Origin: Salinispira pacifica
GTDB lineage: Bacteria > Spirochaetota > Spirochaetia > DSM-27196 > Salinispiraceae
Reading direction: 5' to 3'
NCBI RefSeq assembly: GCF_000507245.1
Contig: NC_023035.1
Location: 3,267,570 to 3,331,569, forward strand
Length of the DNA stretch: 64,000 bases
Shown here: piece by piece, positions 1-64,000 of the stretch
Layout of the letters: each line of letters opens with the position of its first letter
Numbering within the stretch: the stretch's first letter is position 1
Translations under genes and position numbers: made by a program
Notes under the pieces: model-generated
Seen by the model: only the letters and a program-made list of their open reading frames with translations
The model's database searches: none
Told to the model about the DNA's origin: nothing

Positions 1-456
1 GTCATCCAGGAAATAGAAAACGGTATTCTTAACGGTCTGGAATATAAGGAGCTGACTCTGGATAACAGGGTTGATCCAGCACTATTCGCAGTAAGCGATG
101 AAACCCTGGTTCGGCTGATTATCAGGAATTTCATTACCAACGCAATTAAATTCAGCTACCGGGGGGGGACCATTACCGTAAGCTCCATGAAAGAACAGGG
201 ATGCGCGTGCATAACCGTGCAGGATGAAGGCACGGGAATAGATCCTGAGGTAAAAAACGACCTTTTTCACATCGATAAAAATCCCACAACCGCAGGAACT
301 GAAAAAGAAAAGGGAACAGGTATCGGCCTGATAATCTGCAGGGATTTTGCGAAAAAGATCGGCGCATCAATTGATCTGGAATCTGATCCCGGGGAGGGAG
401 CCGCATTCACCCTGCATATCCCGGTCTACCCTAGTCCCGGCGAAGATCCGAGTTAA
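1..456 (+). CDS. Sensor histidine kinase, C-terminal ATPase part (5' end outside window)
   Basis: Open from the first base to the TAA at 454-456, so only the last 151 residues are present. The N box (NFITNAIKFS), the G1 box (VQDEGTGID) and the G2 box (KGTGIGLIICRDF) of a GHKL/HATPase_c domain are all visible. The protein therefore phosphorylates a histidine using ATP, in a two-component or hybrid system. Sensor and dimerisation domains lie upstream, outside the window. No receiver domain follows. The last 26 bases overlap the 3' end of the convergent gene on the other strand. The partner regulator is not in view. Confidence 0.9.
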   Translation, partial: VIQEIENGILNGLEYKELTLDNRVDPALFAVSDETLVRLIIRNFITNAIKFSYRGGTITVSSMKEQGCACITVQDEGTGIDPEVKNDLFHIDKNPTTAGTEKEKGTGIGLIICRDFAKKIGASIDLESDPGEGAAFTLHIPVYPSPGEDPS

Positions 457-988
457 AGTCCACCCCCAGAAATCCGGCGAGAGCCCTGCCGCTTGCATCC
501 AACTCCTCCGCAGCAGTTGAATCTTCGATGGTAATTCGGCTGTCCACTTCATCCCGGTTATCCTCAAGCTTTTCCAAATTCATAACAACCTGGAGCTTAT
601 AGATTCCCGGGTTCTGTCGGCGGCTGGATTTAAGATCAAATTCCACACCGTTCAGGGCCACGAAACTGATGGCAGACAGGGGCAGTTCAATCTTTTTCAA
701 GGGAAGAGCCAGAAAACTGTGTATGAGGATAAATGTGCCGTTTTGACGGGAGAAACGGTAGATCTTGTTTTCCCCGGTGTTGAACAGGGTGACTGCAAAA
801 ACCAGGGTAAAAATGATAATTCCCCCGGTGTTAAACACCGTGGATTCGCTTACCACAGCGGTAATCACAGCTCCGCTGAGAATTACCAGCAGGACTGCAT
901 TGAAGATGCGGGAGATCCGCTTGCGCTGCACCACGAAATCACCGTTTTTATCGTATCCTTCCTGGATTCTGCTGCGTATTTTAATCAT
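431..988 (-). CDS. Small two-TM membrane protein, function unknown
   Basis: 185 residues. A basic N-terminus (about 1-26) precedes two hydrophobic segments (about 28-46 and 52-67), then a soluble, beta-rich C-terminal part with an acidic stretch near residue 150. The topology suggests a short hairpin in the inner membrane with most of the protein in the cytoplasm. I do not recognise a family. It converges on and overlaps the kinase fragment by 26 bases. Its start lies only about 45 bases from the left end of an insertion sequence, so its native promoter may have been displaced. No clear ribosome binding site precedes the ATG. Confidence 0.6.
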   Translation of the reverse strand: MIKIRSRIQEGYDKNGDFVVQRKRISRIFNAVLLVILSGAVITAVVSESTVFNTGGIIIFTLVFAVTLFNTGENKIYRFSRQNGTFILIHSFLALPLKKIELPLSAISFVALNGVEFDLKSSRRQNPGIYKLQVVMNLEKLEDNRDEVDSRITIEDSTAAEELDASGRALAGFLGVDFNSDLRRD

Positions 989-1032
989 ATGGCATCATAG
1001 CAAATTTTCTGTGAGTTCACAATTGCAAATTC

Positions 1033-1055
1033 AGTGCACCAAAGCTTGTAAAAAA
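1033..1055 (+). repeat. Left terminal inverted repeat of the first IS
   Basis: Matches 2407-2429 in reverse complement over about 23 bases and begins AGTGCACCAAAGCTTG. The flanking AATTGCAAATT at 1021-1031 recurs at 2433-2443. Confidence 0.85.
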
Positions 1056-1101
1056 ACACAGCGAATTCAAGCAGCAGTAATTCTTTTCCGGTGTATGGTT
1101 T

Positions 1102-2298
1102 ATGAACACATTACAACCATACATTACCAGACTGTTGACGGAATTCAGCACAAATTCCCTTGATTTTACTCACCACAGCCCGGTCCCCCACTGCTCAAAC
1201 CCCCATTGCCCCCGGTTTGCAGACCAGAAACCCCATGATCAGTCATGGTTCAGGTTTCATGGATGCTACTTCACCAAGGCCTTCGGCAGAGTTCCCCGCT
1301 ATCGCTGTCAGGATTGCGGAAAGACCTTTTCCCTCCAGACATTCCGCATGGACTACTACGTGAAAAAACCGGTGGACTACATCCCGCTGATCCGCCAGCT
1401 TGTCTCTTCCAGCGGACAGGGCAACATGACCCGCTTCACCGGTATGCGCTATGAGCAGATCCAGAACAGATACGAGCGCATCTGCCGGGTGCTTCTGGCC
1501 ATCCATTCTGATATGCGCAATCTGATCAAGCCGGAAGATGAGTTCGCCCTGGACGGCTTTGAATCCTTCAGCGTGAGTCAGTTCTTCCCCAACAACATCA
1601 ATATCCTGGTGGGAAGCGGCTCAGAGTTGATATACGCAATGGGCTACTCCCAGCTGAGGCGTAAAGGACAGATGACAGATAAACAGAAGCAGAAGCGAAC
1701 TGACTTGGAGCAAACCCTGGGCAAGGCTCCGGGAAATGCCGTTGAGAAATCGGTCCAGTCCATCCTTACCCACTTGTGTAAATACATGAAAGATAAAGAC
1801 ATACCGGATGTTACGCTGAATACCGACTATCACAAGGCGTATGTTCGGGCCCTTTCGAAGGTGCCTGAGGGCAGGTCCCGGATACATCATCGTCAGCATT
1901 CATCCACCCTGCCGCGCACCCCGTCAAACCGGCTGTTCCCGGTGAATTATGTGGACCGGCAGTTTCGCAAAGATCAGGCGAACCACGTGCGGGAGTCGGT
2001 ACAGTTCGCCCGATCTCCTGCCGCAATGATGGTGCGGCTGAGCATTTATCAGATGGTGCACAATTATCTCATGCCCCGGAGAGTACGGGATCAGAGAAAA
2101 GGAAACTGGAAGACCAGAGGAGAACAGCTTGGCGTTCCGGGATGGAAGCTTCATGAGGTAATCAGAAAACACTGGAACAGGAGAGTTTTCCTGAACAAGT
2201 GCAACTTATGGGAGCATGAGAAAATGACCTGGCTGCTTGGATGGCGAAACCGGGGGATTCCATCAGGCCGCAGGCTGCCGTTTCATGTGTGGGTGTGA
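1102..2298 (+). CDS. DDE transposase with N-terminal zinc ribbon (IS1/IS1595-like, family uncertain)
   Basis: 398 residues. The N-terminus has a zinc ribbon with paired cysteines (CSNPHC ... RYRCQDCGKTFS, residues about 32-80), then a helical DNA-binding region. Candidate catalytic acids are the Asp in FALDGFESF (about 152), the Asp in LNTDYHKAY and the Glu in NHVRESVQFAR. Spacing and layout fit DDE transposases that pair a zinc ribbon with an ISXO2-like core. It lies between perfect terminal repeats and is the element's only gene. No frameshift or stop interrupts it, so it may be active. Exact IS family needs a database comparison. Confidence 0.85.
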   Translation: MNTLQPYITRLLTEFSTNSLDFTHHSPVPHCSNPHCPRFADQKPHDQSWFRFHGCYFTKAFGRVPRYRCQDCGKTFSLQTFRMDYYVKKPVDYIPLIRQLVSSSGQGNMTRFTGMRYEQIQNRYERICRVLLAIHSDMRNLIKPEDEFALDGFESFSVSQFFPNNINILVGSGSELIYAMGYSQLRRKGQMTDKQKQKRTDLEQTLGKAPGNAVEKSVQSILTHLCKYMKDKDIPDVTLNTDYHKAYVRALSKVPEGRSRIHHRQHSSTLPRTPSNRLFPVNYVDRQFRKDQANHVRESVQFARSPAAMMVRLSIYQMVHNYLMPRRVRDQRKGNWKTRGEQLGVPGWKLHEVIRKHWNRRVFLNKCNLWEHEKMTWLLGWRNRGIPSGRRLPFHVWV

Positions 2299-2406
2299 TT
2301 GAGCTGAAGTGTGAGAGACGGGGCGGTCAGGGCTGGTTGTAGACCTGAAAACGGGCTGGATTCCGGATCGATATTTCGGAGCGTATCGGCCGGACTGCGG
2401 TGAAAG

Positions 2407-2429
2407 TTTTTTACAAGCTTTGGTGCACT
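2407..2429 (-). repeat. Right terminal inverted repeat of the first IS
   Basis: Reverse complement of 1033-1055. The adjacent direct copy of AATTGCAAATT is at 2433-2443. Confidence 0.85.
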
Positions 2430-2472
2430 CTAAATTGCAAATTGGGCAATTATGAGTGTCAGCGTTTGTGTC

Positions 2473-2562
2473 CGGATGTTTCGCAGGGCCCGGATGTTTC
2501 GCAGGGCCCGGATGTTTCGCAGGGCCCGGATGTTTCGAAGGGCCCGGATGTTACGCGAGGCC
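2473..2562. repeat. 18-bp minisatellite, five tandem units
   Basis: Units of CGGATGTTTCGCAGGGCC start at 2473, 2491, 2509, 2527 and 2545. The first three are identical, the fourth has one change and the fifth has a few. The array is in the intergenic gap between the IS and the Opp operon. Translated it reads PDVSQG repeats, but no convincing gene surrounds it. Two other loci in this window also carry 18-bp-period repeats (28535-28570 and 41003-41077). Confidence 0.9.
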
Positions 2563-2676
2563 GGAATATTTCCCGGCATTGACGGAAGAACAGGCCGCCG
2601 GACGGGGTTGTGAAAACGCCGCCCGGCGCACATGGCTGTTGCCGGCCTGAAATTCACCCTGAACACCTCCGGGTAA

Positions 2677-3834
2677 TCAGCCGTTGGGAGGGTTGTGACA
2701 GGCTATTTTATGGCCGTTCTCATCTTTTTCAAGAATCGGCGTCACCTTGGTGCAGATATCTGTCTTATAGCGGCAGCGGTTGTGAAAGCTGCAGCCTGAG
2801 GGGGGATTCACCGGGGAAGGAACATCTCCCTCGAGAATGATTTCTTCCTTGTTAACTGTGGGATCCGCCACGGGCACCGCCGACAGCAGACTCTGGGTGT
2901 AAGGATGCCGGGGCCGGCCGTACAGCTGCTTGGAGTTGGCGGTTTCAACCATCTTGCCGAGGTACATTACCGCCACCCTGTCAGAGATGTACTCTACCAC
3001 ACTCAGGTCGTGGGCAATAAACACATAGGTGAGATCAAAATCCTGCTGCAGACCGATAAGCAGATTGAGCACCTGAGCCTGAATGGAAACATCCAGGGCG
3101 GAAACCGGTTCATCGCAGACCACCACAGATGGAGTAAGGGCCAGGGCCCGGGCAATACAGATACGCTGCCGCTGTCCGCCGGAAAACTCATGGGGATAGC
3201 GGTTTGCTGCAGCATTGGGAAGACCTACACGATCAAGAAGCTCCATGACCCAGCCATCCAGGCTGCTCCCCCGATGAAGGCCGAACTCCTTGGGTCCCTC
3301 GCCAATAAGGTCTTTCACCATCATGTGAGGATTCAGGCTGGCCCATGGGTCCTGGAAGATCATCTGGATCTGACGGCGGGCCTGTTTCAGACTTTCGCCG
3401 TTCATGCTGAGAATATCGGTGTCCCGGGCGGTTTCGTCGGCTTTTCGCTTCAACTGGCGCATTTTGGTTTTCAGCGATTTCAGTGCGCCTTCGCTTTCGC
3501 CCTTCAGTTTCCGTTCTTCATATTCGGTCTGAATGGCAAGGCGTTCCAGGTCCATTTCGTCCACGGATTCAACCACAGACTGCTGGGGATGGAGGTACAC
3601 CCTGCCTTCATTGGGTTCATACAGGCGGAGCACCGAGCGTCCAACGGTGGTCTTCCCGCAGCCCGACTCTCCCACGAGCCCCATGGTTTCGCCCTTTTTC
3701 ACATCAAAATTGACTCCGTCCACCGCCTTCAGGTTCAGACTGGTGGTGGAAAAATACGAGGCCTTCACGGGGAAATATTTCTCAAGGCGCTGGACTTTGA
3801 GAACGGTATCGTCATATGTGTTTTGAGAACTCAC
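2677..3834 (-). CDS. oppF: Opp-type ABC transporter ATPase, OppF-like
   Basis: 385 residues; one of two ATPases energising the importer encoded upstream. Walker A GESGCGKT is at about 55-62, the Q-loop glutamine at about 161, signature FSGGQRQR at about 217 and Walker B VVVCDEP at about 237. The C-terminal Cys-containing oligopeptide-ATPase extension ([15 protein letters not shown]) is present. Unusual is a charged, probably helical insertion of about 70 residues (82-150) between Walker A and the Q-loop. Last gene of the operon; its start overlaps the end of oppD by 4 bases. Substrate class (peptide or oligosaccharide) cannot be read from the ATPase. Confidence 0.93.
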
Positions 3835-4943
3835 TTCCTGGCCTCCGCTTTTTTACTTTTTTTATTATTGTGCCGGTCATATTCTTTCCGCCAAGCCTTT
3901 CCGCCCAATTCGGTGAGCTTGTCAAGATCGATAATTGACCCCGACTCTCGCACTTCATCATTGTACAGAAAACAGCGCACCTTCCGGCCCTTTTCGGTTT
4001 CCACCAGCGCCGGCTCGGCTTCCCAGCATTTTTTCATGGCTTTGGGACAGCGGGAGGCGAACTTACAGCCCCGGGTTATATTTTTCGGATCGGGCAGACT
4101 TCCGGGAATTGCATTCAGAAGCTGACGCTTGCCCATATCGTCCCGTGCACCCTGTCCCAGTACGGGAATGGATCCCAAAAGCCCCTGGGTGTAGGGATGG
4201 AGAGGTTTGGCAAAGATATCCATGACAGGAGAATCCTCAACGATCACCCCTGCGTACATCACGATCACCCGCTTGGTGAAGCTTGCGATCACCGCCAGGT
4301 CATGGGTAATGAACATGGTAGCCATATTCTGCTCTTCGGTGAGGTTTTTCATCAGCCGGAGAATCTGGGCCTGAATGGTAACGTCCAGGGCGGTGGTGGG
4401 CTCGTCTGCAATCATCAGCCGGGGCTGACAGGCCATGGCGATGGCGATCATCACCCGCTGTCTCAGTCCTCCGGAGAGCTGAAACGGGTATTCTTTCAGC
4501 CGTTCCCCGGGGTCTGACATACCCACAAGTTTCAGCAGCCGTTCGGCTTCCTGCATGGCATCCGCTTCGGTCATCTGCCGGTGAAGCATGAGAGCCTCGG
4601 TAATCTGATAGCCCACGGTGAAAACCGGATTCAAACTGGTCATGGGCTCCTGGAAAATCATGGAAATATCATTTCCCCGTATCTTCCGGTAATCATCCTC
4701 CGGGAGAGTTGTCAGATCCTTTCCCCGGAACTTTATGGAGCCGTCAACAATCTTGCCCGGAGGGGAGGGAACCAGACCCATAACAGACATGGATGTCTGG
4801 CTCTTTCCGCATCCCGACTCGCCGACTATTCCCACAGTTTCTCCTTCGTGTACCGTGAAGGAGATGCCGTCGACTGCCCGGACAACGTATCCGGGCATAA
4901 AAAAATATGTTCGTAGATTTTCGATCTCTAATAATGGTTTCAT
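3831..4943 (-). CDS. oppD: Opp-type ABC transporter ATPase, OppD-like
   Basis: 370 residues. Walker A GESGCGKS is at about 41-48, Q-loop FQEPMTSLNP, signature LSGGLRQR and Walker B LMIADEPTTALD. The C-terminal oligopeptide/dipeptide ATPase domain has the usual Cys motif (GCKFASRCPKAMKKC). It would pair with OppF on the cytoplasmic face of the OppBC channel. The very C-terminus is highly basic (KSKKAEARK). Twelve bases separate it from the permease gene upstream, and its 3' end overlaps oppF by 4 bases, so all are probably one transcript. Confidence 0.93.
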   Translation of the reverse strand: MKPLLEIENLRTYFFMPGYVVRAVDGISFTVHEGETVGIVGESGCGKSQTSMSVMGLVPSPPGKIVDGSIKFRGKDLTTLPEDDYRKIRGNDISMIFQEPMTSLNPVFTVGYQITEALMLHRQMTEADAMQEAERLLKLVGMSDPGERLKEYPFQLSGGLRQRVMIAIAMACQPRLMIADEPTTALDVTIQAQILRLMKNLTEEQNMATMFITHDLAVIASFTKRVIVMYAGVIVEDSPVMDIFAKPLHPYTQGLLGSIPVLGQGARDDMGKRQLLNAIPGSLPDPKNITRGCKFASRCPKAMKKCWEAEPALVETEKGRKVRCFLYNDEVRESGSIIDLDKLTELGGKAWRKEYDRHNNKKSKKAEARK

Positions 4944-4955
4944 ACATAACCCTCT

Positions 4956-6464
4956 TTAATGCTTACTCTTTGGATCAAGAGCATCCCGCACACCGTCGCC
5001 GAAGAAGTTCCAGGCAAGAATGGACAGGAATATCATAAATCCGGGGATCAGTATCCAGGGGAAGTCCCTGACTACCCGGAAGTTCCGTCCTACCGCCAGC
5101 ATGAGACCCCAGCTGGATTGTGGTTCGGTAATACCCAGCCCCAGAAGACTCAGTGCACTTTCTCCCAGAATGTAGCCGGGAATGGAAAGTGTAAGCTGAA
5201 TAATCACATAACTCATGGTGTTCGGGAGTACATGACGGAACAGAATTTTCGGTTTGCTCAATCCCATGGTTCGGGCGCTGAGCACAAAATCCTCGGTCTT
5301 GATGGAAAGCACCTGCCCCCGGATAACACGGGCCACCGTAGCCCACCCGGTGAGGGAGAGAATCATAACGATGATCAGGTACACCTGCGTACTGTCCAGG
5401 TCCGTGGGCAGTGCAGCCCGCAAGGCGAACAGCAGATACAGGCTGGGTATTGAGATCACCACCTCGGAAAGGCGCATGAGCACATTGTCCACCCAGCCGC
5501 CGAAGTACCCGGCGGTACCCCCGATGGCCAGCCCCAGAACAAGGGTGATCAGAGAACCCAAAATTCCCACCGAAAGGGAAATCCGTGAACCATGCAGCAG
5601 ACGGCTCAGGAGATCCCGGCCGGTTTTATCGGTTCCGAAGGGAAAATAGCCCCCGGTCCGGGAACCGAACAGATGCACGTTGGTTTCAAACATTCCCAGA
5701 AATTCGTAGGGAACGCCCCGGTTGAAAAATGTGAGAAAGTTCTTGTTCCCCTTGGCAAGAATGAAATGCACCGCCACCTGCACGTTATTCAGCTCAACGG
5801 TTCCAAGGTCCACTTCAACACGGGCATTGGGATCGGGATTCCGCTCAGCTTCTGCGATTGCATCCCTGATCTCATCGGCCAGGGGATTGCTGGTGGAAAT
5901 TCGGTAGTGGCGCAGGATACCGGCGAGAACTTCATTCTGCCGTCTGGATGCGGATTCGGATAATCCGTACACACGCATTTCATTTACACCCAGCCTGCTC
6001 TCAATTCCCACCGCCCTGAGACTGTGCTCAGGAATGGGCTCGTATGTTCTCAGAGCCTGATTGGTTATCACCTCTTCAAACGCATAGGGCTTGAATCTGC
6101 TGCCTTCCCCGTCGGTATCTTCAGCAATAAAGCGTATTCCGCTGGGAGCATGATAGGGTTTGGTTTTATCTCCCCATGTCATGGTGTATGGAGATATCAC
6201 ATCGGCAAAGATTGCAAGGAAATACAGAAAGCCGAGAATTCCTAGCCCGATTTTACCCAGGGTATGCTTTCTGAACCGTCTGATGTAGTTGGCCCACATG
6301 GATTCCGGCTTCTCATTCATTCCTTCCCGGGTGGTTTTTACCGCATCCGGGTTTTCTGCAGGAACGGAGTCGGGATTGGGAGTCCGGGCCAGAGGTTCTC
6401 CGGCTGAACCGCCCTCCGTATCCGGGGCCAGGCATATATGTATGTAGTTTTTATAATCTCTCAT
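4956..6464 (-). CDS. oppC: Opp-type ABC transporter permease, OppC-like, with large periplasmic insertion
   Basis: 502 residues, far longer than a standard OppC of about 300. A polar, probably cytoplasmic N-terminus of about 70 residues precedes TM1. About 190 mostly hydrophilic residues follow before the BPD_transp_1 channel domain (about 290-500). The EAA-type loop is seen near ARTMGLSKPKILFRHVLPN. The extra segment should lie outside the membrane and could contact the binding protein or the substrate. The start codon overlaps the stop of the preceding permease gene by one base. Similar long OppC proteins are known in some bacteria, so this is a variant and not a fusion artefact. Confidence 0.9.
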   Translation of the reverse strand: MRDYKNYIHICLAPDTEGGSAGEPLARTPNPDSVPAENPDAVKTTREGMNEKPESMWANYIRRFRKHTLGKIGLGILGFLYFLAIFADVISPYTMTWGDKTKPYHAPSGIRFIAEDTDGEGSRFKPYAFEEVITNQALRTYEPIPEHSLRAVGIESRLGVNEMRVYGLSESASRRQNEVLAGILRHYRISTSNPLADEIRDAIAEAERNPDPNARVEVDLGTVELNNVQVAVHFILAKGNKNFLTFFNRGVPYEFLGMFETNVHLFGSRTGGYFPFGTDKTGRDLLSRLLHGSRISLSVGILGSLITLVLGLAIGGTAGYFGGWVDNVLMRLSEVVISIPSLYLLFALRAALPTDLDSTQVYLIIVMILSLTGWATVARVIRGQVLSIKTEDFVLSARTMGLSKPKILFRHVLPNTMSYVIIQLTLSIPGYILGESALSLLGLGITEPQSSWGLMLAVGRNFRVVRDFPWILIPGFMIFLSILAWNFFGDGVRDALDPKSKH

Positions 6465-7603
6465 TATCCTACCCTCACCCGCGGGTCGGTAACCGCCAGA
6501 AGAATGTCGGCTATCAGGTTACCTATAACCAGCAATATTGAACTGTACAGAAGAATTCCGATCACCAGGAACATATCCTGGGACAGGATGGCCTGGAGCA
6601 CCAGCTGCCCCAGTCCGGGCCAGCTGAGCACCGCTTCTGTCAGGGCCGCACCGCTGAGTATATTGGCGATCTGAAAACCCAGAATGGTGATCATGGGGTT
6701 GATGGCGTTCCTCAACGCATGCCGGAACACCACAATCCGTTCCGACTGGCCTTTGGCACGGGCGGTAACAATATACTGCTGATGCAGAATCTCAAGCATA
6801 TTCGCCCGCATAATACGGGTGAGTCCCGCCATGGCCGAAGTTCCCAGTACGAAAAGGGGAAGGATCAGATGCCAGAGCACATCGAAGAACTGGTTGATGG
6901 GACCCATGGAGGTGAAGTTGACTGAAGTCATCCCCCCGATGGGAAGCCAGGTCCCCGGAATGCCCTGGGAGGTTGCAGTAACAAAATACAGCAGGAGAAA
7001 GGCCAGGAAAAAGTTGGGTATTGCCAGTCCTATGAAGGCGAATACTGATATTATCTGGTCCGGCCATTTATACTGCTTGGTGGCGGCGATGATCCCCATG
7101 GGAATACTCAATCCCCAGCTGAAAATCAGCGCCGTACCGCTGAGCAGCAGGGTGGGCCACATTCTCTGCTGAACCATTTCAAAAACGCCGATTTTATATT
7201 CTGCGGAGAAGCCGAAATCACCCTGGAGAACGTTCCAGACATACCGGAAAAACTGGACGGTCCAGTGCTTATCCAGAGCAAATTCTGCCCTAAATCGGTC
7301 GATTGTTTCCTGATTAATGTCCTGCTGAAGATACAGTCTGGTAAAACTGTCCCCGGGGGCCAACTGAAGAAGTGCAAAACCCAGAGCGATAACCATCAGC
7401 AGAATGGGTATCATATGAAGCAGCCGGCGTAAAATATACCGCAGCATTGCCTGATTGATCCAATAAAGCCGCACCAGCCACATAAATATTTGTGAAATAA
7501 AGAGGGCGCCGATAATTCCCCGGCCGGTGAATACCAGACCCAGGACGATGACCACATCGATAATAAACGTAAGGCGCCAGTCGAATTGTGTTTTAACTTT
7601 CAT
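6464..7603 (-). CDS. oppB: Opp-type ABC transporter permease, OppB-like
   Basis: About 379 residues. The C-terminal 310 residues are a typical OppB channel subunit: first helix RRLLHMIPILLMVIALGF, periplasmic loop APGDSFTRLYLQQ and EAA loop TARAKGQSERIVVFRHALRN. About 50 extra N-terminal residues add one or two hydrophobic helices. The start is the ATG at 7603, preceded by GAGG. An upstream in-frame ATG at 7636 falls inside the stem-loop that separates this gene from the binding-protein gene and has no ribosome binding site. It forms the membrane channel with OppC. Confidence 0.9.
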   Translation of the reverse strand: MKVKTQFDWRLTFIIDVVIVLGLVFTGRGIIGALFISQIFMWLVRLYWINQAMLRYILRRLLHMIPILLMVIALGFALLQLAPGDSFTRLYLQQDINQETIDRFRAEFALDKHWTVQFFRYVWNVLQGDFGFSAEYKIGVFEMVQQRMWPTLLLSGTALIFSWGLSIPMGIIAATKQYKWPDQIISVFAFIGLAIPNFFLAFLLLYFVTATSQGIPGTWLPIGGMTSVNFTSMGPINQFFDVLWHLILPLFVLGTSAMAGLTRIMRANMLEILHQQYIVTARAKGQSERIVVFRHALRNAINPMITILGFQIANILSGAALTEAVLSWPGLGQLVLQAILSQDMFLVIGILLYSSILLVIGNLIADILLAVTDPRVRVG

Positions 7604-7619
7604 ACATGCCTCAAAGGTA

Positions 7620-7656
7620 AAAAAGCGCGCCGGCAATTTTTGAGCCGGCGCGTTTT
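7620..7656 (-). terminator. Stem-loop and T-run between binding-protein and permease genes
   Basis: Arms CGCGCCGGC (7626-7634) and GCCGGCGCG (7644-7652) form a 9-bp GC stem with a 9-base loop. On the minus strand the stem is followed by six T residues. It lies just after the solute-binding-protein gene and before oppB, where it should end most transcripts and let a fraction through. This gives the binding protein the excess over permease usual in importers. Confidence 0.85.
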
Positions 7657-7711
7657 CCTATATTCGGAAAAATTGACAGCCGGACATCATCCGATGCCCG
7701 GCAGTCAGCAT

Positions 7712-9526
7712 TTATTTCCGGTACAGGTATTCGGAGATACCAATTGCACCATAGCCGTTGATGGGCTGGGGAAATACGTTACCCAGGTCCGCATCGTAGG
7801 CAGACATCAGCAGGGGATTGTATGTGAACACCCAGGGAAGGTTTTCAAGCCATTCGCGCTGGATCTTTTCCCAACCTGATTTTCTCTGTGCTTCATCGGT
7901 GGTCTCGTTCGCCTCTTTCCATGCTTCATCAACCCGGGCTTCCCAGTCACGACGGGGGCTTTCCTGGTTGGGTTCGATCATGTGGAGGTTACCATATGAG
8001 GGATACACGTTTGCGCCGCTGATGGGGTCAACAGAACCGGTAAGACCGATGAGGATCATGTCCCAGTCGTAGGTTGCTACCAGCTGGTTAACCAGTTCGT
8101 TGAAGTCCACAGGGCGGGGAGTGATCTGAATTCCCACGTTTGCAGCTTCCTGTGCGAACGCAGTGATAATATCTTCCCGTACTCGATTACCTGAGTTGGT
8201 AGCCAGGTTGAGTGCGATGGGGTTGCCTTCGGGGTCTTCCCTCACACCGTCACCGTCACGGTCGATGTAATCGATGCTGTCCAAAAGTTCCGCAGCAGCA
8301 ATGGGGTCATACTTGAGTGCAGCTTCATCGGCTCCTTCCCAGTAATAGGGGCTGAACCGGGGAACGAAGCTGTACTGAGGATATCCGAAACCGAATGCGA
8401 TGTTATTGATGTAAGTCTGGCGGTCAACAAGGTGAGCCATGGCTTCCCGGAAACTCTGATTGCTCAGCCAGGTCAGCTTGGGCTCGGTGAGTCCCGCATC
8501 GCCGTCGTTTTCCGGACCGTCTTCGTCGGGATTCTGGTTGAAAGTAATGAAGTTGGTGCTGGTTGAAGCTCCCACTTCATACATTTCAAAACCGAGGTTT
8601 TCCTTTTCTTCCACAAGAACGGAGTAGTCTTCACCCCGGACTGCGTACACATCCACGGTGCCCGCAAGGAACTGCTGGAGCATGGTGTCGGTGTCGGGAG
8701 TGAACAGGAAGGTAATCTGCTCAAGGTAGGGCAGCTGTGTACCTTCGGCATCGGTCTTGTAATAGTATGGGTTGGGCTCGAAAGATATGCGCTGGTTGGC
8801 GATATATTCCGAGATCACCCAGGGACCTGAAGAAGGAATGGTGGTGGGATCCGCATCAATACCCCAGAGGTTGTTGAATGCTTCAATACCGTTTTCTTCA
8901 ATCAGGGGTTCTACAATGTGTTTGGGAACCGCAGAACTATTGGCGATGTTCAGCAGACCCGCATACACTTCGACTGCAGAAATCTGCAGGGTTCTTTCGT
9001 CCAGTGCAACCCATTCGGTGAGTTCGCCGCCCACGGTATAGGAGTCCCGGGTGGAAGTCTGTACGCCTTCATCGTAAATAATGTTGTTGATGGTGTACTC
9101 GAAATCTTCCGCAGTAATGGGTTCGCCGTCGGACCAGAAAATGTCGTCACGAAGAGTAAGGGTCAGGACTTTCTCGTCGTCAGAGATTTCCCAGCTCTCT
9201 GCAAGAGCGGGCGCCCATTCCAGAGTATGCTGATCACGCTGAACCAGAGCATCGGAGATCATATAGTCGGTAATGTCGGTGGAGCTGGTTTCTTCGGCAA
9301 GCACGGGGTTGAAGGACTTGGGTCCTGATCCCAGCTGACCGAGCACAAGTTCGCCGCCCTTCTGGCCGACTTCCCAACCGGAATTCCGGTTAATAACAGT
9401 AAGACCGGGGGCAACCGCTTCCGCAGTTTCCTCGACCTGTGCTTCTTCCGCTTCTCCGCCGCAGCTAACCAGTACCAGACTGAATGCTGCTGCAAGAATC
9501 AGAAGTAAGACAAGAAGCTTATTCAT
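7712..9526 (-). CDS. oppA: Solute-binding lipoprotein, family 5 (OppA-like)
   Basis: 604 residues. Signal peptide with lipobox LVSC (Cys22), then an acidic linker, then the SBP_bac_5 fold. Visible landmarks include PALAESWEISDDEKVLTLTL, DGEPITAEDFEYT and EAMAHLVDRQTYINNIAFG. Mature protein would be anchored to a membrane outer face and deliver peptides or oligosaccharides to OppBC. It is the first gene of the minus-strand operon and has a strong ribosome binding site (AAGGAGGAAATTC just before the ATG). A terminator-like attenuator follows. The acidic, Glu-rich start of the mature part is a linker of low complexity. Confidence 0.93.
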   Translation of the reverse strand: MNKLLVLLLILAAAFSLVLVSCGGEAEEAQVEETAEAVAPGLTVINRNSGWEVGQKGGELVLGQLGSGPKSFNPVLAEETSSTDITDYMISDALVQRDQHTLEWAPALAESWEISDDEKVLTLTLRDDIFWSDGEPITAEDFEYTINNIIYDEGVQTSTRDSYTVGGELTEWVALDERTLQISAVEVYAGLLNIANSSAVPKHIVEPLIEENGIEAFNNLWGIDADPTTIPSSGPWVISEYIANQRISFEPNPYYYKTDAEGTQLPYLEQITFLFTPDTDTMLQQFLAGTVDVYAVRGEDYSVLVEEKENLGFEMYEVGASTSTNFITFNQNPDEDGPENDGDAGLTEPKLTWLSNQSFREAMAHLVDRQTYINNIAFGFGYPQYSFVPRFSPYYWEGADEAALKYDPIAAAELLDSIDYIDRDGDGVREDPEGNPIALNLATNSGNRVREDIITAFAQEAANVGIQITPRPVDFNELVNQLVATYDWDMILIGLTGSVDPISGANVYPSYGNLHMIEPNQESPRRDWEARVDEAWKEANETTDEAQRKSGWEKIQREWLENLPWVFTYNPLLMSAYDADLGNVFPQPINGYGAIGISEYLYRK

Positions 9527-9749
9527 GAATTTCCTCCTTAGAATAGAAAAGATAGCCTCATAGCTAAATTAGCATAGGTCTTGAAAGTGAGCAATAATTA
9601 TAGGGCAGAATATTTCAGAAATGTTGGAATACAATTTTCGAGCTACATAAATGTAGTTTTTAAAAACAGGGGTTTTCTGCACCGGGATCCTGGTATTCAG
9701 ATCCCGAATATGATGAGGAGAAATGGTTCTTCGGCAGACCGGATGGTCC

Positions 9750-10817
9750 TCAGCGAATTCGGCGGAAATGGGGAGAATTCTGCCGGAGCCGTTCAGCCGC
9801 CGCCCCCAGAAGCCACAGACCAACCGCCCCGCCGTACAGGGCCATGGGAATGAAACTGATCTCGAATACGTGTTCCCATCCCCTGGGCACCGAATACACC
9901 CAGATCAGCGCAGCCAGCCCGGCCGCGCCAATCAGCCATTGTACCACAGGACGGAGCGTCCAGGTATGCATATATGTGATAAGAAACATGAAAAGAAATC
10001 CGAAAAAGAACAGCGGCCAGGCATCCAGGTTTTTATACAGACTGATCAGCGTACCGTGCACCACCACGAAGGACTCCAGAACCACCACCCAGCTTCGCCG
10101 CTTGTGTGCACGGCTTCCGAAAACATTCATTTGAATAAACAGCAGGAACATGTACACAAACCCGCTCATCAGTCCCCAGTTCCCCTCCATGGGATGAAAC
10201 CAGAACGTATATACCAGTGCCCAGGCAATAAACGGTCCGTGCCAGTTTCGAAAAACCCGGTGAAGGGAAGCAGGTACATGCTGCCAGCGGCCGAAGAACA
10301 ATCCCCTGCGGGGCATCTCCATGACCAGAATAAGAACCAGCATCACAATAACCGAGCCCTGACTGGTCCAGATGGGCACATCCTGGGCAAGTCCGTCATA
10401 CCATAGATGAGTCTGCAGCAGATGCAGAGCCACAAAGAATACATTCACCACCGTCATCCACAGCTGATGCTTCCCGGCCATGGTGCTTCCGGGATTGCTG
10501 TAGGGAGCATCAACCGGGGGCTCCCGTTCCCCTGAAGCAACCGCCCGGGTTTTTTCCCTGCGGGCTGCAAAGAAAATGCCCCATACAAGAATCTGGTGGA
10601 GCAGATATCCGCTCCATACGGCGATCCGGCCGGCCGCACCCGGCTCATCCAGCTGCCAGTAGTACCAGCTTGATCCCTGATCCTCGGGCAGCGGATAAAA
10701 CTCCGCAGCGAGTCGGGGCGAAAAGAGTACCGTCACCACAGATATCAGAATAAACGCCGCTGCGGAAATTAAAATAAGCGTTTTCACAGAAAGGCCTTGA
10801 GTATTCTTGTTTTTCAC
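9750..10817 (-). CDS. Polytopic membrane protein with conserved-looking histidines, function unknown
   Basis: 355 residues with about eight hydrophobic helices. Several histidines lie in or beside membrane segments (FFVALHLLQTHLWYDG, FRNWHGPFIAWALVYTFWFHP, SFVVVHGTLISLY), an arrangement reminiscent of cytochrome b-type or ferric-reductase-like membrane domains. That likeness is only suggestive. It is flanked by the Opp operon and by a divergently read prenyltransferase gene. If the latter makes menaquinone, a redox role would fit, but nothing in the sequence proves it. About 220 bases without a gene separate it from the binding-protein gene. Confidence 0.65.
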   Translation of the reverse strand: MKNKNTQGLSVKTLILISAAAFILISVVTVLFSPRLAAEFYPLPEDQGSSWYYWQLDEPGAAGRIAVWSGYLLHQILVWGIFFAARREKTRAVASGEREPPVDAPYSNPGSTMAGKHQLWMTVVNVFFVALHLLQTHLWYDGLAQDVPIWTSQGSVIVMLVLILVMEMPRRGLFFGRWQHVPASLHRVFRNWHGPFIAWALVYTFWFHPMEGNWGLMSGFVYMFLLFIQMNVFGSRAHKRRSWVVVLESFVVVHGTLISLYKNLDAWPLFFFGFLFMFLITYMHTWTLRPVVQWLIGAAGLAALIWVYSVPRGWEHVFEISFIPMALYGGAVGLWLLGAAAERLRQNSPHFRRIR

Positions 10818-11112
10818 ATCTTCCCCCGGGTGCTTCAGAATTTCAGCTCAGGTTTCGGCGGCTTCATATTCCGGCAGCGGGTTGCAGGGGTCAATGCCGC
10901 CCATGCCGGGAGTCAGGCAATACCCGGCACGCTGTAAATTGGTCTGAACTGTATAATTTGCACTCTACACCTTCATATGACCCCGATCAATACAGAAATT
11001 AGTAGAACAATCAAAATGGGGCATACGGTATAGATTTCCATTCATGACATGTACGACATTCATGACTCTCCGAAGAATTGACAAAATGCCTTCAGAAGAT
11101 GAATAACAGAGT
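10818..11112. other. Intergenic region between divergent genes
   Basis: 295 bases without a plausible gene. The half near the prenyltransferase gene is AT-richer and holds a TTGACA at 11078-11083, with GAATAA 17 bases further on. The octamer TTCATGAC occurs at 11041 and 11059. Nothing else was recognised. Confidence 0.5.
11078..11106 (+). promoter_or_regulatory. Candidate promoter of the UbiA-family gene
   Basis: A perfect TTGACA (11078-11083), 17-base spacer and a weak -10 (GAATAA). The transcript would start at or a few bases before the ATG at 11113, implying an almost leaderless mRNA. This agrees with the poor ribosome binding site. The weak -10 keeps confidence low. Confidence 0.3.
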
Positions 11113-12018
11113 ATGACATTTCAACAATTTCTATCCGTTGTGGAAATACGCACCAAGATCGTATCTCTGAGTACGTTTTTCATAGCATGTATGTATATAT
11201 TTCTGGGCGACACGGCAGTCAGCCCCGGAAGGCTGCTTCTGCTTCTTGCGGCGGTGCTCATGGTCGATATGGGAACCACTGCATTCAACAGTTTTTTCGA
11301 CTATTACAAGGGTGTGGACAGCCGGGAGCTGGAAAGGGAACAGGAGAAGGTGCTGGTGTACCAGGGAGTAGCCCCGGGGGCTGCCTTCCTCACTGCCGCG
11401 GCCCTCTTCGCGGGAGCGGGGATTATCGGCATATACCTGGTGTATCTGGTGGGCTGGCCCCTGCTGATTCTGGGCATTCTGAGTTTCTTCACCGGAATTC
11501 TGTACAGCGGCGGTCCCAGACCCATCAGCCACACGGCCTTTGGGGAAATTTTTGCCGGCGGCTTCTTGGGAATGGTTCTTTTTATTATTGTACGGATGGT
11601 TCTGGAGGACGGCTCAGTGAGCCCCGGGGAAATGCTGCCGGGACTGCCATCCACCATGCTCATCGCTGCAATCCTCACCGTAAACAACAGCTGCGACCTT
11701 GAAGCAGACCGGAAGGCGGGAAGGAAAACCCTGAGCATCCTCATCGGCCGGAAAGCCTCGGCAGTTCTTATTCTCCTGCTGGTACTGGGAGCCTTCGGCC
11801 TGCAGACCTGGTTCAGCTTTGCAGCCGTGGGGGGAATGCAGCCGGCTGCGGCACTTCCCGTACTGGCGGCCGGGGCAGCTTCCCTGGTCATCTATGGCCG
11901 CATGGTTCGCTCGGGGCTCATACAGAGCCGGAAGGGTCCATCCATGCAGGGAATCAGCAGAATTTTTCTTCTGTTCACCTCAGGGGTGCTGATCGGCGGC
12001 GGGATCTCACTGATCTGA
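11113..12018 (+). CDS. UbiA-family prenyltransferase, MenA-like
   Basis: 301 residues, about nine membrane helices. The first Asp-rich motif is NSFFDYYKGVD (about 59-69), the second NNSCDLEADRKAGRKT (about 194-209); these bind the prenyl diphosphate through Mg. The closest well-known relative by motif is 1,4-dihydroxy-2-naphthoate prenyltransferase, which makes demethylmenaquinone. Other aromatic acceptors are possible. It overlaps the convergent Hsp33 gene by 12 bases. No other menaquinone gene is in the window. Confidence 0.85.
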   Translation: MTFQQFLSVVEIRTKIVSLSTFFIACMYIFLGDTAVSPGRLLLLLAAVLMVDMGTTAFNSFFDYYKGVDSRELEREQEKVLVYQGVAPGAAFLTAAALFAGAGIIGIYLVYLVGWPLLILGILSFFTGILYSGGPRPISHTAFGEIFAGGFLGMVLFIIVRMVLEDGSVSPGEMLPGLPSTMLIAAILTVNNSCDLEADRKAGRKTLSILIGRKASAVLILLLVLGAFGLQTWFSFAAVGGMQPAAALPVLAAGAASLVIYGRMVRSGLIQSRKGPSMQGISRIFLLFTSGVLIGGGISLI

Positions 12019-12864
12019 TTCCCGGTTGTTCAGGAATGTTTCAATTTCATCCCGCTGGAACGAGTATTCCGAGCCGCAGTTGTGACAGCTGACCTTCACC
12101 GGCCAGGGCCCTTCCCGGTGCATGGAGCGAAGCTCCTCCCCATCCAGCCCCTGCAAGTAAGCGGAAATCTTCTCCCGGCTGCAGGGACAGAAAATATCCT
12201 TGGCCTCTCCCCCCAGAAACTCAAGGTTCAGCTCCTGGTCCCGGTTTACCAGATCGGCCAGCCCCTGGGGGTCACTGATATCTGCGTTCTTCACTGTCAC
12301 GGCAAGCTCTTCCAGGATCTGTTTCAGATTGATATCTCCGGACAGGTCCTCTCCGGGCATGGCCTCTATCATGGCGGAAAAATCATCATGGAACAGAAAA
12401 TGACTTTCCCGCTGTTCCGAGCTCTGGAAATACCCCTCCAGGGCTGAACGAAGATTAAATCCGAATATGGCGGCATAGCCGGTATATCCGGGATGGGAAC
12501 CGATAAGCCGGATGATGGACATGCTTCCCGCCATTGAAGGATCTTCTGCAACACGGTATTCCAGCAGATCCGCCCCTCTGATGTATCCCCTCACATGGCC
12601 GTCCCAATGCCCTTCCAGGGAAAATCCGGCATCATCCCATCTGGCCTGGAGCACCATCCGCACTGTCTGCTTCAAATCGGCGGACAGCAGCGCCGTGGCA
12701 TGGACGGCCTGAATGAAGAGCTCCCGAACCCGCCCCCCCAGCCCATGGGCGTCTGCAAGGGACTCGCCAAGGGCCGACCCGGGGATAAGTCTCAGTCGGA
12801 AGGAATGGGCTGTATCGATATATCGGAGCAAAGTTGATTTTGAGCCGGGAAATTCTTTTTTCAT
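12007..12864 (-). CDS. hslO: Redox-regulated chaperone Hsp33
   Basis: 285 residues, normal length for the family. The N-terminal chaperone domain carries the HATALLSADLKQTVRMVLQ region and ends in the zinc-binding redox switch with CPC (about 234-236) and CHNC (about 267-270). Oxidation of these four cysteines releases zinc and activates holdase function against aggregated proteins in the cytoplasm. An AGGA precedes the ATG. The 3' end overlaps the prenyltransferase gene by 12 bases. All four cysteines are present, so the switch should work. Confidence 0.93.
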   Translation of the reverse strand: MKKEFPGSKSTLLRYIDTAHSFRLRLIPGSALGESLADAHGLGGRVRELFIQAVHATALLSADLKQTVRMVLQARWDDAGFSLEGHWDGHVRGYIRGADLLEYRVAEDPSMAGSMSIIRLIGSHPGYTGYAAIFGFNLRSALEGYFQSSEQRESHFLFHDDFSAMIEAMPGEDLSGDINLKQILEELAVTVKNADISDPQGLADLVNRDQELNLEFLGGEAKDIFCPCSREKISAYLQGLDGEELRSMHREGPWPVKVSCHNCGSEYSFQRDEIETFLNNRESDQ

Positions 12865-12993
12865 ATTCTGATCCTCATGGGCCCCGGGAATAATCGCCGA
12901 CTCCGGGGGCTGTGAATGTTTTGCATTAATCTGTGCTTGTGATACCCTGCGGGGAATCGTACAATGCTTAATAGATATCCAACAGGAGGAATC

Positions 12994-13404
12994 ATGTCCA
13001 GCAAAGACCGAAGATTCAGTCTCACCCTTCTTACCCTGGCCATTGCCATCTTTATGATAGTAAGCGGCGTTCTTGCACTGGCGAACTATGACTCGCCGGT
13101 AAATGAAGTGACCCGTGCCCTTAATTCAGTGTTCGGGGGAAGCAGTCAAACCATGCTGCTTATCATCGCCATAGCCGAACTCATTTTCGGTGTTCTGCTT
13201 CTGCTAGATTTATTCAGTGTGATAAAGGCCGGAACCATGAGCCTTCTCAAATTCGTAATTGTAATCGGATGGGCGGTGGTAATGGTGATAAATCACTTCC
13301 TGAACGGCTTTCCCCCGGGAGACCTTCTCGCATGGCTGAGACCCTTCAGCCTTGATCTGGTCATACTTGCTGCGCTCTGGGCTATCCGCGAATACGAGAG
13401 CTGA
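12994..13404 (+). CDS. Small four-TM membrane protein, function unknown
   Basis: 136 residues. The start is the ATG at 12994 because CAGGAGGAATC stands directly before it; an in-frame ATG 30 bases upstream has no such site. Four hydrophobic segments (about 12-30, 48-70, 76-95 and 110-128) fill nearly the whole protein. No catalytic motif is seen. The 3' end overlaps the convergent kinase gene by 23 bases. I do not recognise a family. Confidence 0.75.
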   Translation: MSSKDRRFSLTLLTLAIAIFMIVSGVLALANYDSPVNEVTRALNSVFGGSSQTMLLIIAIAELIFGVLLLLDLFSVIKAGTMSLLKFVIVIGWAVVMVINHFLNGFPPGDLLAWLRPFSLDLVILAALWAIREYES

Positions 13405-14848
13405 ATCCCATACTCACAACAAACTCCTGCGACAGGGGCCGTGAAGGTTCCTGGGGCAGGAGGATTTCCACCCTTGCGCCCTGGGGTTTGACTGCGCTGA
13501 TACGCATGGCACCCTTCATCGCCGATACCGCCTCTATTACGCTCACCAATCCCAGACCGCTGCCGTAGTCCTTGGTGGTTTTGCCGATTTCAAATTCCAT
13601 GCAATCGATGCAGTTACTGCTTTCACAATCCCTGCACATGGAAAAGCCCGGACCGTTATCTTCTATTGCCAGCAGTACTGCGGCTTCGACGGGCCGGGCT
13701 TCAACCCGTACCTTCCCGAGACGCTCTTGGTTCTGGAGCATCTCTTCGATGCTCTCGGGGATATCCGCCCGTTCATCCTCGATTTCAAACAGCTGGCGGC
13801 GGTCCTGCTCATCCACGATGGCTTCACAGGAATTGCGGATCAGGTTTTCCAGAATCTGCACCAGGCGGTAACGGGATGCACGAACCTCCGGCTCTCCGTG
13901 AACCAGTTCATCAAAAATGATCCGGTTTTTCAAATCGGCGGTGAGACGGAACGGATACAGGGTGGCATTGATCAGCCGCTTCAGGGGGATATCTTCCATG
14001 TCCCGGTGATTGGAGGCGCTGACAACATATTTAATCGTCTCCACCCGGCTGTCAATCCGCCCGATATGTTCCTCCAGATCCTCAATATCCTCCAGAGTAA
14101 CCGCCTTATTCTGCCGTATTTTCATTTTCAGAAGCTGGCCGCTGGCTCCCAGTGTTCCCAAATCGTTCTTGAAGTCATGGATCAATCCGCTGGTGTTCTT
14201 TCCAAACACCACAAAGGGACGGTTCACCTCATTAATCTTTTCCGCCTTGTCTTTAAGAAGTTCAAGCTCGATCTTCTGCTTTTTTACCAGTCTGTAGGAA
14301 TCGTAGAGACTCTCCGCCAGACTCTCCAGAGAATGCCGGTAATAATACATGGCAATGGTATAGCCCAGAATGATGGTGGTGAAGAACACGAGGTCGTTCA
14401 TCATCCTGGCACTCTCATAATAGAGAGAGGTACCGATAAAAAACAACAAATTCACCGCCCCGATTCCCAGGGCCATATATTTGCTGACCGTAAATGCCGC
14501 AAGGGAGGCGAACAGAAGACTTATAAATGTGGTAATGGCAATCTGGAGATCAACGTTGCCCCCGAGATTATTGTTCACAACGGCGGAAAGCTGAAAAAGA
14601 AAGATACTGAGAAAGAGAAGTGCCGCCATGGCGGTGTTGCGGTTAATCACCCCTGCAAATACCAGGATTAGAAGAAGCACCTGAATAATAATCACCACAA
14701 GATCGGCTATTCCCAGGGGAATCATCACATTCTGCATATCCCTGACGGTGTACTGCACCAACCCGATGAATATGAAAAGATTCGTCAGATAAAAAAGAAT
14801 TTCACTCACTTGAAAGAAACTTGAGACGTTCACTTTGTCGTGCTGCAT
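13382..14848 (-). CDS. Multi-TM sensor histidine kinase with Cys cluster in the ATP lid
   Basis: 488 residues from the ATG at 14848, which has AGGTGGAAG in front; an ATG 33 bases earlier lacks a site. About six or seven membrane helices (1-180) are followed by a coiled linker and the phosphoacceptor region LIHDFKNDLG, like the HDxKN type of NtrB-like kinases. The ATPase domain has the N box (ENLIRNSCEAIVD), G1 (EDNGPGF) and G2 (YGSGLGLVSVIEAV). Between G1 and G2 is a CxxC-x4-CxxC cluster at Cys405, 408, 413 and 416, not usual in this position. It could bind Zn or an Fe-S cluster and make the kinase redox or metal sensitive. No response regulator is adjacent. Confidence 0.9.
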   Translation of the reverse strand: MQHDKVNVSSFFQVSEILFYLTNLFIFIGLVQYTVRDMQNVMIPLGIADLVVIIIQVLLLILVFAGVINRNTAMAALLFLSIFLFQLSAVVNNNLGGNVDLQIAITTFISLLFASLAAFTVSKYMALGIGAVNLLFFIGTSLYYESARMMNDLVFFTTIILGYTIAMYYYRHSLESLAESLYDSYRLVKKQKIELELLKDKAEKINEVNRPFVVFGKNTSGLIHDFKNDLGTLGASGQLLKMKIRQNKAVTLEDIEDLEEHIGRIDSRVETIKYVVSASNHRDMEDIPLKRLINATLYPFRLTADLKNRIIFDELVHGEPEVRASRYRLVQILENLIRNSCEAIVDEQDRRQLFEIEDERADIPESIEEMLQNQERLGKVRVEARPVEAAVLLAIEDNGPGFSMCRDCESSNCIDCMEFEIGKTTKDYGSGLGLVSVIEAVSAMKGAMRISAVKPQGARVEILLPQEPSRPLSQEFVVSMGFSSRIRG

Positions 14849-14934
14849 ATCTTCCACCTGTTGATGATCCAATAGGAACATTATGGTATAATCTGCAGGT
14901 ATTGCTCAACATCAATTGAAGGCAGGGACATTCC

Positions 14935-17028
14935 ATGAAGCGGCCCCCACATCAGATAATTGCCATTACAGTGTTTTTCCTCCTGTATTCTAATACAAGT
15001 TTTCTTTTTTCGGCAGGAATTCTTGAAGATCCTGAACTCAACCGCGCGAAAACCGGAGATATCCGGGCGGAGGATGGGGTTCTTGACCTCCGGGACTATG
15101 ATTTTTCCCGCAGCGGACTCATCTCCCTCAGGGGGGAGTGGGAATTTCATGAAAAGCATTTTCTTCAGCCGGGATCCCCCCGAAATCCGGACCGCTTTAT
15201 CCGAAGCGGGGCCTCCTGGGAGAACGGGGAAGGCTTTGCTCCTCGGAATTTCGGAAGCTACCGTCTCACCATTCTCCTGCCCCGGCGCATCCCCGCCGAA
15301 AGCCTGCATCTGGAGCACCGGGAAGTGGGATCAGCTGCGAGAATTTACTGGAACGGAGAAAACCTGCTATCCATCGGACGTCCGGCATCCTCGGCAGAGT
15401 TCGCCCGGGGAGCCTGGAACAGCGGAGTCAGCTCCGCACTGGAACCCGCTGATCAGGTGGAACTGATTATTCATATGTCCAATTACGATACGGTGAACGG
15501 CGGACTCATAGACAATCTGATTATCGGCCCCCGTTCCCGCGTGTACGCTCATTATCATTCCACTCTGGCCATGAATTATTTTCTCCTGGGCATTCTGGGA
15601 ATTATGGCGGTGTATCATCTGTTTCTCTTCTTCTACCGGCGGAGGGAGCCGGCCCCGCTCTGGTTCGCCGTCCTTTCCCTTTTTCTGGGGCTCAGAGCAC
15701 TGGTGGTCGATACCTTTCCACTCACCCTGCTCTTGCCCGGGATCGGGATATCACCGGTAATGAGGCTGAACTTCCTCACATTCAGCATCTCTATAATGGC
15801 AGTCACCCTCTATGTCCATTTCACCTACCCAGGGAAACTTTCCAGAGTTCTGGCCTGGGCTTCAGCAGCGGGATCGCTTGCCTACAGCGCTTTGGTACTG
15901 ATTGGCCCCACCTTCACATTCACCTCCTATCTCTTCCCGTTCCAGCTGTTTTCTCTGGTTATCGCTCTGGGATTAAGCGGAGTGGTGCTTACTGCGCTCA
16001 TCAGAAGAAAACCATTCTCGGGGACCTTTGCCCTGGGCTTTCTGGTTCTTTTAGTTACAGCAGTGTTCGATATCATCAAAACCATTCTGCTGCTCCCTGT
16101 TCCCAGCCTTTCCAGCCTGGGCATGGTTCTGTTTATTCTCATCCTCTCGCTGAATCTCAGCAGAAGAACAACCCGCGCCCTACAAGACTCTGAAACCCTC
16201 TCAGCCCGGCTTCAGCAGATCAATAATGCCATGGAACGCTTTGTACCCCGGGAATTTCTCCGATTTTTGAAAAAGCAGGAGATTACCGATATCCATCTTG
16301 GCGATCACTCTGAAGAATTTTTAACGGTGCTTTTTGCAGATTTGAAAGGGTTCACCAACATTGCGGAAGAAAGCGGTCCGGAACATGTGTTCGATCTGAT
16401 CAACACCTTTCTCGCCGGAATGGGGCCGGCCATCAGGAAAAACAAAGGCTTTGTGGACAAATATCTTGGAGACGGAATCATGGCCCTCTTTTCGGGGAAC
16501 TCAAGCAACGCCATACAGGCTGCAATAGAAATGCATCAGGCTCTAGATCACTTGAACGCCAACCGCAAAGACCGTGGACTGCCCCCCCTGGAGATGGGAA
16601 TCGGCATTCATACCGGCTCCTGCATGCTCGGAACCATCGGTGAGGACATGCGGATGGACGGCACGGTAATATCAGATGCGGTAAACCTCAGCTTCCGGCT
16701 CCAGAGTCTCACCAGAACCTTCTCCAACCGAATTCTCATCTCAGGGGAAGCCGTGGACCATGCCATGGGGAACGAAGGATTTTATCTGCGGAATATCGGC
16801 AGCTTTTCAGTAAAAGGCCGGGGGAACAGGGTTGATGTGGTTGAAGTAATTAATTCCGATCCTCCGGAAATCTGGAAACAGAAACGGAAGACCCGGAAAA
16901 TGTTTGAGAAAGCAGTGTTCCTGAATCGGCAGGGAAAACAGAAGGAAGCGCTTGAACTGTTCAGAGGCTGCAGAACCGAAGCACCTGATGACGGAGCGGT
17001 CCGCTATTATCTTGAAACCCTCAGCTGA
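14935..17028 (+). CDS. 7TMR-DISM receptor fused to class III adenylate/guanylate cyclase
   Basis: 697 residues. A signal-like helix precedes an extracytoplasmic beta-sandwich sensor (DISMED2-like, about 45-205; SLRGEWEFHEKHF). Seven membrane helices (about 210-400), a short coiled coil and the cyclase domain (about 455-640) follow. Metal-binding aspartates are in LFADLKGFTNIAEESG and KYLGDGIMALFSG. The N-terminal fold often binds carbohydrates in related receptors, so this may turn an outside signal into cAMP. A short helical C-terminus (about 640-697) resembles a TPR pair. It is divergent from the kinase gene. Confidence 0.92.
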   Translation: MKRPPHQIIAITVFFLLYSNTSFLFSAGILEDPELNRAKTGDIRAEDGVLDLRDYDFSRSGLISLRGEWEFHEKHFLQPGSPRNPDRFIRSGASWENGEGFAPRNFGSYRLTILLPRRIPAESLHLEHREVGSAARIYWNGENLLSIGRPASSAEFARGAWNSGVSSALEPADQVELIIHMSNYDTVNGGLIDNLIIGPRSRVYAHYHSTLAMNYFLLGILGIMAVYHLFLFFYRRREPAPLWFAVLSLFLGLRALVVDTFPLTLLLPGIGISPVMRLNFLTFSISIMAVTLYVHFTYPGKLSRVLAWASAAGSLAYSALVLIGPTFTFTSYLFPFQLFSLVIALGLSGVVLTALIRRKPFSGTFALGFLVLLVTAVFDIIKTILLLPVPSLSSLGMVLFILILSLNLSRRTTRALQDSETLSARLQQINNAMERFVPREFLRFLKKQEITDIHLGDHSEEFLTVLFADLKGFTNIAEESGPEHVFDLINTFLAGMGPAIRKNKGFVDKYLGDGIMALFSGNSSNAIQAAIEMHQALDHLNANRKDRGLPPLEMGIGIHTGSCMLGTIGEDMRMDGTVISDAVNLSFRLQSLTRTFSNRILISGEAVDHAMGNEGFYLRNIGSFSVKGRGNRVDVVEVINSDPPEIWKQKRKTRKMFEKAVFLNRQGKQKEALELFRGCRTEAPDDGAVRYYLETLS

Positions 17029-17146
17029 TTGATGATCTCCCGGCAGATTTGTTTTTTCTCCGGGCTGAATCATTATCTCCCGGTTGAACCGCCGCGGCGG
17101 CCTGAACATGCAGCCGCAGTGGTTGGAACCGGAAATAAAATATCAA

Positions 17147-18397
17147 TTATAAAACGAACTTGCCCTTCCGGATAATCGGCATCTCTGTACCATCGGCAGT
17201 GTAACCGGTCACGTCGGTTTCATCATCACTGATCATGAAGTCGGTGTGAAGAACGCTTACATTGCACCCTGCGTCTTTCAGCTCTTCGTTGCTTTGCAGG
17301 TCGTCAGCATTTGCAAGACAGGAGGGATATCCGGCGCCCAATGCGATGTGGCAGGATGCGTTTTCATCAAACAAAATGCTTCCGAAAATTATACCGCTGC
17401 GGTTAATGGGAGAATCAACATCCACAAGGGCAACCTCTCCCAGATAGGATGCGCCTTCATCCATGGAGAGAAATTTCCCAAGAATATCCTTACCGGAATC
17501 CGCACCGAAATCCACCACTTTGCCCTTCTCGAATTTGAACCATGCGCCTTCCACCAGATTTTCCATCACCTTCACCGGCTTCACCACGTGAACCACGCCC
17601 TCGGTCCGACGGTAATCCGGGGTGGTGAATACTTCCTCGGTTGGAAGGTTGGGCTCGTACCAGCGGCCGTCGGGAAGCTGACTGGGACCGCCCAGCCAGG
17701 TATGGGTGGGTGCAAGAGCCACAGTGAGATCGGTTTTTCCTGAAGTGAAGCGTACCCGGTCCAGCTTCATGCCGTTGAGCTTGAGTCCCCGCTCTCTGAG
17801 GGTTCGGCCCAGATCCTTCCAGGTGGCAACCGGATCTTCTTTGTCCAGCCGCAGGATTGAGATGAACACCTCTTCCAGCTTACGGTAGGCTTCATCTATT
17901 TCCTTCTGACTTGCGTCATCCCCCAGACCGTAAATCCGTTTTGCCCATTTGGGGCCCGGAGCGGCAAGCACCAGCCAGGGATGCTTGTGGCGCATCAGCT
18001 GTTCACTCAAGAATTTCATTGCCGTACGGCTGCTGCGGGTCATTTCACTCAGGGCGTCGGAATCCACACCCTTGAGCACATCCAGTTCTTCGGTGCTGTC
18101 AATTCTGATTCGGGCCCAGCTCTCATCCAGCTGCATCTTCCCGCCCTCTATGAGATCCCGGGGAATATAACTCAGGTTTTCCTTTGAGGTGTTCTCGGCC
18201 CGGCTTTTGGTGAGCTCATTGTCTGACACTACGATGCGCACATACTTCGCACCCATTTCATAGGCCGTTTTCCCGATGGCACGGGCATATTCATATGTTC
18301 CAACGCCTGTTCCAATCTGAAGACACTGATCTTTCTGAAAATCCAGCCCCACTTTCAGGGCCAGCTCTGCGTACTTTTGTAATGTTTCTGTATTCAT
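17147..18397 (-). CDS. M29-family metalloaminopeptidase
   Basis: About 416 residues from the ATG at 18397; a start 30 bases upstream is possible but would add an atypical hydrophobic tail. The family (AmpS/aminopeptidase T) releases N-terminal residues in the cytoplasm with a two-metal centre. Putative ligand segments are EGAWFKFEKGKVVDF, YLGEVALVD, LFDENASCHIALG and LHTDFMI, all intact. It stands alone between the cyclase gene (convergent) and a divergent lipoprotein gene. Length and order of motifs match the family. Confidence 0.9.
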   Translation of the reverse strand: MNTETLQKYAELALKVGLDFQKDQCLQIGTGVGTYEYARAIGKTAYEMGAKYVRIVVSDNELTKSRAENTSKENLSYIPRDLIEGGKMQLDESWARIRIDSTEELDVLKGVDSDALSEMTRSSRTAMKFLSEQLMRHKHPWLVLAAPGPKWAKRIYGLGDDASQKEIDEAYRKLEEVFISILRLDKEDPVATWKDLGRTLRERGLKLNGMKLDRVRFTSGKTDLTVALAPTHTWLGGPSQLPDGRWYEPNLPTEEVFTTPDYRRTEGVVHVVKPVKVMENLVEGAWFKFEKGKVVDFGADSGKDILGKFLSMDEGASYLGEVALVDVDSPINRSGIIFGSILFDENASCHIALGAGYPSCLANADDLQSNEELKDAGCNVSVLHTDFMISDDETDVTGYTADGTEMPIIRKGKFVL

Positions 18398-18480
18398 AAC
18401 AACAGAAAATACCCTGATTCCGCCCATCTGTCCAGTTTTGGTGAAAATGGTCCGGAGAAATACATATATATTAATTTACC

Positions 18481-18508
18481 TTGTTAATGATTTTTTTTGA
18501 TATATAAT
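18481..18508 (+). promoter_or_regulatory. Candidate promoter of the DUF1566 lipoprotein gene
   Basis: TTGTTA (18481-18486), 16-base spacer and a perfect TATAAT (18503-18508), in the AT-richest stretch of this intergenic region. It would give a 5' leader of about 180 bases. No known riboswitch was recognised in that leader. Confidence 0.4.
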
Positions 18509-18697
18509 ATGTAACAGCAATTACAATATGCTTTTCGCCTCTGTGGGTTTTACCCGTAATCCTGTATCGGTCCGTAGCGCTCGTGCGGGTACACATACGG
18601 AAACCTTCAGGTTCGTGCACTCCTGCAGAAACTGACAGGATCCGCCCGGCATGGCAAGTCCAACACATGCAGGCACCCCCGGCTCTCCCCGGTGTGC

Positions 18698-19594
18698 ATG
18701 TTCGTTATGTTGCCGGGGATTCTTGCTGCGCTCATGCTCATATCAGCATGCGTAATTGCAGATGGAGATCCTCCTGACGAACCCGGCAGTGAAGCGCTGA
18801 TAGCTTCATTTATTCTTGCAAGTACAGACAATCCGGGGCTTTCTGCGGATGTGGAGGCGGAGATCCGCGAAACCGCCATCAGTGCAGAACTGCCCCAGGG
18901 CAGCGACCGTTCTTCGCTGGTGCCCAGCATTACCACATCCGAAGGTGCGAGCATCGATCCGGCATCCGGAGAAGCGGCGGATTTCAGCTCCACGGTTACC
19001 TACAGCGTTACCGCAGAAGACGGAGTCAGCAGCACCGACTACGAGGTAACGTTCAGCGTTGCCACGGGTTCCAATCCCGGAGGGGGCAGCAGCTATCCCG
19101 CCGTGGTTATGGGAACCGGCCAGAATTACAGCTATTTTTCCGGAGATGACGGGGATATGGAGAGGGGCGTGAACTGGCCTGAACCGCGGTTCACCGATAA
19201 CGGTGACGGCACCATTACCGACGAACTGACCGGATTGATGTGGGAACAGGTTCCCTCAAACCAAGACGGCAACACCCTTGAAGGAGTTATCGGCCTGGCC
19301 GCTGCTTCCTGGACCGGAGGTCACAACGACTGGCGGGTTCCGAATATCCGGGAGTTCCGAAGCCTTTTCCACGCAGGAGAGGAATACCTGCATACCTGGC
19401 TTGAAACCCAGGGCTTCTCTGGCTTGACCAGCATCGGCAACGGACTTTACTTTACCAGCTCATACTGGCCGCAGGATGAAACTGTTATTTACCTTCAGCA
19501 TAATGATAGCTCGTATATTCACTCGTTTCTCAGCCGTGACAGCATGGGTACCGGTGTGTACCACTGGCTTGTCCGGGGAACTCCGTGGAATTGA
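18698..19594 (+). CDS. Lipoprotein with DUF5018-like and DUF1566 (Lcl C-terminal) domains
   Basis: About 298 residues from the ATG at 18698 (a GTG six bases upstream is also in frame). The signal peptide ends in lipobox ISAC (Cys18). Residues about 35-125 form a DUF5018-like repeat domain (FILASTDNPGLSAD ... VTYSVTAEDGVSSTDYEVTF). The C-terminal part (about 160-298) is DUF1566, with FTDNGDGTITDELTGLMWEQ and GHNDWRVPNIREFRSLF. Such proteins are common on cell surfaces; DUF1566 is linked to C-type-lectin-like folds. Function is unknown. A downstream permease gene begins after about 100 bases. Confidence 0.8.
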   Translation: MFVMLPGILAALMLISACVIADGDPPDEPGSEALIASFILASTDNPGLSADVEAEIRETAISAELPQGSDRSSLVPSITTSEGASIDPASGEAADFSSTVTYSVTAEDGVSSTDYEVTFSVATGSNPGGGSSYPAVVMGTGQNYSYFSGDDGDMERGVNWPEPRFTDNGDGTITDELTGLMWEQVPSNQDGNTLEGVIGLAAASWTGGHNDWRVPNIREFRSLFHAGEEYLHTWLETQGFSGLTSIGNGLYFTSSYWPQDETVIYLQHNDSSYIHSFLSRDSMGTGVYHWLVRGTPWN

Positions 19595-19694
19595 GAATAT
19601 AGTTTATACGGGCGGGACGGGAGGGGGGAGCGCCTCCCTCCTTGAGCTTCCACGGCCATGGGTCTATACTTGGCGCTGATTTTCCATCCACGGA

Positions 19695-20507
19695 GTGTAT
19701 ACCAGCGCGATGATTGAAAGCGGACTCATAGAACAGGGACTTATTCACAATATGCCGGTGCTGGCAGGGCTCATTCTTGCAGCTGCCGGATTTCTGGCCG
19801 GCTTTATCGATTCCATGGCCGGGGGAGGCGGGATGATCACCATTCCGGTATTTCTTCTCACCGGATTCTCCCCCCACCAGGCCATCGCCACCAACAAGCT
19901 TCAGGCCAGTTTCGGCAGCCTCACCGCCACCCTGCGCTACCGTAACGGGGGGCTTGTTCGGATCCGGGAGATACTCCCGGGAATCGCCTTCACTCTCATG
20001 GGGGCGGCCTCCGGTGCGGCGGCGGTTCAGCTTCTGTCTGCGGATTTTCTTGATCTGATAATTCCGATAGCCCTCTCTGCGCTGTTCTTTTTTATGCTGC
20101 TCAGGAAGGATCTGGGGAAGGTGGAATCCAAGGAACGGCTGGGGCGGGGATTGTTTTATCTCATATTCGGTCTGATCATCGGTTTCTACGACGGTTTTTT
20201 CGGCCCCGGCACGGGCAGCTTCTGGACAATCGCATTCGTCACCCTGGCGGGCATGAACCTCAAGCGGGCCACCGGCCACACCAAGGTGGTGAACTTCACA
20301 AGCAACATTGTATCCCTGGGAGTGTTTCTCACCGGGGGAAACATTCTCATTGTTCCCGGAATTCTCATGGGTCTTGCCCAGATCGGCGGTGCATGGACGG
20401 GAAGCCACCTGGTAATGAAGCGGGACAGTTCTTTCGTCCGTATCATATTTCTCAGCGTCCTGGGGGTGAGTATTCTCTACCTGGGCTACCAGGCCTACAT
20501 TCAGTAA
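19695..20507 (+). CDS. TauE/SafE-family sulfite/anion exporter (DUF81)
   Basis: About 270 residues with eight hydrophobic helices. The two family repeats are visible: AGFIDSMAGGGGMITIPVFLLTGFSPHQAIATNKLQASFG and GFYDGFFGPGTGSFWTIAFVTLAGMNLKRATGHTKVVNF. Members move sulfite, sulfoacetate or other organosulfur anions across the inner membrane; the substrate here is not evident. The first possible codon is GTG at 19695. An ATG at 19710 is equally possible, as no good ribosome binding site settles it. Confidence 0.88.
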   Translation: MYTSAMIESGLIEQGLIHNMPVLAGLILAAAGFLAGFIDSMAGGGGMITIPVFLLTGFSPHQAIATNKLQASFGSLTATLRYRNGGLVRIREILPGIAFTLMGAASGAAAVQLLSADFLDLIIPIALSALFFFMLLRKDLGKVESKERLGRGLFYLIFGLIIGFYDGFFGPGTGSFWTIAFVTLAGMNLKRATGHTKVVNFTSNIVSLGVFLTGGNILIVPGILMGLAQIGGAWTGSHLVMKRDSSFVRIIFLSVLGVSILYLGYQAYIQ

Positions 20508-20742
20508 AGCACCTGGCCGGCAGCGCCGGCAGTCCCGAAACGTTTGGACCGGCAGCACCAGGGCCGGGGAGCGCCCCGGGCGGACCAGCGGTGCCGGGCC
20601 CGGGCAATTGCGCCGGAGTGCGGCGCCACCATGACCGGCGGCCCGTGCAGGTTGTCCGCGCCGTAATTGCGGGCCGGCTGCAGCTGCATTTCCGGTTTGG
20701 CTGCGGGCGGCTGCAGTACCCGGCGGCTGCAGCTGCCGGCGG
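20508..20742. other. GC-rich low-complexity gap between convergent genes
   Basis: 235 bases dominated by CCGG, GCCGGC and GCCCGGGC words, ending in a run of GCTGCAG-like motifs. No gene or clear terminator was recognised. Similar GC-rich fill lies at 43040-43110 and 47290-47400. Confidence 0.6.
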
Positions 20743-21450
20743 TCAGAGTCCCAGGTACGCCTTCTTCACATCTTCATCTGCGGCAAGGTTAGCTGCAGTA
20801 TCGCTGAGGGTCACATTGCCCGTTTCCAGAACATAGCCCCGGTGGGCCACCTTCAGAGCCATGTGGGCGTTCTGCTCAACCAGAAAAATGCTCACTCCCC
20901 CTTCGGTGTTGATCCGGGTGATGATCTCGAAGATCTGCTGCACCAGGAGGGGTGCAAGCCCCAGCGAAGGCTCATCCAGGAGAAGAAGCTTGGGCCGGGC
21001 CATCAGCGCCCGGGATATGGCCAGCATCTGCTGCTCGCCCCCTGACAGGGTTCCCCCAGCCTGATTGCGCCGGTCCGCAAGCCTGGGAAACAGCTCGTAT
21101 ACATACTCCAGATCTTTGGCAATCTCCGCCTTGTCCCGGCGAAGGAAGGCCCCCATATCCAGGTTTTCCCGCACCGTCAGCTGGGGGAATATGCGCCGCC
21201 CCTCGGGAACCTGCACGAGTCCCCGGGTCACCACCTGGTCCGGATCCATTCCGGAGATTTCCTCCCCCTGAAACCGGATGCTGCCGCTGCGCACCGGTAC
21301 AACACCGCTCACCGACATGAGGGTTGTGGATTTTCCGGCCCCGTTGGCTCCGATAAGGGTGATGATCTCACCCTCGTTGATCTCCAGCGAGACATCCTGC
21401 AGGGCGTGGATGTTGCCGTAATATGTGTTGATATTGTCGATTTTAAGCAT
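20743..21450 (-). CDS. livF: Branched-chain amino acid ABC transporter ATPase LivF
   Basis: 235 residues, the standard LivF length. Walker A GANGAGKST (about 34-42), signature LSGGEQQMLAISRAL, Walker B LLLLDEPSLGLAP and the H-loop-equivalent region (FLVEQNAHMALKVAHRGYVLETG) are all present. It energises import of branched-chain amino acids or related compounds together with LivG. It is the last gene of the operon and overlaps livG by 8 bases. Confidence 0.95.
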   Translation of the reverse strand: MLKIDNINTYYGNIHALQDVSLEINEGEIITLIGANGAGKSTTLMSVSGVVPVRSGSIRFQGEEISGMDPDQVVTRGLVQVPEGRRIFPQLTVRENLDMGAFLRRDKAEIAKDLEYVYELFPRLADRRNQAGGTLSGGEQQMLAISRALMARPKLLLLDEPSLGLAPLLVQQIFEIITRINTEGGVSIFLVEQNAHMALKVAHRGYVLETGNVTLSDTAANLAADEDVKKAYLGL

Positions 21451-22282
21451 CCACTTCCTCCCCGAGATAGGCCTTGATTACCGCAGGATTCTGTCTGATC
21501 TGCTCCGGTGTTCCGGTGGCGATAAGCTGGCCGTAGTCCATCACGTAAATCCTCTCCGAAAGAGACATTACCAGATTCATGTCATGCTCAATCAGGAGAA
21601 TTGTCATCCCCTCTTCGGTCTGCAGACGCTTAATATCTTCGTTCAAGGCGGCGGTTTCACGGGGGTTCATGCCCGCCGCCGGTTCGTCCAGCAGCAGAAG
21701 GAACGGTTCGGTGGCAAGCGCCCGGGCAATTTCCAGCCTGCGCTGGTCGCCGTAGGACAGATTCTTCGCAAGATCATTCATATGGGTTTCCAGCCCCATC
21801 ACCTTGAGATATTTCAGGGCTTCCAGTACCGACTGCTCTTCTTCTTTCAGGAAACTGGGAGTTTGAAGTATCGATGCCAGAATTCCCTGCTTCAGCCGCA
21901 GATGATGCCCGATCAGCACATTCTCCAGCACCGACATGTTCTGGAAAAGACGGATATTCTGAAAAGTCCGGGCAAGTCCGATATTGGTAATATGGTTGGG
22001 CTTCATGCCGTTCAGCCGAAGCCGCTGGCCGCCCCGCCCTTCCTTACTGTCTTCGGGAACGTTCACATAGACATGCCCGCCGCTGGGCTTATACACCCCG
22101 GTGACGCAGTTGAAAAACGTGGTCTTTCCCGCACCGTTGGGACCGATCAGTGCGACAATTTCCCCGGAATAAATTGATACATTCACCTGATCCACGGCCC
22201 TCAGACCGCCGAAATCCATGGTGAGCTCGTCCAGCTCCAGCAGGGGTTTGGTGCCGCTGATGCTCTGATCACTCATGTTCAT
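21443..22282 (-). CDS. livG: Branched-chain amino acid ABC transporter ATPase LivG
   Basis: 279 residues. Walker A GPNGAGKTT, signature LSYGDQRRLEIARAL (the LivG-type LSYG variant), Walker B LLLLDEPAAGMNP and the typical LivG sequence ARTFQNIRLFQNMSVLENVLIG are seen. A short insertion around PEDSKEGRGGQRLRLNG is slightly longer than usual. It overlaps livM by 14 bases and livF by 8, which indicates one transcript with coupled translation. Confidence 0.95.
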   Translation of the reverse strand: MNMSDQSISGTKPLLELDELTMDFGGLRAVDQVNVSIYSGEIVALIGPNGAGKTTFFNCVTGVYKPSGGHVYVNVPEDSKEGRGGQRLRLNGMKPNHITNIGLARTFQNIRLFQNMSVLENVLIGHHLRLKQGILASILQTPSFLKEEEQSVLEALKYLKVMGLETHMNDLAKNLSYGDQRRLEIARALATEPFLLLLDEPAAGMNPRETAALNEDIKRLQTEEGMTILLIEHDMNLVMSLSERIYVMDYGQLIATGTPEQIRQNPAVIKAYLGEEVDA

Positions 22283-23579
22283 CCTCCCCTGCGGTGATAT
22301 CCACCGCCTCTTCGTCTATGTGGCTGGGAGCGGCTTTCAATGCCGCATCCGGATGCTCCAGGGTAAAGGTTTTCCGGATTTTGCTGATAATTCCGCTGGG
22401 CTTGAAGACCATCATCAGTACCAGCACCAGACCGAAAATCAGCATACGGTACTCGCTGAAGGCCCGGAAATACTCCGGGAGCAGCTTCAGTATGAGTGCG
22501 CCGACGATAACCCCGGGAATTGAACCCATTCCGCCCAGAACCACGATGCTGAGAATCATCACCGACTCCATGAGCCCGAAACTGTCGGGGGTGACCTTGG
22601 TGGTTTTCCCCGCCATAATCACCCCTGCGATGCCTGCGAAGAAGCTTCCCATTGCAAACGTGGTAAGCTTCGCCCGGGTAATATCAACACCCATGGCTTC
22701 GGCGGCAGTTTCATCCTCTTTCATGGCCTCCCAGGCCCGTCCCCAGCGGCTGTTTTCCACTCTCCGCATAACAATAACGGTAAGGACCACCGCCCCCAGC
22801 GCAATGAAATAGGTGAGGGTAATGGATCCCTGAATATTAAAATCGATTCCGAACAGACCGGGCCTGGGAATCCGGCTGATACCATCCGGTCCGCCGGAGA
22901 ACTCGCCCATGTTATTCAGAACAATACGCACCATCTCCGCGAAGGCCAGGGTAACAATTGCCAGATAATCCCCTCTGAGCCGGAGCACGGGTATCCCTAC
23001 CATAATACCGATCAGCGTAGATACTATTCCTCCAAGGGGCAGGGCCAGCCAGAACCCGATGCCGAAATACTTATACAGCAGCGCATATGTGTAGGCCCCT
23101 GCCAGGAAAAAAGCGGCATAGCCGAGATTCAGCAAGCCCCCCCATCCGATGATGATATTCAGTCCAAGGCCCAGTACGATATAGATCAGGGCGGTAGCCA
23201 TTATGCTGATATTGTAGAGGGACACTATGAAGGGATATGCAACAAGAATAATCCCCAGAAGAGCGAAGCTGGCCATCCGCACCTGTCGGTCGGCGGTGTA
23301 CGCTCCGATCTTCCGGCGGAAATTCGCCAGGGGTGTTTCGGTCCTGGGACCGCCCTGTTTGCGCTCAATGGCCCAGTACCAGATGTAGGAGAGGATAAAT
23401 CCTCCCACGCCCACACCGGCCAGACGGCCCCAGCGCCAGAGAATTACGTCATTCACCGTATCATCCCGCATGATCATCAGCGGAAAAGTAATGACCATCA
23501 GCCAGATCATGGTGTAGAACGCCTGACGGACACGCCTGACCACCGCTTCACGGCTGTGCAAATTCTGTACATCTTTCAT
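22269..23579 (-). CDS. livM: Branched-chain amino acid ABC transporter permease LivM
   Basis: 436 residues, about 100 more than a minimal LivM. The N-terminal 110 residues add two extra hydrophobic helices. The core has GLGLNIIIGWGGLLNLGYAAFFLAGAY and the C-terminal VLGGMGSIPGVIVGALILKLLPEY. A soluble C-terminal tail rich in Asp/Glu/His follows. It forms the channel with LivH, whose gene ends two bases upstream. Confidence 0.94.
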   Translation of the reverse strand: MKDVQNLHSREAVVRRVRQAFYTMIWLMVITFPLMIMRDDTVNDVILWRWGRLAGVGVGGFILSYIWYWAIERKQGGPRTETPLANFRRKIGAYTADRQVRMASFALLGIILVAYPFIVSLYNISIMATALIYIVLGLGLNIIIGWGGLLNLGYAAFFLAGAYTYALLYKYFGIGFWLALPLGGIVSTLIGIMVGIPVLRLRGDYLAIVTLAFAEMVRIVLNNMGEFSGGPDGISRIPRPGLFGIDFNIQGSITLTYFIALGAVVLTVIVMRRVENSRWGRAWEAMKEDETAAEAMGVDITRAKLTTFAMGSFFAGIAGVIMAGKTTKVTPDSFGLMESVMILSIVVLGGMGSIPGVIVGALILKLLPEYFRAFSEYRMLIFGLVLVLMMVFKPSGIISKIRKTFTLEHPDAALKAAPSHIDEEAVDITAGEDEHE

Positions 23580-23581
23580 AC

Positions 23582-24490
23582 TTACACCTTCTGCTTTTCA
23601 CTTGCGCCGAGGATCCCCGATGGACGAAGGGTCAGCACAACAATAAGAATGATAAACGCGAAAACATCCTCATAGTCCGATGAGATATACCCGGTTCCAA
23701 AGCTCTCCGAAAGTCCCAGAATGAAACTCCCCAGCACTGCGCCGGGAACACTTCCGATACCCCCCAGCACCGCCGCAACGAAGGCCTTGATCCCCGCAAG
23801 AAAACCGATCTGATAATTGATCTGACCGGAATATGCGGCAATGAGCACCCCGCCCATGGCCGCCGTGGAGGATCCGAGAACGAACGTGAACGAGATCACC
23901 TTATTCACGCTGATCCCAAGAAGCTTGGCCATGGTCTGATCCTGGGAAGTAGCCCGCATGGCTTTGCCGATCCGGGTGAACTTAATGAGAACTGAAAGGC
24001 CGATCATCACCGCTGCGGTAACCACAAAGATCACCAGCTGCCGGGAGGAGATGATGCTGTCCATGGACTGGAGAAATGCGAAGTCCGGAATAATATTCGG
24101 AAACGGAAGAAATTTTTCGGTTTGAATAAGCAGAACGTAATTCTGCAGGAAAATGGACATTCCTATTGCACTGATCAGTGCAGAAAGCCGGGGTGCTCCC
24201 CGGAGAGGTTTATAGGCCACTTTTTCCATGGTGACCCCGTATCCCGAGGCGAAAAGGATGGCCAGGACCGAAGCAAGGAAGAATATGGCCCATCCGGGAA
24301 CTCCCATGTAGTTAAAAAAGGAGGCAAATATGAGGGCCGTGAAGGCACCGATCATATAAATTTCGCCGTGGGCAAAGTTTATCAGCTTGATAATGCCGTA
24401 CACCATGGTGTATCCCAGGGCGATGAGAGCGTAAATGCTGCCTTTGGTGAGACCGCTCATCAGCAGATTGAAAAAGAATTCGTTATTCAT
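23582..24490 (-). CDS. livH: Branched-chain amino acid ABC transporter permease LivH
   Basis: 302 residues, typical for LivH. Landmarks are GLTKGSIYALIALGYTMVYGIIKLINFAHGEIYMIGAF at the N-terminus and FVAAVLGGIGSVPGAVLGSFILGLSE towards the C-terminus. It is the second gene of the operon, separated from the binding-protein gene by about 70 bases containing a stem-loop, and pairs with LivM. Confidence 0.95.
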   Translation of the reverse strand: MNNEFFFNLLMSGLTKGSIYALIALGYTMVYGIIKLINFAHGEIYMIGAFTALIFASFFNYMGVPGWAIFFLASVLAILFASGYGVTMEKVAYKPLRGAPRLSALISAIGMSIFLQNYVLLIQTEKFLPFPNIIPDFAFLQSMDSIISSRQLVIFVVTAAVMIGLSVLIKFTRIGKAMRATSQDQTMAKLLGISVNKVISFTFVLGSSTAAMGGVLIAAYSGQINYQIGFLAGIKAFVAAVLGGIGSVPGAVLGSFILGLSESFGTGYISSDYEDVFAFIILIVVLTLRPSGILGASEKQKV

Positions 24491-24504
24491 GACATATCCT
24501 CAAA

Positions 24505-24533
24505 ACAAAACAGGCGGAACATCAGGTTCCGCC
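24505..24533 (-). terminator. Stem-loop between livJ-like and livH genes
   Basis: Arms GGCGGAAC (24513-24520) and GTTCCGCC (24526-24533) form an 8-bp stem with a 5-base loop. On the minus strand TGTTTTGTTTTG follows. It probably acts as a partial terminator, or protects the binding-protein mRNA, and so raises binding protein over permease. Confidence 0.7.
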
Positions 24534-24560
24534 CGCTTTGCATTCAACGCCGTCCGGTAA

Positions 24561-25676
24561 CTATTCCACGGCCACGTAGCGGCCGTTCTGAACCTGGAAC
24601 ATGGTGAATCCAACACCGATTGCATCGCCTTTCTCATCAAAAGAGATGCTGCCCAGAGTAGTATCAACATACTGGGAACGAAGAGCTTCGGTCACCGCTT
24701 CGTAGTCTGTGCTGTCAGCGGTCTGGATCGCTTCAAGAAGAGCCTGGGTTGCAGCGTAGGCATTGTAGAAGAATGCGCCGGGATCTTCACCGTAATCGGC
24801 CACATGGTCCTCTTTCGCCTTGATAGCCACAGGATCGTTGGTGGTATCGTTGGGACCCGATGCATACACGCCTTCGGCGTTTTCGCCGGCAATTTCAATG
24901 AAGGTTTCGTCTTTTACACCGTCATCAGAAATGAACACCTGATTCATGCCTTTTTCATTCATCTGAGTCACAAGTTTTGAAGCTTCAGGATGATATCCCC
25001 CGTAAATAATGGCTTCAGCTCCGGAGTTTTCAACCTTATTCAACACGGCGGAGTAATCCACTGCTCCGGCCTGAATACCTTCAAAAAGCACCACTTCCAT
25101 GCTGCCGTCTTCTTCGATGAAGCTTCGTGCGAACTCCGCAAGCCCCTTGCCGTAGGACTGCTTATCGTGGAGCACGGCGATCTGAGTCACTCCCAGACTC
25201 TTGGCGAAATCAACTTCCAGGCGGGCCTGGGCGTCGTCGGGAGCGATGGTTCTGAAAAAATTGGGATATGAACCGCTCTGTGTCAGGGGAGGATTGGTTG
25301 CCGAAGGAGAGATCACCGGGATCTCCGACTCAAAGTAAATGCCCAGAGCCGCCTCGGTTGCGCCGGAACAGATATGCCCGATAACACCGGCCACATCTTC
25401 ACCGATCATTTTGGTTGCAACGTCCGGAGCAATCTTCGGGTCGCAGACATCATCTTCAATCACCAGTTCAATCTGCTTGCCCAGAAGGCCGCCGTTTTCA
25501 TTCCAGTCCTTCACCACAAGCTCAGCAGCCTTGATGGTGGGAATTCCGTAGGATGCCAGGTCTCCGGTATGAGGACCGGCAACTCCGATCTTAATAGTAT
25601 CCGAACCTCCGCCGCAGGAGATCAGGGTACCAAGAACCAGTACCGCAGTCAGCAGTAGGGTAAGTCTCATTTTCAT
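24561..25676 (-). CDS. Branched-chain amino acid binding lipoprotein (LivJ/LivK-like)
   Basis: 371 residues. The ATG at 25676 is chosen because AGGAG lies five bases upstream; an in-frame GTG six bases earlier would hide that site. Lipobox LISC (Cys21) is followed by the periplasmic-binding-protein type 1 fold: IKIGVAGPHTGDLASYGIPT, VIGHICSGATEAALGIYFES and SPSATNPPLTQSG. It should bind a branched-chain amino acid or a similar compound outside the membrane and present it to LivHM. First gene of the five-gene operon. Confidence 0.93.
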   Translation of the reverse strand: MKMRLTLLLTAVLVLGTLISCGGGSDTIKIGVAGPHTGDLASYGIPTIKAAELVVKDWNENGGLLGKQIELVIEDDVCDPKIAPDVATKMIGEDVAGVIGHICSGATEAALGIYFESEIPVISPSATNPPLTQSGSYPNFFRTIAPDDAQARLEVDFAKSLGVTQIAVLHDKQSYGKGLAEFARSFIEEDGSMEVVLFEGIQAGAVDYSAVLNKVENSGAEAIIYGGYHPEASKLVTQMNEKGMNQVFISDDGVKDETFIEIAGENAEGVYASGPNDTTNDPVAIKAKEDHVADYGEDPGAFFYNAYAATQALLEAIQTADSTDYEAVTEALRSQYVDTTLGSISFDEKGDAIGVGFTMFQVQNGRYVAVE

Positions 25677-25760
25677 AACCACTCCTTTTATTCTGCACAG
25701 TCGGTCATGCTGCGCTTTTTCAAGCCGTATTGCCTGCCATTATAAAAAGGGGTGAAAAGT

Positions 25761-27651
25761 TTGTATGACTCCCCTGAAAAAAGGTAGGGAATTCCCAAAA
25801 TTTTGTTGATAGGGTAAAATTCCGCATCGGGGGGAGCGGATGTTTCGAAAGAACGAAGGACATAAGCAGCAGAGAATGTTTACATCGGTGGACCAACTTC
25901 CTGAGACTGCAAGAAAACACCTTGAACAGTCCTGGGCACAGGTTTTCTACCATGAATATTTCTGCAGGATTAACGAGGAGGTCTTCTCCGTTCTCTACAG
26001 TGATAAGCATTCACGGCCCAACACGCCTATCAATATTCTGGTAGGCTTTGAAACCCTCAAATCCGGATTCGGCTTAAGTGACGAGCGACTCTATGATCAT
26101 TTCATGTTTGATCTGAAGTTCCGCTACGCCCTGGGCTTGAAGGACTTTGACGAAGGAAACTTTGAGCTGCGTACTATCTACAACTTCCGCTCAGCGGTGA
26201 GTGCCTATGAAGAGGAACACAGGGTTAATCTGATTCACAAGGCAAGTGAACAGATAACCGACGAGCAATTGAAACAGTTTCAGATAAAAACCGGCCTACA
26301 GCGGATGGATTCAACCATGGTGCAGAGTAACATCCGCAAGATGAGCCGTCTGCAGCTGTTGGTAGAAATCATCCATCGCTTTTACCGTATGCTCAGTGAA
26401 GAAGAACAGAAAGCGTATGAGCAGCTGTTTGCCAGGTATGTGAAAGAAGACTCCCTGCACTATTGCTGCCGGGTGAAACGGGACGAGATGGACGGGCGAC
26501 TTGAGCAGCTTGGAAAAGATCTATCGACTATGCTGGAATGTTTTGAAGACGTGCACGGAGATGAAAAAGCGTACCAGCAGGCCTTCAGGGTTTTTGGTGA
26601 ACACTTTCGTTTTGAACAGGAATCTATCGTTGTGCGAGAAAGTAAAGAACTCGGTGGTAGCACCTTGCAGTCTCCTGATGATGAAGAGGCCACCTTCAGG
26701 ACGAAAAGCAGAGAAAGCTCCCGGGGGTATGGTGCAAATATCACGGAAACTTGCGATGAAGATAATAATCTCCAACTCATCAGCAGGGTAAGTGTGGCGC
26801 CAAACATAACCGATGACCAGCAATTTCTGGCCGAAGATATTGAGAACCTGAAAGAGCGGGAGGGAATCGATGAAGTGTATACCGATGCGGGGTATACGGG
26901 AGAGGCGGCAGCCAAGGCAACAGCAACATATCAGGTAAGCCAGCACGTGAGTGCCATCAAGGGAAGGAAAAAAGAGAAGACGAGAGTGGGCCTGGAAGAT
27001 TTCACCGTCACTCGAACCAGTGAAGGAAAGGTGACTGCTATCATCTGTCCAAATGGCCAGGGCGGGGAGCTGCGGGAAAGTAAAAAAGCAGCAGACCGCT
27101 ATACCGCCGGGTTTTCTGCCGACGGCTGTCAGGCTTGCCCCTTTGTCAACCAGTGCCCGGCAAAGCGGCTGAAAAAGCGACCAAGTTATGTTCTTCATTT
27201 TACTGCGACCGATTTGCGGGTTGCCGCCACCAGGAAGCAGGTAGCAGAAACAGGAAAAGAGATTACCAATAAGCGGGCATCAATAGAGAGTACCGTTCGA
27301 AGTGTTATTCACCCCTTTGGTGGCCATCTCTGTAAACTACCAGTGCGGGGCAGGCATCGGGTTACCACCATGATGGTCTTGAGTGCCATGATGGTTAACA
27401 TTCGCAGAATCAGGGGATACCTGTTTCCCGAAGATGGGTCAAAACCAATTCCGGATGGATATGCACTCTGTTAGAAGCGAAAAGGGGAAAGGGAAAGCCC
27501 TTCGGGGTGGGGGTACAGATAAATAGCCGGTAAAGAAAGTGGCGGGGGCCCTCCCATAGGGTTATCTCCCCCTATGGGGCTGGATTCCCCGACCAATTTT
27601 TCCGGGTTTTTTTGAATTTACCATCAAGCTTTTTTCAGGGGAGTCTTGTAT
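25761..27651. mobile_element. IS1182-family insertion sequence with 6-bp target duplication
   Basis: The element proper is 25767-27645. Inverted ends of 17 bases, GACTCCCCTGAAAAAAG (25767-25783) and its complement (27629-27645), match exactly. They are flanked by TTGTAT at 25761-25766 and 27646-27651, a perfect direct repeat left by insertion. One intact transposase gene fills most of the element. The intact ends and duplication point to a recent insertion in the gap upstream of the Liv operon. Confidence 0.95.
25840..27474 (+). CDS. IS1182-family transposase
   Basis: 544 residues. The N-terminal domain (about 1-150) has the family pattern GFETLKSGFGLSDERLYDHFMFDLKFRYALGL. Candidate DDE residues are Asp in QRMDSTMVQSN (about 157), Asp in VYTDAGYTGEAA (about 348) and Glu in RASIESTVRSVIHPFGG (about 485). 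A Cys cluster (DGCQACPFVNQCPAKR) lies before the last acidic residue, as in relatives. The frame is complete and its element has perfect ends, so it is probably functional. Confidence 0.95.
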   Translation: MFRKNEGHKQQRMFTSVDQLPETARKHLEQSWAQVFYHEYFCRINEEVFSVLYSDKHSRPNTPINILVGFETLKSGFGLSDERLYDHFMFDLKFRYALGLKDFDEGNFELRTIYNFRSAVSAYEEEHRVNLIHKASEQITDEQLKQFQIKTGLQRMDSTMVQSNIRKMSRLQLLVEIIHRFYRMLSEEEQKAYEQLFARYVKEDSLHYCCRVKRDEMDGRLEQLGKDLSTMLECFEDVHGDEKAYQQAFRVFGEHFRFEQESIVVRESKELGGSTLQSPDDEEATFRTKSRESSRGYGANITETCDEDNNLQLISRVSVAPNITDDQQFLAEDIENLKEREGIDEVYTDAGYTGEAAAKATATYQVSQHVSAIKGRKKEKTRVGLEDFTVTRTSEGKVTAIICPNGQGGELRESKKAADRYTAGFSADGCQACPFVNQCPAKRLKKRPSYVLHFTATDLRVAATRKQVAETGKEITNKRASIESTVRSVIHPFGGHLCKLPVRGRHRVTTMMVLSAMMVNIRRIRGYLFPEDGSKPIPDGYALC

Positions 27652-27791
27652 ACATTTACATGCAAAAAAATACAGTATCAGTCGATTTTTCTATAATTAT
27701 TCAACATATTGAACGAAGTTGCCGTGTAATTATCCATGTTCATGGGTATGTGCCGGGTGATATTTCACCGGAGTCAGCCCGTTCATGCAGG

Positions 27792-28727
27792 TCACATGAA
27801 TGCCTGCTTCAGCACAATCATCAGGTCAAGGCTGATACCGGCGGCCCAGTGAAGGAGAATCACCGGGAAAATGGAGCGGGTGCGTATGACCACCACCCCG
27901 GCGATGAAGCCGAAAATAATTGTGGCAAAGGTTTCCGAAACCGGATGGGGAAGGTGCACCAGCACGGTGGGCAGGGTCTGGAGCATTGCAAGAGCCAGGA
28001 CCGCAGGATCCTTCAGCTGCTGAGCTGTGGATCGGTCCCGGGCATGATTCACCAGACGGATATCTCCCAGCCCCCGGTTTCTTGCCCCCTTGTTGGCACG
28101 GTCATTATCAACATCACGCTGCTCAAGGTAGTTCAGCAACGGAATCACCATCAGCCCCCGGAAAAGAATTTCCCATGGAAGATAGTAGAAGATCAGATAG
28201 GAAAGGCCGTGAATCAGAAAATAGAAAGGCGAGGCCTGAATGCTCAGCTGTACCACGGCATCGGACCAGGGATAAAACGCCGCCATCTCTTCATTAAACG
28301 CGGATGCGGCGGTGACCAATATAAACAGAGGAAAAAGCAGCCAGTAGGCTTTCCAGCGGAACATTCCCGGTGTCCAGGACAGCCCCGCATCTTTCAGATT
28401 GTAGCCCAATGCAAATGCAGCCAGCAGTGGGAGAGCCCCCATACAGAGGAACGACAGCAGAAAGCGGGAAGCGTAAAACGCAAGATCCAGACTCAACGGG
28501 ACGGAGCGGGCGCCGGTAGCCCCGCCTTCTTCGGCGGCGGCTTGCAGACCTGCGGCGGCTTGCAGACCTGCATCCATTTCAGCCCCGAACCCGGAGAACA
28601 GTTCCGGACTTACCAGGGGCGCTTCCGCCAGGGGTGGATTCAGGTACATGTATGCAATAAGACAGACACTGAAAACGACAATCATCAGGGGAGCACGGTA
28701 GCTTCGGATAGCGGAAAGGACCTTCAT
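27792..28727 (-). CDS. CPBP-family intramembrane protease-like protein
   Basis: 311 residues from the ATG at 28727, with AGGA eight bases upstream; a longer frame would run into the divergent SDR gene. About eight membrane helices. The Abi/CPBP signature appears as YLPWEILFRGLM (a variant of EExxxR with one Glu) and a second His motif near LVHLPHPVSETFATIIFGF and LLHWAAG. Known members process prenylated peptides or act in bacteriocin immunity. The variant first motif leaves activity open. Residues about 53-64 are an in-frame 18-bp duplication (GLQAAA twice). Confidence 0.75.
   Translation of the reverse strand: MKVLSAIRSYRAPLMIVVFSVCLIAYMYLNPPLAEAPLVSPELFSGFGAEMDAGLQAAAGLQAAAEEGGATGARSVPLSLDLAFYASRFLLSFLCMGALPLLAAFALGYNLKDAGLSWTPGMFRWKAYWLLFPLFILVTAASAFNEEMAAFYPWSDAVVQLSIQASPFYFLIHGLSYLIFYYLPWEILFRGLMVIPLLNYLEQRDVDNDRANKGARNRGLGDIRLVNHARDRSTAQQLKDPAVLALAMLQTLPTVLVHLPHPVSETFATIIFGFIAGVVVIRTRSIFPVILLHWAAGISLDLMIVLKQAFM
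28535..28570. repeat. 18-bp tandem duplication inside the CPBP gene
   Basis: CGGCGGCTTGCAGACCTG occurs at 28535-28552 and again at 28553-28570. It encodes the doubled GLQAAA segment in an extramembrane loop. Same period as the arrays at 2473 and 41003. Confidence 0.9.
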
Positions 28728-28806
28728 GGCGAATATCCTACTCTTGTCCGCCTTTCTTTGTCTATCCACTTCACAGAAACAGGGAACCTGGCCTATGCTG
28801 TAGATT

Positions 28807-29910
28807 ATGAAGATTCTCGTTTCAGGCATTTCCGGTTTTATCGGGTCCCATCTTGCAGCCGCCCTTTCCGTTCTCGGACATGAGGTTACCGGTACCTACC
28901 GGAGCAATCCTCCCCGGGATATCCGACGATACGCAGAGGGCTTTCCCCCGGTGAACGGCCGCTCTGCGGTCACCGCCGGAAGCGTTACCGGGGTGCGGGC
29001 CGACCTGAGTGAATATCAGACTGTTGAGGATCTCATTCGGGGAAAGGATGCGGTCATTCACGTGGCCGGCCTGGTGGGCGACTGGGGGACCAAGGAACGG
29101 TTTCACCGGGCAAATATTCTGCCGGTGGAACATATAATCCGGGGAATCAGGACCATACGGAAGCAGGACAGCTCACAGGCTCCCGGGTATTTTATCCATA
29201 CTTCCAGCATCTCCGTTCACGGCTTCGGAGATCTGGTGAATGCAGGCGAAGAAGGGCCGTATTTCAAACTTATCACCCACTACCAGCGGAGCAAGCTGGA
29301 AAGCGAAGAAATTGTTCAGGAATTCTCCCGGACCGAACCCACGGTATGCGGAATTATCCGGCCGGGAAACGTGTACGGTCCCGAGGATACCACCACCATG
29401 TACCCCATGCTGGACGCCATCCGGGATGGAAAAATGGGGTTTGTGGATGGAGGAAAGCGGCTCACCTGCCCGGTTTTTATCGACGATATGGTATCCGCCT
29501 ACATCAGCCTTCTGGACAAAATGGAGGAGGATCCTGAACCTGTAAACGGCGAAGTATTCAATATTACCGGCGGCGAACAGATAAGCTGGAAGGAACAGAT
29601 CGGCCTCTGTGCAGAAAAATCCGGTCTTCCACGGCCGCGGCTGAACGCTCCGGGATGGCTTGTGCTGCCGGTTTCCGGCATCCTGGCGGGACTCTATGCT
29701 CTGGCGGGATCCAAGAATCCCCCGGATCTGACCCCTTACCGCATCCAGCAGGTGAGGAATAACTACCACTTTTCCATGGAAAAGGCCCGGCATCTGCTGG
29801 GCTGGGAGCCCCGGACACCCTTCGCCCAGGGAATCGTTCCCACTGTCCGGGCCTGGAAGGAAGAAAACGGAGACGGTTCGGAACGGGAAGGCCGGGGGCT
29901 GGGATCATGA
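28807..29910 (+). CDS. NAD(P)-dependent epimerase/dehydratase, extended SDR family
   Basis: 367 residues. The Rossmann motif GISGFIGS (about 7-14) and the catalytic Tyr159-x3-Lys163 (YQRSK) with a preceding Ser region (HTSSISVHG) are present, so it should be an active oxidoreductase or epimerase. The C-terminal half has a hydrophobic patch (WLVLPVSGILAGLYALAG, about 280-300) as in 3-beta-hydroxysteroid dehydrogenase-like and related membrane-associated SDRs. Substrate unknown. The next gene overlaps its stop by 4 bases, so the two are probably co-translated. Confidence 0.88.
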   Translation: MKILVSGISGFIGSHLAAALSVLGHEVTGTYRSNPPRDIRRYAEGFPPVNGRSAVTAGSVTGVRADLSEYQTVEDLIRGKDAVIHVAGLVGDWGTKERFHRANILPVEHIIRGIRTIRKQDSSQAPGYFIHTSSISVHGFGDLVNAGEEGPYFKLITHYQRSKLESEEIVQEFSRTEPTVCGIIRPGNVYGPEDTTTMYPMLDAIRDGKMGFVDGGKRLTCPVFIDDMVSAYISLLDKMEEDPEPVNGEVFNITGGEQISWKEQIGLCAEKSGLPRPRLNAPGWLVLPVSGILAGLYALAGSKNPPDLTPYRIQQVRNNYHFSMEKARHLLGWEPRTPFAQGIVPTVRAWKEENGDGSEREGRGLGS

Positions 29911-30110
29911 TCCGGAACAAACCTTTCGGGCTGTTCGCCGTGCTGGCCGTGCTTGCCCTGCTGGTGATCTGGATTCCGGTAATTCAGCAGCTCATGCCAG
30001 GTAGCAGCTCGGCGTTCAGCATGGAAACATGGCTCCTGCTGAGTATTCTGGCAAGCGTGGGCATCCTTCTGCTCTTCTTCATCCTCTACATTCTCAGCAG
30101 AAAAAAATGA
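29907..30110 (+). CDS. Small two-TM membrane protein
   Basis: 67 residues with two hydrophobic helices (about 8-28 and 44-63) and a short basic end (SRKK). The ATG overlaps the SDR stop (ATGA), and the stop overlaps the hemW start (ATGATG), which strongly supports a real gene in a three-gene unit. Function unknown. Confidence 0.7.
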   Translation: MIRNKPFGLFAVLAVLALLVIWIPVIQQLMPGSSSAFSMETWLLLSILASVGILLLFFILYILSRKK

Positions 30111-31177
30111 TGCCTCCCGCCCTCTACATTCATATTCCTTTCTGCAGCAGCCGCTGCCACTACTGCAATTTTTACTTTGAAACAGGATGGAACGAACGGA
30201 TTCTCCGCAACACCCTGGACCGGAGCCTTGAGGAATTTCAGCAGTACTACCGGGAGCTTGGATATCCGGGAATATCCACCGTATATCTGGGAGGGGGAAC
30301 GCCCAGCGTCATTCCTCCGGAAATGATGGGCGATTATCTGAGCCGCCTCTTCCGTCTCATACGCCGGGACAACAGTTTTCCCAGGGTGATGGAGCTTGAT
30401 GTGGAAGCCAATCCCGAGTCGTTGAGCCGTGATTTTCTGGAGCGGATTGCCGCCGAAAGCAGGGAACACTGCAGCACTCTGCGCCTGAGTCTGGGGGTTC
30501 AGAGTTTTCAGCCCCGGATTCTCCGCTCACTGGGTCGTTTGAGCAGCACAGATGATATTCACACCGCACTGAAAACGGCCATTGAGTTCAAATCCGATGC
30601 GCCCCTTCCATTTGCACTGAACTGCGACCTGATCTACGGCGCAGGAGAGCAGTCTCTGGAAGATTTTCAGGAAGATCTGCAGGAACTTCTGTACTATGAA
30701 CCCGACGGTATCAGCCTCTACGAGCTCACCGTGGAAGAGCGCACTCCCCTGGCTCAGGCAGTAGCCGCCGGGCGAAAGACCGTTGCGGATGCCCCCCGGT
30801 TGGACAGCCTCTGGGCGCTGGCTCAGGAAACCCTGGGCGAACATGGGTACCGCAACTACGAGATCAGCAACTTTTCCAGGCCCGGGAAGGAAAGCAAACA
30901 TAATTTTGCCTACTGGCGGCTGCGGCCCTACATTGGTATCGGTCCCGGCGCCGTGAGCACTCTCCCGTTTGGTTCCCGCCCCGTCCGCATTGAAAATCCG
31001 GATCTGTTTGAATACCGCCGCCTCGATTTCGGACAGAATCTTCTGCATCCGGGTCCGGGCTGCCCCGGCCCTGCCCCGGGGAATCCGCACGGGATGTGCC
31101 CGGGGAAACCGCCGAAGATGCTGATGCTGATGGGCAGATGCCCCGGCATATTTCCGGCCGATCAGTGCAGGAATTGA
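30107..31177 (+). pseudogene. hemW: HemW-like radical SAM protein, N-terminal part (frame breaks after about 31012)
   Basis: Starts at ATG 30107 (or 30110) and overlaps the preceding stop. The radical SAM motif is CSSRCHYC (Cys13, 17, 20), followed by VYLGGGTPSVIP, DVEANPES and LRLSLGVQSF, which place it with HemW/HemN-like heme chaperones. After EYRR (about 31021) the frame enters Pro/Gly-rich sequence unlike HemW and stops at 31177. The true C-terminus continues in the -1 frame. Joining both gives about 445 residues, longer than the usual 380-400 because of the low-complexity linker. One missing base in the G/C runs of 31012-31110 would explain the break. Confidence 0.8.
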
Positions 31178-31443
31178 CGGGAAATGAGCTGTTTTTGGAG
31201 ATGTTCATTACCGGATTGCGGACCCTTGCCGGTGTGGGCATGACAGATATCCAGCGTATTTTCGGCAACAACGGAGCCGCCCTTGCAACTGAAATTGCCG
31301 CCGGCTGGAAGGACCATCTGCGGCCTCATCCCCGGAGGATGATCCTGAAGAGCGGGTCACGATTCACCATGGACGTACTGCTCAAGCAGCTGCCGGAGCT
31401 TCTGGAGGATCATCCCCGGCTCCGGATTCTTCAGTGGCCCTGA
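31096..31443 (+). pseudogene. hemW: HemW-like C-terminal part in shifted frame
   Basis: Carries the HemW C-terminal domain: NELFLEMFITGLRTLAGVGMTDIQRIF and RFTMDVLLKQLPELLEDHP. The frame is open back to 31012, so the junction lies between 31012 and about 31110. It has no convincing start of its own and belongs with the radical SAM part upstream. Confidence 0.75.
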
Positions 31444-31467
31444 CCCGGAAGCTGACAGTTGTCTCCG

Positions 31468-31791
31468 TCACTCATCCAATAGATCATCCATGAATTCATC
31501 CTCGGGGCAAATACCCAGATCTCTGCAGATATCCGGCAGATACGGGTCTTCAAGCATGGGCATGTAGCGGATCAGCGTTCTGCTGGCTCGCACATCCCCC
31601 CTCCCGATTGCAGCTATATACCAACAGCAAATCAGTTTTCCCAGATGTCCGAGATTTTCCCGAAGATACCGGATCTTTCCCTTTTCCTCCGCCGGCAAAT
31701 GAATTTCCCCATTCCGGATTGCCCAGTGGAGCTCTTCACTGATATCTTCCCTTCTGCGTGTCCGGGAGTCAATGAGTTCAATATGTTTCAT
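31468..31791 (-). CDS. Small hypothetical protein (107 residues)
   Basis: A charged, mainly helical protein with many acidic residues at the C-terminus (CPEDEFMDDLLDE). GGAGG precedes the ATG by a good distance. It follows the small gene at 31806-32018 by 14 bases, so both are probably one unit. No family recognised; no membrane segment or signal peptide. Confidence 0.65.
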   Translation of the reverse strand: MKHIELIDSRTRRREDISEELHWAIRNGEIHLPAEEKGKIRYLRENLGHLGKLICCWYIAAIGRGDVRASRTLIRYMPMLEDPYLPDICRDLGICPEDEFMDDLLDE

Positions 31792-31805
31792 ACCTGCCTC
31801 CAGAG

Positions 31806-32018
31806 TCAGTTGAGGCTGATACGATCGGGGATTCGCACCAGAAGCAGCAGGATGTGCCGTGCCAGCAGACGATCCCCCGTCCGGAGACTGTCCAGATAGA
31901 GTTTAAGAATCACTTGGTGGCACATACATTCGCCGGGGGCGGATCCGCCATACACAGCTCTTACTGCATTTCCGGCATATCTTCCAGAATTAACTGAATA
32001 CGTCCGTTGCGTTTCCAT
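31806..32018 (-). CDS. Small hypothetical protein (70 residues)
   Basis: Preceded by a strong AGGGGGG ribosome binding site. The C-terminal half (LKLYLDSLRTGDRLLARHILLLLV) is amphipathic and Leu-rich. Two cysteines and a histidine occur close together in the middle (GECMCHQ). First gene of the small pair. No family recognised. Confidence 0.5.
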   Translation of the reverse strand: METQRTYSVNSGRYAGNAVRAVYGGSAPGECMCHQVILKLYLDSLRTGDRLLARHILLLLVRIPDRISLN

Positions 32019-32264
32019 AATACCCCCCTGAATGTATTTTTATACTCTATACTTTGATAATTAACCGCTCCTTTCCAGCCCTCCGATTGCTCCATTTTAT
32101 AATTTCCCGGTGTTTTTTTTCGGTATGATGAGCAGATTGCACCGGAACCACTAAACAAAGGTCTAAATTTTCCGTACCATCGCCGAAGTCAATTATGCTT
32201 TCATACACCGTGCAGCACGGTGCTGCACTGCGATGTGCATACTGTATGTTGGGATACGCTGCTG
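32019..32264. other. Intergenic gap
   Basis: 246 bases, AT-rich near 32040-32160. A GC-rich inverted stretch CGTGCAGCACGGTGCTGCACTG lies near 32209-32230, with arms GTGCAGCAC and GTGCTGCAC, close behind the stop of the ABC-F gene on the minus strand. It may be part of a terminator, though no T-run follows. Confidence 0.4.
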
Positions 32265-34175
32265 CTACAGCGAAACATACTTTTCATACAACTGGTTGAT
32301 CTGTTTCTCCACCTTTTCCAGTTTCTCTCCCAGGGACCGCGCCCTTGAATGGTCTCCCCGCTCCAGGGCCTGTTCCATGAGCCGTTCAATTCCTTTTTTC
32401 CGGGTCTCTTCCTCCTCCAGCCGCATCTCCAGACGCAAACCTTCCCTGGTATTCCGGTCATCCGAAACCTTGTCCGAAGCGCTGCCGTTCCGCTCCCGGT
32501 GACGCTGCTTCAGGTTTCCCGAGGACTTGAAACGGCCATTACCTCCATGGGTATTTCCCCTGTGATGGAAGTACTCTGTAAAGCTTCCTTCGAACAGTTC
32601 AATACCTCCGGATGATATTTCTGCAATGCCGTACACCAGTTTATCCAGAAAATAGCGGTCGTGACTCACCACCAGAAGCGTACCCCGGAAATCGCTGAGC
32701 GCATCTTCAAGGGCTTCCCTGGCGGGAATATCCAGGTGATTGGTGGGCTCATCCATGATAATAATATCCGGCTTTTCATACATGATTCGGGCAATCTGAA
32801 GCCGGTTCTTTTCCCCGCCGGACAACGAGCTGAGATTCTTTTCAAAATCGGAAAATGAAAAACCCATGGGCAGAATCAGATTAACAGCCTGGTTTTTGCT
32901 CACCGCCCCCCAACTCTGCACCTCATCCCCCAGGGTACGGGCCCCTGAACTGAACCGCGGCTCCTGCATGACATACCCCGGCTTCAGGCTGTTTACCATC
33001 CGCAGGTGGGGGTGATCCCAGTGGCCGAATTCCACCAGATCATTCAGGAGCGTGGTTTTACCGCTGCCGTTTTCACCGATCAGGGCAATTCGGCTTCCCC
33101 GGGGGATTTCAAGATTCACACGGTTGAACAGCTGCACCGAGGGAAAGGCCCGGCTGTAATCCACGATTCGGATGGCCGCATCCCCCTTCTCTTCCCCTGA
33201 GGCGAACTGCATGCTGATCTCCCTGCTGGCAAGAGATTCCGAGGTTCGTGCCCGGGACTGTTCCTGCTTTAACCGGCTTTTGGCGGCTCTGAGCCGTTTT
33301 CCCCAGGAGGGGTCGGGGCGGGATGCCGCAATTCTGGCAAATCGCTCCACCATTTCTGTGATTTGCTGAACTTTCTTTGCATCTGCCTGTGCCGCGGCTT
33401 CATCTGATGCTGCTTTTCGAAGACGTTGAATTCTATACGCCGAGTAGTTTCCCCGGAACTGCTTCACTTCACCGTTTCTCAGTTCAAGAATGGTACCGGC
33501 ACAGCGGTCCAGAAGGTAGCGGTTATGACTCACCATCAGCACCCCTCCCCGGAAGCTGCGGATAAACTCTTCCAGCCACGCAAGGGCCCGGTAATCCAGA
33601 TGGTTGCCCGGTTCATCCAGAATGAGAAGATTGGGAACGGTCATCAGCTGACTGATCAGACTGAGAATGCTCTGCTCGCCCCCGGAAAGCTTACCCGCTG
33701 GAATATCCGCACGATCCGCAAGATCTGCCTGGCTCAGGAGCTCCAGAGCACGGGCAGGGGCATTATCTCCGTCCACCGACTCGAAGCTTTCTCTGGCCCG
33801 TGCGTATTCCGCCAGCCTCCGGTTAAGCAGCCCTTCATCCGGCGATTCGCTGTGTTCCGAGAGGGCGTCCTCGGCGTTTCTCAGGGCGGTTTCATAGGGA
33901 TGCAGCTTCGCCATCATCACCTGGAGAACAGAGAGGGCGGGATCAAAAACCGGCGTTTGGGGAACAACTGCCATGCGGGTCTGATCTGCCACGGAAAGTA
34001 CTCCGTCGTCCGCATACTCCATTCCCGTTATAATCCGCAGGATGGTGGTTTTCCCCGAGCCGTTGGGGCCGATAAGCCCGTAGCGTTCGTTTCCATTAAT
34101 CGCGAAACTGACGGATTTCAGTACCTGCCCGCCGGCATAGTTTTTTGAGATATTATGTAATTCCAGAAATTTCAT
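32265..34175 (-). CDS. ABC-F family ATP-binding protein
   Basis: 636 residues, two ABC domains and no membrane helices. First domain: Walker A GPNGSGKTT (about 36-44), signature KLSGGEQS, Walker B LLILDEPGNHLDYRA. A linker helix pair rich in Arg/Lys/Gln follows (about 240-315). Second domain: GENGSGKTT, SLSGGEKN, DIIIMDEPTNHLDIPA. The C-terminal extension (about 540-636) is a charged coiled coil. ABC-F proteins act on the ribosome in translation or antibiotic protection; the subfamily cannot be assigned by eye. GAGGAG precedes the ATG. Confidence 0.93.
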   Translation of the reverse strand: MKFLELHNISKNYAGGQVLKSVSFAINGNERYGLIGPNGSGKTTILRIITGMEYADDGVLSVADQTRMAVVPQTPVFDPALSVLQVMMAKLHPYETALRNAEDALSEHSESPDEGLLNRRLAEYARARESFESVDGDNAPARALELLSQADLADRADIPAGKLSGGEQSILSLISQLMTVPNLLILDEPGNHLDYRALAWLEEFIRSFRGGVLMVSHNRYLLDRCAGTILELRNGEVKQFRGNYSAYRIQRLRKAASDEAAAQADAKKVQQITEMVERFARIAASRPDPSWGKRLRAAKSRLKQEQSRARTSESLASREISMQFASGEEKGDAAIRIVDYSRAFPSVQLFNRVNLEIPRGSRIALIGENGSGKTTLLNDLVEFGHWDHPHLRMVNSLKPGYVMQEPRFSSGARTLGDEVQSWGAVSKNQAVNLILPMGFSFSDFEKNLSSLSGGEKNRLQIARIMYEKPDIIIMDEPTNHLDIPAREALEDALSDFRGTLLVVSHDRYFLDKLVYGIAEISSGGIELFEGSFTEYFHHRGNTHGGNGRFKSSGNLKQRHRERNGSASDKVSDDRNTREGLRLEMRLEEEETRKKGIERLMEQALERGDHSRARSLGEKLEKVEKQINQLYEKYVSL

Positions 34176-34200
34176 TTCGGCAACTCCTCGTGTGTTGTGC

Positions 34201-34238
34201 CCCGGATTTGTCCGGGAATCCTGTCCGCCTGAAGGCGG
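34201..34238 (-). promoter_or_regulatory. Two consecutive hairpins in the leader of the ABC-F gene
   Basis: CCCGGA-TTTG-TCCGGG (34201-34216) and CCGCC-TGAA-GGCGG (34225-34238) are perfect stems. They lie 26-63 bases upstream of the ABC-F start. ABC-F genes are sometimes controlled by leader attenuation, so these could be regulatory, but no T-run or leader peptide was established. Confidence 0.35.
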
Positions 34239-34869
34239 TTCGGGATGTATTGCAACGAGGACTCCGAATGTTCTTCCCGAGGGATGACCCGGGTCCGGCG
34301 CATTACTGCGCCCTGTGGTTTGAACCGGTGCTCAGAAAGCCTATGGCGGAGTCCCCCTGAGCTGCCATCCGGTACTGCGTATGAGTTGTTGGGTATGCAT
34401 AAGGGGCTCCTTGTTTTATGTTTCCCGGATCATCGGCGAATCACTTGGACTGGACGAGGGCTTTGCGCGACGACGACCCCATGAGCAGGCTGGCGGCGGC
34501 CGTTCCCATTGACTTCAAAGCGTTCACTTACCAACAATCCGGTGGACAGCGTAGCCCGAAAACCGGGATAAATCCATCCGTATTTCCGGCATTTTCGCTG
34601 ATTTTTCTCCCATTGGGACTGAATAGCCTGCATCAGGTGTTGTACTGTTTAAATGGAACTGTCTTCCGGGAGAAACGGGTATGTGTGCCGCCGCCGGCCT
34701 CGCTGGGAGCTCCGCTGTGGTTCTCTATACGGGGGGTCGCCTCTGTCGTTCTCTATACGGGGTTCTCTATATTGGGTCCTCTCTCCGGCAGCCTGTCAGG
34801 AGAACTGTCATGAGAACTGTCCGGGCCGGAAGAAGTTTCCGAAAACCAGAAGCCTCTCAGGAGCAAGAA
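34239..34869. other. Long gap without a confident gene
   Basis: About 630 bases. One frame near 34418-34560 reads ANHLDWTRALRDDDPMSRLA and could be a decayed transposase N-terminus, but this is weak. Short direct repeats TTCTCTATACGGGG occur at 34721-34734 and 34749-34762, with a partial third copy at 34763. I saw no tRNA or known RNA. Confidence 0.4.
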
Positions 34870-35367
34870 ATGAAAACCATTGAAATCGTGTATGCAAGCA
34901 AAACCGGTACCAGCAAAGATGTTGCCAGGCGCATCGCTGAGAATCTGAACTCAGCCCTGAAACCGGCTGAAATTCAGGCAGAGTCCGTGGAATTAAGCGG
35001 CCGCAACGGCGACAGCACCCCCTGGGCTGTAATTGCCGGGGGTCCGATTAACGGTATGCGGTTGCGCCAGGATATCGGGAATTTTATTGACGGCGAACAA
35101 TTGTTCGCGGTGTTCTCTGTGTCGTACCTGGTGAAACATGCAAGAAAAATGTGGCAGAAGTCCATCACCAGAAACGTTGCGGAACACGCTTCCAGAGCGG
35201 GTGCGGAAACCTACCGGGTATTCGGCGGCAGAGCTGAAAGCGCCATGCCCGGCTTCGCCCGATTTCTTTTCGGCCTTCCCGCAGATATGCCCATGGAAAC
35301 CCTGGATATGAGCGAAGTTGACGAATGGAGCGGCGAGCTGGCTGAAAAACTGCGAAGCCGCATCTGA
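34870..35367 (+). CDS. Flavodoxin-like protein (HemG-type)
   Basis: 165 residues from the ATG at 34870, which has AGGAG upstream; longer reading lacks a ribosome binding site and runs into the repeats. The FMN phosphate loop ASKTGTSKDVA (about 9-19) is clear. The later part (FSVSYLVKHARKMWQKSI, YRVFGGRAESAMPG) resembles flavodoxin-domain protoporphyrinogen oxidases of the HemG kind, though flavodoxins of other roles remain possible. It lies convergent with the sugar importer, a strong stem-loop between them. Confidence 0.75.
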   Translation: MKTIEIVYASKTGTSKDVARRIAENLNSALKPAEIQAESVELSGRNGDSTPWAVIAGGPINGMRLRQDIGNFIDGEQLFAVFSVSYLVKHARKMWQKSITRNVAEHASRAGAETYRVFGGRAESAMPGFARFLFGLPADMPMETLDMSEVDEWSGELAEKLRSRI

Positions 35368-35390
35368 AGCTGCAAATCCTCATCTGAAAT

Positions 35391-35440
35391 AAAAAAACCG
35401 GACCGGCATACCGGGCGAATTACCCGGGGTGCCGGTCCGG
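35391..35440 (-). terminator. Terminator of the sugar ABC operon
   Basis: Arms CCGGACCGGCA (35398-35408) and TGCCGGTCCGG (35430-35440) give an 11-bp GC stem. Further pairing CCGGG/CCCGG occurs in the loop. On the minus strand seven T residues follow. It ends the importer transcript coming from 38854. Confidence 0.88.
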
Positions 35441-35462
35441 CGGGGGTAGTGGGGGTGAAGGA

Positions 35463-36581
35463 TTATCCCTTCACTGCTCCTGCCACAACTCCTTTGGTCA
35501 GCTGCTTGTTAAAGAGGAGATACACAATTACAACCGGAGCCGTAGCAATCACCAATGCCGCCAACTGCCAGCCGAGCTGACTGCTGGTGAGGCTGGAGAA
35601 CGAATAGACACCAACCGGAAGTGATTTTGTAGCTTCCGAGCTGGCCAATACGAGTACGAGGAGAAACTCGTTCCAAATAGCCAATCCCGAGATTACCGCC
35701 ACGGTAATCACAACCGGGATGGTCATGGGCAGAATAATTGATATGAAGGTGCGGAAATAGCTTGCACCATCCATTGTTGCCGATTCTATGAGACTGGTGG
35801 GCAGCCCCCGCATAAACTGGCTTCCCAGAAGCACCGTCAGCGGCAGTCCAAAGGCAGTGTACACAAGGATAATACCCACATGGGTGTCGGTGAGTCCGAT
35901 TCTGGTGAGCATGAGAAAGAGGGGAATAATCACCGAATTTATGCTCAGCAGGTAACCCATCCCGATCAGGCCGGTGACCAGGGCGGAGAGTTTCTTGAAT
36001 GGCAGCTTGCTCACTGCGAAACTGGTCATCATGCCGAACAATATCATGAGAAACGTGGACATGCCCGAGTACAGAATACTGTTCAGGAACTTTCTTCCCA
36101 TTCCGGCCCGTTCCCATGCCGACTGGTAGTTGAACCAGCGGGTTTTCCGTTTGATTTTCCGCTGCCAGTCCCTGGGAAGGTCTTCCACCACCAGGGTATC
36201 GCCCACCTCAAGCTGCCGTATTTCAGGAGGCATCTCTTCCTCCACCAGCCAGTACACCATCAGGCCCCGTCCGGGAGCGATGGTTGTGGACTCGATAACG
36301 ATTCGTTCCCTGGTATCTTCTTTGGGATCGAAGTCCGGAATCATATTGAGATTGGGGCGGACCACACGGTACTCATCCTGATCATTATCAAACAGATCAT
36401 GGGGAAATGCGAAGATGTCCCGGGTGAGTTCCTCGTTGGATTTCAGGGATGAATAGCTCATCCAGAACAGAGGAAGGACGGTCATCAGCACCCAGCTTAC
36501 GAGAATGAGGTATGCAATGGTTTTTCCGGCGACTTCCAGAGCCGGATTGGAGTCTTCGCCTACTACAGTTACTGGATTCAT
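35463..36581 (-). CDS. Sugar ABC transporter permease, MalG-like, with periplasmic insertion
   Basis: 372 residues against about 280 for the family. TM1 (about 20-42) is followed by an extra, hydrophilic segment of about 100 residues (55-160; includes TIAPGRGLMVYWLVEEEMPPE) before TM2. The rest is a normal MalG core with the EAA loop LIESATMDGASYFRTFISIILPM. The insertion is outside the membrane and may contact the binding protein. Last gene of the SBP-MalF-MalG unit; its start directly adjoins the MalF stop. Confidence 0.92.
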   Translation of the reverse strand: MNPVTVVGEDSNPALEVAGKTIAYLILVSWVLMTVLPLFWMSYSSLKSNEELTRDIFAFPHDLFDNDQDEYRVVRPNLNMIPDFDPKEDTRERIVIESTTIAPGRGLMVYWLVEEEMPPEIRQLEVGDTLVVEDLPRDWQRKIKRKTRWFNYQSAWERAGMGRKFLNSILYSGMSTFLMILFGMMTSFAVSKLPFKKLSALVTGLIGMGYLLSINSVIIPLFLMLTRIGLTDTHVGIILVYTAFGLPLTVLLGSQFMRGLPTSLIESATMDGASYFRTFISIILPMTIPVVITVAVISGLAIWNEFLLVLVLASSEATKSLPVGVYSFSSLTSSQLGWQLAALVIATAPVVIVYLLFNKQLTKGVVAGAVKG

Positions 36582-37496
36582 TTAGTTATCCTCCGGCGGG
36601 CTGAAACGCTTGCTGACCCAGTTGGAGATAATGATCAGCACCACACTGATTATGACGATTGCATTGGATATTGCTGCTCCATAAGCAAACCTCACAGGGT
36701 TGGAATAGTCCTGAAATGCCGTCTGATACATGAAAATGGGCAGTACCATGGCATTGTTTCGCTGGAGCCCCTGGGTGGTCATTGAGAATATCAACTCAAA
36801 CCCTTTCAACGACCCTGCTATCGCCAGAATGGTGGACACCAGAATGGTTCCTGAAAGGATGGGAACGATCACCTTCATAAAGACCTGAGGTTCACTTGCC
36901 CCGTCAATTTTTGCAGCCTCTATCATGTTTGTGTCGATTTTCTGTAAATTTGCCAGGAAGATCACCATGTAAAATCCGGTATAAATCCAGATCAGCGCAA
37001 AGGCTATGGGGATCATTACCGTGCTCCGTTCAAGCATCAGGGTGAACTGAGCATCCGGATCCTGTTGAATGAACTGTAATAATTGTGCAATTGGTCCGTT
37101 GGCGGCAAACATCCGTTTCCACAACAGACCGATAACAATGGTTGATAAAAACTGGGGAAGAAATACCATTGCCTGAAAAAATCCCGGCGCCTTCACCATT
37201 TTCCGGTAAAGAATGAACGCAAGGACAAACCCGATGGGGATTTGGCCGAAGGCGGAAACCGCCACTACTATCAGATTGTTTTTGAGTGCATGCCAGAAGA
37301 GGGGATCCTGCAGCATTACCGCATATTGCCTCAACCCGACAAAATTCCAGTCTCCGCCCTTATTCGGATTGAAATCCGTAAAGCTGAGCCAAACAGAGTA
37401 GATCATCGGATATGCCACAATAAAGAGGTACAGCAAAAGGCCTGGACCGACAAATCCAAAAAACACCCATAAAAGTTTCCGATCTCTGGTTCTCAC
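36582..37496 (-). CDS. Sugar ABC transporter permease, MalF-like
   Basis: 304 residues, six helices. The EAA loop is NMIEAAKIDGASEPQVFMKVIVPILSG. It forms the channel with the MalG-like subunit whose gene is immediately downstream. No ATPase gene is in this operon; a shared MsmK-type ATPase elsewhere would be needed, as in many sugar importers of this class. Context (GH2, GH94, GH1) suggests a beta-linked gluco- or manno-oligosaccharide as substrate. Confidence 0.93.
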   Translation of the reverse strand: MRTRDRKLLWVFFGFVGPGLLLYLFIVAYPMIYSVWLSFTDFNPNKGGDWNFVGLRQYAVMLQDPLFWHALKNNLIVVAVSAFGQIPIGFVLAFILYRKMVKAPGFFQAMVFLPQFLSTIVIGLLWKRMFAANGPIAQLLQFIQQDPDAQFTLMLERSTVMIPIAFALIWIYTGFYMVIFLANLQKIDTNMIEAAKIDGASEPQVFMKVIVPILSGTILVSTILAIAGSLKGFELIFSMTTQGLQRNNAMVLPIFMYQTAFQDYSNPVRFAYGAAISNAIVIISVVLIIISNWVSKRFSPPEDN

Positions 37497-37517
37497 TGAA
37501 TACTCCTAGGTAAGGGA

Positions 37518-37544
37518 GGGGAGAAGGCCGTTGACCTTCTCCCC
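37518..37544 (-). terminator. Stem-loop between sugar-binding protein and MalF genes
   Basis: Perfect 10-bp arms GGGGAGAAGG (37518-37527) and CCTTCTCCCC (37535-37544) with a 7-base loop. No T-run follows on the minus strand, so it is more likely an mRNA-stabilising or processing element than a full terminator. Confidence 0.55.
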
Positions 37545-37570
37545 CGGCCGTTTCTTACATATACCCGGTG

Positions 37571-38854
37571 TTAGTTCCGAGCCAGTTCTTCGACTTCTGA
37601 TGCAACTTCCGCAGGTGACTTGGTACCGTTCACAATTTCCTGCATTCCTGCATTCAGGGTGTCATTGGGTGCACCGGAAAGGTGAGCATCAATAACTTCT
37701 GTGTTCAGAGCAGTCTGTGCCAGTTCAACTTTCTGCACCAGTTCGTTGGGCAGATCGTCGGGTGCTTCATATCCCTTGAGGATGGGAGCTACGATGGCAC
37801 CGTCACGGAGACGCTGGGTTGCTTCTTCTTCACGGTTCACATAATCAAGGAATCTAACCGCAGCGGCCTGAAGAGCAGGGTCTTCGGTTGCAGCCTTGGT
37901 GAGTCCGTAGCCGACCTGCCATGCGGCGGCAACAGAACCTGCGGTTGCAGGATCCTGGCCGGGCAGTTCGGGCCATGCCATCAGTTTCATGTTTTCCCGC
38001 ACTTCTGTGTTTTCCACACTTCCTGCGGCCCACTGACCCTGTACCATGAAAAGAGCCTGTTCGTTGCTGAAGTTTGAGATGTTGGTGCCGTAGTCAACAA
38101 GAACTGAGCTTTCGGCAATTACACCGTCTTCAACCATCTGTTCGATCCAGCCCAGAGCCTGCACCATTGCGGGATCATCAAAATTGTTTTCCCCGGCAAC
38201 GGCTTTGGATACCCAGTTGGTGTCCCCGGACGCCCGTCCGATGAACGCTGAAAGCACGCAGCTTCCCCATGCCCAACCGTCGGCACCGTCGATGGAAACA
38301 ACTTCCAGACCAGCTTCATCAGCGGCAGAGACCATGGCAACCATGTCTTCATAGGTTTCAGGAAGTTCAAAACCAAGCTCGTTGATCAGAGGTTCGTTGG
38401 CAAAGAGTACTGTGGTGATGTTTGATGTTCCCAGAGGAACATAGTATACTTCGCCATTCGGGCCCATTTCAGGAATGAGGCTCATGTCATACATGTCGGT
38501 GTCCAGAAAGGGACGATGGTCAATCTGTTGACCTGCTTCCTGCCACGGAGCTCCCCAACGGGCATCGGCACCCATATATGCCACATGCGGAACATCACCG
38601 GCTGCCAGACGTGCGGTCACCTTCTGGTGATATGCTTCATCGTAGAGCAGCTCGCTGACTATTTCGATATCCGGGTTTTCCTCCATGAAGGTGGTAACCA
38701 GACGATTCCAGGCAATACCTTCGGCGTTTGAGTTATCTCCATAACCCATTACATTCAGAACCACTTTCTCTGAACTTGCTTCTCCCTGCCCTTCGGCGAA
38801 TACCATTCCGCCCAGCAGAGCAAGCACTACAAATAATACGAGCGCTTTCTTCAT
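37571..38854 (-). CDS. Sugar ABC transporter substrate-binding protein (family 1)
   Basis: 427 residues from the ATG at 38854, which follows AAGGAGG. Sec signal peptide with cleavage after FA (about residue 20). The SBP_bac_1 fold shows in TTFMEENPDIEIVSELLYDEAYHQKVTARLAAGDVPHVAYMGAD and FSNEQALFMVQGQWAAG. It should capture an oligosaccharide outside the cell and hand it to the MalF/MalG channel. The ROK repressor gene lies 91 bases upstream on the same strand. Confidence 0.93.
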   Translation of the reverse strand: MKKALVLFVVLALLGGMVFAEGQGEASSEKVVLNVMGYGDNSNAEGIAWNRLVTTFMEENPDIEIVSELLYDEAYHQKVTARLAAGDVPHVAYMGADARWGAPWQEAGQQIDHRPFLDTDMYDMSLIPEMGPNGEVYYVPLGTSNITTVLFANEPLINELGFELPETYEDMVAMVSAADEAGLEVVSIDGADGWAWGSCVLSAFIGRASGDTNWVSKAVAGENNFDDPAMVQALGWIEQMVEDGVIAESSVLVDYGTNISNFSNEQALFMVQGQWAAGSVENTEVRENMKLMAWPELPGQDPATAGSVAAAWQVGYGLTKAATEDPALQAAAVRFLDYVNREEEATQRLRDGAIVAPILKGYEAPDDLPNELVQKVELAQTALNTEVIDAHLSGAPNDTLNAGMQEIVNGTKSPAEVASEVEELARN

Positions 38855-38905
38855 TGAAAAGCCTCCTTTTGGATATATACCGACGCAACGCGCCATTTTC
38901 CCAAT

Positions 38906-38920
38906 GAGGTCGACGACCTC
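38906..38920. promoter_or_regulatory. Perfect palindrome between ROK gene and importer
   Basis: GAGGTCG-A-CGACCTC, 7-base arms around one base, about 50 bases upstream of the binding-protein ATG. Position and symmetry suit an operator for a dimeric regulator. It does not match the TTAGTT half-sites near the ROK genes. Confidence 0.4.
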
Positions 38921-38945
38921 AAGATTCACATAATTAATGCCGGGG

Positions 38946-40127
38946 TCAGGCCCCGGATTTCAGCAGACTGTCCAGTGCATCCGATTCAAGCCATGTGGAT
39001 TCGGTGCCGAGATCCATGATCTCGGGATCCACAAAGAGCCGTTCCAGAACAAAACCCGCAGCCCCGTATGCAACCGATTTATCTCCCAGGGAAGAAAAGC
39101 GGATCTCGCAATCCACATGCTCATCGTATGACCAGTTGTTATCGATTTCCTGAATCAGAACCGGCATGAGCTGATCCTGGTAGCGCTCAATGTCTCCGCC
39201 CAGAAAAATCTGGCCCAGATTGAAGGTGTTTACAAAAAGAGCGATGTGCTTTGAAAGCTCCACAATGAATGCATGAAACCCCTCCGGATCGTCCTGAATT
39301 CTTCCGTGATTCTCCGCCAGTCGGGCCGATGCCTTGAACTGTCCCTTTTCTTCGGGTCCGCAGAAGATTGAGCGAAACTCACCGGCAGACTGGCGGGTAC
39401 CGGCGTACACCTGTCCGTTGAATACGATTCCCATACCCACGGAAATATTGTCGTAGAACTGCTTCCGAGAGTTCCGGTGAAACTCGATGAGGGTGAACAT
39501 GAAATTCCGAAGCTGTTTGGCACGATGAAAGGCGAGCTCCCCCCAGGCACAGCTGTTGGCGTCATTATCTATGAATACCGGAAAGGAAAACTCCGGCTCC
39601 AGCATCTCCACTATTGGAAGAGAACTTTCGATTCCCAGGGGAATTGACTCCAGGATAATTCCCCGGTTTGAATCGATAATACCGGATATCCCCAGACCGG
39701 CGCCTAAAAGCGGAAGGCCGATCCAGCTGAGTTCACGGGGAAGTGTCTGCAGCAGATTCCGAGCCTCATCCACCAGGTTTTCCCCGGAATGCACGGCATT
39801 TTCGGTTCGGGAAAAGAGAATATCGCCGGTCAGATCCACTGCAACAACCGTATAGGACTCGGGCCGGAGCTCAAGCCCCAGCACATAGCCGTAATGCCTG
39901 TTCAGCTCAAGATGCACGGGTTTGCGGCCGCCCTGGGGGCCGGAAATTCCCTCCGACACCTCTTTAATAACTCCCCGCTCGATCAGTTCGCCCACAATCT
40001 GGGAAATTGTTGATTTATTCAGATTCAAATTTCTGGCAAGTTCAACTCTGCTGATGGTATGGGATATCCACAATTCCCTGAGAATTCGGGAGGTATTGAT
40101 GTTTCGATGTCTTCTGTTACCGGCCAT
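38946..40127 (-). CDS. ROK-family transcriptional repressor
   Basis: 393 residues from the ATG at 40127 (GAGGAAAA upstream); a TTG 33 bases earlier would overlap the operator-like palindrome. N-terminal winged HTH (SRVELARNLNLNKSTISQIVGELIERGVI), then the ROK sugar-kinase-like domain with GAGLGISGIID and IDNDANSCAWGELAF. The CxCGxxGC zinc motif of many ROK proteins is absent. It probably senses a sugar and controls the adjacent importer and the divergent GH2 gene. Confidence 0.92.
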   Translation of the reverse strand: MAGNRRHRNINTSRILRELWISHTISRVELARNLNLNKSTISQIVGELIERGVIKEVSEGISGPQGGRKPVHLELNRHYGYVLGLELRPESYTVVAVDLTGDILFSRTENAVHSGENLVDEARNLLQTLPRELSWIGLPLLGAGLGISGIIDSNRGIILESIPLGIESSLPIVEMLEPEFSFPVFIDNDANSCAWGELAFHRAKQLRNFMFTLIEFHRNSRKQFYDNISVGMGIVFNGQVYAGTRQSAGEFRSIFCGPEEKGQFKASARLAENHGRIQDDPEGFHAFIVELSKHIALFVNTFNLGQIFLGGDIERYQDQLMPVLIQEIDNNWSYDEHVDCEIRFSSLGDKSVAYGAAGFVLERLFVDPEIMDLGTESTWLESDALDSLLKSGA

Positions 40128-40140
40128 ACTTTTCCTCTGG

Positions 40141-40164
40141 TTAGTTGATTTATAAACCAACTAA
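40141..40164. promoter_or_regulatory. Operator-like inverted repeat upstream of the ROK gene
   Basis: TTAGTTG (40141-40147) and CAACTAA (40158-40164) are perfect arms around ten AT-rich bases. It lies 14 bases upstream of the ROK start and between the divergent ROK and GH2 genes. ROK repressors usually bind such AT-rich inverted repeats, so autoregulation is likely. A related TTAGTT half-site is at 40262-40267 before GH2. Confidence 0.65.
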
Positions 40165-40342
40165 AATGATATTCGCACGGGATAGTTGATACGTCAATAA
40201 AAAGCTGGTTTTTTCCTGTAGAAAATGTACAAATCATGGTATGTTGGTACATAGAGCAATTAACTAACATTTTCGCCTATGCCATACTGCATCACCCGCC
40301 CCTCCGGGGGCTCCGGATATCAATATCAGAAAAGGAACGTAT

Positions 40343-43021
40343 ATGAGCCGAAACCAAAAATCCATTCAAACCCCTTCATCATCCGAAACCATCATCAGTC
40401 TCAGCGGCACCTGGCAGGCTGAAATCCCCTCCAGGAATCTGACCCTTCCCATGGAGATACCCGGTGATCTGGCCGGCGCCCTGGTGGAGAATCAGATCCT
40501 GCCCCATCCGTACCCGGGGAAAAATGAGCTGGAATTTCAATGGCTGGGGCACAGCGACTGGAGCATGCGTACGGAATTTACCCTTCCCGAAGGGACATCC
40601 GGCCAACCCGCCCTTCTGGTGCTGGATCAGCTTGATACGTTTGCAGATATCTATATAAACGGAAAAGCGGCAGGGAGCTCCGCCAATATGTTCACTTCTG
40701 TGGAGATTGAGATTGGCCGCCTTGTGAATGCGGGCAGCAATGAGATTCGCATAGATTTCCGGGGACCGGAAAAAGAGGGGGCCCAGGAAGCCGAGAAGCT
40801 GCCCTACCCCATTCCGTCCTCCAAGCATTTCCCCTGGGCTTCAGACTATCGAAACCTTATAAGAAAGGTGCAATGCCACGGCGGGTGGGACTGGGGTCCT
40901 GCAATACTCACATCGGGAATCTACGGCAGTGCATATATCCGGACGGGAAACTCGCCGCGAATTTCCGCCCTTACCCCCGTGCCCCGGATGAAAGACGGAG
41001 CCCCGGCTAGGAACGGCGGCCCGGCTAGGAACGGCGGCCCGGCAAGGAAAGACGGCAACCTGGCAAGGATGGACGGCACCCCGGAAGAGTCCGGCTCCTG
41101 GATTGTTGATATCGAAATCCTTTGTCAGAGCCCGGATGAGCGGGTAACTGAGGCGGCCCTCACCCTCAAGAATCCTGACGGAAAAATACTGGAGAATATC
41201 AGCATCCCGCTCAATCTACAGAGGGGAGAAAACCGCATTATACACAGCATGGAAGTTGATGCTCCGCTGCTGTGGTGGCCGGCGGGGGAAGGCGGGCAGC
41301 CTCTGTACAGTGTAGAACTCAGTCTGGAACATGACGCCCCCATACGTGACACCCCCATACGGCGGAGGTTCGGCTTCCGTCATATTGAAGTTGTTCATGA
41401 AGATGATGAAATCGGGCGGAGTCTGAAATTCAGGGTGAACGGCCGTGAGATTTTTGCAAAGGGTGCAAACTGGATTCCCGTGTCCGCCCTTCCGTCCCTT
41501 CAGAGTGAAGAGCTCTACCGCAATCTTCTGGAGGACGCCCGTGAGGCCAACATGAATATGATCCGGGTCTGGGGCGGCGGTCAGTATGAAAAGGAACTCT
41601 TTTACGATCTCTGTGATGAACTGGGGCTCCTTGTGTGGCAGGACATGATGTTTGCCTGCGCCATGTACCCCGCAACCCCGGATTTTCTCAATACAGTGGA
41701 ACCGGAAATCCGGTATCAGGTTCAGAGACTCAAGCACCGGGCCTGTGTGGCCATATGGTGCGGGAACAATGAGGATCTTGGTGCTCTCAGCTGGTACGAA
41801 GAGTCCCGCAAGGATCCCGCAAGATATCTGGTCGACTATGACAGACTGAATGAAGGGGTTGTAGGCAGGATTGTACGGAAACTTGATCCATCGAGAACCT
41901 GGTGGCCAAGCTCACCATCTGCGGGAATGGGGGACTATTCGGACAACTGGCACGACGACAGCAAAGGGGACATGCATTACTGGAGCGTGTGGCACGAAGG
42001 AAAACCCTTCGAGGCCTACTATGACGTAACCCCCCGCTTCTGCAGCGAGTTCGGCTTCCAGTCCTTTCCATCCCTTGAAACCGTAAAAACCTTTGCGGAC
42101 CAGGATGAGTGGAACATCAGCTCTCCGGTGATGCGGCATCATCAGCGGAATGACCGGGGAAACAGCATTATTCTCTCAACCATGTCATCCTATTTCCGCA
42201 TTCCTGAAAAATTTGATGACCAGCTCTATGTGAGCCAGGTGCAGCAGGCCATGGCAATACGGACAGCGGTGGAATATTGGAGAAGCCGTCGTCCCGTGAG
42301 CATGGGCGCACTGTACTGGCAGCTCAACGACAATTGGCCGGTGGCCTCCTGGGCAAGCATTGAGTACGGAGGCCGGTGGAAGGTTCTTCATTATGAGGCC
42401 AGGCGCTTTTTTGCTCGGCTCAGCCCGGTGCTGTACAGCAAAGACGGCGGCATATACTGCCACATAATTAACGACCTTCCTGAAACTGTCTCCGGAACAA
42501 TGTTGATACGTCGGATATCTTTTTCCGGCGAAATTCTGGAGTCAATAGAAGCGGCCGCCGAAGTGAACGGCGGATCGGCCAAGCAGGTCTGGGAACACCC
42601 GGCATATGGGGAAGATGAGGCAGCCAACAGCTTTCTTCATGCCGCATGGACGGTTCAGGGCAAAAGCGACAAGCACTCTTCCGGCAGCATTGCAGATCTA
42701 TCGGGCGGAATGGAAACCTCAATGTTTCTCGCCAGGCCCAGGGATTGCTATCTGGAGCCCGGGGAACTGAAGGTCAGCCCCGGCAGTTCTGCCCACAGCA
42801 TTATAGTTGAGAGCGATGTACCGGCATTCTATGTGACAGCCGAACTCCCGGCGTCTGTCGGGCTGCCCGGCCACTTCAGCGACGGAGGCTTCACCCTGCT
42901 CCCCGGCGAACCCCGGGAACTGAAATACACCCATGCATGGTCGGCTCAGAAAGAATGCAGACCTGAAGTAAAGATTTCCCCGGATATGGTACGGATCCGC
43001 CATCTGAGGGAAACCTACTGA
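40343..43021 (+). CDS. GH2 beta-mannosidase
   Basis: 892 residues, cytoplasmic (no signal peptide). The sugar-binding domain, immunoglobulin-like domain and TIM barrel are in GH2 order. The acid/base Glu477 is in IWCGNNED and the nucleophile Glu569 in FCSEFGFQSF, both typical for beta-mannosidases. It would remove mannose from imported beta-manno-oligosaccharides. Residues about 220-247 hold an in-frame repeat insertion (PARNGG repeats) between domains. Convergent with the GH94 gene, with a strong terminator between. Confidence 0.93.
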   Translation: MSRNQKSIQTPSSSETIISLSGTWQAEIPSRNLTLPMEIPGDLAGALVENQILPHPYPGKNELEFQWLGHSDWSMRTEFTLPEGTSGQPALLVLDQLDTFADIYINGKAAGSSANMFTSVEIEIGRLVNAGSNEIRIDFRGPEKEGAQEAEKLPYPIPSSKHFPWASDYRNLIRKVQCHGGWDWGPAILTSGIYGSAYIRTGNSPRISALTPVPRMKDGAPARNGGPARNGGPARKDGNLARMDGTPEESGSWIVDIEILCQSPDERVTEAALTLKNPDGKILENISIPLNLQRGENRIIHSMEVDAPLLWWPAGEGGQPLYSVELSLEHDAPIRDTPIRRRFGFRHIEVVHEDDEIGRSLKFRVNGREIFAKGANWIPVSALPSLQSEELYRNLLEDAREANMNMIRVWGGGQYEKELFYDLCDELGLLVWQDMMFACAMYPATPDFLNTVEPEIRYQVQRLKHRACVAIWCGNNEDLGALSWYEESRKDPARYLVDYDRLNEGVVGRIVRKLDPSRTWWPSSPSAGMGDYSDNWHDDSKGDMHYWSVWHEGKPFEAYYDVTPRFCSEFGFQSFPSLETVKTFADQDEWNISSPVMRHHQRNDRGNSIILSTMSSYFRIPEKFDDQLYVSQVQQAMAIRTAVEYWRSRRPVSMGALYWQLNDNWPVASWASIEYGGRWKVLHYEARRFFARLSPVLYSKDGGIYCHIINDLPETVSGTMLIRRISFSGEILESIEAAAEVNGGSAKQVWEHPAYGEDEAANSFLHAAWTVQGKSDKHSSGSIADLSGGMETSMFLARPRDCYLEPGELKVSPGSSAHSIIVESDVPAFYVTAELPASVGLPGHFSDGGFTLLPGEPRELKYTHAWSAQKECRPEVKISPDMVRIRHLRETY
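41003..41077. repeat. 18-bp in-frame tandem repeat inside the GH2 gene
   Basis: CCGGCTAGGAACGGCGGC at 41003-41020 and 41021-41038 is identical; diverged units follow at 41039-41056 and 41060-41077. It encodes PARNGG, PARNGG, PARKDG, LARMDG in a surface linker, so copy number can change without breaking the frame. Confidence 0.9.
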
Positions 43022-43328
43022 GAATATCGGCGCCGATGTACTGTGCTGAGTACTGCGGGGCGTGGGGCTCCGGCCGCGGACCTTGGGGCTGGGGCGTGGG
43101 CCGCGGGCATAGGGGATCAGACTGCAGGCCGCACATCGAATCATAGCCCGCGATTCTGAACAGAGGATTTAAAAAAAGCACCCCTCCGCTAGTTTGACCA
43201 GGTGGTCACATTACGGGTGGGGTGCTTTTTTTTTCGCCGGTCAGATCTGTATACAGCCGCCCTGATTTTGGTCCGGGCTCTTTCCGCTAGGCGGCATTCG
43301 GCCTGCCGTCCACCGGCTACAGTTTCAG
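43022..43328. other. Gap between convergent GH2 and GH94 genes
   Basis: A GC-rich stretch of GGGGC/GGGCC words (43040-43110) is followed by the terminator at 43171-43234 and then by about 90 bases with no recognised feature. The GH94 frame, if restored, ends at 43329. Confidence 0.6.
43171..43234. terminator. Bidirectional terminator with nested palindrome
   Basis: Seven A residues plus GCACCCC (43171-43184) pair with GGGGTGC plus nine T residues (43219-43234). Inside lies TGACCA-GG-TGGTCA (43195-43208), a second perfect hairpin. It can end transcripts from both sides. Confidence 0.88.
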
Positions 43329-43408
43329 TCAGCCTACCAGAGCCCGCACGTTTATGCGGTCGCCCGTGATCAGCTCCATGGGGAGCAGCTCGGAAGATAT
43401 CCGTTCGG

Positions 43409-45796
43409 TCACTTCTCCCCCTTCCCCAAGCACTTCAAGCACCACCGGCGGAGGTGAGCCGTCACTGTCCCGCCCCCGGTTTGAATTACTTCAATTTCAA
43501 CGTCGGTGCCCCGGAACCTGCGCCGCAGACTGAATCCCTTCCATTCCGCAGGAACAACCGGCTGAATTATCAACCCGTCGTAGTCGGGGCGTATACCCAG
43601 TATCCACTGGGTGATCGCATAATAATTCCAGGCCGCGGTACCGGTGAGCCAGGAGTTTTTTCCTTCCCCGGGTTTATACGCATCTTTTCCGGCGATCATC
43701 TGACAATAGACGTAGGGCTCAACCCGGTGCAGTTCGCTGATCTCTTCAAGATATGCCGGAGCGATTTTCCCGTAATACTCAAAGGCCCTGTCTCCCCGGC
43801 CGATCCTGGTTTCACCGATCATCACCCATGGATTGTTGTGACAGAATATGCCGGCATTTTCTTTATATCCCGCCGGGTAGGTTGATATTTCCCCGTACTC
43901 TATATAGTAGCGGGTGAAGGCGGGATTCAGTATCACCATTCCATACGGGGTGTCCAGACGCTCCTTGACCGCATCCAGTGCTTTCCGGGGATATCCCTGT
44001 TCTTTACCGATTTCGGCCATGGTGCAAAAGCCCTGTGACTCAATGAAAATCTTACCCTCTTCATTCTGATCACTTCCAACGGGTTTGCCGTAATGATCGT
44101 AGGCTCTCAGGTACCAGTCGCCGTCCCAGCCATGTTCAATAACCGATGCCTCCATGGCATCCACATGCACTCCGGCCTCATCGGCAAGCTCATGTTTCCC
44201 CAGATGGCGGGCCAGTCTGATATATTCCCGGCCGTACAGAACAAACAGTCCGGCGATCATTAAAGATTCAGCAGTGCCCCCGGCCTGGTTCTCGGTGGTC
44301 TGGAACGATTCGTTGGGATCGCTGGAGAAGCAGTTCAGGTTCAGACAGTCGTTCCAATCGGCCCGGCCGATAAGCGGCAGTCCGTGGGGGCCCAGATTAT
44401 TCACGACATGGGTAAACGATGCGGAAAGATGATCAAAAAGCGGCAGAGCCTTGCTCTCATCGTTGTCAAAAGGCACCTGCTCATCCAGGATGCTGAAATC
44501 ACCTGTTTCCTTGATATACGTCACAGTTGATAGAATAAGCCACACCGGATCATCATTGAAATTTCCCCCGATGGCGTCGTTTCCCCGTTTGGTAAGAGGC
44601 TGATACTGATGATATGCAGAACCGTCCGGCAGCTGGGTGGCGGCAATATCCAGAATCCGCTGCCTGGAGCGCTGTGGAGCCATGTGCACAAACCCGATCA
44701 GATCCTGGTTGGAATCCCGGAATCCCATCCCCCGGCCGATTCCCGTCTCAAAGCCCGAAGCCGAGCGGGACATGTTGAAGGTGACCATATTCTGATACTG
44801 GTTCCAGATATTCACCATCCTGTCCAGCTTTTCATCTCCCGAGTCCAGAACAAAGCGGGACAGCAGATCATCCCAGTAGCTCTTCAAATCATCAAAAGCC
44901 CGGTCCACGTCAGAAGCATTCCGGTAGCGACCGATGATCTCTTTCGCCGGTTTTTTATTGATAATCCCCTTGGACTCCCATTTCTCCTCTTCGGGAAGCT
45001 CAACATAGCCCAGGACAAACACCAACTCTCTGGTTTCCCCGGGCTTCAGTTCCAGCTCCAGGAAATGGCTTGCAATAGGAGACCAGCCGTGGGCCACACT
45101 GTTCCCCGGAGTTCCTTCCCGTACACGCCGGGGCTCTTGAAATCCGTTGTACAGCCCCAGGAAGCTCTCCCGGTCTGTATCAAAGCCCTGAATTTTCTCA
45201 TTCACCGAGTAAAAGGCATAATGGTTACGACGCTCCTTGTACTCGGTTTTATGGTAGATGACCCCATCCTCAATTTCCACCTCCCCAGTGGAGAGGTTTC
45301 TCTGGAGGTTATTCATATCATCTTCCGCATTCCACAGACACCACTCGGCCAGGCTGAAAAGTTTTACCGATTTTTTGCTTTGACCCTCATTGGTCAGACT
45401 GAGTTTCTGAACCTCCGCTTTCTCACCCAGGGGAACCATATAGAGGATGCGGGCACGGAGATCGTTCTTCACACTGTTGAACCGGGTATAGCCCATGCCG
45501 TGACGGCATTCGTATTCATCAAGATCACTCTTCACCGGCTTCCAGCCGGGACTCCACAGAGCATCACCATCTGAGATATAAAAATATCGGCCCCCGTCAT
45601 CAACAGGAACGTTATTGTAGCGGTATCGGGTAAGCCTCCGGAACTTTGCATCCCGGTAGAAGCTGTATCCACCTGCGGTATTGGATATCAGCGAGAAAAA
45701 ATCCTCGTTTCCCAGATAATTGATCCAGGGGTACGGGGTCTGGGGATTGGTAATCACATATTCCCGCCGCGCATCGTCGAAGTGTCCGTATTTCAT
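43409..45796 (-). CDS. GH94 cellobiose phosphorylase (C-terminus frameshifted)
   Basis: 795 residues as read. It splits cellobiose with phosphate into glucose 1-phosphate and glucose in the cytoplasm. The N-terminus ([40 protein letters not shown]) and the catalytic Asp region ([14 protein letters not shown]) match cellobiose phosphorylases closely. The last about 20 residues ([11 protein letters not shown]) look wrong. The other frame gives a natural ending ([20 protein letters not shown] ...) and a stop at 43329-43331. One base is probably missing at the GGGGGCGGG near 43470. Loss affects only the tail, so activity is possible. Confidence 0.92.
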
Positions 45797-45829
45797 TATT
45801 CCTTCCTCGTATTCTATTCTTTGCTGCAG

Positions 45830-46840
45830 TTATTGCATTGATGTTGTGGTCTTGGCTCCGGCGTGCTCAAAGGCATCCAGGCCGGTTTTCAATCCCCGAA
45901 GGGTGAACTCATCAAAGCTGTCCACGGCATATAGTCTGTTGGCATGGAGACAGGCTGCGCCGTAGGCAGACGCATACTCTCCCTGCCGGGCTTCCCGGAT
46001 CTGGAAAGCAGGAGTGCCCGAATAGGACCAGTTCTCCGCCACCGCCCGGTGAAGGCATTCGGCGAGTTCGTCCTGAAACCCCTGAATATCGCCGCCCACA
46101 ATCACCGTGTGAATATTCAGACTGTTAATCAGCAGGGCGATATTCCGGCCCATCTCCAGGAAAAGCCGGGAACGAGTATCTCGATTGGTTGAAAGATCAA
46201 GCAGCCGGGATGAAGGGATGGAAAACTGGGTGTCCGACCCCTCCTGCCAATAGACGCTGCGGAATTCACCTGAGGTATGATCAACCCCCTGGTGCACCCG
46301 GGAGTCCAGGGCCAGCCCGAGTCCCAGGGATAACCTGGGACGCTCCGCAGGAGCATCACGGAACAGCTCCGATTCTATGAGCATGAACAGTGCGTCCCCC
46401 AGCTCCCGATAGCGGGAGGCGAACAGTTCCCCGCCGATTGCCGCATTTGCATCATTTTCAAGCATCACCGGTACACCAAACAGCCGGGCGAACCGCTCCT
46501 CAAGGGCAGCATCTTCCTCCGCCCCCAGAAGCCGGGAACGTTTCAGCAGCCCCCGCTGCTGGTCCACAATTCCCGACATGGCCACACCCACGCCCAGCAG
46601 CGGCGGACAGGCACCTTCCCCTTCGCCCGCTGCCGCAGGCGGTGCTGAAGACGGTTCGGCTGCAGACGATCCTGCCGCAGACGGGCCCGGTTCACATGCT
46701 CCTGCTTCAAACACATACGCATACTCATTCAGTAAAAACCGGGCTGCTTCATCCGCCAGGGATTCGGGAGTGAACCCGCCCCTGATGCCCCGGGAAACAT
46801 CCCGGTATTCCTCTGCAGAATGAGATCCCGCAGAGATTAC
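45830..46840 (-). pseudogene. ROK-family repressor, C-terminal part (frameshift at 46842-46847)
   Basis: Holds the ROK domain: GVGVAMSGIVDQQRG, LENDANAAIGGELFAS, INSLNIHTVIVGGDIQGF. The part before it is an Ala/Ser/Pro/Glu-rich insertion (about 30 residues, EPGPSAAGSSAAEPSSAPPA) not found in ordinary ROK proteins. It is the continuation of the HTH part upstream; a seventh G in the minus-strand GGGGGG run would join them. The GH94 gene begins 34 bases downstream, so both share a transcript. Confidence 0.85.
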
Positions 46841-47145
46841 GCCCCCCGGGCATCGCTGATCACCACCCTGAGCATATCCGGCAGAAGTTCAACCCCCATG
46901 CTGCATGCCCGGTCCTTCCTGATACTCAGCACCAACGGCCGCCGTCCGCTTCCCCCGGAGTGGAGCTCGTCCGGACGCTCCTCAATAATCCCGGCCTCAA
47001 TGAGGCGGTTCACAATAATGGTCACCGTGGATTTGTCCAGACCGAGATTGCTCGCCAGAAGCTTCCGGCTGATCCGGCTTCCGGACCACACCCACCTGAG
47101 AATTCTGTTGGTGTTCAACTGTGCACTCTTCTGATGCGCAGGCAT
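46837..47145 (-). pseudogene. ROK-family repressor, N-terminal HTH part
   Basis: Residues 1-102 carry the winged HTH (ISRKLLASNLGLDKSTVTIIVNRLIEAGII) and the start of the ROK fold (GRRPLVLSI, MGVELLPDMLRVVISDARG). The frame then stops in GCGTAA directly after a run of six G. Restoring one base reads on into VISAGSHSAEEYRD and the ROK domain. If the break is real, a free HTH fragment is made that may still bind DNA. Confidence 0.85.
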
Positions 47146-47414
47146 GCTCCCTCCCTGTCCGCCGGATTCGATTGCAATTTTTTGTTGAATAGTTCAACTA
47201 ATTAGCTATGTTATAAATTGCTTTTTCCCTGTCGTCAAGGCCGGCACAGGGTTTTACTGCTGAAAATGCGGTACTCTCAGGCGAATCTCGTGCCGCCCGG
47301 CACCACCAACCCCTGGCCGCGGGCCCCCGGGCGCCCCGGGTCAGGTCCCGCCCGGCACTACCCGGCCCCGCCCGGCAAAGCTGCGCCGCCGCCGGGCATG
47401 TTCAGCGCCGGCGG
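47146..47414. other. Gap with ROK operator candidate and GC-rich fill
   Basis: The half next to the ROK gene is AT-rich and carries the inverted repeats at 47184-47200. The half next to GH1 (47290-47400) is made of CCCGG, GGGCCCCCGGG and CGCCG words with no gene seen. Confidence 0.55.
47184..47200. promoter_or_regulatory. Operator-like inverted repeats upstream of the second ROK gene
   Basis: GTTGAA-TAG-TTCAAC (47184-47198) and the overlapping TAGTT-C-AACTA (47190-47200) are both perfect. They share the TAGTTxAACTA core with the operator at 40141 and lie about 40 bases upstream of the ROK start. Probably an autoregulatory site. Confidence 0.55.
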
Positions 47415-48797
47415 CTACAGATCCGCTCCATTGTTCCCGATCACTCCGGAATACCAGTGGAACGAGTCCTTGGGCGTACGTTTGAAGTCGGAGAAATCCA
47501 CATGAACCAGGCCGAATCTGTGGCGGTAACCTTCAGCCCATTCGAAATTATCCATCAGAGACCAGTGAAAGTATCCCAGGACATCCGCCCCTGCGGCGGA
47601 GGCATCCTTCAGGGAGCCGAGATATCGTTTGGTGAAGTCGATTCTGTAGGCATCGTGAACTTTGCCGTCGGTCTGCACCCAATCGTGGCCGCTCATACCG
47701 TTTTCGGTGATCACCACCGGAATATTGTAGCGCTCATGAAAGAAGCGGGGCACCCAGTAGAGGGCCCTGGGGGTGACCGGCCATTGAAAATGGGTTCTGG
47801 GATAGCCGGCCCCAAGATCATCGGTCTGGCGAATTTCCGGCTCTCCATGGGAGTCGTACACCGCCCGTGCCCAGCTGTGGTACACGTTCAGACCGCAGAA
47901 TCCCAGCGGAGCGCTGATGTGCTTCAAATCTTCTTCCCAGCCCTCGGGAAGGTGTTGACCGTGGGTTTTCAGGTAGGCGTCGGGATATTTTCCCAGAAAA
48001 ACCGGATCGTTCCACAATGCGGTGCCGAATCCGAAATGGGGCTCGTCAACAAAAGAAAACTGGGCTTCCCTGGCGGCGTCCACCAGCCGCTGGTCGGTCT
48101 CATCGGCAGGCTCCACCCCGCCCACCGCCGGGGCCCATCCGATATTCAGGGCATCGGCGCCGTTTACGCAATTGGATTTCAGCTGCTCAACCGCCATACC
48201 GTGGGCGCTGAGTACATGCTGAATGATCCGCACCATATCTTCAGGGGGGAGCTTGAGTCCCGGTGCATGAATCCCCATGTCGTGCCCCAGGGTGGTGAAC
48301 ATCTGGGGTTCATTCAGGGTGATCCAGTTATCCACCCTGTCGGAGAAGCGTTTGGAGAGAAGAGCGGCGTATTCGCCGAACCATTTGGGGCTGTCCGGGT
48401 TCAGCCAGCCGCCCCGGTAAAACAGCTCCAGAGGGTAATCCCAGTGAAACATGGTAATAAACGGCGTAATATCCGCCTCAAGAAGGGCATCGATGAGTCT
48501 GTCGTAAAACTCCACACCCCGCTCTTCCACCGCTCCGGTTCCCCGGGGCAGCACACGGGGCCAGCTCAGGGAGAAACGGTATGCATTGATGCCCAGATCT
48601 TTCATCAGGCTGATATCTTGTTCAAGATGATGATAATGATCACAGGCGCTGTTTCCGGTATCGCCCCCGGCAATTTTCTGATCCCAGTTCACCATCCGGT
48701 CCCAAACGGAACGGCCCTTTCCGTCTTCGTTCCACGCCCCTTCTATCTGATACGAGGCAGTAGAAGCCCCCCAGTAAAAATCTTCCCGAAATGCCAT
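47415..48797 (-). CDS. GH1 beta-glucosidase
   Basis: 460 residues from the ATG at 48797, where GGAGGAGACGTT gives a strong ribosome binding site. No signal peptide, so it works in the cytoplasm. GH1 landmarks: FYWGASTASYQIEGAWNEDG, the acid/base Glu in ITLNEPQM, the nucleophile Glu in VITENGMSGHD and the C-terminal YFHWSLMDNFEWAEGY. It would hydrolyse cellobiose and other beta-glucosides, complementing the phosphorolytic route. A TTAGTT half-site lies about 57 bases upstream. Confidence 0.95.
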   Translation of the reverse strand: MAFREDFYWGASTASYQIEGAWNEDGKGRSVWDRMVNWDQKIAGGDTGNSACDHYHHLEQDISLMKDLGINAYRFSLSWPRVLPRGTGAVEERGVEFYDRLIDALLEADITPFITMFHWDYPLELFYRGGWLNPDSPKWFGEYAALLSKRFSDRVDNWITLNEPQMFTTLGHDMGIHAPGLKLPPEDMVRIIQHVLSAHGMAVEQLKSNCVNGADALNIGWAPAVGGVEPADETDQRLVDAAREAQFSFVDEPHFGFGTALWNDPVFLGKYPDAYLKTHGQHLPEGWEEDLKHISAPLGFCGLNVYHSWARAVYDSHGEPEIRQTDDLGAGYPRTHFQWPVTPRALYWVPRFFHERYNIPVVITENGMSGHDWVQTDGKVHDAYRIDFTKRYLGSLKDASAAGADVLGYFHWSLMDNFEWAEGYRHRFGLVHVDFSDFKRTPKDSFHWYSGVIGNNGADL

Positions 48798-48853
48798 AAC
48801 GTCTCCTCCCACCGGGACGGGCACCCGCCCACGGATCTATATTCTTTTACATA

Positions 48854-48859
48854 AACTAA
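48854..48859. promoter_or_regulatory. TTAGTT half-site upstream of GH1
   Basis: AACTAA at 48854-48859, in an AT-rich patch ACTAACTATTAAAAAC. On the minus strand it reads TTAGTTTAT, similar to one arm of the ROK operator at 40141. Only a half-site is recognisable. Confidence 0.35.
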
Positions 48860-49012
48860 CTATTAAAAACTATATTATCAGCACTTGTTTGCGGATGGAA
48901 GCCTTGGATGAGAATTTCATGAAAATTTTCATTTTCACTGGCAGCGAAAGGCCGATTTTCGTATCATACTCATAACGAGTCCGGAGTCCCGCAGCTTCGG
49001 AAGGAGATATAT

Positions 49013-49267
49013 ATGCTTGAACTCAATCTTCCTGCCCATGCAGGCTATGAGGATATGATAACACGGGCCGACGCATCAGGCCTTCAGATCAGTGTTATCC
49101 GGGATGCAACCCTGGAAGGTCCGATTCTCCGTGACGAAGTAGTATTTGTACGGGGACGGGGGGAAATTTACCGGGAGCTTGACCGTCTATCCAATATCGA
49201 AACCGGGGAACCCGGAAGCGGTCCGGAGGATCTCAGGGAAGAAACAACTCTTCTTGACCGGAACTGA
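49013..49267 (+). CDS. Small hypothetical protein (84 residues)
   Basis: GGAAGGAGATATAT precedes the ATG, a strong ribosome binding site. Soluble, acidic, with a predicted beta-alpha N-terminal half (LQISVIRDATLEG) and a disordered-looking C-terminus (ETGEPGSGPEDLREE). Its end overlaps the convergent kinase gene by 35 bases. No family recognised. Confidence 0.65.
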   Translation: MLELNLPAHAGYEDMITRADASGLQISVIRDATLEGPILRDEVVFVRGRGEIYRELDRLSNIETGEPGSGPEDLREETTLLDRN

Positions 49268-49877
49268 GAGCACGGATGACCCGTTCGCTTACTCTGTCGA
49301 TGTCCGACGGATTTGAGCGCACATCTATTCTGTTCATATCCAGACTCAGGACGGGACAGTAGCTCCAGTTCCGTATCCATTCATCATACAGCTCATTCAG
49401 CTGTTCAAGATACGAAGCCGGTATCTCTTTTTCAAACTCACGCCCTCTCAGGGCGATCCGCTTTTTCAGTGTGGGCACCGATGCTTCCAGATACACAATC
49501 AGATCCGGTGCGCCCAAGAGCTCAACTATCAGCTCATAAAATTTCCAGTAGGTATGGAAATCCCTGTCGTCTATGTACCCCTGCCGTGCCAGGTTCCTGG
49601 CAAAAATATTGGCATCTTCATACACAGAACGGTCCTGGACCACCGAACCGCTGTAATGCTGCAGCCGCCTGTGCATCTCCAGACGGTCTGCCAGGAAAAA
49701 CATCTGGGAATGATACGCCCATGCGGACATATCAGCATAAAAATCTTTCAGATAGGGGTTCTCCCCCACCGGCTCATAATATGCCTTCCAGTTCAATTTC
49801 CGGGAAAGGAGCTCCACCAGAGTGCTTTTCCCCGCACCGATATTTCCTGCAACTACAATGTATTGTTTTTTTTCCAT
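49233..49877 (-). CDS. Deoxynucleoside kinase (dGK/dAK/dCK family)
   Basis: 214 residues, normal size. P-loop GNIGAGKS (about 11-18), substrate region YYEPVGENPYL, the DRS motif (VVQDRSVYED, about 79-88) and the lid arginines in LKKRIALRGREFE are present. It phosphorylates deoxynucleosides for nucleotide salvage in the cytoplasm; which base is preferred cannot be told by eye. Thirty bases separate it from the regulator gene on the same strand. Confidence 0.9.
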   Translation of the reverse strand: MEKKQYIVVAGNIGAGKSTLVELLSRKLNWKAYYEPVGENPYLKDFYADMSAWAYHSQMFFLADRLEMHRRLQHYSGSVVQDRSVYEDANIFARNLARQGYIDDRDFHTYWKFYELIVELLGAPDLIVYLEASVPTLKKRIALRGREFEKEIPASYLEQLNELYDEWIRNWSYCPVLSLDMNRIDVRSNPSDIDRVSERVIRALSSGQEELFLP

Positions 49878-49907
49878 ACCCTGCCGGACCTGAGAAATGT
49901 GCCGGAA

Positions 49908-50891
49908 TTACAGAAGCTTATCCAGCATTGAGACGGCCTCCACGCCTCGCTGGGCGAAGGCATCGGCATTGATCTTTTGCCACAACCCCTGTTCGTGGGC
50001 AAACGCCTGACCGCCCACCAGTATAAGGGGTTTTTTGGTCTCGCTGGAACTCTTCAGGGCCGATATGAGCATTTCTGCGGAATGAAGATTGTACGGCATG
50101 GTGACCGACAGTCCGACCACATCCGGGGTGAAGCTTTTAATTGCCTCGGCAGCCTCGGGACCGGGAAGATAGGTCCCCAGGTACATCACATCCCAGCCTT
50201 CCATGTACAGATAGTCGCAGACCATCATCAGGCCGATACCGTGCATCTCCCCGTTCACCACAACTCCCAGAAACCGCTTGTTTCTGGAGGGCTTGCGTTT
50301 CATGTAGCCCCGGAGCAGACCCATGCAGGACATAATGCTTTGGGAGATGCTGTGTTCCTGATGGATGGCCAGTTTGCCCTCGGCCCACAGCTCACCTGAG
50401 CGGTAGAGTACCGGTTCAAGAATATCCCGGTAAATGGCGCTCACAGGAAGGCCGAGGTAGGCAATTTCATTTATGCGGTTGATGGCCACCACGGGTTTCC
50501 CGTTGGCCGCAAGATCGATGTACTGTTTCACTTCATACGACGGATCCACGTGCTTTGCGGTCTGATACATTTCCAGGGGAGGATTGACGCCCCGGATATC
50601 AGGATCCGATTCAAGGTAGCGGCCTCCGCCTTCCCCTGAATTGCCGAAACTGCTGATGGTACGGTTATCCGCATGAACCCGTGTGCTCAGCCCGTCATCC
50701 CGTCCCAGAAGCTCGTCTACGCTCACCTCAAGAACTTCCGCGATCCTCAGAAGAGATTCGGTATCGGGACTGCGGTTGCCCTGCTCGTAGTTGGCAATGG
50801 CCGTCTGCCCGATATCCAGAGCTTCGCCCAATTGCCGCTGGGTCATTCCCCGGCGCTTTCGTAATGTTTTCAGGTTTTCTGCCAGTCCCAT
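49908..50891 (-). CDS. XRE-type regulator with CarH-like B12-binding sensor
   Basis: 327 residues. N-terminal XRE HTH (about 5-62; MTQRQLGEALDIGQTAIANYEQG). A linker is followed by a helical cap domain (about 110-205) with W169-x9-E179-H180, the Wx9EH signature of light-sensing CarH/LitR proteins. The cobalamin domain (about 205-327) has E215-x-H217-x-x-G220, whose His binds cobalt, then VVGLSVTMP and LILVGGQAF. Known CarH regulators use a MerR-type HTH; here an XRE domain replaces it. It may therefore be a B12-dependent light or cobalamin switch. No obvious carotenoid gene is nearby. Confidence 0.88.
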   Translation of the reverse strand: MGLAENLKTLRKRRGMTQRQLGEALDIGQTAIANYEQGNRSPDTESLLRIAEVLEVSVDELLGRDDGLSTRVHADNRTISSFGNSGEGGGRYLESDPDIRGVNPPLEMYQTAKHVDPSYEVKQYIDLAANGKPVVAINRINEIAYLGLPVSAIYRDILEPVLYRSGELWAEGKLAIHQEHSISQSIMSCMGLLRGYMKRKPSRNKRFLGVVVNGEMHGIGLMMVCDYLYMEGWDVMYLGTYLPGPEAAEAIKSFTPDVVGLSVTMPYNLHSAEMLISALKSSSETKKPLILVGGQAFAHEQGLWQKINADAFAQRGVEAVSMLDKLL

Positions 50892-51074
50892 TCTTGTAGT
50901 ATAGATAAAATATCACGAAGTGTGAATATAATTCCGATCTCTGTTTGTATTTCTTTTCATCTCTTCCATGGGTAGAAAAACCACTATATACTTATGCGGG
51001 GAATATATTTCATGGCATTAGGCATTTTAAAACAACACAATAGCAAGAGCTGAAACAAGCTGAAGGAATTACCA

Positions 51075-51722
51075 ATGAGCATTCGCTTCCGCCTATATCT
51101 TCAATCATTTTTGGCCGTCCTGGGCATGCTGGCAGCAGTGGCCATCTTTCTATTTATGCAGAGTTCAGTGGGACGCATTCAAAACCTTATCAGCAGCGGA
51201 ACCTCTGCTGTGAACAGCTGGAACTCCTTCTCCCACGCAACCAAGGATGTACTTTACCGCCCGGGTGTTATCGCCAAACAGGCCGCCGTCTGGATAACCG
51301 AACGGGAAAACGGCATAGAAGCCATGAACAGATTTCTGTCCAACCCCATTTTTTCCCGCACCAGCGAGCAGACCCGCCGGGATTCCCAACAGCTTGCGGG
51401 CATGCTGGAGGAGATCAGCTCCCGGTCGGAGGAGATTATCGGGCTGATGAACTCCTACGAAGAAGCAATCAACGCAGACCGGGATATCGGGGGCGGATTG
51501 AGCTATAAACTGGGGTATTATCAGGCATCCGGAGACCTGAACCGGGTATTCCAAACCGGACGGATGCTGGAGCGTTCCATGCTCAACCTCATTCCCATGA
51601 TGCAGAACCTTGAAGGGGGACTCAGCACCCTGTTTTCCACCCTTGAAGAAGAGGTGCTTCGTACCGGAAGCCGGCTTCAGGCCATCGCAATGGCAATGGC
51701 GGGGCATTCGCCGCCGTGGTGA
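51075..51722 (+). pseudogene. Methyl-accepting chemotaxis protein, N-terminal part (frameshift in TM2)
   Basis: 215 residues as read. TM1 (about 10-28) is followed by a mainly helical periplasmic sensor of about 170 residues. The second membrane helix begins as [10 protein letters not shown] and breaks after GCGGGG (about 51697-51702), ending in HSPPW. One extra G would continue as [19 protein letters not shown], a perfect TM2. The start has only a modest ribosome binding site (GAAGGAATTACC). Confidence 0.88.
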
Positions 51723-52903
51723 TCATACTGTCCATCCTCATCGTCAGGAGCATTCTTAAGCTGATACGGCTGCTTGAGGCAGGAGTCCGACGGGCAGGAA
51801 ACCTCGATCTCACCGTTTCCTTTCCGGAAAGCAGGGATGAACTGGGACAGCTGGGCAGGCAGCTCAATGTTCTGTTCGCAAAGCTTCACGGCATAGTCGG
51901 CGAACTGAAACGCTTCTCCGCAGGCAGTCTGGAGAGCGACGGGACTCTAAACGAGTCGGTACAATCCATGACCGGGCTTCTCAACACCAACCGGGAACAC
52001 ATGCACAACCTGGAATTTTCCGCATCCAACCTGGGAGAACAGGTACAGCAGGTTCAGGAACAGACACAGGCCATTGAACACAGCGTGGAATCCATTAACC
52101 GTTTCATGGAAGAGCAAAGCGCTTCCGCCGACGAGAGCTCAGCGGCCATCGAGGAGATGGAAGCCAGCCTCCGAAGAATTGCAGAGATCATCAGCGCCAG
52201 GCACGGCGAACTTCTGGAGCTGGTGGAAAGCACCCGGAGCAGCCAGGAACAGGGAAAACTGAGCACCGAAACCATCAGCTCGGTGGCGGAAGATATCGAC
52301 GGACTGAACGAGATACTAACCGTTATTACCGGCGTTGCCAGCCAGACATCCTTATTATCCATGAACGCCGCCATCGAAAGCGCCCACGCAGGAGATGCAG
52401 GACGGGGATTCGCCGTGGTTGCAGAGGAAATCCGGAAACTCGCCGAAACCACCACCCAGCGTTCCAAAGAAATCAGGGAAAACCTGAAAAACATCATCGG
52501 TAAAATCCAGGGTGCCGAGGAAGCCAGCCTGAAAAATTTCGAATATCTTGAGCAGTCGGCCCAGCGACTGGTGCATTTCGCCCAGTCCATGGAAGAAATT
52601 CAGCAGTCCACCTCGGAAGTATCAACCGGAAGCCGTCAGGTGCTCACTGCAGCCAATGAGCTGAGCAACTCGGTAAACAGCAGCCGGGAAAGCAGCCGGA
52701 GCATTCAGAAATCCATCGGGGAGATCGGCCGGAACATCGGTACAGTCCAGGAGTTCAGCTCCCGGCTCAATGGAAGAGTAGGCGATATGCTGGATCATTC
52801 AGGGAAAATTCTGGAGCAGGTAAATCAGGTTGAAAATATCCAGCAGCACAACAGCAAGCAGATCCGCTCGCTGGGCTCAATGGTGGACGACTTCACCACC
52901 TGA
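51716..52903 (+). pseudogene. Methyl-accepting chemotaxis protein, HAMP and signalling part
   Basis: Continues the chemoreceptor: rest of TM2, HAMP domain ([23 protein letters not shown]) and the MCP signalling domain with hairpin tip [41 protein letters not shown]. Methylation-type Gln/Glu helices flank it. No own ribosome binding site was found, so this is the second half of one gene of about 610 residues. The sensed ligand is unknown. Confidence 0.88.
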
Positions 52904-52929
52904 ACCGATTCGCCTGAATCACTTGATTC

Positions 52930-52985
52930 CAGGGGCACCGGCACCGCTACCAGGAACAGATGCACCGGCACCAGGAACAGATGAG
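52930..52985. repeat. Imperfect direct repeats in intergenic gap
   Basis: CACCGGCACC and CCAGGAACAGATG each occur twice in this stretch, with slightly different spacing. They fill the short gap between the convergent chemoreceptor and GGDEF genes. Confidence 0.6.
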
Positions 52986-53026
52986 ATCCGGCGGGATCTG
53001 GAGGGAGCTCGGAGGCGAAAAGCTTC

Positions 53027-54619
53027 TTAGAGTCCCGGCGTTCTCTTTGCCGCATACATTCGTTCATCGGCGATCTGAAGGATCTGCTGGAGATCCAGAT
53101 CTCCTTCGGCATTCACGCCCCCGAGACTGAGCTGAACGGTCAAGCCCGGAGAAATATCTTCCCAAAGCTCTCTCTCAACCGCTTCATGAATCTTGGAAAT
53201 AACGGTGCTCAGATTCTTCTCATCCGCCCCGGGCAGCAGAAGAATAAACTCGTCGCCGCCGTATCGGATCACCAGATCCCCCTTCCGCAGGCAATCAGTA
53301 AGAAGAGCGGCAATGCGCACAAGCACCTCATCCCCGGCCTGATGGGAATGGGTGTCGTTGATCATTTTGAATTGATCCACATCTGCAAACACCACCCCCA
53401 AATCCTCTCCGCTTCGGGTAATCCGGGCAAGCTCTCCGGGCATGTGGGCCATGAGATAGCGTCGGTTCAGCAATCCGGTAAGGGGATCGTGGATGAGCTG
53501 TTCCTCCAGCTGTCGGTTACTTTCTTCAAGCCGCGCCTTCAGATCCCTGAGCTCGGTGTTCTGCAGCCGATACAGCTCCCGCTCCAGCTTTACCCGTTCC
53601 AGATCCAGCAGCGCCAGAGCTTTGGTGAGATTGTTGTCTCCGATGCGTACCCCCAGTTCTTTTTGAAGCTTGAGGGCCCTGCGCTCATACATCAAGGCGT
53701 TTTCCAGATCACCCCGGTATTCATAAAACCGGCCCATCAGTTCATAGCAGCGAATGGTATTTTGAATAGGCTGCTGTTCCTCAAGCCGTTCTTCCGCCTG
53801 AAAAAGGGGGCCTTCAGCCTCATGGTACCGCCCGTCATCCATCAGCAGGGTTGCATAGTTCAGAAGGATCTCTTCCAGCCAGCTCTTAACCGGCAGATCG
53901 GACATCAGCTCCAGGGCTTGCCGGTACATCTCTTCCGACTCTTCAGTACGCCCTTCGTTGTTGAGTACATCTGCATACTTGGCAATGCTGTGGGCTTCAT
54001 AGGATGGATTCGCGCAGGTCCGGAATATTTCCCTGGATTCATCCAGATATGCACAGCCCTCTTCGGCTGATCCGTTCATACCCAGAAGCCGCCCCAGGTT
54101 GGAAAGGATAATCCCCAGGTTCATCAGGTCCGCGTCTTCCAGACCCTCGTATGACGGATCATCTTCCGTCTGCATCACTTTTCTGGCGGAGTCATAGTAT
54201 TCCACCGCTTTGGCTATCTGCCCGATTTCTTCATAGATTATTGCGGTGTTGTTCAACGCCGATGCCGCTCTCAGGGGCCATTCCTCCCCGAACAGCTGAT
54301 ATGCTTTGCTGCAGTGCTCTATTGCCAGCTGATACACCGAAAGCTGACCGTAGAGCACCCCCTGGGTGAGGTGCGCCTCCGCCTCTTCCCGGGTATTCCC
54401 CTGGCTCACTGCGGCATGTTCGCCTTTCCGGGCATACTCAAGACCGGTTGCATGATCCTGAGTCAGGAACGCGCATTTGGCGCACATCCGGTATGCCTCC
54501 GCCGGCCCGCCGGGAAGTTCACTGCAGTCTGTTTTTTCAACACACTGCTGAAAAAGGTTCAAAGCTTCATCAAATTTTCCCTGCTCAAGGGCCGCCTGGG
54601 CATCCTGTAGTACAGACAT
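53027..54619 (-). CDS. TPR-repeat diguanylate cyclase (GGDEF)
   Basis: 530 residues from the ATG at 54619 (an in-frame ATG 33 bases earlier would add a short hydrophobic tail). About seven TPR-like helical pairs (10-340; AEAYRMCAKCAFL, ASALNNTAIIYEEIGQIAKAVEYYDSA) are followed by a coiled coil (about 345-380) and the GGDEF domain. The active site is intact (RYGGDEFILLLP) and an RxxD inhibitory site (RKGD) lies five residues before it. It should make cyclic di-GMP in the cytoplasm under control of protein contacts by the TPRs. No membrane helix. Confidence 0.93.
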   Translation of the reverse strand: MSVLQDAQAALEQGKFDEALNLFQQCVEKTDCSELPGGPAEAYRMCAKCAFLTQDHATGLEYARKGEHAAVSQGNTREEAEAHLTQGVLYGQLSVYQLAIEHCSKAYQLFGEEWPLRAASALNNTAIIYEEIGQIAKAVEYYDSARKVMQTEDDPSYEGLEDADLMNLGIILSNLGRLLGMNGSAEEGCAYLDESREIFRTCANPSYEAHSIAKYADVLNNEGRTEESEEMYRQALELMSDLPVKSWLEEILLNYATLLMDDGRYHEAEGPLFQAEERLEEQQPIQNTIRCYELMGRFYEYRGDLENALMYERRALKLQKELGVRIGDNNLTKALALLDLERVKLERELYRLQNTELRDLKARLEESNRQLEEQLIHDPLTGLLNRRYLMAHMPGELARITRSGEDLGVVFADVDQFKMINDTHSHQAGDEVLVRIAALLTDCLRKGDLVIRYGGDEFILLLPGADEKNLSTVISKIHEAVERELWEDISPGLTVQLSLGGVNAEGDLDLQQILQIADERMYAAKRTPGL

Positions 54620-54742
54620 AACCACAGTATATATATTCAGGCAAAAAATCACAAAACGTGAAGAATAATTTTTTCATAAAACAATCAGATACGCCTTTTT
54701 TCCGGTGAACAATGTGGAGCACATTCCCCAAGGAGCCCGCAT

Positions 54743-57700
54743 ATGCACCGAAAATCACTTTCCGTCTTCTCAAAATCCGCCCCGGTTGTACCGGTTGTGA
54801 TACCTGCGCTGCTGTTCATCCTGATCAGCGGACTCTCCCTGCATGGTGAAACCAAAACCTCGAACGTAAACAAACAGTATGTGAAAAAGGATCAATTCAG
54901 AATTATCACCCCATCTGCGCCCAAAACCTTTCAGATATATCATACCTATACCTACGACAAGGTGACCCGTGAATACACCTACACCACCTGGTCGTATAAT
55001 CCGTATGATCAAAGCTATGAAGTTCAAGGAAGCCACGACACCAGGGCCGCCGCTGTCAGTGCAAAACCCAGCGGGGGGAAAATCACCGTATCCAGCTCCG
55101 TTGTAGATAAGAAAACCAATCTCAAAGGTACGGAGGTGGTCAGCAGCTGCAGCATAGATGGGGCTTCAATTTCTGCAGATGATATCAGCGATTACGCTGC
55201 AGCGAAGCTGAAAGAATCGGATGATGCCCTGAAGGACGGTGAACTGCAGGATATTATTAATGATGATAACGCCGGGCAAAGCGAAGAGGCCTGCGATCCC
55301 GAAACCGCAGAGAGCGGCCACGACGCCTCGGCAGAACAAGCCGCTGAAGACGCCGAGGAGGAGGAAAAAAGCTACTTTGCCCGGGCCTTCGGCGATCCGG
55401 TGCAGCTGTCCAGCGGCTCCCTCTTGCTGACCGAAGAAGACCTTCGCATCCCTCTGCCCGGGGATGCTCCGCCGTTCAGCTTGAGCAGAACCTACCGCAG
55501 CGAATCGCTGCACACAGGGGCGCAGGGGCGCAACTGGTTCGGCTCCCTGGAAGCCCGGCTTATCCGCTGCAACTCCCTCAGCTTCTGGACATCCGGAGAT
55601 TTATGCCGGCAGGAAATTGAACGTCTCCGGCAGGTGCTGCTCGATCTGGATACCGCAGCGGAAAATGAAAAAACCCGTCTTGAAGGTCTGCTTCCGGATC
55701 TTGTGGAAAGTGCCGAGGATCTTGAAACGGCCGCACTGGAGTACCTGTCAAAGTCCAAAAAGGCGAATTCCGCCGGACAGACCGGCTACGGCAAACTGTC
55801 CCGGCGATGCAGCGCCCGGGCGACGCTACTCCGGGAGCGTATTTCCCTCATCCAGGAACGCATAGAACTGCTGTACGGTACTCTGCTGCCGGCGGAACGG
55901 CAGAGAATTGATCTGCAGATTTCCAGCCTGAAGGAAATGTCTGCTGCATCGGATCAATACAGCATGCGCCGACAGCTTCTGGAAAAGCAAACCCGGGAGC
56001 TGTACACCATCGCCGGTCCGCCGGCGGGAGGCTCCGGCGCATCGGAGATTCAGAGCATCGGGAAACAGGCCGGACTGAATACCATCCTGTGGATATCTCC
56101 CTCAGGAGGCCTTCGCACATTTCACCGCATTGATGACGGAGACCCCCGGGAATCTCCGGTTTCCTCCGACGGCGGAGGAAGACACGGCGGTCTTCCCAAA
56201 GACGGTATTTTTCCTGCATCTTCCCTGAGTTACCGCTGTACATCCCTGCCCCGTCATCGTCTGGTACTCCGGGAGGACGGCAGCATGTGCATCCGTCAGC
56301 CGGGAAATATTCTCAGCGAGTACGATTCACTGGGCCGTTTCAGGGGCAAATACCGGCTGCTGCCTCCCGGTTCACCCATGCTTCTCTATGAGTACCGCTA
56401 TGCTCCCGGCGACGGGAAACCCGGGTATCTGCCGGAGAGCATTATGCTGTACGGCGGGCGGCAGCTGAACCTTCAGTGGATGAATCAGGGTGCACGCCGG
56501 CTGTTGAAGAAACTGCACTTCAGCTTTCCGGGAATGGAAAAGAAGGAGATTATCTATTCATACTCCCCGGACGGATATCTCCAAAGCGTTGTCTGCCACG
56601 ACGGCAGAAGAAAAGAATACAGCTGGAACAGCAGACTCGTATCGAGCCGGGTGAAACATCCCGGCGACTCTCCGGATATTCATAAAACCTACAGCTACGA
56701 TAAAGACGGCCGGGTGACAGCGGTCCGGGACAGCCGGGGCTATTCAGAAGAATTCAGCTATTTTCTTCGAACCGGCTCCCGGGGCAACAGCGTAGCCCGG
56801 GCCCGCTACAGCTATGACCCGGGACCGGGACAGCCCGGCGGTAATTCCCCCGCCGTCCCCGGTTTCCCGGAAGATACCGGGCGCTACGGAGAACCGGGAA
56901 CCCTGGAGTATGAGTTCGATAATCACGGCCGCATCTCCCTCTCCAGAAAATACGACAGCCGGGGAACACTGAAGGAGATCCGAAGAAAAGAATATTATCC
57001 GGACACCCCCGGTTTACTGCACCGGGAGCTGATCACCGGCTTTCATTCCCCCCCCGCTGATCCGGACATCCCGGCGGGCAGCCTGCCGGACACCGGACTG
57101 CAGCCGCCGGAAATTCATGAGGAAGTGATCTATGAATATTTCACCGACCCACATCGCAGGGGACTTCTGAAAAGCATCACCCGGAACTCCGATGATCCCC
57201 GCCGTCCCCCGGGTACATTCAGCTTTCAGTATAATGATCAGGGTTACCTCACCCAAAGCATGGATCCCGACGGAGTGTCAGTTCGCTACAGCTACAACTC
57301 TGCGGGGCTGCTTCGGGAAATCCTGAAAAATGACGGAGGCCGCCAACGCTACGATTACGACAGCCGGGGGCTCTGTACCGGGTTCAGCGATGAAGAAGGC
57401 AACAGCTGGCAGTATGCCCGGGATCAGTACGGGAACCGCAGCCGGCTTACCGATCCTCTGGGCAGCAGCTATACGTTTCAATTCGATGCCCTTGGTCGCT
57501 GCAATGCCGCAGAAGGCCCGCTGGGTGAAGATCTCATGGCCCCCGACTTCTACCGGGAGATTGTACCACCGCCGGATCCTCGCAGTCTGGTTCCCGATGA
57601 CACTTCTGCCGCCGTGGCGGACAGAATCCGCAGGTACACCCCCGCCGGCAGAACTGCCGAGCTTCTGCCATCCCTCTCCTGCCCGGACACCCCGGTCTCA

Positions 57701-60700
57701 ATCGTCCGGGATGAATGCGGTAGAGCGGAGCGCATCGATTATCCTGGAGATGCAGACAGTCTGATACATTACGACCGATGCGGCAGAATCATCCGCTTCA
57801 CCCACCGCAACGGAGGTACCAGCCGCTATGAATATGACCCCTGCGGCAGGATCATCTCTGTTACCGGTCCCCTGGGAGCCCGCAGCGAGTACCACCGGGA
57901 TGCCCGGGGACGGGTAATCCGCATCATAGAAAACATCTGCAGCCAATGGCCCCGGGGACTCACCCGGAAGGACCTTCTCTATGACCAGCTGGGACAGCTG
58001 ACAGAGATAAGCTACCCCGACGGAAGCAGCGAACAGTTCACCTATGATGAACAGGGCAGAATGAAATGCCGAAGGGACCGATGGGGCAGAATGCACCGCA
58101 TCACCAGAATTGAAGCCGACCATGGCGAAACTGCCCCGGAAGCCAATCCCGGGAAAACAGGCGGCAGTCAGACCCCGGCGGCCCGGGGTGAAACCAGTAT
58201 CAGTTATGAATCTCCGGGAACATATCGCCGGGAAATCTACGATTCCCGTCTCAGGCTCAAGGCAGTCCTTGCCGGTCCGGATTCCCGGAAGCTTCACCTG
58301 CTCACCGACCTTCTCTATTCGCCTGACGGCATGAGCCGGGCAAGCAGGCCCGGGGGGCTGAACTCCTGGCGAACCCATGCAGACATCGATAAGGGCATTC
58401 GTACAATCCGGGACCCCGACGGTATGGAACAGATCAGCCGATTCGATACTGCCGGAAGAGTTATCGGGCTGCAGCGGGGGCAGATGAGAAGAGATTACGC
58501 CAGGAACGCCGACGGGCGGATTGTCCGGGACACCGGCGGGTATCCTTCCGGAGCCGCTGGTTCACCGAGCTCAGGAGGACGGGAGATTGCGTATCAGCTG
58601 GATTATCTGGGGCGGATTGTCCGGGAGGAGCGCTCCCCGGGCGGGATAAGCAGCTACACCTACCGGGGAAACCGCCTCATCCGCTCAGCTCACAGCGACG
58701 GCCGGGAACTGAACTTCAGCTGGAATCCCGCAGGACAGCTCCTGCAGGCGGAAGATGCCGGAGGCGGACTCCTCACATCCATATCCTACGATCCGGCGGG
58801 AAGAATAACCAACGCCCGGGCACGCTGCGAGTCTCTGGAATTTAAATGGGACCGGGAAGACCGTCTCCGGGAAACTGCATCTCAAGGCTCCGGCCTGAGC
58901 CACAGGCTGGAATGGGGTTCTGCCGACCTGCTGAAATCCATCCGGCTCTCCACCGGAGACCAAAGTGCTCAGCCGCTGGGGCTGCCTTCATGTGAATATC
59001 AATACGATGAAGCAGACAGGATCAGCGGCATCCGTCTCAGTGCGGCAGATTCCGGCGGTGACATCCAGCTTCAGTTCCGCCGGGACGGCCTGGGCAGAAT
59101 AACATCTGTATGGACGAGCCGGAGGAACGGAAGTTCTGCCCCCGAGCTGCTGCAGCGCTTCAGCTACACCAGGGACGGCTGCATGGAATCCGACCTGTTG
59201 TACTCCAGCAAGGATCCGCACCATCCTTCAGGTGGACATATCTACAGCTATACCCCCGGCAGAAAGCTGCGTTTCAGCATGAATGCAGAAAGCGGGCTGG
59301 GAAGCTACCAGTACGGATCATCAGGTAAGCTTATCTCCGCCCTCACACCGCCCAATACCCTGTCCAAGCCGAACGGCGGAACCTCAGGAGACTCCGGTCA
59401 ACAGGAGCTGGTGTGGGCGGGAATCGACCCGGATCATATAGATTCCCTGAGTGAACTCTGGGATTCCCGGGATCTGCCCCGGCGCTTTTCGGCATACCAG
59501 CAGCTGGAAAAAATGAACCTGGCTCCCCGGGCCTCAGGCATTGAACTGGACGGCTTCGACCGTATGGTCCGCTGGGAGCTTGACGGGAAGATATTCCAGG
59601 CCGCATACAACAGCTTGTCCCGTCTCTCCCGGCTGGAAGTGGAGAGCAGCCTCGGTCAGACCGGCATCAGATACGAATACGATGCCCTGAACCGTCTCTG
59701 CCTCAGGGAGGAACTTTCCCGCAGGATCTCCCCGGACCGGGAACGCCGCCCCATGGAAGACGAAACCCTCACACGAACCCGCTTCACCTACATGGGCACA
59801 AGCAGCCGGGTACTGGCAACGCTACACTACAGTTCGCACCATACATATCTGCAGCCCACGGGGCCCGGTACGGAACCCCGGGATGGGGAAAACGCTCCCA
59901 TGGTTGCGGAAAAACCCGAAGGGGACGGCTACCGCAGCAATTCCCCCGGTTCTGCTTCCGGGCAGACTTCCGGCTCCACACCAAGAGCCTTCCCCGACGG
60001 CCCGCAAGAGATCTCAGATGACACCCGTCAGCTCACACCCCGGGCAATATGCATGTACCACTGGGCGGACGGAACAATTGTTGCCCTGAGCATTGCCCGC
60101 AGCGGCCGGCCGGGTGTAAGCAGCACTCCCGGCGGGGAGGACGGCATGCACACTCCCGCAGACCGGGGCTTCCGGGCTTCCGGCCCCCGGACCGAGGGAG
60201 GGGACGCAGCGGCTACACAGTCGTTGAGTCATTATTATCTTCCGGACAGCCGGAATGGAAGCAAACAGGCCGTGGTGGACTTACAAAACCTCCACGCCTC
60301 TATGATACACTATGAAGTGTACGGAAAACCCCATTACGGCAGCAGCGAAAACGGCAATAATCTCCTGGAGGAACTCAGCAGCCTGGGCGTCTGCGTGCCC
60401 GGCTTCGCCGGCCGGGGCTACAACCCGTCCTCGGGGCTCATCAACTTCGGATACCGCTACTACCTGCCCTGCGCCCGGCGCTTTCTCACCCCCGACCCCC
60501 TCCGCAGCGGCTACAGCTGGACCGCCTATTGCGACGACGACCCGCTAAACTTCACAGACAGCCTGGGCCTTCAGAAGCAGGGCTTCGTTCATTATGATGT
60601 TGAGGGGGAGAGGTTTTGGGGATTCACGTGTGACGATGAAGAAGACAATCTGGATGATGTAAATTTTTTCGATGTGTACACCACAAATAACTTACGGGAC

Positions 60701-61147
60701 AGGGAATATCCTACCGAAACAGGAGATCTTACAGACGACCCGGTAACAACCATTTTAGAAAGTAAGGAAAGAGGAAATGCGTATTATCCGGAACACTTCC
60801 CTCGGGGGGGCTTCAATGTAAACAAAGTTATCGAAACACATGATCCGGATTACGGCCCTTATTTTATTTCAACCGATGCAACAGCTGAGGTTGAGACCTA
60901 TCAATATGAGGCTGATTTGAAAAAGTGGACTCCCCGGGTGGATGAAGGTGGAAACCTGCTTACCGAAACCGATTCGGGCTATGGCTTTCATGCCGGAGGT
61001 TCAGTAAATACCTACAATGACGCCAATAATCCGGACGCTACCACCAAGGGCTGTGGAAGACATTCAACCAGCGATAACATTATGCTGGCGAAGCTGTTCA
61101 AGGAAGTTCTTGATGATGGAGGAACCATAGAAGGATGTGCAAAATGA
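54743..61147 (+). CDS. Exported Rhs/YD-repeat protein with putative L,D-transpeptidase-fold toxin tip
   Basis: 2134 residues; AAGGAG stands eight bases before the ATG. Sec signal (about 1-36), acidic linker (about 185-210), DUF6531-like start (FGDPVQLSSGSLLLTEEDLR), a coiled-coil insertion (about 285-425), YD repeats forming the Rhs shell (about 500-1870) and the Rhs core (GLINFGYRYYLPCARRFLTPDPLR, about 1892-1942). The last 190 residues are AT-richer and unrelated. They hold FHAGG (about 2082) and TKGCGRH (about 2102), which recall the His and Cys of YkuD/Tlde1-like peptidoglycan enzymes. The stop overlaps the first immunity-like gene by 13 bases. It is probably a secreted or surface antibacterial toxin. 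Confidence 0.92.
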   Translation: MHRKSLSVFSKSAPVVPVVIPALLFILISGLSLHGETKTSNVNKQYVKKDQFRIITPSAPKTFQIYHTYTYDKVTREYTYTTWSYNPYDQSYEVQGSHDTRAAAVSAKPSGGKITVSSSVVDKKTNLKGTEVVSSCSIDGASISADDISDYAAAKLKESDDALKDGELQDIINDDNAGQSEEACDPETAESGHDASAEQAAEDAEEEEKSYFARAFGDPVQLSSGSLLLTEEDLRIPLPGDAPPFSLSRTYRSESLHTGAQGRNWFGSLEARLIRCNSLSFWTSGDLCRQEIERLRQVLLDLDTAAENEKTRLEGLLPDLVESAEDLETAALEYLSKSKKANSAGQTGYGKLSRRCSARATLLRERISLIQERIELLYGTLLPAERQRIDLQISSLKEMSAASDQYSMRRQLLEKQTRELYTIAGPPAGGSGASEIQSIGKQAGLNTILWISPSGGLRTFHRIDDGDPRESPVSSDGGGRHGGLPKDGIFPASSLSYRCTSLPRHRLVLREDGSMCIRQPGNILSEYDSLGRFRGKYRLLPPGSPMLLYEYRYAPGDGKPGYLPESIMLYGGRQLNLQWMNQGARRLLKKLHFSFPGMEKKEIIYSYSPDGYLQSVVCHDGRRKEYSWNSRLVSSRVKHPGDSPDIHKTYSYDKDGRVTAVRDSRGYSEEFSYFLRTGSRGNSVARARYSYDPGPGQPGGNSPAVPGFPEDTGRYGEPGTLEYEFDNHGRISLSRKYDSRGTLKEIRRKEYYPDTPGLLHRELITGFHSPPADPDIPAGSLPDTGLQPPEIHEEVIYEYFTDPHRRGLLKSITRNSDDPRRPPGTFSFQYNDQGYLTQSMDPDGVSVRYSYNSAGLLREILKNDGGRQRYDYDSRGLCTGFSDEEGNSWQYARDQYGNRSRLTDPLGSSYTFQFDALGRCNAAEGPLGEDLMAPDFYREIVPPPDPRSLVPDDTSAAVADRIRRYTPAGRTAELLPSLSCPDTPVSIVRDECGRAERIDYPGDADSLIHYDRCGRIIRFTHRNGGTSRYEYDPCGRIISVTGPLGARSEYHRDARGRVIRIIENICSQWPRGLTRKDLLYDQLGQLTEISYPDGSSEQFTYDEQGRMKCRRDRWGRMHRITRIEADHGETAPEANPGKTGGSQTPAARGETSISYESPGTYRREIYDSRLRLKAVLAGPDSRKLHLLTDLLYSPDGMSRASRPGGLNSWRTHADIDKGIRTIRDPDGMEQISRFDTAGRVIGLQRGQMRRDYARNADGRIVRDTGGYPSGAAGSPSSGGREIAYQLDYLGRIVREERSPGGISSYTYRGNRLIRSAHSDGRELNFSWNPAGQLLQAEDAGGGLLTSISYDPAGRITNARARCESLEFKWDREDRLRETASQGSGLSHRLEWGSADLLKSIRLSTGDQSAQPLGLPSCEYQYDEADRISGIRLSAADSGGDIQLQFRRDGLGRITSVWTSRRNGSSAPELLQRFSYTRDGCMESDLLYSSKDPHHPSGGHIYSYTPGRKLRFSMNAESGLGSYQYGSSGKLISALTPPNTLSKPNGGTSGDSGQQELVWAGIDPDHIDSLSELWDSRDLPRRFSAYQQLEKMNLAPRASGIELDGFDRMVRWELDGKIFQAAYNSLSRLSRLEVESSLGQTGIRYEYDALNRLCLREELSRRISPDRERRPMEDETLTRTRFTYMGTSSRVLATLHYSSHHTYLQPTGPGTEPRDGENAPMVAEKPEGDGYRSNSPGSASGQTSGSTPRAFPDGPQEISDDTRQLTPRAICMYHWADGTIVALSIARSGRPGVSSTPGGEDGMHTPADRGFRASGPRTEGGDAAATQSLSHYYLPDSRNGSKQAVVDLQNLHASMIHYEVYGKPHYGSSENGNNLLEELSSLGVCVPGFAGRGYNPSSGLINFGYRYYLPCARRFLTPDPLRSGYSWTAYCDDDPLNFTDSLGLQKQGFVHYDVEGERFWGFTCDDEEDNLDDVNFFDVYTTNNLRDREYPTETGDLTDDPVTTILESKERGNAYYPEHFPRGGFNVNKVIETHDPDYGPYFISTDATAEVETYQYEADLKKWTPRVDEGGNLLTETDSGYGFHAGGSVNTYNDANNPDATTKGCGRHSTSDNIMLAKLFKEVLDDGGTIEGCAK
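61082..61143 (+). repeat. Toxin-tip 3' repeat, copy 1
   Basis: Codes for the last residues of the Rhs protein (MLAKLFKEVLDDGGTIEGC) and contains the ribosome binding site and ATG of the first exported paralogue. Near-identical copies are at 61973-62034 and 62934-62995. Confidence 0.9.
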
Positions 61148-61893
61148 GGCTACTAATCACAGCGCTGTTAATGATGCTTTCGTGCTGCAGCGTAATTTTT
61201 TCCCAGAATACCGTCGTTGCCCGCTTCCGGGACGCTCAGCAAAATTTCCGTGAAGTGAAAGACATCAGACATTTCAGCTTCCGCTTCAACGATGAGGGCA
61301 GACTTATTGAATATCGGATTGAGGATCAGCTTGAGAACCGGCCGAGACGACCCCGACGGATCGTTACATTCCAGGATCATGACGATTATATTGCGTATTC
61401 CAGATCGGATTTCAGTCAGGGTGAACTGACAAATGAAGAACGTCGGATCATTCGTAAAAAACAAGACGGTTATGAAGTCATCCGGTCAGCAGATCCTGAA
61501 GGAGAACCGGATCTATTCTACACTATGACTGGAGAAAATTATTTTACTCAAGTCTATAAAGACATGGAAATCTATTCGATAGATTTGTCTATGAATAATT
61601 TAAGTACACATCCCATATACAATACAAACGCAGCCATTATCCGGTTTATCTATGAGGGCGAAAAACTTAATCGAGTCATGTACGATGATAGAAAATACGC
61701 ACAGGTCACATACCAGGAGGATTACATACATATGATAAGCCCATCCCTGGATATGGGAGACCGAAACCTGTACATCTACATAGGCGACGGCTATGTCCCC
61801 CCCGCCGACAATATGATCCAAGCGTTCAATGCGTTCCTCATGCCGGGGGAGTATCAAGGATTCTTCTTGCCGTTTCTGGTGGGTTATTTTTAA
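61135..61893 (+). CDS. Exported putative immunity protein 1
   Basis: 252 residues. Signal peptide (about 1-26; ITALLMMLSCCSVIFSQ) with cleavage before Gln-Asn. The mature part starts NTVVARFRDAQQNFREVKDI and ends with DNMIQAFNAFLMPGEYQGFF. It overlaps the toxin gene by 13 bases, with GGAGG upstream inside the toxin codons, so translation is coupled. No known domain. Position, paralogy and secretion make it a likely cognate immunity factor for a periplasmic toxin. An alternative ATG at 61144 is possible. Confidence 0.85.
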   Translation: MCKMRLLITALLMMLSCCSVIFSQNTVVARFRDAQQNFREVKDIRHFSFRFNDEGRLIEYRIEDQLENRPRRPRRIVTFQDHDDYIAYSRSDFSQGELTNEERRIIRKKQDGYEVIRSADPEGEPDLFYTMTGENYFTQVYKDMEIYSIDLSMNNLSTHPIYNTNAAIIRFIYEGEKLNRVMYDDRKYAQVTYQEDYIHMISPSLDMGDRNLYIYIGDGYVPPADNMIQAFNAFLMPGEYQGFFLPFLVGYF

Positions 61894-61894
61894 T

Positions 61895-62038
61895 ACAGAT
61901 TGGAAAAAACTTGCCACTAACCCCGACGATACCACCCTTGGCTGCGGCAGGCAGGATACAGAAGACAACGCCATGCTGGCGAAGCTGTTCAAGGAAGTTC
62001 TTGATGACGGAGGAACCATAGAAGGATGCGCAAATTAA
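61895..62038 (+). pseudogene. Orphan toxin-tip remnant 1
   Basis: About 47 codons after the end of immunity-like gene 1, without start or ribosome binding site. Reads NPDDTTLGCGRQDTEDN and then MLAKLFKEVLDDGGTIEGCA, matching the last 40 residues of the Rhs tip. The Cys is kept but the following His is replaced by Gln. It ends over the next exported gene with the same overlap as in the full-length pair, which marks it as a displaced tip cassette. Confidence 0.85.
61973..62034 (+). repeat. Toxin-tip 3' repeat, copy 2
   Basis: Same block as 61082-61143 with one or two changes (GACGGAGG for GATGGAGG, ATGCGC for ATGTGC). It carries the translation start of the second exported paralogue. Confidence 0.9.
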
Positions 62039-62781
62039 AGATTTTCATTGCAGCATTAATGTTGTTGTTAATAAGCGGCGGATTACTCTCGGCCCAGAAT
62101 ACCATTACAGTAAGGTTCAGAAGTGCGCAGCAAAACACCACCCTGAGAAAAACCATCAGATATTTCACCTTTAATTTCAATGCCGATGGAAGACTAGTGG
62201 AATGCCGGATTGAGGAACAGCGTGAGGACCAGCCAAGAAATCTTCGAAGGCATGAGACATTTCAGGACCAGGATGATCATATTCTGTATATGAGAGACGA
62301 TTATTTCCAAAACCAAATCACCAAAGATGAACAGCTAGTCATCCTCAGCAGAGAAGACGGCTATTCGGTGATCCGGTCGGGGAACCCAGAGGGCACAGCC
62401 GACCTTTTTTTCATAAAATCGGGGGCATCAAGCTTTACTCAAATATATAAAGATATGGAAATATACTCAATTGATTTCTCAGGTCACATCCTTGCTGTAC
62501 ACCACATTTACCACGATGCACCGAGCATTCTGCATCATTACAACAATGAGCGTCTGGATTACGGAATGCACGGAGAGCAACTGTTTTATGAGGCCGAATA
62601 CACAGAAGAATATATTCATGTCACCTACCCCACACCGGACATGGGAGATGGGAATATTTACGTCTACATAGGTGACGACTATGTCCCCCCAGCCGACGAT
62701 ATGATCCGGGCCTTCAATGCATTTCTCATGCCCGGAGAGTATCAAGGCTACCTGCTGCCCTTTGTGGTGGGGTATTTTTGA
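62026..62781 (+). CDS. Exported putative immunity protein 2
   Basis: 251 residues with signal peptide (KIFIAALMLLLISGGLLSA, cleavage before Gln-Asn). Paralogue of the first: shared blocks are RFRSAQQNTTLRKTIRYFTF, HETFQDQDDHILYMRDDY and PADDMIRAFNAFLMPGEYQG. The middle (about 88-165) differs strongly from copy 1. It starts within a toxin-tip remnant, with the same GGAGG-ATG arrangement as copy 1. Nearly identical to copy 3 at both ends. Confidence 0.85.
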   Translation: MRKLKIFIAALMLLLISGGLLSAQNTITVRFRSAQQNTTLRKTIRYFTFNFNADGRLVECRIEEQREDQPRNLRRHETFQDQDDHILYMRDDYFQNQITKDEQLVILSREDGYSVIRSGNPEGTADLFFIKSGASSFTQIYKDMEIYSIDFSGHILAVHHIYHDAPSILHHYNNERLDYGMHGEQLFYEAEYTEEYIHVTYPTPDMGDGNIYVYIGDDYVPPADDMIRAFNAFLMPGEYQGYLLPFVVGYF

Positions 62782-62782
62782 C

Positions 62783-62989
62783 GGGTTTGAAAATCATGCT
62801 ACTAATCCAGATGCCGCTACCAAAAGCTATGGAAGCCATTTCACCAGTGGCGATCCCATGGAGAAAAGCAACCCCGACGATACTACCCGGGGATGCGGCC
62901 GACATTCAACCAGAGATAACATTATGCTGGCAAGGTTATTCAAGGAAGTGTTAGATGACGGAGGAACCATAGAAGGATGTGCAAATTAA
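62783..62989 (+). pseudogene. Orphan toxin-tip remnant 2 (two fused remnants)
   Basis: About 68 codons following exported gene 2. First comes a degenerate piece NPDAATKSYGSHFTSGDPM in which the Cys is lost, then a better copy NPDDTTRGCGRHSTRDN with MLARLFKEVLDDGGTIEGC. So two tip ends have been joined. It has no start of its own and overlaps the next exported gene by 13 bases. Confidence 0.82.
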
Positions 62990-62995
62990 AGATTT
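62934..62995 (+). repeat. Toxin-tip 3' repeat, copy 3
   Basis: Third copy of the block at 61082 and 61973, including the start of exported gene 3. From 62977 the identity with copy 2 continues for about 250 bases, with a spacing of 951 bases. Confidence 0.9.
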
Positions 62996-63732
62996 TCATT
63001 GCAGCATTGATGTTGATGTTAGTGAGCAGCGGATTACTCACGGCCCAGAATACCATTACAGTAAGGTTCAGGAGTGCGCAGCAAAACACCACTCTGAGAA
63101 AAACCGTCAGATATTTCACCTTTAATTTCAATGCCGATGGAAGACTAGTGGAATGCCGGATTGAGGAACAGCGTGAGGACCAACCAAGAAATCTTCGAAG
63201 GCATGAGACATTTCAGGACCAGGATGACCACATATTGTATACGAGAGAAGATTTTTCACAGGGCGAACTGACCAAAAAAGAGCGTCGAATCATCCTCAGC
63301 AAAGAAGACGGCTATTCAGTGATCCGTTCCGCAGACCCCGGAGGAACACCTGACCTGTTCTTTAATAGAAGGGGAGAAGATGATTTTATTAAGATCTATA
63401 AAAATATGGAGATAAGTTCGATAGAATTTACTACAGATGAATTAGCTGTACACCACATTTACCACGATGCACCGAGCATTCTGCATCATTACAACAATGA
63501 GCGTCTGGATTACGGAATGCACGGAGAGCAACTGTTTTATGAGGCCGAATACACAGAAGAATATATTCATGTCACCTACCCCACACCGGACATGGGAGAT
63601 GGGAATATTTATGTCTACATCGGCGACGATTACGTCCCACCTGCCGACGATATGATCCGGGCCTTCAATGCATTTCTCATGCCAGGGGAATATAGAGGCT
63701 ACCTGCTGCCCTTTGTGGTGGGGTATTTTTGA
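62977..63732 (+). CDS. Exported putative immunity protein 3 (mosaic)
   Basis: 251 residues with the same kind of signal peptide. Residues 1-88 and about 157-251 are almost identical to copy 2 also at the DNA level. The middle (about 89-120; DFSQGELTKKERRIIL and VIRSADPGGTPDLF) resembles copy 1 (DFSQGELTNEERRIIR, VIRSADPEGEPDLF). It is therefore a recombinant of two lineages. No toxin-tip remnant follows it. Confidence 0.85.
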   Translation: MCKLKIFIAALMLMLVSSGLLTAQNTITVRFRSAQQNTTLRKTVRYFTFNFNADGRLVECRIEEQREDQPRNLRRHETFQDQDDHILYTREDFSQGELTKKERRIILSKEDGYSVIRSADPGGTPDLFFNRRGEDDFIKIYKNMEISSIEFTTDELAVHHIYHDAPSILHHYNNERLDYGMHGEQLFYEAEYTEEYIHVTYPTPDMGDGNIYVYIGDDYVPPADDMIRAFNAFLMPGEYRGYLLPFVVGYF

Positions 63733-63753
63733 CGGTGGCCGGATAATCGTCGG

Positions 63754-63782
63754 GGGAAAACCCGGCGGAGGGTCGTTTTCCC
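63754..63782 (+). terminator. Weak stem-loop after the toxin-immunity array
   Basis: Arms GGGAAAAC (63754-63761) and GTTTTCCC (63775-63782), 13-base loop, no T-run. Might mark the end of the array transcript. Confidence 0.35.
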
Positions 63783-63807
63783 AGGGCATTCAGGATATTA
63801 TGTTTCC

Positions 63808-64000
63808 ATGAACACGCCTAACTTTCGCCCGGTTTTCGCCGTACTGGTACTCATGCTGCTGGCGGTGCCGGCGCTGAGCGCTCAGCAGAAAATGGTTCCT
63901 CTTTCCTCGGATGCATACGATACAGTTGAACAGGAATTCATCCGGCAGGGAATTGCACCTCCGTTTAATGCCAGACCCTGGTCCGTTGAGGAGTTTCGTT
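63808..64000 (+). CDS. Exported protein, 5' part only
   Basis: 64 codons to the window end. Signal peptide FAVLVLMLLAVPALSA, then MVPLSSDAYDTVEQEFIRQG and PFNARPWSVEEF. The opening resembles outer-membrane beta-barrel proteins of the Wzi/capsule-assembly type, but the piece is too short to be sure. It follows the array by 75 bases on the same strand. Confidence 0.65.
   Translation, partial: MNTPNFRPVFAVLVLMLLAVPALSAQQKMVPLSSDAYDTVEQEFIRQGIAPPFNARPWSVEEFR

Follow-up and report, generated by a model that had tools for sequence, protein, structure and literature searches.

A predicted light-responsive cobalamin regulator with an XRE DNA-binding domain in Salinispira pacifica and its family in Spirochaetota and Clostridia

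A gene on the minus strand of the window (the whole 64-kb stretch of Salinispira pacifica DNA analyzed here) encodes a protein in which a CarH-like cobalamin sensor is joined to an XRE-type DNA-binding domain. We consider it likely that this regulator is an autoregulated, adenosylcobalamin (AdoCbl)-dependent repressor that is released by light. Computation establishes its architecture, its light signature and the conservation of that signature, together with photoprotective gene neighborhoods and an operator-like motif.

The S. pacifica genome consists of one contig of 3,782,798 bp. Strain L21-RPul-D2, which lives in a hypersaline microbial mat, is fermentative and aerotolerant and makes an orange carotenoid-like pigment (PMC4511686). 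Its single phytoene synthase gene is followed by genes for a CrtI-like FAD protein, named phytoene desaturase in the genome paper (PMC4511686), and for a carotenoid biosynthesis protein (PF04240). The genome also holds two photolyase genes and two genes for PduO-type adenosyltransferases; given the latter, AdoCbl can be made in Salinispira.

Results

The ORF proposed by an earlier, sequence-only reading (49908–50891, −) was confirmed in coordinates and strand, and its 327-residue product was modeled with AlphaFold2 from an alignment of 46 proteins of the family (mean pLDDT 87.2). The XRE (HTH_3) domain spans residues 7–61 (50709–50873, −; PF01381) and scores 58.7 bits against a curated cut-off of 23, which makes the protein an XRE (Cro/CI) regulator. 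HTH_3/XRE families alone matched the HTH in Pfam, with no match to MerR, bearing out the earlier assignment of an XRE-type instead of a MerR-type domain. The closest solved HTH is that of the ICEBs1 Xre regulator 7t8i. A flexible linker follows (residues 68–103; 50583–50690, −), which is the one uncertain part of the model (pLDDT <50) and exceeds in length all other linkers of the family. The four-helix cap (residues 106–196; 50304–50576, −), assigned from PF02607 and the model helices, carries the GELW and EH motifs; Pfam B12-binding_2 matches it weakly at residues 137–193 (25.9 bits, cut-off 23). The cobalamin-binding Rossmann domain (CBD, residues 203–327; 49911–50285, −; PF02310) is matched by B12-binding at residues 207–319 with 62.3 bits (cut-off 32.1). 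All three domains that the sequence-only reading had suggested searching for, HTH_3, B12-binding_2 and B12-binding, are therefore found above their cut-offs. HTH, linker, cap and CBD fill the 327 residues, and no biliverdin-binding domain is seen by Pfam or in the model. The only other protein of the genome with a B12-binding_2-type cap is MetH.

Light-responsive cobalamin domains are marked by a signature of GxxW, EH, GxxH and GxxxP motifs (SignatureFinder, PMC11796333). All four are found in the window protein, as GELW (166–169), EH (179–180), GEMH (214–217) and GTYLP (239–243). The residue numbers given earlier for Trp169, Glu179, His180 and His217 are right, the W-x9-E-H spacing is exact, and the E-x-H-x-x-G motif holds His217. 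The Trp169 codon (50385–50387, −) is equivalent to Trp131 of TtCarH, the Glu179–His180 codons lie at 50352–50357 (−), and His217 (50241–50243, −), within GEMHGIG, is the predicted lower axial cobalt ligand. Ala170 (50382–50384, −) occupies the position of TtCarH His132, the bis-His ligand. The protein can be placed in the wider class defined by light-signature cobalamin domains, and would be expected to bind AdoCbl and to undergo photolysis. Domains and signature together support the earlier proposal that a CarH-like sensor is joined to an XRE HTH.

The solved structure closest in sequence is CtMerR (8jbs, E=2e-19; PDB). In fold (VIA-align), the sensor model matches photocobilins with Z 25–26 (8j2w 26.0), CtMerR 8jbs with Z 22.8 and TtCarH with Z 19.9, and among corrinoid folds it matches the methylamine corrinoid protein 3ezx with Z 22.5, MetH with about 21.5 and 7xcn with 18.9. 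The fold alone does not decide the sensor type, because 3ezx and MetH have the same fold; on sequence grounds, the Trp–Glu–His set is the feature that sets the sensor apart from these two. Of the NCBIfam models, MtgC scores 52.8 bits (cut-off 370), MtbC 49.5 (350) and TransRegCarH 42.1 (400). The sequence-only reading had considered that the cap might prove methyltransferase-like and devoid of Trp–Glu–His; the set is present, and MtgC stays at 52.8 against 370.

The window regulator is not a lone fusion but a member of a family. A search of relatives recovered full-length homologues in about 12 spirochaete genomes, and a wider search of 84,980 species with only two short patterns, one in the HTH and one around the axial His, yielded 80 loci, many of them from Clostridia. 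From Spirochaetota and Clostridia, 53 XRE-cap-CBD proteins were assembled, the gene calls of the relatives being mechanical ORFs. Gly166, Trp169, Glu179, His180, His217 and Gly239 are kept in all 53 proteins, and Pro243 in 50. Since the identity of the XRE fusions to the window protein is only about 25–41%, this residue pattern is not due to chance. Trp169, Glu179 and His180 lie outside the search patterns, so the conservation of these three is independent of the search. The residue after Trp169 is Glu in 41 of the 53 proteins, Ala in 4, Gln in 3, Met in 2, Asp in 2, Ser in 1 and His in none.

The tree built from the sensor domains separates the MerR-type CarHs from the XRE proteins by a weakly supported split (51/88), and a photocobilin-like clade is nested among the XRE proteins. 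The tree is weak at its base and includes a single methyltransferase row, so that it does not test the relation between the XRE proteins and methyltransferases; a single origin of the XRE fusion is neither shown nor excluded by it. The clade that includes Asgard archaeal light-signature proteins lies among the XRE sensors. Two proteins on MAG contigs from Lokiarchaeota (L104, 9551–10630) and Hermodarchaeota (L113, 3732–4787) carry the full light signature, the sensor being preceded by an N-terminal region of about 140 residues. In the similar proteins L097 and L043, which were scanned, this region has no Pfam match.

Upstream of the regulator genes of the family, the palindrome TANCACA-N3-TGTGNTA recurs and overlaps the −10 box of their own promoter. 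A search of the upstream regions for a common near-perfect dyad showed no shared repeat; the imperfect palindrome was spotted by eye in the output of the dyad search and then confirmed by EM. The EM motif reaches 19.5 bits, compared with a maximum of 9.4 over 40 dinucleotide-shuffled sets, and random starts recover the same motif. When each region was left out in turn, with similar sites also dropped, 44 of the 50 upstream regions beat their own shuffles. Matches above 14 number 73 around the XRE loci and 0 around control cobalamin proteins without XRE, a control that weighs less because its loci are higher in G+C (54% vs 44%).

At the promoter of the window regulator, a PWM built without the window scores 18.6 for the operator-like site TATTCACACTTCGTGATATTTTATC (50904–50928, −), which lies over the predicted −10 box. 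Its leave-one-out score is 17.5, against 5.7 at the 97.5th percentile of shuffles. The suggestion in the sequence-only reading that the regulator controls its own gene thus gains support as a prediction, the site having been found without the window's own copy. The sole other match above 9 in the 64-kb window (54640–54664, −; PWM 17.7) lies just upstream of the likely ATG (54619) of a gene for a TPR-GGDEF protein, a diguanylate cyclase (53027–54619, −; PF00990, TPR), which is a predicted target. Divergent to this gene and beside the second site is an Rhs/YD-repeat-like gene for 2134 aa (54743–61147).

The PWM scan of Salinispira covered the 64-kb window and selected genome regions; in 130 kb of reversed Salinispira sequence it gave no match above 9. 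The promoter of the crtB operon carries an operator-like site (PWM 16.3), whose half-site pattern ATTTCRNNNYGTGNTA, written after the matrix had already revealed this site, occurs once in the Salinispira genome, at crtB. A pair of sites (PWM 15.0 and 14.2) lies upstream of a sigma-70-family gene, and another match (14.6) between a gene for 688 aa and a divergent lipoprotein-like gene; these two places are less independent, since they had been selected by matches to a loose pattern. The sigma-70 pair is 32 bp apart (L124, 2489–2545; Salinispira C1, about 982788–982845), and the gene that follows it has regions 1.2, 2, 3 and 4. With such a target, the response to light could run as a cascade. 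The near-perfect palindrome AACACATAGTGTGTT (L125, 2530–2554) is flanked by the 688-aa gene, which has no Pfam match, and the lipoprotein-like gene. Predicted control of the carotenoid operon, the sigma-70-family gene and the TPR-GGDEF gene had been missed by the sequence-only reading.

We relied on the PWM because the genome counts of the loose patterns CACRNNNYGTGNTA and TNNCACRNNNYGTGNT were not enriched over reversed controls. Where loose-pattern matches inside genes were checked, their PWM scores were at most 13.2. One such chance match falls in a large cas9-like gene (L139; Salinispira C1, 1089200–1093300). By PWM, both Salinispira photolyase promoters are without an operator-like site, as is the crtI promoter of L034, and the regulon thus differs from place to place. 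Among the relatives, the motif is found before genes for HMG-CoA synthase (L030) and UvdE (L056), before divergent crtI (L063, L065) and before divergent chemoreceptor genes (L051, L064, L071).

Genes for photoprotection are frequent neighbors of the family. A photolyase gene lies no more than five genes from the regulator in 7 of the 53 loci. The regulator is directly adjoined by phytoene synthase in 5 loci and by a divergent phytoene desaturase gene in 2, with a desaturase gene close by in one more locus, and it is followed by a gene for the UV endonuclease UvdE in 1. After the 53 proteins were merged at 60% identity into 34 groups, a photolyase, phytoene synthase/desaturase or UvdE neighbor is present in 11 (P about 4e-11 if the chance per locus is taken as 2% and about 5e-7 if it is taken as 5%, these background rates being an estimate from Salinispira gene counts).

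In the window, a deoxynucleoside kinase gene (49233–49877, −; PF01712) lies 30 bp downstream of the regulator and is probably co-transcribed with it. The sequence-only reading had suggested that the regulator might control an operon shared with this kinase; we dropped the kinase as a partner because, from the gene order, it is not seen as a neighbor in the nearest relatives. The link to the chemoreceptor, also raised there, holds up better, since a divergent chemoreceptor gene recurs as neighbor in 6 of the 53 loci, the window included. The chemoreceptor gene of the window (51075–52903, +; HAMP and MCPsignal by Pfam) has an apparent frameshift near 51716. It consists of two overlapping ORFs in different frames (51075–51722 and 51716–52903), which meet at the second membrane segment (51660–51740), and the split may reflect a frameshift, a pseudogene or a sequencing error.

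The top 25 Pfam families of 110 neighbor proteins include MCPsignal, MacB/FtsX exporters, GGDEF, EAL, photolyase and RND pumps. RND efflux pump genes adjoin or lie near the regulator in L037, L060, L079, L084, L088 and L093, and the shared promoter region has an operator-like site in L037, L060 and L079. DUF2177 and DUF1295 recur near the clostridial regulators and were considered as possible light-regulon genes. The LitR paper (PMC9758184) does not use these names. Both are among the singlet-oxygen-response genes of Chlamydomonas (PMC4067076), and heliorhodopsins have DUF2177 as a neighbor (PMC11109279). In L055, a gene divergent from the XRE regulator encodes a stand-alone cobalamin-domain protein (9126–9794, −) that lacks the Trp/Glu-His cap set, and the same arrangement is found in L059, L069, L075, L076 and L085 (relatives from Proteiniclasticum, Clostridium and Tissierellia). 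Operator-like sites lie between the two genes, and the stand-alone protein is possibly a co-regulator or an antirepressor.

Discussion

From CarH and from the position of the site, we infer AdoCbl binding, a light response, a change of oligomer, DNA binding and the sign of regulation. The protein would be a one-component regulator that holds AdoCbl between its Trp/Glu/His cap and the CBD as light sensor. In the dark, the AdoCbl-bound protein would assemble and its XRE domains would bind TANCACA-N3-TGTGNTA. Because the palindrome overlaps the −10 box, the promoter would be blocked in the dark, and it is this overlap that suggests repression, not activation. In light, the Co–C bond would be broken and the adenosyl group would leave; the assembly would then change, releasing the DNA and opening the promoter. 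The Salinispira targets would be the regulator's own gene, the crtB carotenoid operon, the sigma-70-family gene and the TPR-GGDEF gene, and carotenoid synthesis, repair, sigma factor and c-di-GMP/chemotaxis genes would then respond to light. Several observations weigh against this reading: the cap match in Pfam is weak (25.9 vs 23), none of the 53 proteins has an equivalent of His132, the two Salinispira photolyase promoters carry no operator-like site, and Salinispira is fermentative, whereas oxygen completes the CarH photoswitch.

The position of relatives beside pigment and DNA repair genes points to a widespread light-response system. A bolder reading, to which we give a little less than even credence, is that light regulons of anaerobic spirochaetes and clostridia are controlled by B12 photoreceptor repressors of a second class, which has an XRE domain, an operator of its own and a photoswitch independent of bis-His ligation. 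As part of the same joint claim, these regulons would comprise carotenoids, UV repair, chemoreceptors, c-di-GMP and a sigma factor, and a switch of this kind may work without oxygen.

The alternative that survives best, although we think it rather unlikely, is a combined light-and-oxygen (redox) sensor, a variant of the light-released repressor that may overlap it. Anoxic photolysis would leave Co(I)/Co(II), and release would be completed only by oxygen, so that carotenoids would be made when both signals coincide. This does not sit well with the presence of close relatives in genera of clostridia that are known to be strictly anaerobic, nor with the absence of His132 from the whole family. 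It would agree with the behavior of CarH, which integrates light and oxygen (PMC10442372), and with the induction of carotenoids in some spirochaetes only with oxygen, Salinispira itself being aerotolerant and living in a cyanobacterial mat (PMC4511686).

It is improbable that the regulator senses the AdoCbl level (coenzyme B12 status) instead of light, coupling cofactor supply to transcription. Such a sensor would need no other ligand pocket, and several relatives come from sediment or digester-type MAGs, which may be dark. However, no family for cobalamin synthesis or transport (uptake) is among the top 25 Pfam families of the 110 neighbor proteins. The neighbors and predicted targets include carotenoid genes, photolyases and UvdE and none of B12 metabolism, and no Rfam family, cobalamin riboswitches included, matches the window. 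Very improbable indeed is a methyltransferase-type corrinoid carrier turned regulator, responding to methylcobalamin or to a partner methyltransferase: the MtgC and MtbC models slightly outscore that of CarH, but both remain far under their cut-offs, Trp169 and Glu-His are invariant, the best PDB sequence match is the photoreceptor CtMerR, and photocobilins and CtMerR outrank 3ezx and 7xcn in fold, with 3ezx scoring almost the same as CtMerR and higher than TtCarH.

The light-released repressor, if true, would extend B12 light sensing to fermentative anaerobes, including clostridia, which are not usually regarded as light-responsive, and would reach spirochaetes whose carotenoids were put down to oxygen stress alone. 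With His132 lost in every member, the family would make a disputed point testable, namely whether B12 photoswitching can dispense with both bis-His ligation and oxygen. A convenient green-light gene switch for anaerobic hosts might also be built from a palindromic operator this compact and an HTH of the common XRE type.

Comparison with Known Systems

In the open-access literature, we found no published description of an XRE-type B12 light regulator. The 1561 signature proteins of the SignatureFinder set include generic 'HTH' fusions (PMC11796333), and some XRE members may be among them. The main text of that paper names neither Cro-type HTHs nor spirochaetes, and we found in it neither the XRE type, its operator and its targets by name nor any operator or regulon.

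Photocobilins (8j2w, 8j2y) are the best fold match of the sensor and have the same cap and CBD; they differ by an added biliverdin-binding domain. CarH and class I LitR proteins (Thermus, Myxococcus) share with the window protein a W-x9-EH cap, an E-x-H-x-x-G CBD and an N-terminal HTH. Their cap Trp, Glu and His and their axial His are present as W169, E179, H180 and H217. Carotenoid targets and autoregulation are predicted as a further likeness; at the level of sequence, carotenoid control is suggested by the operator-like site at crtB and by the crt genes beside relatives. Besides having its own palindromic operator-like site, the window protein carries an XRE domain in place of the MerR HTH, scores only 42.1 bits with the NCBIfam CarH model (cut-off 400) and lacks a His132 equivalent, and for these last three reasons we do not file it as CarH/LitR.

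The bis-His light state of TtCarH has His132 as its upper ligand (PMC10442372). One study found that tetramer dissociation needs this residue, H132A largely staying tetrameric in light (PMC10442372), whereas an earlier report had H132A still dissociating (via PMC10442372). CtMerR from Chloracidobacterium thermophilum (8jbs/8jbt), described as a MerR family protein, likewise has no His after the Trp (Arg in the alignment), and it responds to light experimentally, passing from tetramer to monomer (PMC11796333). Since CtMerR switches without that His, the loss of His132 is no argument against photoreception; it argues for a different switch after photolysis. The Salinispira regulator would work like CarH, yet it is no member of CarH/LitR.
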